Part shown: piece by piece, positions 1-21,643 of the stretch
Layout: every line of letters starts with the position of its first letter
Numbering within the stretch: the first letter of the stretch is position 1
DNA from: a virus
Length of the DNA stretch: 21,643 bases
Reading direction: 5' to 3' (one strand)
IMG/VR virus record: IMGVR_UViG_3300030104_000423
Location: 1 to 21,643 of that record
Program-made: the position numbers and the translations under genes
Notes under the pieces: model-generated
Told to the model about the DNA's origin: nothing
Seen by the model: only the letters and a program-made list of their open reading frames with translations
Databases searched by the model: none

Positions 1-71
1 GGACAGGAACACCAAGAATAACAAGGCGAGTAATTTGCGTGTAACATCACAGACAAAGAACAGGTCTAGAA
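1..71. other. Window edge, probably the 3' end of an upstream gene
   Basis: This short leader precedes the first complete gene. The three + frames close at 21, 44 or about 160, so an upstream gene probably ends here. The remaining fragment is too short to say which frame is real or what the product was. Gene spacing elsewhere in the window favours a stop shortly before 72. No promoter or terminator is evident. Confidence 0.3.
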
Positions 72-302
72 ATGGCACAAAAAAAATCCAGAGCAAAAAC
101 CAAAGCAAAGTCCAAGGCAAAGCCAAAAGCAAAGTCTCGCGTAAACGAGGCAGGTAACTACACCAAACCAGAGATGCGTAAACGACAGTTTAACCGCATC
201 AAGGCTGGCAGCAAAGGTGGGAAGCCGGGTCAATGGTCTGCCCGAAAAGCACAGATGCTGGCTAAGGCTTATAAAGATGCAGGTGGTGGCTACAAGTCAT
301 GA
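72..302 (+). CDS. Small lysine-rich phage protein (76 aa)
   Basis: This is a very basic protein. Residues 4-22 form a low-complexity Lys/Ala/Ser tract similar in composition to histone H1 or bacterial Hc1 tails. Residues 24-76 look like a folded segment, with Tyr30, Pro33, a basic PEMRKR stretch, Gly/Lys turns at 46-53, Trp55 and a Gly-rich C-terminus. I recall similar short proteins in marine phage genomes near structural genes, without an established function. The gene overlaps the next one by four bases (ATGA), so the two are probably translationally coupled. It could be a minor head protein, a DNA-binding protein or a processing substrate, and the sequence does not decide. An AGG at 62-64 gives a weak ribosome site. 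The gene call is confident and the function is unknown. Confidence 0.8.
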   Translation: MAQKKSRAKTKAKSKAKPKAKSRVNEAGNYTKPEMRKRQFNRIKAGSKGGKPGQWSARKAQMLAKAYKDAGGGYKS

Positions 303-553
303 CGCTTAAAAAATCCCAGAAGTCTTTGAAGAAATGGACAAAGCAGAAATGGGGAACCAAGTCAGGCAAACCATCCACTCAGGGTAAAAAAGCCACTGGT
401 GAACGGTATTTACCAAAGGCGGCAAGGGATGCGCTAACAGACAAAGAGTATGCCGCTACGTCAAGAAAAAAACGAGCGGATACCAAGAAAGGCAAGCAGC
501 ATAGCAAGCAACCAAAAAAGATAGCTAAAAAGACAGCGAGACATCGCAAATGA
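299..553 (+). CDS. Small lysine-rich phage protein (84 aa)
   Basis: This is the second of three adjacent basic proteins. The N-terminus (3-31) is Lys/Ser/Trp-rich. The middle (34-62) holds GERYLPKAARDAL followed by TDKEYAATSRKKR, which I recall as a recurring motif in small marine phage proteins. The end (63-84) is again almost all Lys, Arg, Gln and His, with a KKIAKKTARHRK-type tail. There is no signal peptide or membrane segment. The start ATG overlaps the stop of the previous gene, and its own stop overlaps the next start, both as ATGA. The charge suggests nucleic acid contact or electrostatic packing in the capsid, which is an inference only. No enzymatic motif is visible. Confidence 0.8.
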   Translation: MTLKKSQKSLKKWTKQKWGTKSGKPSTQGKKATGERYLPKAARDALTDKEYAATSRKKRADTKKGKQHSKQPKKIAKKTARHRK

Positions 554-882
554 GCTTAACAGATGCCGAAAAGAACAGGCTTAAAAAGGTTGGTTTAACA
601 GGTCTCAACAAACCCAAGAAAACGCCTAGCCATAAAACCAAGAAAGCGGTTGTGGCAGTTCGTGATAAAGGCAAAGTCAAGCTAATACGGTTTGGTGACC
701 AGAAGATGGGTCACAATTATTCCAAGGAAGCTAGAAAGAGCTTCAAGGCTAGACACGCGAAGAACATTAAAAAGGGGCCGACAAGCGCAGCTTATTGGGC
801 AAACAAGGTTTTCTGGAGTGGTGAGGGTGGCAGCAAGAAAAGCCCACCTAAATCACAAAAGCAAAAATTCGGTAAAAAATAA
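550..882 (+). CDS. Basic phage protein with RHxKxIxxGxxSAAYWA motif (110 aa)
   Basis: This is the third basic protein of the run. A conserved-looking core spans residues 43-89. It contains VKLIRFGD, then ARKSFKARHAKNI at 61-73 and SAAYWANKVFW at 79-89. Lys-rich tails flank it on both sides (residues 9-33 and 96-110). I recall the core motif from phage and some large-virus proteins of unknown role, so it is a real family rather than a chance ORF. The ATG overlaps the preceding stop. The stop TAA shares one base with the next ATG (TAATG). A virion or DNA-associated role is plausible from the position beside adaptor genes, but no function can be assigned. A 72-residue ORF overlapping it in another frame is a shadow. 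Confidence 0.8.
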   Translation: MSLTDAEKNRLKKVGLTGLNKPKKTPSHKTKKAVVAVRDKGKVKLIRFGDQKMGHNYSKEARKSFKARHAKNIKKGPTSAAYWANKVFWSGEGGSKKSPPKSQKQKFGKK

Positions 883-1574
883 TGGCGACAAGCGGAACGT
901 ATACATTTGACCTTGACCTTGGTGATGCAATGGAGGAAGCCTTTGAAAGGGCTGGCCTTGAGATGCGTAGTGGTTATGATTATAGAACAGCTAGGCGTAG
1001 CATTAACTTGTTAATGTTAGAGTGGCAGAACAGGGGGTTGAATCTCTGGACTGTCCAGTCAAAGAGTCAGGCACTTACGGGCGGTACTTCAGCCTATACG
1101 TTAGATTCAGACGTATTGGATATAGTTGAGGCGTTTGTCAGAACTAACAGCGGCAATGTGACCAGTCAGTTTGATCAGTCTCTTACCCGCATATCGGTAT
1201 CTCAATACGCACAGCTTTCTAATAAGCTGACTCAAAGTAAGCCAACAGAGTTTTATGTTGAAAGAACAGCAACGGGCATTGTGATAAACCTATGGCCTGT
1301 TCCTGATTCTCAGGAAACATACACCTTTGAGTATTATTATATGAGGCGCATTGAAGATGCTGGAAAACCAGCATCTAACACCATGAGCGTCCCATCTAGA
1401 TTCTTGCCTTGTCTTGTTGCAGGTCTGGCATATCAGGTCTCTTTGAAATATGCAGAGGCCAATGTAAGGTCAACCATGCTAAAAACAGAATACGAAGAAC
1501 AGTTTAAGCTGGCTTCTGATTCGGATAGAGATAAGGCTTCTCTCTTTGTATCTCCGGGAGGCTACAGCAATTGA
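882..1574 (+). CDS. Head-tail adaptor-like virion protein (230 aa)
   Basis: The protein resembles the phage adaptor / P22 gp4-like group that sits under the portal ring and starts the tail. Visible features are an N-terminal helical part (about 10-58) with acidic and aromatic residues and the sequence SINLLMLEWQNRG. A beta-rich middle has YTLDSDVLDIVEAFV near 71-86. A substrate-like YYMRRIEDAG stretch is followed by a C-terminal helical region with VAGLAYQVSLKYA. The length fits known adaptors (roughly 150-250 aa). A second adaptor-like gene lies at 2170. The TAATG junction with the upstream gene indicates coupling. Without a structural search the assignment rests on overall pattern and neighbourhood. 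Confidence is high for a virion protein and moderate for adaptor. Confidence 0.68.
   Translation: MATSGTYTFDLDLGDAMEEAFERAGLEMRSGYDYRTARRSINLLMLEWQNRGLNLWTVQSKSQALTGGTSAYTLDSDVLDIVEAFVRTNSGNVTSQFDQSLTRISVSQYAQLSNKLTQSKPTEFYVERTATGIVINLWPVPDSQETYTFEYYYMRRIEDAGKPASNTMSVPSRFLPCLVAGLAYQVSLKYAEANVRSTMLKTEYEEQFKLASDSDRDKASLFVSPGGYSN
1556..1561 (+). promoter_or_regulatory. Shine-Dalgarno supporting a TTG start
   Basis: GGGAGG lies nine bases upstream of the TTG at 1571. It is the main reason to accept a TTG start for the next gene, because no in-frame ATG follows nearby and the N-terminal residues look conserved. Confidence 0.6.
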
Positions 1575-1912
1575 GCAGAACAAAAGGCAAATACGCTTTT
1601 GGGTTTTGTGACAGAACAGGGTTTCGTTATAAACTAACTGATCTAGTCCCACAGATACTAAACCAGAGACCTACAGGTATGTTGGTTGGTAGAGACGTTG
1701 TTGATCAAGATCAGCCTCAGTTACAGCTAGGCAAGTTGCATCTGACAGACAACCAGTCTTTGAGAAACCCAAGACCAGATAGATCCCTTGTTGAAAGCAG
1801 GGAGTTTTTTGCGTTTAATCCAGTTGGTGGCGGTGTTACGCAACTTGGAAGCAGAACAGTTGGACTTGATATTACTGGTGAAGTTGGAAGGGTTACAATA
1901 ACAATCAGCTAA
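1571..1912 (+). CDS. Conserved phage structural-region protein, TTG start (113 aa)
   Basis: This small protein opens with an aromatic/basic segment, AFGFCDRTGFRYKLTDLV (residues 9-26). That segment is followed by GMLVGRDVVDQDQPQLQLGK, an arrangement I recall from several tailed-phage neutral-zone proteins of unknown function. One Cys (13) sits next to Asp and Arg, but there is no CxxC pair, so a zinc site is not supported. The end is short beta-type sequence. The gene starts at TTG, overlapping the previous stop by four bases, with a good GGGAGG site. It sits between the two adaptor-like genes, so a head-tail connector or tail-completion role is a reasonable inference. There is no membrane segment or signal peptide. 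Confidence 0.7.
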   Translation: MSRTKGKYAFGFCDRTGFRYKLTDLVPQILNQRPTGMLVGRDVVDQDQPQLQLGKLHLTDNQSLRNPRPDRSLVESREFFAFNPVGGGVTQLGSRTVGLDITGEVGRVTITIS

Positions 1913-1914
1913 GG
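1911..1914 (+). promoter_or_regulatory. Shine-Dalgarno fixing the ATG at 1923
   Basis: AAGG overlaps the stop of the upstream gene and is eight bases before the ATG at 1923. This favours that ATG over the in-frame TTG at 1917. Confidence 0.5.
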
Positions 1915-1922
1915 TATTGATT

Positions 1923-2168
1923 ATGGCAAAGCTAGAAGTGTTTCAAAACGGTAATTTTGCTTCAGGAGAGCCTGTCTATCAGATTGGCACTAAATACCCA
2001 AACGGTGAAATCGGTGAATACGGTGAGTACGACATTGTCGTTTTTGCCCCGATGACCAAATCAGAAGCGGATGCAAAACTTGCTGAAATGCAACCCGTTA
2101 AAAAGACTGCTGCAAAAGCAAAGCCAAAGAAAAAACCAGCAAAAAAAGCTGCCGTAAAGAGTAAGTGA
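1923..2168 (+). CDS. Small protein with histone H1-like Lys/Ala/Pro tail (81 aa)
   Basis: The start is placed at ATG 1923. The reading frame could begin at TTG 1917, but the ribosome site fits 1923 better. Residues 1-58 form a small, probably globular part with several Tyr, Gly and acidic residues (QIGTKYPNGEIGEYGEYDIV), ending in a helix that includes KSEADAKLAEM. The last 22 residues are almost only Lys, Ala, Pro and Thr, with the PAKKA pattern typical of linker histone tails. The globular part has no recognisable enzyme motif. The gene lies between adaptor-like genes, so a minor virion component or DNA-contacting protein is possible. Its tail resembles the tract in the gene at 72 in composition, though no homology is evident. 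Confidence 0.7.
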   Translation: MAKLEVFQNGNFASGEPVYQIGTKYPNGEIGEYGEYDIVVFAPMTKSEADAKLAEMQPVKKTAAKAKPKKKPAKKAAVKSK

Positions 2169-2169
2169 T

Positions 2170-2811
2170 ATGGCGTGGACATTCACCACATTAAAAGCGT
2201 CTATTCAGGATTATCTGGAAACGACTGAAGAAACATTCGTTGCAGAGCTTCCTTTGATTATCGTCCGTGCTGAGGAAAGGATACTGAAGTCAGTTCAGCT
2301 TCCTAACTTTAGAAGAAATGTCACAGGTTCGATAACGGCTAATCAGGAGTATCTCAATACGCCAGATGACTTTCTTGCAAGTTATTCTTTAGCACTTGAC
2401 AACAGTGGTTACGAGTATCTTTTAAACAAAGATGTTAACTTTATCAGACAGGCGTATCCAGTGAGTACGACAACGGGTGTGCCAAAGTATTATGCGTTAT
2501 TTGATGACACCACGTTTATACTTGGCCCAACGCCTAACGCAGATTTTACAACCGAGTTACATTATTTTTATAAACCTCTGTCAATAACAGTAACATCAGA
2601 TGGAACGAGTTGGTTAGGAACAAATGCGGCAAATGCTCTTCTTTATGGGTGTCTTGTTGAGGGTTATATATTTCTCAAAGGCGATCCTGATTTGATGCAG
2701 TTGTATCAGGCTAAGTATGATGAATCGCTAGAAAGACTGGAGTCGCTGGGTGAGGGTTACAACACAACAGACAGTTATAGGTCAGGCACTGTCAGGAAGT
2801 CTAGATCCTGA
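2170..2811 (+). CDS. Second phage adaptor-like protein (213 aa)
   Basis: The sequence fits the phage adaptor family I recall, a connector between portal and tail. It starts with a helical segment containing LKASIQDYLETTEETF (8-23) and LIIVRAEERILKSVQLP (29-45). A beta part follows with TANQEYLNTPDDFLASYSLAL and then the pattern GVPKYYALFDDTTFILGPTPNADF. The C-terminal helices include ANALLYGCLVEGYIFLKGDPDLMQLYQAKYDE in two adjoining stretches, followed by a basic tail. The conserved 'VPKYYA...F.LGPTPNA' look is the strongest hint. No signal peptide or TM segment is visible. The stop shares a base with the next ATG (TGATG). P22 gp4-like or HK97 gp6-like are the alternatives, and I cannot separate them by eye. 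Confidence 0.75.
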   Translation: MAWTFTTLKASIQDYLETTEETFVAELPLIIVRAEERILKSVQLPNFRRNVTGSITANQEYLNTPDDFLASYSLALDNSGYEYLLNKDVNFIRQAYPVSTTTGVPKYYALFDDTTFILGPTPNADFTTELHYFYKPLSITVTSDGTSWLGTNAANALLYGCLVEGYIFLKGDPDLMQLYQAKYDESLERLESLGEGYNTTDSYRSGTVRKSRS

Positions 2812-3104
2812 TGTTTGAAGTTAGCATGAGTATGCCCGATACGCCTATTGTTGATGTTTCTACTACAGAGCATAAGGGGCATGATGTAGAGTTCTGGGCA
2901 GAAAAGGCAACAAATAGAATTGTTTCTGTAGGCAGTAACTCCCATCCTGCAATTCAGGAACAGGCACAGGCTTTTAAAGATCAGGTTTATACAGCGGTGT
3001 TGTTTTATATGGTAGAGGCTATAAAAAGCGACAGAACCACGTTAACAGCAATACTGGAAAAGAATCAACAGAAAGAAATGGCAGACATAATTAGGAGATT
3101 GTAA
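2811..3104 (+). CDS. Conserved small phage protein (97 aa)
   Basis: The protein starts with MFEVSMSMPDTPIVDVSTTE and ends in helical sequence with EAIKSDRTTLTAIL and DIIRRL. I recall this combination in many marine and environmental phage genomes next to the adaptor and fibre genes, with no known function. The body is alpha-rich (AIQEQAQAFKDQVYTAVLFYMVEA, split around residue 60) and without membrane-length hydrophobic stretches. It is coupled to both neighbours by TGATG and TAATG junctions. The position suggests a tail-assembly or head-completion role. No catalytic motif is visible. Confidence 0.75.
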   Translation: MFEVSMSMPDTPIVDVSTTEHKGHDVEFWAEKATNRIVSVGSNSHPAIQEQAQAFKDQVYTAVLFYMVEAIKSDRTTLTAILEKNQQKEMADIIRRL

Positions 3105-3532
3105 TGGCTATATCTCAGGCTATGTGTACTAGCTTTAAGAAAGAGTTGCTTGAAGCAAAACACAATTTTTTGGCAAGTGGCGGCAACAGCTTTAAATTGG
3201 CTTTGTACACAAGTTCTGCAAGTCTGGGGGCGGGTACGACAGCCTATACGACTTCCAATGAGGCAAGCGGAACTAACTATACTGCCGCTGGTGCAGCTTT
3301 AACAAACATCAACCCAGACTCTAGCGGCACGACAGGCTTTACCGATTTTGCGAACCTGACGTTCTCTACGGTAACGATTACAGCTAGGGGCGCACTTATC
3401 TATAATGACACCAATTCAGATCGAGCGGTATGTGTGTTGGATTTTGGTGGAGACAAGACTGCAACGGCAGGTGACTTCACGATTACCTTTCCTACCGCAG
3501 ACGCGAGTAACGCAATTATTAGGATTGCCTGA
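3104..3532 (+). CDS. Thr/Ser/Ala-rich beta virion protein upstream of the fibre genes (142 aa)
   Basis: After an N-terminal helix (CTSFKKELLEAKHNFLASGG, residues 7-26) the protein becomes Thr/Ser/Ala/Gly-rich with alternating hydrophobic residues, as in small beta-sandwich virion proteins. The segment FKLALYTSSASLG is followed by a Tyr/Thr block, then GALIYNDTNSDRAVCVLDFGGD and a final strand, FTITFPTADASNAIIRIA. I recall closely similar proteins directly before tail-fibre genes in marine phages, annotated only as structural. The junctions are TAATG and TGATG, so it is part of the fibre operon. It may be a fibre-attachment or decoration protein. An overlapping 62-residue ORF in another frame is a shadow. 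Confidence 0.72.
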   Translation: MAISQAMCTSFKKELLEAKHNFLASGGNSFKLALYTSSASLGAGTTAYTTSNEASGTNYTAAGAALTNINPDSSGTTGFTDFANLTFSTVTITARGALIYNDTNSDRAVCVLDFGGDKTATAGDFTITFPTADASNAIIRIA

Positions 3533-3852
3533 TGTCCTCGATTACGGGATGGGGACGCGCTGGTTGGGGAACAGATGGCTGGGGAACGCCTGATGATATA
3601 AATGTTACTGGTGTTGCAGGTACAAGTGGTTTAGGTAGCGTTACAGTAAGCGGGGCTGCAAATGTAACTTTAACAGGTGTTTCAGCGACTGGTGCAATTG
3701 GCACTGAAGTTGTAGGCATATCAGTAACAATTAGCCTTACAGGCGTATCAGCCAGCGGGTCAATCAGACCCGTCAATGTCTGGGGGCCAATAGATACATC
3801 GCAAACGCCAGCTTGGCAAGATATAGTAACACCAACGGGCATAGCCGCATGA
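3532..3852 (+). CDS. Trp-Gly repeat small tail-type protein (106 aa)
   Basis: Residues 6-18 repeat a Trp-Gly unit three times (GWGRAGWGTDGWG). The rest is a Val/Thr/Ser/Gly-rich beta region with a loose repeat of TLTGVSATG and SLTGVSASGS about 27 residues apart, and the C-terminus contains PAWQD. Trp-Gly repeats of this kind recur in phage tail proteins, and one also occurs in the 615-residue protein at 11153. There is no signal peptide. The stop is followed after ten bases by the fibre gene, with GAGG overlapping the stop. The likely role is a fibre accessory or virion surface protein. The function is not established. Confidence 0.68.
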   Translation: MSSITGWGRAGWGTDGWGTPDDINVTGVAGTSGLGSVTVSGAANVTLTGVSATGAIGTEVVGISVTISLTGVSASGSIRPVNVWGPIDTSQTPAWQDIVTPTGIAA

Positions 3853-3862
3853 GGTTTATAAC

Positions 3863-5650
3863 ATGGCAACTTATGTAAATGATTTAAGATTAAAAGAGAT
3901 CGCCACAGGAGATTCTTCTGGTACATGGGGGTCAGAAACGAATACCAATCTGGAGCTAATTGCAGAGGCATTGAGTTACGGAACACAGGATTGTTTTGGC
4001 AGTGACGCAAATGCAACGACTACTGTTGCTGACGGAGCGACAGATCCAGCCCGTTCTATTTATTTTAAAGTGACATCGTCTGCTACGCTTTCTACAACCA
4101 GAGAGCTAACTATCGCGCCAAACACAGTTTCCAGATTGATGTTTATTGAGAACGCAACAACAGGTTCTCAGATTATTACAATCAAACAAGGCTCTGGTGC
4201 AACGGTTAATATTGGTAACGGAGCAGTCAAGGCAGTGTACCTTGACGGGGCAGGTTCTGGAGCAGCGGTAGTTGATGCGCTTGTTGACTTAGATTTGACA
4301 GGCACTACCACCGCAGCAACCTTGACGGCTTCTGGTGTTATTACAGGAGCAACGCTTGAGGCGACTGCTGACACATCATCTGGTGACAACGCAGCCATAG
4401 GATTTACTTCTGCCGAAGGGATTATAATTACAGGACAGGGCAGCACCAATGACGTAACCATCAAAAATGACGCTGATGCTGACGTACTAACAATCGCAAC
4501 AGGTGGAACTAGCGTTGATATAGTAGGGGATGTTACAGCCTCCACCCTAAATGCAGATGGCGACACTGCTGCTGGCGACAATGCCTCGATGGGCTACACT
4601 GCCGCTGAAGGATTGATTCTTACAGGTCAGGGGTCAACTAATGACGTAACCATTAAGAATGATGCAGATGCTGATGTATTAACTATTGCAACAGGCGGTA
4701 CAAATGTAGACGTAGTTGGCGATCTTACCGCAGCGTGTTTTATACCTGATGGGGATACGTCCTCTGGTGATGCCGCAGCAATAGGCTACACAGCCGCTGA
4801 AGGTTTAATTCTTACAGGACAAGGCTCGACCAACGATGTAACAATCAAGAACGATGCAGATGCAGATGTATTGACGATAGCAACAGGTGGTACTAGCGTT
4901 GATATTGTTGGAGACTTGACGGCTGGAACATTAAATGCTGATGGTGATACTAGTGCTGGTGATAATGCTGCAATGGGATATACCGCTGCGGAAGGTTTAA
5001 TCCTCACTGGACAAGGTTCAACAAATGACGTAACGATTAAGAATGACGCTGATGCTGATGTTATTGAGATTCCAACTGGAACAACTAATGTCACAATAGC
5101 CGGTACGCTTGATGTGGGGGGAGCAAAAGCAAAAGTTGCAGGGAAAGAAACAATTTACGTTCCAGCAGCAGCGATGTACCCTAACTCAACGGCTGGCTGT
5201 GCTGATTTAACACAGGTTGAATTATCAAATGGGCCAGAAATAAAATGCCTTGACTTTGATGCTTCGTCTGATGAAAACGCTCAATTTACGGTTTGTTTTC
5301 CTAAATCATGGAACGAAGGCACAGTAACCTTCCAAGCGTTTTGGACAGTCACTGGAACAAACACAGGCACAGTTGCATGGGGATTATCTGGCGGTTCTAT
5401 GGCTGACGATGCTTCAATCAACACAGCGTTTGGAACAAACGTAGTTGCGACTGCAAAAGCGTTTTCTGGTACATCAAATGATATGACAGTCTCCGCAGAA
5501 TCAGGTGCTGTCACTATTGCAAACGCAGCGGTTGATACAATGACGTATTTCCAAATTATGAGAGATGTTTCAGCAGATAGTCAGTCAGGTGACGCAAGAC
5601 TATTAGGTATTAAGTTGTTCTTTACTACAGATGCGGCTAACGATGCGTGA
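3863..5650 (+). CDS. Tail fibre protein with four 64-residue repeats (595 aa)
   Basis: The N-terminal region (about 8-33) has LRLKEIATGDSSGTWGSETN, a start I recall from many marine phage fibres and presumably the virion-anchoring part. Residues 90-150 are beta-rich with short Thr/Gly turns. Residues 167-422 carry four tandem repeats of 64 residues, with a core of LILTGQGSTNDVTIKNDADA. The fourth repeat diverges at its end. The C-terminal third (about 423-595) is a different beta-rich domain with PAAAMYPN, Trp residues at 484, 493 and 505 or nearby, and a helix-poor end. This is probably the trimeric receptor-binding or shaft-tip domain. The gene starts at ATG 3863 with GAGG eight bases upstream. 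Fibre is confident; the receptor is unknown. Confidence 0.82.
   Translation: MATYVNDLRLKEIATGDSSGTWGSETNTNLELIAEALSYGTQDCFGSDANATTTVADGATDPARSIYFKVTSSATLSTTRELTIAPNTVSRLMFIENATTGSQIITIKQGSGATVNIGNGAVKAVYLDGAGSGAAVVDALVDLDLTGTTTAATLTASGVITGATLEATADTSSGDNAAIGFTSAEGIIITGQGSTNDVTIKNDADADVLTIATGGTSVDIVGDVTASTLNADGDTAAGDNASMGYTAAEGLILTGQGSTNDVTIKNDADADVLTIATGGTNVDVVGDLTAACFIPDGDTSSGDAAAIGYTAAEGLILTGQGSTNDVTIKNDADADVLTIATGGTSVDIVGDLTAGTLNADGDTSAGDNAAMGYTAAEGLILTGQGSTNDVTIKNDADADVIEIPTGTTNVTIAGTLDVGGAKAKVAGKETIYVPAAAMYPNSTAGCADLTQVELSNGPEIKCLDFDASSDENAQFTVCFPKSWNEGTVTFQAFWTVTGTNTGTVAWGLSGGSMADDASINTAFGTNVVATAKAFSGTSNDMTVSAESGAVTIANAAVDTMTYFQIMRDVSADSQSGDARLLGIKLFFTTDAANDA
4361..5128 (+). repeat. Four tandem 192-bp coding repeats in the fibre gene
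   Basis: Units begin at 4361, 4553, 4745 and 4937 in the same reading frame. The 30-residue core of units 2, 3 and 4 is essentially identical in protein, and unit 1 differs by a few conservative changes. The DNA differs at many third codon positions: the same Gly-Leu-Ile-Leu stretch, for example, is written with different codons in each unit. The last third of unit 4 has diverged. Confidence 0.9.
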
Positions 5651-5659
5651 GGTTAGATA

Positions 5660-6583
5660 ATGTCTAGTTTTGGCTACAACGTATTAGGTTTTGGTGCTCA
5701 CCCAAGCAGAACAAAGACAATGGATATTGAATGCCTTGTCGTTGCTGGAGGAGGATCTGGTGGATTTGGATCTGGAGGTGGCGGTGGTGCTGGAGGATTT
5801 CGTGAAGTTTCAACCACAGGGACAGTATCCGATGGGACTGAATGGACAGTGACTATAGGTGCAGGAGGAGCAAGAGCAACTAGCTCTGCAAATGGTGCAG
5901 GAGGATCTGACTCCTCAATTACTGGCACAGGCATTACCAACACCACCTCTACTGGTGGGGGGCGAGGAGGAAGAGCTGGTTCACATGGAGGTGGGGCTGG
6001 CCCCCAGACAGGAGGTTCTGGTGGGGGCGGTGGATTTGGAAACAATCCATCTACAAGCACAGGAAGTCCCGGCACCTCTGGTCAAGGTAATGCTGGAGGT
6101 GATGGTAAAGTTTCCTCAAGTAACAATGCTGCCACAGGTGGTGGTGGTGGAGCCTCTGCGGATGGAGCCGATGGCGTTGTAAATTCGTCTACGCCTGTTG
6201 GGGGAGCAGGAGGAGCAGGGACAGATTGGAAGTCTCTTGGAACTTCATACGCTGGCGGTGGAGGCGGTAGCGCACAACAAATTACTACAGCCTCTGCTCA
6301 AGCTACAATTGGTAGTGGTGGTGCTGGAGGCGGTGGAAATGGTGGACGTTACGGGGGTGGAAGCTCACCTCAACAAATACAGGCTACTGCTGGAAGTGCT
6401 AACACAGGCGGGGGCGGTGGCGGTGGAGGATCGGCTGCTTTTGAGCTACTGGGTGGAAACGGAGGTTCTGGCGTTGTAATTCTTAGATATGCTGGTGGTC
6501 AAGTTGCGACAGGAGGAACGGTGACTTCTTCGGGCGGCTTCACTTTTCACACTTTTACAAGCTCTGGGACATTTACCACATGA
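5660..6583 (+). CDS. Glycine-rich tail fibre / adhesin-like protein (307 aa)
   Basis: The protein is dominated by Gly runs (GGGGG, GGAGG, GGRGG and similar) from about residue 29 to 270, with Ser, Thr and Ala between them. It begins with a short beta part containing IECLVVAGGGSGG (23-35). It ends with GGSGVVILRY (268-277) and an aromatic/Thr segment, FTFHTFTSSGTFTT. This 'LVVAGGG...GVVILRY...HTFTSSGTF' architecture is typical of glycine-rich phage tip proteins. The long Gly runs could form a polyglycine-II sandwich like that of T-even-type gp38 adhesins, which is an inference from composition. The start has GAGG seven bases upstream. Antisense and frame-shifted ORFs inside it are Pro- or Val/Leu-rich shadows caused by GGN codons. 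The likely role is receptor contact at the fibre tip. Confidence 0.75.
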   Translation: MSSFGYNVLGFGAHPSRTKTMDIECLVVAGGGSGGFGSGGGGGAGGFREVSTTGTVSDGTEWTVTIGAGGARATSSANGAGGSDSSITGTGITNTTSTGGGRGGRAGSHGGGAGPQTGGSGGGGGFGNNPSTSTGSPGTSGQGNAGGDGKVSSSNNAATGGGGGASADGADGVVNSSTPVGGAGGAGTDWKSLGTSYAGGGGGSAQQITTASAQATIGSGGAGGGGNGGRYGGGSSPQQIQATAGSANTGGGGGGGGSAAFELLGGNGGSGVVILRYAGGQVATGGTVTSSGGFTFHTFTSSGTFTT

Positions 6584-6948
6584 GTCATTTTGCTAAAGTC
6601 AGGAACAATATTGTAGAAGCGGTGATTGTTGCAGATCAAAATTTTATTGACTCTTTGCCATCTGAGTCTGGCGTAACGTGGGTGCAAACATCGTACAACA
6701 CATATGGTGGTGTACATCATGCGCCTAATTCAAATACACCTGATGGCGGTGTAGCGTTACGAAAAAATTATGCTGGAGTTGGTCATACTTATGACTCTGT
6801 GAGAGATGCTTTTTATGCACCACAACCTTACCCAAGTTGGAGTTTGAATGAAACATCTTGCATTTGGGAACCTCCAGTGGCTCACCCGAATGACGGAAAA
6901 TCTTATGTATGGGATGAGACAAACAGACAATGGGTTGAAATGACCTAA
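6580..6948 (+). CDS. Fibre-region conserved phage protein, SHFAKVRNNIV family (122 aa)
   Basis: The sequence begins MSHFAKVRNNIVEAVIVADQ. It continues with a Trp-rich central part, NTYGGVHH, then ALRKNYAGVGHTYDSVRDAFY and PYPSWSLNETSCIWEPP, and ends VWDETNRQWVEMT. I recall this pattern from many cyanophage and marine phage genomes, always near fibres and without an experimental function. It is rich in Trp/Tyr/Asn, with no TM segment. The start overlaps the stop of the glycine-rich gene (ATGA) and its stop shares a base with the oxygenase start (TAATG), linking all three. A fibre-associated structural or assembly role is likely. The alternative is a carbohydrate-contacting protein, for which the sequence gives no direct evidence. 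Confidence 0.78.
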   Translation: MSHFAKVRNNIVEAVIVADQNFIDSLPSESGVTWVQTSYNTYGGVHHAPNSNTPDGGVALRKNYAGVGHTYDSVRDAFYAPQPYPSWSLNETSCIWEPPVAHPNDGKSYVWDETNRQWVEMT

Positions 6949-7589
6949 TGCATTTAATAAAAGAAAATATTAATAACGGCCCCACACCTGTTTTGCTTAC
7001 AAAAAATACACATCCGTCTTTTATTGGGAGTTGGATTCTAGATGATTTATCTATTTGTGATCGTTTAATTGATTACGTTGAAGATAAAGAGGCAAAAAAA
7101 CAAGGCGAAATAAATCGAGGAGTTGTTGGTCATCAAGATACAGGGAGAATAGCTGTTGAGGAAGAAACAAAAGTTTCTTTTGAAAGAAGATTGTCTTTTC
7201 AACATAAAGTTTGTTGTGACTATTCGATTGAATTACAAAAGTGTTTGAATCTTTACTTAAAAGATTACCCTTTTGCAGATAAGGTTGCAGCGTTCAATGA
7301 CGGTGTAGATCAAGGTAACGTGCAAAAGTACCCGAAAGGTGGTGGTTTTTTTAAGTATCACACCGAAAGGTCATCGCTGCTGTATGCCCACAGGCATCTT
7401 GTATATATGACATATCTTAACGATGTAACGGAAGGTGGTGAAACAGAATTTGCACATCAGAAAGTAAAAGTTAAACCGCAAAAAGGTCTCACATTAATAT
7501 GGCCTTGTGATTGGACTCATTATCACAGAGGCATTCCTTCACAGACACAAGTCAAATACATTGCAACAGGTTGGTATTGTTATTCTTAA
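6948..7589 (+). CDS. 2-oxoglutarate/Fe(II) oxygenase, prolyl-4-hydroxylase type (213 aa)
   Basis: This family hydroxylates its substrates, often prolyl residues, using O2 and 2-oxoglutarate with one Fe(II). The C-terminal double-stranded beta-helix shows the signature residues. KYHTE (137-140) supplies His138 and Glu140 as HxE instead of the more common HxD. YLNDVTEGGETEF (156-168) is the typical bridging motif, HYHRG (191-195) supplies His193, and Lys203 in QVKYIATGW fits the 2-oxoglutarate carboxylate ligand. The N-terminal part (1-120) is helix-rich, as in many phage and bacterial P4H-like enzymes. The length is usual. The TAATG junction with the fibre-region gene upstream suggests co-translation. 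The substrate is unknown and could be a viral or host protein. The HxE form is unusual but occurs in known members. Confidence 0.85.
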   Translation: MHLIKENINNGPTPVLLTKNTHPSFIGSWILDDLSICDRLIDYVEDKEAKKQGEINRGVVGHQDTGRIAVEEETKVSFERRLSFQHKVCCDYSIELQKCLNLYLKDYPFADKVAAFNDGVDQGNVQKYPKGGGFFKYHTERSSLLYAHRHLVYMTYLNDVTEGGETEFAHQKVKVKPQKGLTLIWPCDWTHYHRGIPSQTQVKYIATGWYCYS

Positions 7590-7612
7590 TTAGTTAATGG
7601 CAGGGGTTTGTT

Positions 7613-7906
7613 ATGGAAATCAAGTTATCTAGTCTCATGAATCTTGCTCCTGCTTTGCTAGTCGGGGCTGGTTTGATTGCGAGCTACACCACGCTTGAGG
7701 CACAGTCACAGGAAAACGCAGAGGACATCAGTGAGTTAAGTGAACAGGTCGATGAGATCGAGGATGAGGTAAATCAGCTTCAAAACCAAATGACACGTTC
7801 TGAAATCATTCAACAAAACACCGCAGAAGACTTGAGCGATGTTAAAGCAGATACAAAGGTTATTCTCAACTTGTTGCAAAACCAACGCAGACCAACAGAA
7901 GATTAA
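7613..7906 (+). CDS. Single-TM protein with coiled coil, lysis-region (97 aa)
   Basis: A hydrophobic segment at residues 9-25 (MNLAPALLVGAGLIASY) is followed by an acidic heptad-like coiled coil, about residues 33-90. The coil includes EDISELSEQVDEIEDEV and repeated Gln/Asn/Ile positions. The membrane anchor plus soluble coil resembles small phage lysis or membrane-anchored proteins. It also superficially resembles an inner-membrane spanin, but there is no partner lipoprotein lipobox nearby, so that is not claimed. The ribosome site AGGGG lies six bases before the ATG. The gene starts the block that ends in the lysozyme. Orientation in the membrane cannot be told: the N-terminus is short, with Lys4 before the TM. 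Confidence 0.65.
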   Translation: MEIKLSSLMNLAPALLVGAGLIASYTTLEAQSQENAEDISELSEQVDEIEDEVNQLQNQMTRSEIIQQNTAEDLSDVKADTKVILNLLQNQRRPTED

Positions 7907-7907
7907 T

Positions 7908-8093
7908 GTGGCTACTGTTAAGGAGTCAATGACAAGGATCGACAATCATGAACGTGAATGTTCGATCCGTTACCAGAATATTGAAGATCGCCTTGGAGAA
8001 GGCTCTAAGCGGTTCGACAAATTAGAGCTAATGTTATGGGGAGTTTATCCGTTTATTATAACTGTATTGGCAGCATTCAAATGGATGGGATAA
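7908..8093 (+). CDS. XhlA/holin-like small membrane protein, GTG start (61 aa)
   Basis: I place the start at GTG 7908, overlapping the TAA of the previous gene. A frame beginning upstream at 7839 exists but overlaps the 97-residue gene by 68 bases. An ATG at 7929 has a good AAGGAG site but only three bases of spacing. The product has an amphipathic, charged N-terminal helix (about 9-40, with IRYQNIEDRLGEG and FDKLELM) and a single C-terminal TM segment (about 42-57, LMLWGVYPFIITVLAAF). This helix-then-TM form is that of hemolysin XhlA/holin-associated proteins, a family resemblance judged by pattern only. The ATG of the following gene abuts its stop directly. Confidence 0.5.
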   Translation: MATVKESMTRIDNHERECSIRYQNIEDRLGEGSKRFDKLELMLWGVYPFIITVLAAFKWMG

Positions 8094-8318
8094 ATGGAAA
8101 TCATAGTTTTTGCGCTTATTGTTCAGTTAAGCCCTGCCGATCCAGAAAAGGTTGCGGGTTATTACATGAATCAAAAGCATTGCGTCAACATTGCAAAAAT
8201 CCTCACGAAGAGAGAGGAGAACTATAAGCCTGCTTTAGCTTTCTGCAAACCTGCTTTTGTCGATCCCAACAAGGAGGAAATAGATGGCTACGCAAAAAAA
8301 ATTACAGCGAACCAGTAA
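8094..8318 (+). CDS. Small probably exported protein with two cysteines (74 aa)
   Basis: The N-terminus (2-12) is a short hydrophobic run, MEIIVFALIVQL, followed by SPADP. It could be a signal peptide or a weak anchor, although it lacks N-terminal Lys/Arg. The rest has Cys30 and Cys51, 21 residues apart, in a mostly alpha-type context (YMNQKHCVNIAKILTKRE and YKPALAFCKPAF). The two cysteines could pair in the periplasm, which is an inference. The ATG follows directly on the previous stop (TAAATG), and the gene overlaps the following one by about 35 bases, so it is a real but compact gene. The lysis-block position suggests an envelope role. The function is unknown. Confidence 0.55.
   Translation: MEIIVFALIVQLSPADPEKVAGYYMNQKHCVNIAKILTKREENYKPALAFCKPAFVDPNKEEIDGYAKKITANQ
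8271..8277 (+). promoter_or_regulatory. Strong Shine-Dalgarno before the EF-hand membrane protein
   Basis: AAGGAGG lies six bases before the ATG at 8284, inside the overlapping preceding gene. It is the best-matching ribosome site I noticed in the window and suggests independent, efficient initiation. Confidence 0.6.
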
Positions 8319-8607
8319 GTACGCCAAGTATGACCTTGACGGAGATGGCGAGGTAACTGACGAGGAACTGGAGCGTCATCAGCAGCTTGTCGAATTAGAA
8401 CTTCGTGAAGAAAAAGCAGACTCTCAAAGAAATATGGCGTGGGTAGCCATGATTTCTATGGTTCTGTTTTCTGTTTTCCTCATGTTACCCATGATGCCCG
8501 ACAGCAGGGTCAAGGCACTTTCTGATTTGCTTGGGCTGTTTTACATAGCTCAAGCGTCCATTGTGGCGGCTTATTTTGGAGCTACTGCTTTCATGAGTAG
8601 AAAGTAG
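8284..8607 (+). CDS. Two-TM protein with canonical EF-hand loop, candidate holin (107 aa)
   Basis: Residues 17-28 match the 12-position EF-hand loop (Asp17, Asp19, Asp21, Gly22, Val24, Glu28), so Ca2+ binding is likely. A helix continues to about 46. Two membrane segments follow, near 51-70 (WVAMISMVLFSVFLML) and 84-103 (GLFYIAQASIVAAYFGATAF), ending MSRK. I recall similar proteins in marine phages, often placed beside lysozyme-type genes. The predicted topology is soluble N-terminus, TM, short loop, TM and a short basic end. A holin role fits the size and neighbourhood, but the Holin_3TMs gene at 9054 is the better-supported holin. A calcium-sensing or gated membrane role is an inference only. 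The start has AAGGAGG six bases upstream. Confidence 0.65.
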   Translation: MATQKKLQRTSKYAKYDLDGDGEVTDEELERHQQLVELELREEKADSQRNMAWVAMISMVLFSVFLMLPMMPDSRVKALSDLLGLFYIAQASIVAAYFGATAFMSRK

Positions 8608-8608
8608 T

Positions 8609-9052
8609 GTGCTTGAGGAAATTGCAGCAGCAAACAAAGCGATTGATGTTATGCTTCAAAGCGTTAAGCATGGCAAAGACCTTTCTGCTTGCGCGGATTC
8701 ATGTGCAAACTACTTCAACAACAAATCAATTTTGGCAAGACGCTCTAATAAAAAGGGGCGTGGTAGTGCGCTCCAGAACTTTATGGAGTTGGAAAAACTT
8801 AGAGAAAAAGAAGCAGAACTAAGAACAACAATGAAACTGGCTGGAAGACCGGGCTTGTGGGAAGACTTTTTAGAATTTCAAAAGCAATGTAAAAGAGAAA
8901 GAATACGCCAAGAAAAACAACGGAAACAAGCTGAAAACGCAACGATGGCTCAAGTTATGCGATGGTTCAAATACATGATGGGAGCCACTGCTTCGCTTTT
9001 TAGTATGTTGATGGCGGTGATGGAATTCTTGAACGCAGCAAAAGGAGAATAG
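8609..9052 (+). CDS. Conserved phage protein with C-terminal TM, GTG start (147 aa)
   Basis: The N-terminal third (LEEIAAANKAIDVMLQSVKHG) and the motif AGRPGLWEDFLEFQ (78-91) are features I recall in a widespread phage protein family of unknown role. The middle is Lys/Arg/Glu-rich with heptad-like character (about 57-110). A hydrophobic C-terminal segment, FKYMMGATASLFSMLMAVMEFL (about 118-139), looks membrane-spanning. The start is GTG at 8609, with only AGAAAG as a weak ribosome site. A GTG at 8607 opens a competing 71-residue frame. That competing frame is rejected because its product is low-complexity and lacks any recognisable motif. The gene sits directly before the holin, so a lysis-related or membrane-associated role is possible. 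Confidence 0.65.
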   Translation: MLEEIAAANKAIDVMLQSVKHGKDLSACADSCANYFNNKSILARRSNKKGRGSALQNFMELEKLREKEAELRTTMKLAGRPGLWEDFLEFQKQCKRERIRQEKQRKQAENATMAQVMRWFKYMMGATASLFSMLMAVMEFLNAAKGE

Positions 9053-9053
9053 C

Positions 9054-9452
9054 ATGTTACAAGCGTTGATAGGGCCAGTAGCAGGGTTACTTGACAAGTT
9101 TATTGAGGACAAAGACACCAAAAATGCCTTGGCCCATGAAATTGGCACAATGGCACAAAAACATGCTCAGGAATTAGCAAAAGGCCAATTGGAAGTTAAC
9201 AAGGTAGAGGCTGCAAGTAAAAGCATGTTTGTCGCTGGCTGGAGGCCAGCAGTTGGATGGGTCTCGGTATTAGGTATGGCCTCAAACTACATTTTAATTC
9301 CATTTTCTAACTTTGGTTTAGCGTTGGCTAAATCTGATGTTGTCATACCTTTAATTGATACAACTACTATGATGCCTGTGTTAATGGGTATGTTGGGACT
9401 TGGTGCAATGAGAAGCGTTGAAAAAGTACAAGGGGTTTCAAGAGAAAAATGA
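9054..9452 (+). CDS. Holin, three-TM family (132 aa)
   Basis: The sequence has the hallmarks of the Holin_3TMs group found in phages and gene transfer agents. There is an N-terminal amphipathic part with PVAGLLDKFIEDKDTK (8-23), a helix with Lys/Ala and the motif SMFVAGWRPAVGWVSVLGM (57-75). Further hydrophobic segments lie at about 77-91 (SNYILIPFSNFGLAL) and 105-118 (MMPVLMGMLGLGAM), before a basic tail. Holins form the inner-membrane pores through which an unsecreted endolysin reaches the cell wall. The endolysin at 9960 has no signal peptide, which agrees. AAAGGAG lies six bases before the ATG. The Trp-Arg-Pro motif (63-65) is the key recognisable feature. Confidence in the family is high. 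Confidence 0.85.
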   Translation: MLQALIGPVAGLLDKFIEDKDTKNALAHEIGTMAQKHAQELAKGQLEVNKVEAASKSMFVAGWRPAVGWVSVLGMASNYILIPFSNFGLALAKSDVVIPLIDTTTMMPVLMGMLGLGAMRSVEKVQGVSREK

Positions 9453-9622
9453 TTGGCTGGTTATATGAGAAACATCTGAAGTTATTTTTCGGGCGTGAGT
9501 TCAAGCGTGTTCGTGCCAGAGATAAGAAAGGTCGCTATCTTGCTGATGACAAATCAACACCAGACAAGAATGAGGCGTATATTAATGTGTCTGCGGCTTT
9601 AAATGCAGGCAAAACAGACTGA
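9449..9622 (+). CDS. Small basic phage protein with DDxxTPDxNEA motif (57 aa)
   Basis: This complete 57-codon gene starts with ATG 9449, overlapping the holin stop by four bases (ATGA), and ends at the TGA whose last base begins the nuclease ATG. The protein starts MIGWLYEKHLKLFFGREFKR, which is basic and aromatic. It continues RDKKGRYLADD, then STPDKNEAY, and ends with a short helix. The 'KGRYLADDKSTPDKNEAY' segment is one I recall in small marine-phage ORFs. With no stop in frame, matched ATGA and TGATG junctions and a familiar motif, I regard it as a genuine gene. The function is unknown. Confidence 0.65.
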   Translation: MIGWLYEKHLKLFFGREFKRVRARDKKGRYLADDKSTPDKNEAYINVSAALNAGKTD

Positions 9623-9963
9623 TGCAGCCTTATGTTTATACCTGCGACTTGTTGAGAGTAGTAGATGGTGACACAATCGATGTAACCATCAGGCTGGGAT
9701 TTGATGTTGAATTGCGTAAACAGCGTCTCAGGTTATATGGTATAAATGCTTGGGAGTCCAGAACGAGGGACAAAGAGCATAAACGCAAAGGCTTGCTTGC
9801 AAAGAAAAGGCTCATAGAATTGTGTCCCGACAGACTGGTGATGCTTAGTCATGGCAGAGGCAAGTACGGTAGAATCCTTGCTACAATCTACACAGAAGAC
9901 AACAAAGACATTTGTCAGATTCTGGTTGACGAAGGTCATGCTTGGGAATATTTTGGTAAATGA
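9622..9963 (+). CDS. Staphylococcal nuclease-like (SNase) phage nuclease (113 aa)
   Basis: This enzyme family hydrolyses DNA or RNA with Ca2+. The fold signature is visible. VVDGDTIDV (13-21) matches the Asp-Gly-Asp start, and RLYGINAWESR (37-47) supplies Arg37 and Glu45, with the same eight-residue spacing as Arg35 and Glu43 of the S. aureus enzyme. GKYGRILATIY (80-90) supplies Arg84, equivalent to Arg87. The position of Asp40 is Asn42 here, as I align it, so one metal ligand may differ. The length is short for the family but covers the core OB fold. There is no signal peptide. The ATG overlaps the previous stop (TGATG). Possible roles are host DNA degradation or packaging-related trimming, and neither can be decided. 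Confidence 0.85.
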   Translation: MQPYVYTCDLLRVVDGDTIDVTIRLGFDVELRKQRLRLYGINAWESRTRDKEHKRKGLLAKKRLIELCPDRLVMLSHGRGKYGRILATIYTEDNKDICQILVDEGHAWEYFGK

Positions 9964-10394
9964 ACGCTACACGCTTTGTAAAATTAAAGATTATGCTTAG
10001 AAAGCACGAGGGTGTTAGAAAGCATGTGTACAAGTGCTCTGCTGGTTATGAAACAATAGGCGTAGGCAGAAACATTTCGGAATCAGGTCTGGGGCTAACA
10101 GAAGCAGAAATAGATCAAATGCTTTTAAATGACATTTACAGGGTGATTGGTGAGCTTTCTGAAGAGTATGACTGGTTTAATGATCTGGACGCTGTAAGGC
10201 GAGACGCAATGATCGACATAAGTTTTAACCTTGGACAAACAGTGCTTAGAAAGTTTGAGAAGGCGTTAGGTGCAATGGCAAACAAACGATACAACGAAGC
10301 CGCAGATAATTTTTTAGATAGCCGCTGGGCGCAACAAGTTGGGAACAGGGCTAAAGAACTTGCGTACATGATTCGTACAGGAGAATATCAATGA
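9960..10394 (+). CDS. T4-type lysozyme endolysin with Cys in place of catalytic Asp (144 aa)
   Basis: This is a phage lysozyme (GH24 muramidase) that cleaves the MurNAc-GlcNAc bond of peptidoglycan. The triad region reads MLRKHEGVRKHVYKCSAGYE followed by TIGVGRN. Glu17 matches T4 Glu11, Cys26 takes the place of Asp20, and Thr32 matches Thr26. The spacings of eight and five residues are those of the Glu-Asp/Cys-Thr pattern known in this family. The rest contains AMIDISFNLGQ, typical of the second lobe, and the length fits. No signal sequence is seen, so release depends on a holin such as the one at 9054. The start overlaps the nuclease stop (ATGA). Confidence 0.9.
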   Translation: MNATRFVKLKIMLRKHEGVRKHVYKCSAGYETIGVGRNISESGLGLTEAEIDQMLLNDIYRVIGELSEEYDWFNDLDAVRRDAMIDISFNLGQTVLRKFEKALGAMANKRYNEAADNFLDSRWAQQVGNRAKELAYMIRTGEYQ

Positions 10395-11149
10395 GTAAAG
10401 GTGGCTCAAGAAGAATGCCTCAGATGCCTGATGGTGGTATGCCACCACCTATGCCCCAGATTCCTATGCCGCCTCCCTCGCAGATGCCGCCAAGGAGAAG
10501 TCCACCGTTTAATCCTAAAGGAGGGATGCCTCCGATTATTGATGGCCCGATGCCACCCGTAACACCACCCCCTGCTCCAAATCGTGGGCCTGTCCCTTTA
10601 TACAATGACCCTCAACCCGTGGGGCCAACAACGGGGGCAACTGGAGGCTCGCCTGTTCCTTTATACAATCAAGAACCTGTTAATGTGGATACACTGCCCA
10701 TAAATGAAATAGCGGTTCCGCTTCCTATACTGGATGTTAATCCAGAGCCTCCCAGTCGGTTACCAATAAGACCCCCTGTTTTTAGAAATCCTCCTAGAGA
10801 TGGTGGTTTTTTGCCTCGTCCCAGCCCACCCTTTATGAGACCGCCTCGCCAAACACCACCTTCGTTGCCTTTTGCAAGAGATATGGCAAGGTTCAGGTAT
10901 GCTCCTCAAATGCGTAGAGAGGAACAAAGTTTATTTCCTAACCAGTCAGGAATAGCAAGTTTGATGGGACAGTCATACGGCAGGTCAATGAGTCGCCCTA
11001 ATTATCAACCGATGCGGCAACCGCCCATGAGAAGACCAATAATGCCAAGACCACCAAGTCGAGGAAAGGGAGGCGGTTATCGGCCTATGCCCAGACCGCC
11101 AAGTCGAGGCAAAGGCGGTGGCTTTCCACCAATTAGACCAATGAGATAG
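10391..11149 (+). CDS. Pro/Met-rich low-complexity virion-type protein (252 aa)
   Basis: Proline and methionine dominate residues 9-55 (MPPPMPQIPMPPPS and similar). A PVPLYN motif appears twice near residues 72 and 92. Pro/Arg-rich stretches continue to the end, where a 15-residue unit, MPRPPSRGKGGGYRP, is repeated from residue 218 to 247. Long disordered regions are expected and no enzyme motif is seen. A central segment with FARDMARFRYAPQMRREEQSL (about 157-178) may be a short folded helix. The ATG overlaps the lysozyme stop and AGGAG precedes it. The gene lies directly before the large tail gene, so a virion linker or assembly protein is likely. Its prolines make it a conceivable substrate of the oxygenase at 6948, a conjecture. 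Confidence 0.6.
   Translation: MSKGGSRRMPQMPDGGMPPPMPQIPMPPPSQMPPRRSPPFNPKGGMPPIIDGPMPPVTPPPAPNRGPVPLYNDPQPVGPTTGATGGSPVPLYNQEPVNVDTLPINEIAVPLPILDVNPEPPSRLPIRPPVFRNPPRDGGFLPRPSPPFMRPPRQTPPSLPFARDMARFRYAPQMRREEQSLFPNQSGIASLMGQSYGRSMSRPNYQPMRQPPMRRPIMPRPPSRGKGGGYRPMPRPPSRGKGGGFPPIRPMR
11042..11131 (+). repeat. Two tandem 45-bp Pro/Arg/Gly coding repeats
   Basis: Two copies of a 15-residue unit (MPRPPSRGKGGG plus three variable residues) follow each other at the 3' end of the Pro/Met-rich gene. The codons differ between the copies although most residues are the same. Confidence 0.75.
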
Positions 11150-11152
11150 ATT

Positions 11153-13000
11153 ATGGCTTTACGCAAAGTCAAATTTGCTCCGGGTGTCAACAAGGAAGGC
11201 ACTGACTACACAGCCGATCAGGGTTGGGTTGACTCTGATAAAATCAGATTCAGGCAGGGTAACCCAGAAAAGATCGGTGGTTGGCAAAAATACCTGTTAG
11301 ATTCCTTTGAAGGCGTTTGCAGATCCCTTCATGCGTGGTCAACTTTGTCGAGTGTAAAACATATCGGGGTTGGCACTAACCTAAAGTTTTATATCACAGA
11401 GGGTAACGCTTACAAAGACGTTACCCCTTTAAGGGTAACTACAAGCGCAGGTGATGTAACTTTTTCTGCAAGTAACGGGTCATCGACTCTTACCGTTACC
11501 GATTCAGGTCATGGTGCGGTTGTAAACGATTTTGTTACCTTCTCAGGTGCTGCAAGTTTAGGCGGGTTGATTATTGCCTCTGCTTTAAATCAGGAGTATC
11601 AGATTGCATCTGTTGCTGACGCAAACACTTATACCGTAACAGCAAAGGACACCAGTGGTAATACTCTTACCGCTAACGCCAGTGATTCTGGTAATGGTGG
11701 CGGTAGTGTTGTTGGTGCATATCAGATCAATACAGGACTTAATGCTTACGTTGCATCTCAAGGCTGGGGTGCAGGTGGCTGGGGGTTTGGTGCTTTTGGC
11801 TCTTCAACAGCAATTAGCTCTGGAAATCAATTAAGACTGTTTAGTCAGGATAACTTTGGGGAAGACCTCATCTTTAATGTCCGAGGTGGAGGTATTTTTT
11901 ATTCCGATGTTTCGGCAGGGTTGACCAATCGTGCAGTAAACATTACCGCTTTGAGCGGTGCATCCGATGCACCAACTGTTGCACTTCAGATAATGGTGTC
12001 TGATACAGATCAGCATGTAATTGCTTTTGGTTGTAACGCCATAGGTTCAAGCACTATAGACCCCTTGTTTGTTCGTTTTTCTACACAGGAAAGTGCAAGA
12101 GACTGGACACCAACAGCGACCAATACTGCTGGCGGTATCAGGATTAACTCTGGTTCTTTGATTGTCGGGGCGGTTCAGTCACGACAGGAAATAATTGTAT
12201 TTACTGATCGCAGTGTTCATTCGATGCGTTTTGTCGGGGGTGCTTTTGTTTTTGAGCTTTCCCTTATTTCAACCGATGTATCGATGATATCACCCAACGC
12301 GGGAATAGATGTTGGTGGTCAGGTGTATTTTATGGATGAAGGGGGCTTTTATGTTTATAACGGCTCTGTTCAAACGCTTCCATGCTCTGTTAAAAACCAT
12401 GTGTTTTCTAACTTAAATAAGAGTCAGGCGTATAAGGTGTTTGCCGCTGAGAACTCAGCGTACTCTGAAGTTACTTGGTTTTATCCAGTAGGCACTGGTA
12501 ATACAGAAATAACAAACTATGTGACGTATGATTACGCAGAAAACCTCTGGTCTATAGGCACTCTAGAAAGAGGTGCATGGAACGATTATGGGTCAGGCAC
12601 AGCACCACTTGCGGCTAGTGTTATTACCAGTTCAAACGAAAACTATTTATACGAGCATGAAACAGGTCATGATGATGACGGTTCTGCCATGACTGCTTTC
12701 ATAGAGTCGGGTGATCTTGAGATAAATGACGGTGAAAGTTTCATGTTTGTTAACAGGATAATACCAGACTTTACGTTCTCTGGTGCTGACCCAGAAGTTA
12801 ATTTAACCCTCAAAGGAAGAAATTATCCCTTGGAAACCACTACGACCCTGTCGTCTGCTACTGTCAACCAGTCAACAACAGAGTCACATGTGCGAGCAAG
12901 GGCCAGACATCCTGTGCTAAGAATCGAAAGTTCAGGCACTGGGTACGGCTGGCGGTTGGGTACGTTACGATTTCAGATCAGACAAGACGGTAGACGATAA
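11153..13000 (+). CDS. Large tail / stabilisation-type virion protein (615 aa)
   Basis: The N-terminus has VKFAPGVNKEGTDYTADQGW, and residues 28-45 contain DSDKIRFRQGNPEKIGGW. I recall this start from large phage structural proteins located after adaptors, and I consider a P22 gp10-like (tail hub/stabilisation) role by position. The rest is beta-rich. It includes a Trp-Gly motif around residues 204-213 (GWGAGGWGFGAFG), a repeat-rich part with alternating Thr/Ser/Val (about 100-180), a VHSMRFVGGAFVFELSLI segment near residue 350, and NLWSIGTLERGAW at about 464. A C-terminal region has LTLKGRNYPLE and a basic end. There is no TM segment. The gene starts three bases after the previous stop. Structural is confident and gp10-like is tentative. 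Confidence 0.65.
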   Translation: MALRKVKFAPGVNKEGTDYTADQGWVDSDKIRFRQGNPEKIGGWQKYLLDSFEGVCRSLHAWSTLSSVKHIGVGTNLKFYITEGNAYKDVTPLRVTTSAGDVTFSASNGSSTLTVTDSGHGAVVNDFVTFSGAASLGGLIIASALNQEYQIASVADANTYTVTAKDTSGNTLTANASDSGNGGGSVVGAYQINTGLNAYVASQGWGAGGWGFGAFGSSTAISSGNQLRLFSQDNFGEDLIFNVRGGGIFYSDVSAGLTNRAVNITALSGASDAPTVALQIMVSDTDQHVIAFGCNAIGSSTIDPLFVRFSTQESARDWTPTATNTAGGIRINSGSLIVGAVQSRQEIIVFTDRSVHSMRFVGGAFVFELSLISTDVSMISPNAGIDVGGQVYFMDEGGFYVYNGSVQTLPCSVKNHVFSNLNKSQAYKVFAAENSAYSEVTWFYPVGTGNTEITNYVTYDYAENLWSIGTLERGAWNDYGSGTAPLAASVITSSNENYLYEHETGHDDDGSAMTAFIESGDLEINDGESFMFVNRIIPDFTFSGADPEVNLTLKGRNYPLETTTTLSSATVNQSTTESHVRARARHPVLRIESSGTGYGWRLGTLRFQIRQDGRR

Positions 13001-13194
13001 TGACGTTTAAGAAACATCCTTTACCAATACCAACGCAAGAATACAATGTAAGAGAAGAGGCTTTGACCCGTAGAACAGTGACAGACGTTCTTAATACTCA
13101 TGAGATTGATATCGATATTGCAAAAACCCAAGCTGACAAAACGGGTTCTCTTGCAATGCGTAGATTCCAGTTCCTGTTAATGGGTGCTTCATGA
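13000..13194 (+). CDS. Small conserved phage protein (64 aa)
   Basis: The protein has a Pro/Tyr-rich start, KHPLPIPTQEYNVREEALTR, which is a pattern I recall in small proteins following large marine-phage structural genes. It ends with a helix (SLAMRRFQFLLMG). It is basic with no TM-length hydrophobic segment. It is coupled at both ends, by TAATG with the upstream gene and by a four-base ATGA overlap with the downstream one. It is too short to assign a function and may be a tail-completion or assembly factor. Confidence 0.65.
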   Translation: MTFKKHPLPIPTQEYNVREEALTRRTVTDVLNTHEIDIDIAKTQADKTGSLAMRRFQFLLMGAS

Positions 13195-13520
13195 CAGATG
13201 TAATCAAAGTTCTTGGTCAGCTAGATGTTTCGGCAACGACAACAACTGTTTTGTACACGGTTCCTAACCTTACCCAGACAACAGTAAGCTCTCTGGTTAT
13301 TTGTAACAGGAGTGGCTCAGGTATTACCTTTCGGGTTAGCATCCATGTAGCGGGTGCTGGCGCAGATGACAAGCAGTTCATATTTTATGATCAAGCCCTT
13401 GCGGCAAACACCACCCAGACGGTGGTTATTGGTATCTGCCTTGGACAGGCAGATGTAGTAAAAGTATATGCGAGTGCGGCAAATGTAAGTTTTAACCTAT
13501 TCGGTGTGGAGACGAGTTAA
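13191..13520 (+). CDS. Small beta-rich virion protein (109 aa)
   Basis: The protein is Thr/Val/Ser-rich with alternating hydrophobic residues, typical of a single beta-sandwich of decoration or tail type. Visible motifs include VLGQLDVSATTTTVLYTVPN, then SLVICNRSGSGITFRVSIHVAGAG, then DDKQFIFYD and the final AANVSFNLFGVE. No signal peptide or catalytic motif is seen. I recall similar proteins in environmental phage genomes next to the gene at 13000. The start overlaps the previous stop (ATGA), and the next gene starts directly after its stop. The likely role is a minor structural protein; decoration versus tail is unresolved. Confidence 0.68.
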   Translation: MTDVIKVLGQLDVSATTTTVLYTVPNLTQTTVSSLVICNRSGSGITFRVSIHVAGAGADDKQFIFYDQALAANTTQTVVIGICLGQADVVKVYASAANVSFNLFGVETS

Positions 13521-15812
13521 ATGAATTACTCAAACAACCAGATGATGTATCAAAGACCCATGCAGGGAATGGCTAACCAGTTAGCTAATCAGGGTCGATA
13601 TGGCGATAGCATGATGGTGCATATGAACCCCGTAGAGGTCGCTGGGCTGGCTTCTTTGTCGCCTACAGGGTCTTTAACCAGAAATCCCATGACAGGGCAA
13701 CCAGAGGCGTTTCTGCCCTTTCTAGCACCTCTTCTTGGTAGTGCAGCAGGCACAGCTTTGTTACCAGCTTTAAGCCCGGCTTTAGCTGGAGCGATTGGTT
13801 CAGGCGTTGCAACCACTCTACAATCGGGTGACCTTAAACAAGGCATTATGTCTGGACTGACTGGTTATGGTCTTGGATCGGCTATTGGGAAAGGGGCTGA
13901 GGCAGTTGCTGGTGTTCCAGATGCACAGGCAGCAGTTGATGTTGCCAAACAAGGCGTAGAGGCAGCAACCCTTGATCAATTAAGAATAAACCCGCAGTTA
14001 GATTTGGAAGCAGCAAAAACGGCATTAGGTACGTCTACTCCGTTGCCTTTAGGTCAGCCGACTGGTGTATTACCGCCAACAACGCCTTTTGATGCAAACA
14101 CTGGTCAAATTCTTGGGACAGGCGCGGAAGGTCAGCTTATAAAAGCTCAACAAATAGCTGAAGGAAAAAATATATTCTCAGAGGGTGTTCTGCCTGAAGC
14201 AGCCAAAGCTGCTATCCAGCCTGCCAACCTTGCCATGATTGGTGTGGGTGAGGGCAGTCGGGCGCAAGAACAAATGCTGCAAGACTTTGAAGACCAACAA
14301 AATCAGATGATGCAAGCAAATGAAGAAAAGCGATTGCAGGCATACTCTGATATGAATCGTGCAAAGAAGTTAGCAGCAGAACGGTATGACAGGCCATTTA
14401 TTCCTCTTAATCCAAATGACAATCCGTATGCAGGCACTTATTACGGGGGCGGTATTACTTCCGTTGATCCAAGCGGTTACATGAGAAGCAGAAGAAACTT
14501 GGAAAATATGGGTGTAGAGCCTTTACGGATGTTTGCGGGAGGGCCATTTCCCGTTGATTATTTTAATAGATTGAGCGGTGGTGCTTCTGACACGCCATCC
14601 AACGTACAAGACAGGATAAGGCCATCAAGGGTTGTTACAGAAGAAGAGCTTGCAACAGAAGCGGCAGATTTAGTTGCTCAAGGCAAAGATCCAAGAGCAG
14701 GGTTCCGTAGTGAAATACAGTATTTTAGAGAGCCTTTACCAGATCCAGAAGATCCAGAAAATCCAACCCCAGATCCAGAACCCGATCCTCCTTTTGACCC
14801 CGCGCCTTTTGTTGGGTACAACCCTAAAGGTGGAATGATTCCTCAAGGTGGCAGAAAAGGCACTAACTTTTATCAAGAACAACAACAGAACAAGACTATG
14901 CCAGCAGGTGTGACAAGCGGTGCCATGTCAAGCATGGCTGGGCTGCCTCAGCTTATGGGCTTACAGGGAGCGCAAAACCTGCCTATGTCTACGGCTTCTC
15001 CAGTCGAATCACAAACACAAGATTACTCTAATCTTGTGATGGGAGATGATTCTGTAACTAATCTGGAGGAGATTAGAAAGCGCATTGCCGCCATGAATCT
15101 TCCGTTTGCAGACGGGGGTAAAACCGACTTTCCTGACTACAACAAAGACGGAGAAATTACTCAAGCTGACATCTTGATGGGAAGAGGTGTTATTGAGAAA
15201 CAGGAAGGTGGTCGGACAGAAGACGGTGTCATGACAACCATTATTGACGAAAAAGGTAACGAGCTTATGGAAGTCATAGACAAAGATGGCAATGTTACCT
15301 ATCGCAAAAAAACAGAGGAAGAAATAAGAAGAGGCAGTGACGATAAAAGACCTGCATCTCCGCTAAGTATGGAGTTCCAAGAAGGCGGTATAACCAGTCA
15401 AGACCCTCTCATAACAGCCACTATGCAAGCCTTGATGGGTAGAACCTCTCCTGAAGAAATGGACGGGATAATAGAAGCGTTTGTTGCAAAGTACGGCACT
15501 GAAGCATTCCAAGAGCTTAGGACGCAAGTGTTACAATCAATTGTTCCCAACGCACAAACAGAAGGACAGATCAAAGGCCAAGGTGGTGGAATGGAAGATA
15601 ACATCGATGGCATGATCGGTGCAGAGCAGCCCGTTGCGGTGTCGCCTAATGAATATATTGTGGCCGCTGATGTTGTTTCTGGTCTGGGTGACGGCAATTC
15701 AGATGCAGGTGCAGCCGCTCTTGATGATATGATGGACAGGGTCAGAATGACCAGAACAGGCACTGCACAACAACCCCAACCTCTTGATAAGCGTCAGGTA
15801 ATGCCAGCATGA
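13521..15812 (+). CDS. Large virion / ejection-type protein with amphipathic segments and EF-hand-like loop (763 aa)
   Basis: Residues 64-98 (FLAPLLGSAAGTALLPALSP then a Gly/Ala run) and about 108-125 are hydrophobic Gly/Ala-rich and may insert into membranes, as expected of proteins ejected with the DNA. Residues 407-429 form a Pro/Asp/Glu linker. Residues 539-550 fit an EF-hand or dockerin-like loop (Asp539, Asn541, Asp543, Gly544, Asp550). The C-terminal part has SPNEYIVAADVVSGLGDGNS and DAGAAALDDMMDRVR, a pattern I recall from marine phage structural proteins. Helical, Gln-rich stretches lie near 245-290. There is no signal peptide. The ATG follows the preceding stop directly. An internal virion or scaffold-like role is most likely. 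Confidence 0.65.
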   Translation: MNYSNNQMMYQRPMQGMANQLANQGRYGDSMMVHMNPVEVAGLASLSPTGSLTRNPMTGQPEAFLPFLAPLLGSAAGTALLPALSPALAGAIGSGVATTLQSGDLKQGIMSGLTGYGLGSAIGKGAEAVAGVPDAQAAVDVAKQGVEAATLDQLRINPQLDLEAAKTALGTSTPLPLGQPTGVLPPTTPFDANTGQILGTGAEGQLIKAQQIAEGKNIFSEGVLPEAAKAAIQPANLAMIGVGEGSRAQEQMLQDFEDQQNQMMQANEEKRLQAYSDMNRAKKLAAERYDRPFIPLNPNDNPYAGTYYGGGITSVDPSGYMRSRRNLENMGVEPLRMFAGGPFPVDYFNRLSGGASDTPSNVQDRIRPSRVVTEEELATEAADLVAQGKDPRAGFRSEIQYFREPLPDPEDPENPTPDPEPDPPFDPAPFVGYNPKGGMIPQGGRKGTNFYQEQQQNKTMPAGVTSGAMSSMAGLPQLMGLQGAQNLPMSTASPVESQTQDYSNLVMGDDSVTNLEEIRKRIAAMNLPFADGGKTDFPDYNKDGEITQADILMGRGVIEKQEGGRTEDGVMTTIIDEKGNELMEVIDKDGNVTYRKKTEEEIRRGSDDKRPASPLSMEFQEGGITSQDPLITATMQALMGRTSPEEMDGIIEAFVAKYGTEAFQELRTQVLQSIVPNAQTEGQIKGQGGGMEDNIDGMIGAEQPVAVSPNEYIVAADVVSGLGDGNSDAGAAALDDMMDRVRMTRTGTAQQPQPLDKRQVMPA

Positions 15813-16309
15813 ATGAGCCTGCTAGAAACATCATAAGGGATATCTCAAGAGAACCAAGGGTTAAGAAAAAGAACGCACCTAGAAAGGTTACCCACACTAT
15901 AACGATAGCACCAACAACTTATATAAGGGCTTTGTGGCCTGACGTAAGCGAGCAATTACAAAGAGCGGTAGCAAGATCAAATGGCAGATGGACTCTTGAA
16001 GACCTTTATCGTGCAATAGAATCAGGTTATCAGCAGTTGTGGCTGGCATTTGATGACGATAAGATGATTGATGGTGTTGGCACTACGGAGATACTTGATT
16101 ACCCACAAGGGAAGATGCTTGCAATACAGTTTCTTGGTGGAGACAAGTTCAATGACTGGGTTTGGGAAATGCTTGAAAAGTTTAACAGCTTTGCCAAGGA
16201 TTCTGGGTGTGTAGGCATTGAGGCTACAGCAAGACAGGGATTCTGGAAATGGCTGTCACAGGATGATTTTAAACAGTCGTACATTGTTTACGAAAAGAGG
16301 TTTGATTAA
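15809..16309 (+). CDS. GNAT-like acyltransferase-fold phage protein (166 aa)
   Basis: After a basic N-terminus (1-35) the sequence reads like the small N-acetyltransferase fold often found between large phage virion genes. It has RAIESGYQQLWLAFDDD, then GVGTTEILDYPQGKMLAIQFLGGDKFNDWVWEML in consecutive stretches, then FAKDSGCVGIEATARQGFWKWL and a final KQSYIVYEKRF strand. The usual acetyl-CoA loop (Arg/Gln-x-x-Gly-x-Gly/Ala) is not clearly seen, so enzyme activity is uncertain and the fold could be used structurally. The start overlaps the previous stop (ATGA), and its stop shares a base with the next ATG. The family resemblance is by recall of the pattern. Confidence 0.6.
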   Translation: MNEPARNIIRDISREPRVKKKNAPRKVTHTITIAPTTYIRALWPDVSEQLQRAVARSNGRWTLEDLYRAIESGYQQLWLAFDDDKMIDGVGTTEILDYPQGKMLAIQFLGGDKFNDWVWEMLEKFNSFAKDSGCVGIEATARQGFWKWLSQDDFKQSYIVYEKRFD

Positions 16310-18177
16310 TGGGTAAAAGTTCAGGGCCATCGGGGCCGCAGCAAGTACAGCAGACTACCACTAATTTACCAGCCTATGCAGAGCCGTTTTATAGGAATCT
16401 TTTAGAGCGAGCCACGTTTGAAAGCGAAAGACCCCTTGAAACATATCCGGGTCAAAGGCTGGCAGATTTTGATCCTTATGAACAACAGGCCATGTCAGGC
16501 ATTGCCGATATGGCTTATGCTGGTGACCCCATACAGATGCAACAAGCATCGGAACTGGCTGCGGCAGTCGGTTATCAAGACCCAAATCAAGCTATGCAGA
16601 TAGCAAATGCCTATCGACCTTCTGCTCAGTATTCTGGCTATTTTGCTGGCGATATTGATTCTGGTTACGATGCAGGTGCTTTAGATAATCAGTTTCGTGC
16701 TGATCAAGCTGGGCAGGGTTATCAGGCGGGTCAGAGAGGGGTTGGTTATGACCCGATTCAGTTTGACCAGTTCTATGACCCAAGGGACAGACAGTCAGGT
16801 TACGATCCAATAGAGTATCAAAGCGGTTTTGATGCAAGGACATTCGATCCGGGCTATTTTGCCGAGCAACTGGGTCAGGACTACACCGCAAAGGAACTTC
16901 AAAGTCAATTTGACGCTGGATCGGTTGCAACAGACCCTGATGTTTTAGCGCAGTACATGAGTCCTTATGCTCAACTTGTCACAGATATTGAAAGACGAGA
17001 GGCAATCGAAGCAGGCGAAAAAGCCAAAACAGATATAGGTCTTCAAGCGGCTGGTGCTGGAGGTCTTGGCGGCTACAGGGAAGCAATCATGCTTTCTGAA
17101 GCAGATAAAAATATCCAACAACAACTTGCAGATATCCAAGCAACAGGCGGTCAGAGGGCTTATGAGCAGGCTCTGGCAGCATATGAAGCGGATCGTGGTG
17201 CAAGAGTTCAGGAGGAGCAGTTAAGACAGCAGGCGTTTGTTACTAGCGAGGAAGCTAGAAGGGCGCAACAACAGCTTGCTGTGGATACCTTCCGTGCAGG
17301 CGAGGATGCCAAGCAACAAGCTGCAAGACTGGGCATGTCTGCTCAAGAACAGGAAGATGCCTCAAGAAGGGCAGAAGAACAATTTGCTCAGTCAGCGTTT
17401 GAAATGACTGACAGAGGCAGACAGCAAGCAGAACAGTTTGATCAACGTGCTTTTGAGTTTAGCGAGCAGGCTCGACAACAAGCAGCCCAAATGGGCATGA
17501 CGGTTCAACAGCAGCAGGATGCGGCTAACCGTGCTTTAGAGCAGTTCCAACAAGACACATTTGCACAAAATGAACAGCTTAGACAAGCTCAAGACCAGCT
17601 TGGCCTTAGTCGGTTCCAAGCAAATGAACAAGCAAGGCTTGCACAACAACAAGAAGACAGGGCAGTTTTCCAAGCTAGTGAATCAGCGAGGCAACAAGCG
17701 GCTTCTCTTGGCCTTAATGCTCAAGAGATACAGGAACGTGTCAATCAGGCAGAAAACGCAGCTAGAATGGAAGCAAGGGCGTTAAACAACCAGTACATGT
17801 TAAACCAAGCTAATCTTGCTATGGGAGCCTTGGGAGAAGACAGGGCGGCTAGGGATCAGATTCTTTCTGCTTCCCAGCAGTTAGGCAACCTTGGCGGTCA
17901 AGACCAGAGGATGGATTTTGAGAGACTGCGTAACCTGCAAGCCGCTGGTCAGAATTATCGAGGACTTGATCAAAGGTCTCTTGATATGGGTTACGAAGAC
18001 TTCCTGAGACAACAAGCGTTTGGTCAGGAACAGCTTGCTTTCTTTAGTAACATTTTGCAGGGTTTACCTGTTCAGCCCGGTTCCACCCAAGCCAGTTTTG
18101 GGCCTAGACCGTCTACAGCCCAACAATTACTTGGTGCTGGAATTGGTGGCGTGGGATTGTATAACGCACTGACCTAA
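16309..18177 (+). CDS. Large Gln-rich virion protein with 9- and 18-residue repeats (622 aa)
   Basis: The N-terminal part (LPAYAEPFYRNLLERATFES and GQRLADFDPYEQQAMSGIA, about 20-65) is one I recall in marine phage structural proteins. Residues 108-206 are eleven nonapeptide repeats with an aromatic residue at position 4. Residues 213-240 contain a Tyr/Pro/Arg segment, QYMSPYAQLVTDIERREAIEAG, and residues 284-499 are about twelve 18-residue Gln/Ala/Glu-rich units predicted to be one very long helix. The end (about 540-622) contains YRGLDQRSLDMGYEDFLRQQ and a short Gly-rich tail. There is no signal or TM segment. It is flanked by other internal-type proteins, so a role in the ejected core or tail conduit is likely but unproven. 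Confidence 0.68.
   Translation: MGKSSGPSGPQQVQQTTTNLPAYAEPFYRNLLERATFESERPLETYPGQRLADFDPYEQQAMSGIADMAYAGDPIQMQQASELAAAVGYQDPNQAMQIANAYRPSAQYSGYFAGDIDSGYDAGALDNQFRADQAGQGYQAGQRGVGYDPIQFDQFYDPRDRQSGYDPIEYQSGFDARTFDPGYFAEQLGQDYTAKELQSQFDAGSVATDPDVLAQYMSPYAQLVTDIERREAIEAGEKAKTDIGLQAAGAGGLGGYREAIMLSEADKNIQQQLADIQATGGQRAYEQALAAYEADRGARVQEEQLRQQAFVTSEEARRAQQQLAVDTFRAGEDAKQQAARLGMSAQEQEDASRRAEEQFAQSAFEMTDRGRQQAEQFDQRAFEFSEQARQQAAQMGMTVQQQQDAANRALEQFQQDTFAQNEQLRQAQDQLGLSRFQANEQARLAQQQEDRAVFQASESARQQAASLGLNAQEIQERVNQAENAARMEARALNNQYMLNQANLAMGALGEDRAARDQILSASQQLGNLGGQDQRMDFERLRNLQAAGQNYRGLDQRSLDMGYEDFLRQQAFGQEQLAFFSNILQGLPVQPGSTQASFGPRPSTAQQLLGAGIGGVGLYNALT
16630..16926 (+). repeat. Eleven 9-residue (27-bp) aromatic repeats
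   Basis: Residues 108-206 of the 622-residue protein split without gaps into eleven nonapeptides. Examples are YSGYFAGDI, DSGYDAGAL, GVGYDPIQF, QSGYDPIEY, QSGFDARTF, DPGYFAEQL and QSQFDAGSV. Position 4 is Tyr or Phe in every unit, position 6 is mostly Ala or Pro, and position 9 is often hydrophobic. The codons vary between units. Confidence 0.85.
17158..17805 (+). repeat. About twelve 18-residue (54-bp) Gln-rich helical repeats
   Basis: Residues 284-499 of the 622-residue protein split into eighteen-residue units in constant register, for instance EEQLRQQAFVTSEEARRA, EEQFAQSAFEMTDRGRQQ, AEQFDQRAFEFSEQARQQ and QQQEDRAVFQASESARQQ. Positions 4 and 9 are mostly hydrophobic or aromatic, and positions 15-16 are mostly small/basic (Ala-Arg). 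Three units carry a Leu/Met-Gly variant (AARLGM, AAQMGM, AASLGL). A thirteenth, weaker unit may follow. Confidence 0.85.
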
Positions 18178-18193
18178 TTATTAAGAGGTTAAC

Positions 18194-19972
18194 ATGAACA
18201 TAATTGAGCAAGAAGATATCATCAAGGGTTTGCCAGACGATGCTTTGCAAAGAGAAGCAAGAATGCCTAGTGGTCAGGTTCCCCAGTTTCTTGTTGTTTC
18301 CGAAATACAAAGACGCACCGATATGCGAAAGCGGTTTGAGGCTAACCAGCCTCAACAAAACATGTCTGTTGCAGAACAGGTTGTACAGGAAGGTATTGGT
18401 GCTGTTCAACCAACGATGATGGCTTCAAGCGGAGGCAGAACACCTTTCACTGCAAAGTATGCTAACGGTGGGATTTCTGGGAGTGGATTGCCTCAAATAG
18501 GTAGCAATTTTGTAAGAAATCTTACATTAGATCCATATGGTAATCCAGTGAATATTGATCCTTCAACAGAAGCAGAATTTATTCTGAGAAATCGTGGTTA
18601 TGATGTCGGCCCATTAGGTATTCCTATTTATGAGTCAACTAGGGACAATGAGCGGTCAGCAAATATAAGAGATTTAATATCAAGGGATCAAACCACTCGC
18701 TTTGACTTACCCTTAGATGCCTACGCCACAGGAAGAGCAGAGACACCCATAGATCGGGGGATCGACACCCTACAAAATATTGATATTGACTTATCTAATC
18801 CTTTATCAAGAGCAATGACGGATGCAAACAAAAATGCTCCAACCAGTTTTGATGAGTCTGTTCTTGGTAGAGGGACTTCAAGAGCTTTAGATTTTTTGGG
18901 AAATCTTAGCCTCCCTGAAACTGATTACAGTAAATTCCCATATACCCGCGCCCGACAAGAAGGAGACCTTTTGTTTTCTAACATAGTGGGTGCTGGATCT
19001 CTTCAGGGTTTGTTTGACGGTAGTGATGTTTTGAACCCTCCGGATGAAATAACTTTCGCAGCAACCTCTGACACGCCTAGAGGCGATGATACCCCTACTG
19101 CATTAACGAGCGCACAAATTCTTTCAAATGCTAGGGAAAATATTGAAAATGCAAGAAATCCTCAAAATGTATCAAGTGCGGAACTTTTAGCTCAGATCCA
19201 GCCCAATCAAACTGACAAAACTGCTACAGACTTTGAAGCTCCAACAGTCGTTGACGATCCAGTCACAAACGCAGAAAAACTGCTTGATGAAATTAATCCA
19301 AATATTGACACCACAGTTATTACTGGCCCAACTGTTGCGGATGCTGCAAAAACAGATCCTGTTTCTATAGCCGCCAAACAGTACGCTGATCTGCTTGGTG
19401 GAGAAAAGAACGACAAGATGCGTAACGCCTTAATGTTAGCAAGTCTGGGAGCAGGTATTGCTAAGGGTGATACCGCTGGTGGTTTACAGCAAGCAGCTAA
19501 CGTAGCTGCGTCTTACCAACAGAAAGAAATCGATAGAGCAGAGAAAGGTCTGGATCGTGCTATCAAGAGAGCAGACACTGAAGCTATGCAGGATCTTAAA
19601 AGGCAAGAAGTCGAAGGTAGAATTGGATATTATGACGTTTTGAAACTTAATGCACAAAATGAGCAGACTAGATTGGCTCAAGCCGCAGACCTCAAAGCCG
19701 AAGAAAGAGATGCCAGTTATAGACAAACAGCAACTCGTATTTTAAATCAAGGATTAGAACAAGCACTGAAAAATGTCCCTAAATATAAAACTATGACTGC
19801 CGCACAACAAGCAGCCGTTAGAAGAAATATTCTTAACCAAACAGCCGATATCACTTTGAGATATGAAGGCTCTGCTTATGCTCCATTTTTAGATCAATTA
19901 ATCAATAGTATGGCTAGTGCTACAGGCGGTAAGTCTCGCTCAAGTTCATACACAGTAATAGAAAAGAGATAA
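18194..19972 (+). CDS. Large virion / internal protein with LPDDALQREARMPSGQVPQF start (592 aa)
   Basis: The start reads DIIKGLPDDALQREARMPSG, then PQFLVVSEIQRRTDMRKRFEA. I recall this opening in many environmental phages and some prophages, next to the other large virion genes. Residues 75-110 and 200-330 are low-complexity, Asp/Thr/Asn-rich and probably disordered. The C-terminal third (about 395-570) is helical. It includes a Gly/Ala run (ALMLASLGAGIAKGDTAGGL, about 412-431) that may be membrane-active, followed by coiled-coil-like sequence with many Glu/Lys/Arg/Gln. The end is Ser-rich. The gene starts after a 16-base gap with AAGAGG before the ATG. The function is inferred from location: an internal or ejected virion component. 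Confidence 0.65.
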   Translation: MNIIEQEDIIKGLPDDALQREARMPSGQVPQFLVVSEIQRRTDMRKRFEANQPQQNMSVAEQVVQEGIGAVQPTMMASSGGRTPFTAKYANGGISGSGLPQIGSNFVRNLTLDPYGNPVNIDPSTEAEFILRNRGYDVGPLGIPIYESTRDNERSANIRDLISRDQTTRFDLPLDAYATGRAETPIDRGIDTLQNIDIDLSNPLSRAMTDANKNAPTSFDESVLGRGTSRALDFLGNLSLPETDYSKFPYTRARQEGDLLFSNIVGAGSLQGLFDGSDVLNPPDEITFAATSDTPRGDDTPTALTSAQILSNARENIENARNPQNVSSAELLAQIQPNQTDKTATDFEAPTVVDDPVTNAEKLLDEINPNIDTTVITGPTVADAAKTDPVSIAAKQYADLLGGEKNDKMRNALMLASLGAGIAKGDTAGGLQQAANVAASYQQKEIDRAEKGLDRAIKRADTEAMQDLKRQEVEGRIGYYDVLKLNAQNEQTRLAQAADLKAEERDASYRQTATRILNQGLEQALKNVPKYKTMTAAQQAAVRRNILNQTADITLRYEGSAYAPFLDQLINSMASATGGKSRSSSYTVIEKR

Positions 19973-19975
19973 TAA

Positions 19976-21643
19976 ATGCCTACTTTTGAGGTAACAGATG
20001 AGCTAGGTAGAACTCTGGTTCTGGAGGGTGATACCCCTCCAACCGATGCGGATCTAGATTTGTTGTTTGCTGATTATGATACATATCCTCAAGAGCTAGG
20101 TCAGCAACAAACGGCAATACCAGAGCCAGAACCCGATCTCTTTGCCGATCAAAGAACTGCCACAGGTCAAGCCTTTGAAACAATCAAAGGGGTGGGTCGT
20201 GGCTTTGGCGGTTCTTTTCTGACAGCAGCGGAAGGTCTCGCAGAGTTAGCAGATGCTGGCACAAACGCACTGGGTTATGAAGACCTTATAGACAGTGGCG
20301 ATGAGAATGCCCTTGTCAAGGCTGCAAGGTCTGGACAGGAGTCCATACAGGACGCTATAGGCGCAGATAGAGCTTATCAGGACACATGGCTTACAAAGTT
20401 CGGAGAAGGGCTAGGATCGTTTGCTTCGTTCTTTACACCCGCTGGGGTGGCGAAAGGTGTTGGTCTCACAGGAAAGGCTTATACAGCCGCCACAAGAGGG
20501 GCTGCGGTTCCGTTAGCGGTAGGTGTAGGTTCTGGTGAGCAAGCTCAAAGAATAGCATTAGCTAGGGAGCAAGGCATTGATGTCACCGAAGGTCAAGAAG
20601 ATTTGTCAATTCTTGGTGGCGGTTTTGTCGGGTTGTCCGAATTAGCATCTGTTTCTAGTTTGCTAGGCAGAATAGACCGATCAAAAGCAGGTGATGGATT
20701 TATACAGGAAATTAAAAGGCGAATTGGATCGGCTTTACAGTCAGGTCTTGAAGAAGGTTTTCAGGAAGTTCTTGCTAATATTGCTCAAGATGCAATTGAG
20801 CGTGGTGTTTATAACGAAAACCTTCCATCAGACATGTCGGTTAAAGGTATACTCACATCGGATGAATTTACGATTGGCGGGGCCAGTGGTTTTGCAGTTG
20901 ACCTTCTCCTTAACAGCATAGGAAATAAGAGGAACAGGTTTGCCAATGACGCAGAGCGTGATTTTGAGGCAGGTTTGCGTGATAAAGAAGCACAAGAAAT
21001 AGCCGAAATCGAACAAAATGTAGCAGAGTTTGAAACAGCAGAACAGGAAGGACTAGCGGCAGCAGAGTCGGTACAGAACCTTGCCAGATCATTGCAGTTA
21101 AACGAACCCACCATTATACCCTCCCAGCTTCAGTTAGAGGACTGGAACGATCTAGCTGTAGCCAGCAGTGCTGGCACAACGGTTGGCCCAAGAAACATTG
21201 CTAACGAAGCAGAAGCTCTTACCGATTATGGTAATCAAATCCAAGCCAATCTCAACAGTCAGAGAAAGTTCCCTAAATCTGGTCGATTTACTCGCGGTGT
21301 AGGTCAGGGAACCCAAGTGTTTTATGACCCACAGGATGGGTCAGACATGATTCCCGTATCACAAGAACTGGCAACGCCTAATCAGGCTGGTCAGCTTGTT
21401 GGTATTCTGGAGGAGAAAAGACAAGACAGGGCTATTAACAGTCAGATCAGTCGCATTATAAGAAACAACGAGACAGAGCTAGACCAGCCAAGGGTGAACA
21501 CCTTAGCTGCATGGGGCAGGTCTGCAATGAACCCCAAGGTCGGCCTTATACCCAGAACAAGGGTTGACTCAGTATTCAATACAACCGATATATCGAAAGG
21601 TTATCAGGAAAACTTAACGTCTCAGGAAGCGATTGATGCTAAA
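19976..21643 (+). CDS. Very large virion / injected-type protein, 3' end missing (at least 556 aa)
   Basis: The frame opens at ATG 19976, four bases after the previous stop, and runs without a stop to the window end, giving 556 codons. It begins MPTFEVTDELGRTLVLEGDT, a short beta-type start I recall from very large phage proteins. Residues 145-190 are Gly/Ala-rich and hydrophobic (GLGSFASFFTPAGVAKGVG and following) and may be membrane-interacting. Another helix-rich stretch (about 238-270) contains ALQSGLEEGFQEVLANIAQD. About 320-370 is Glu/Ala-rich with coiled-coil character. No catalytic motif is seen in the part present. The usual downstream part could hold an enzyme domain, but that lies outside the window. 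An ejection or polyvalent protein is likely. Confidence 0.7.
   Translation, partial: MPTFEVTDELGRTLVLEGDTPPTDADLDLLFADYDTYPQELGQQQTAIPEPEPDLFADQRTATGQAFETIKGVGRGFGGSFLTAAEGLAELADAGTNALGYEDLIDSGDENALVKAARSGQESIQDAIGADRAYQDTWLTKFGEGLGSFASFFTPAGVAKGVGLTGKAYTAATRGAAVPLAVGVGSGEQAQRIALAREQGIDVTEGQEDLSILGGGFVGLSELASVSSLLGRIDRSKAGDGFIQEIKRRIGSALQSGLEEGFQEVLANIAQDAIERGVYNENLPSDMSVKGILTSDEFTIGGASGFAVDLLLNSIGNKRNRFANDAERDFEAGLRDKEAQEIAEIEQNVAEFETAEQEGLAAAESVQNLARSLQLNEPTIIPSQLQLEDWNDLAVASSAGTTVGPRNIANEAEALTDYGNQIQANLNSQRKFPKSGRFTRGVGQGTQVFYDPQDGSDMIPVSQELATPNQAGQLVGILEEKRQDRAINSQISRIIRNNETELDQPRVNTLAAWGRSAMNPKVGLIPRTRVDSVFNTTDISKGYQENLTSQEAIDAK

What the first reader, a model, noticed from the sequence alone, without database searches (positions are those of the whole stretch)
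17158..17805. Twelve 18-residue helical repeats predicting a long, nearly straight rod
Residues 284-499 form units of exactly 18 residues. Eighteen residues are five alpha-helical turns at 3.6 per turn, and 18 also equals 11 plus 7, a hendecad plus a heptad. Such a period gives a nearly straight amphipathic stripe rather than a supercoiled heptad coil. At 1.5 angstrom per residue, 216 residues would span roughly 320 angstrom, comparable to a periplasm-spanning distance. A long ejected rod or conduit element is an inference.
Basis: partly seen in the sequence, partly recalled or inferred. Interest (0 to 1): 0.68.

Follow-up and report, generated by a model that had tools for sequence, protein, structure and literature searches.

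The report
Phage ejection-protein rod with paired repeats
A marine virus protein probably fired into its bacterial host contains a long helical rod whose 18-residue units are matched one for one, in mirrored order, by 9-residue units earlier in the same chain, so relatives lengthen or shorten the rod in exact paired steps of about 27 angstroms.

Summary
The 18-residue repeat is real and far beyond chance. Upstream in the same protein (residues ~108-206) lies a second array of 9-residue units (consensus xxGYxAGxx). In 67 of 74 relatives the 18-mer array differs by exact multiples of 18 (0 to 23 units), and the number of 9-mers changes with it one for one (independent contrasts r=0.999, slope 0.50, without one array-less outlier; r=0.988 with it). 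A held-out set of 54 relatives, reaching 26 units, obeys the same rule (r=0.997). Insertions lie at mirrored positions in the two arrays (Spearman 0.95; parallel alternative 0.08), and unit types match in that register in the longest proteins. Simplest reading: an antiparallel hairpin in which each extended 9-mer (about three polyproline-II turns) lies along one 18-mer (five alpha-helical turns), both ~27 Å. The known precedent is the streptococcal antigen I/II stalk. Gene order and a weak PHROG hit place the protein among podovirus ejection proteins; homology to T7 gp14 or P22 gp7 was not detected. AlphaFold2 was low-confidence and inconclusive. "Periplasm-spanning" is unproven; the longest rods (~700 Å) look too long for that alone.

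The parts
16309..18177 (+). 622-aa repeat protein: N-terminal domain, 9-mer array, linker, 18-mer array, C-terminal domain
   Evidence: ORF; PHROG 4287 'DNA ejection protein' over residues 437-617, E=2.6e-5
16309..16629 (+). Conserved N-terminal domain (residues 1-107), NLPAYAEPFY...PGQRLADFDP
   Evidence: Conserved across relatives and shared with array-less forms
16630..16926 (+). First array: about eleven 9-residue units (residues 108-206), consensus D-S/P-G-Y-Q-A-G-D-L/F; hydrophobicity period 3
   Evidence: Unit parse, consensus and harmonics; length changes in 9-residue steps
16927..17154 (+). Linker with YMSPY anchor and GGLGGYRE (residues 207-282); the turn of the proposed hairpin
   Evidence: YMSPY-to-DIQ spacing is 59 residues wherever both motifs were found; insert positions in both arrays mirror about it
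17155..17748 (+). Second array: eleven 18-residue helical units (residues 283-480), paired one for one with the 9-mers
17749..17802 (+). Degenerate twelfth 18-residue unit (AENAARMEARALNNQYML), next to the conserved C-terminal domain
   Evidence: corresponding residues in relatives
17803..18174 (+). Conserved C-terminal domain (DMGYEDFLRQQAF, ending in hydrophobic GAGIGGVGLYNAL)
15809..16309 (+). 166-aa protein immediately upstream; equivalent position to CRP-902 gp35 (GNAT) and, in size and order, to T7 gp13
   Evidence: Synteny; CRP-902 gp35 matches PHROG acetyltransferase; no family hit for the window copy itself
18194..19972 (+). 592-aa protein, candidate second ejection protein (T7 gp15-like position)
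   Evidence: Synteny only; no family hit
19976..21643 (+). Start of a giant protein cut by the window end; 2664 aa or more in L001, 2803 aa in MinM2, with Pfam LPD38
11153..13000 (+). 615-aa podovirus tail nozzle-type protein
   Evidence: PHROG 3287 E=1.7e-72; PDB 9nwi_Y E=3.8e-16 and 8zkm/8zkk nozzle proteins E=0.0014

Best explanation
The protein is a podovirus ejection-type protein carrying a length-adjustable rod. SHOWN: two repeat arrays in one chain, of 9-residue and 18-residue units, change number together one for one, and the matched units run in opposite order about a fixed linker. INFERRED, fold: the 18-mer array is a straight alpha-helix (5 turns, 18 x 1.5 = 27 angstrom per unit); the 9-mer array is an extended strand, most likely polyproline-II-like (3 turns, 9 x ~3.0-3.1 = 27-28 angstrom per unit), folded back along the helix in strict register. 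Both units have whole numbers of turns in the same rise, so every unit pair repeats identically and the rod grows in 27 angstrom steps (about 300 angstrom here). INFERRED, function: it sits in the gene position of the small first ejection protein (T7 gp14, P22 gp7), is released ahead of the giant protein and DNA, and its rod sets the reach or length of an oligomeric conduit or scaffold.
For: Periodicity. 67 of 74 at exact multiples of 18. Lockstep: independent contrasts r=0.988 for all, 0.9993 (slope 0.502) without L097; 98%-identical pairs differ by 27/54, 9/18 and 54/108. Held-out 54 members: r=0.9967, range up to 26 units. Mirrored insert positions: Spearman 0.955 antiparallel versus 0.078 parallel over 51 related pairs; L050/L026 carries two separate mirrored inserts. 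Unit-type matching inside single long proteins: p<=0.003 in the seven longest, and weaker in parallel order (e.g. the three-unit super-repeat of L069). A second lineage (CRP-902 group) has 12-mers tracking 18-mers. 9-mer hydrophobicity power concentrated at period 3.0 (0.59), as PPII predicts. Array-less relatives keep the same N- and C-terminal domains. Gene order and LPD38 giant protein; PHROG 'DNA ejection protein'. Precedent for an alpha/PPII rod: antigen I/II A3VP1 (PMC3707005, read).
Against: AlphaFold2 did not show a strand packed on the helix; both models were low-confidence. No detectable profile homology to T7 gp14 or P22 gp7. The 9-mers contain little proline (5%), and a 9-residue profile has few harmonics. 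The within-protein unit-matching test is not significant for the window itself (9 units, r=-0.14, p=0.84) nor for several other members. Exceptions: L097 has no 18-mers and a P/R-rich stretch instead of 9-mers; CRP-902 itself has one fewer 12-mer than expected. The 51 insert pairs collapse to about 13 event classes, so they are not 51 independent events.
Confidence: 0.66

Rival explanations
1. Same paired rod, but intermolecular: the 9-mer strand of one subunit lies on the helix of a neighbouring subunit in an oligomeric tube (domain swap), so the rod is a built-up wall rather than a self-contained hairpin.
For: All the coupling data fit equally well; T7, DEV and N4 ejection proteins act as oligomeric rings or tubes (PMC8954989, PMC10925440, PMC12633501); monomer AlphaFold2 did not close a hairpin.
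Against: None specific; a constant 59-residue linker spacing at the mirror point makes the intramolecular hairpin simpler.
Confidence: 0.22
2. Both arrays bind side by side along a third filament (another ejection protein or DNA) and track its spacing, without touching each other directly.
For: Equal axial rise would also give lockstep and mirrored register.
Against: Downstream neighbour length does not track unit number (rho 0.20, p=0.13) and the upstream one only weakly (rho 0.35, p=0.009). Unit-by-unit matching of sequence types suggests direct contact.
Confidence: 0.08
3. The protein is not ejected but is a permanent virion rod (tail needle, fibre or internal core scaffold) whose length sets a virion dimension.
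For: The P22 tail needle gene is near its ejection genes; no infection experiment exists for this family.
Against: Gene order small protein - this - mid-size - giant LPD38 protein parallels T7 13-14-15-16 and P22 14-7-20-16; PHROG names the family DNA ejection protein.
Confidence: 0.15
4. The lockstep is a by-product of shared ancestry or an alignment artefact, with no structural coupling.
For: Relatives are related, and arrays are hard to align.
Against: Lengths were measured between conserved anchors, not by aligning repeats; independent contrasts r=0.988-0.999; at least 35 unit-number changes on the tree; held-out test; no single simple DNA event would change two separate arrays in mirrored order.
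Confidence: 0.02

Closest known systems
Streptococcal antigen I/II stalk (A-repeats alpha-helix, P-repeats PPII; A3VP1 structure, Larson et al. 2010, described in PMC3707005)
   Same: Two separate repeat arrays in one chain, one alpha-helical and one extended, lying together as a long thin rod; about 2:1 residue ratio (82 and 39 residues per repeat, from my own knowledge)
   Different: Unrelated sequence and host; there the helical array comes first; large, proline-rich repeats; a cell-wall adhesin rather than a phage protein. Here the units are 18 and 9 residues, and their number varies 0-26 in lockstep
T7 gp14 / P22 gp7 / DEV gp73 / N4 gp52 (small first ejection proteins)
   Same: Gene position next to a mid-size and a large ejection protein in podoviruses
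   Different: About 150-240 aa and nearly constant in size (PMC8954989); no repeat arrays of this kind; no detectable profile homology to T7 gp14 or P22 gp7 here; DEV and N4 proteins were not compared by sequence
PHROG 4287 'DNA ejection protein' (MinM2, HTVC023P gp81)
   Same: The N- and C-terminal domains; short members match the profile over most of its length
   Different: The short members lack both arrays; the window protein matches only through its C-terminal part
Periscope proteins (variable-length bacterial surface rods, PMC9704523)
   Same: Rod length varied by changing the number of tandem units
   Different: Single arrays on bacterial surface proteins; nothing paired between two arrays, as far as I know

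Membership tests
PHROG 4287 DNA ejection protein family | Profile match | tested here: met
   Window E=2.6e-5 (residues 437-617); short relatives 2.1e-19, 4e-15 and 2.3e-10; short and long forms align at 100% hhalign probability
T7 gp14-like / P22 gp7-like ejection proteins | Sequence homology | tested here: not met
   hhalign probability 0.5-2% against T7 gp14, P22 gp7 and a P22 gp7 family alignment, about the same as the best shuffled controls
T7 gp14-like / P22 gp7-like ejection proteins | Position before mid-size and large ejection genes, after a ~140-170 aa gene, in a podovirus | tested here: met
T7 gp14-like / P22 gp7-like ejection proteins | Ejected into host and membrane pore-forming | not testable with these tools
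   Needs experiment
Alpha/PPII hybrid rod (antigen I/II type) | Two arrays with matched unit number and matched rise | tested here: met
   Lockstep 9:18 residues, slope 0.50; mirrored register; the rise itself is calculated, not measured
Alpha/PPII hybrid rod (antigen I/II type) | Observed alpha and PPII backbone packed together | tested here: inconclusive
   AlphaFold2 pLDDT 43.6 and 52.6, first array unmodelled
Antigen I/II family | Sequence homology to solved structures | tested here: not met
   Profile search of PDB chains gave no antigen I/II hit up to E=1
Heptad or hendecad coiled coil | 3.5 or 3.67 residue periodicity | tested here: not met
   Peak at 3.58-3.60; nothing at 3.5 or 3.667

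The most novel reading that the evidence does not exclude
A previously undescribed kind of viral protein: an ejected, length-adjustable rod or conduit built of paired helix-strand units, whose reach evolves in 27 angstrom steps (0 to ~700 angstrom), constrained by mirrored co-evolution of two distant repeat arrays in one chain, perhaps matching the depth of the host surface.
Probability: 0.4. Interest if true: 0.9.

Novelty: new variant of a known kind. Interest (0 to 1): 0.82.

Why it matters
Two repeat arrays in one protein that gain and lose units together in mirrored order, in well over 100 distinct viruses, read out a 3D contact map from sequence lengths alone. It gives a directly testable model of how a podovirus could set the reach of its ejection apparatus, in a group related to very abundant marine phages (HTVC023P-type, PMC9599517, PMC10149686). 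It also offers a natural modular rod with a fixed step of about 27 Å.

Tried and rejected
Pfam (no hit for the protein) and PDB sequence search (chance-level only). AlphaFold2 twice: low confidence, so no fold search was run on those models. Homology to T7 gp14, T7 gp13 and P22 gp7 by hhalign: not detected. Neighbour length as a co-varying ruler: not supported. Mutual information between units at other shifts is also above its null, because related sequences share unit order; the within-protein test and the insert-position test were used instead. Parallel pairing rejected. Literature: no paper found describing paired co-varying arrays in phages (open-access library only, keyword search). A paper on the MinM2-like phage Pag-Yong1 was not held.

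Full report
OBSERVATION. The claimed region is residues 284-499 of a 622-aa ORF at 16309-18177. The 18-residue period is real: autocorrelation peaks at 18, 36 and 54, all far outside shuffles, and the hydrophobicity spectrum peaks at 3.58-3.60 residues with nothing at 3.5 or 3.67. Units are only about 30% identical and the DNA is not called as a tandem repeat. The twelfth unit is degenerate, so eleven variable units is the better count.

RELATIVES. IMG/VR scans with the protein, then with an alignment, found 395 matching places, of which the best 80 were kept. Short relatives (about 290-330 aa) turned up with the MinM2 protein as query. Profile alignment shows the short form is the same N- and C-terminal protein without either array. 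Isolated phages with members are MinM2, HTVC023P (gp81, short) and CRP-902 (gp34).

THE SECOND ARRAY. In the alignments a second array is visible before the linker: 9-residue units, roughly D-S/P-G-Y-Q-A-G-D-L/F, residues ~108-206 in the window protein. Lengths were measured between conserved anchors (LPxYAxPY, YMSPY, DMGY), without aligning repeats. In 67 of 74 distinct members the YMSPY-DMGY distance differs from the window's by an exact multiple of 18. The LPxYAxPY-YMSPY distance changes by 9 residues for every 18. Independent contrasts on a tree of the conserved parts give r=0.988; without the outlier L097, which has no 18-mers, r=0.9993 and slope 0.502. Pairs 98% identical in the conserved parts differ by 27/54, 9/18 and 54/108 residues. 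The tree requires at least 35 changes of unit number.

HELD-OUT TEST. Two further scans with other query alignments gave 54 distinct members not used to form the rule. They obey it: r=0.9967 (0.9987 for members with two or more units), with nearly constant offsets inside each lineage and arrays up to 26 units (L218, 1034 aa). The zero point had been taken from the short form beforehand, so the offsets (mostly -0.67 or -1.17 unit) reflect N-terminal domain length differences between lineages, which is an interpretation.

MIRRORED REGISTER. In closely related pairs with one insertion in each array, the distance of the insertion from the linker, counted in units, is the same on both sides: Spearman 0.955, mean difference 0.32 unit, sd 0.51. 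The parallel alternative gives 0.078 (51 pairs collapsing to about 13 event classes). One pair (L050/L026) has two separate insertions in each array at mirrored places. Inside single long proteins, 9-mers that resemble each other sit opposite 18-mers that resemble each other (p<=0.003 in the seven longest); parallel order scores much lower in these. In L069 the repeating triplet GQGYRAGQR / DPGYNAGDL / QGGYNAGAF lies opposite AQEQFxQ / AQQQEERG / EAARLGL units. The test is not significant for the window protein itself (9 units) nor for several other members.

A SECOND LINEAGE. In the CRP-902 group the first array has 12-residue units. Taking L110 as reference, L118 and L120 differ by -36/-54, L115 by -12/-18, L114 by -15/-24, L111 by +5/+4, L119 by 0/0; CRP-902 itself is one 12-mer short. 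This supports unit-for-unit pairing with a different first-array unit, on few sequences.

MECHANISM. Eighteen residues of alpha-helix are 5 turns and 27 Å. Nine residues of PPII are 3 turns and 27-28 Å. Equal rise, whole turns, 1:1 counts and mirrored order together point to an extended strand lying back along a helix. The 9-mer hydrophobicity profile has most power at period 3.0 (0.59), next 2.25 (0.30), which favours PPII over a regular beta strand; this is suggestive only. The hybrid alpha/PPII rod has a solved precedent, antigen I/II A3VP1 (PMC3707005, citing Larson et al. 2010). AlphaFold2 with 16 and 62 sequences gave pLDDT 43.6 and 52.6 and left the 9-mer array unstructured, which is inconclusive; an oligomer may be needed.

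SURROUNDINGS AND ROLE. The order is conserved across most loci: 615-aa nozzle-type protein, a roughly 620-950 aa protein, ~170 aa, this protein, roughly 520-960 aa, then a long ORF that is giant where it could be followed. The nozzle protein matches solved podovirus nozzles. The equivalent of the ~170-aa gene in CRP-902 is an acetyltransferase-type protein. The giant (2664 aa or more in L001) carries LPD38. T7 has 13-14-15-16 and P22 has 14-7-20-16 in the same size order. PHROG calls the family a DNA ejection protein. Profile comparison found no homology to T7 gp14 or P22 gp7, so I say 'occupies that position and may work like it', not 'is one'. Known gp14-like proteins vary less than 30% in size (PMC8954989); this family varies more than threefold, mostly by paired repeats.

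LIMITS. Function, ejection and the strand-helix contact are inferred. With 0-26 units (0-700 Å) the rod cannot simply equal one periplasm depth. Neighbour gene lengths do not track rod length well.

Noticed in passing
window 4428-5061: Tandem DNA repeat of 192 bp, 3.3 copies (72% matches), inside the 595-aa ORF 3863-5650 (PHROG 31104, unknown function), perhaps a tail fibre.
   Followed up: no
window 83-136: Short 12/24-bp tandem repeat AAAATCCAAAGC at the start of ORF 72-302.
   Followed up: no
window 6948-7589: 2OG-Fe(II) oxygenase-type gene among structural and lysis genes (PHROG 61, E=1.1e-38).
   Followed up: no
L109:8044-9486: Roseobacter phage CRP-902 gp34 has a 12-residue first array (ELLGQYQGATRD) with 18-mers; it is one 12-mer short against its 96%-identical relative L110, an exception to the pairing rule.
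   Followed up: partly
L097:5296-6657: A family member with no 18-mers and a long Pro/Arg/Gln-rich stretch in place of the 9-mers, the only gross outlier.
   Followed up: partly
L007 / OQ594354, OL906435, PP438419: Three phage records of exactly 65,014 bases with the same hit, reported for Synechococcus and for Planktothrix-type hosts; host assignment may be uncertain.
   Followed up: no
L007:14087-22498: The 2803-aa giant protein is annotated 'RelA/SpoT' but matches LPD38 and phage families of unknown function, plus a weak virion RNA polymerase profile hit.
   Followed up: partly
L104-L107: Bacterial and archaeal MAGs (Rickettsiales, Maricaulis, Chloroflexi, Euryarchaeota) hold contigs with this phage gene, probably binned phage contigs.
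   Followed up: no
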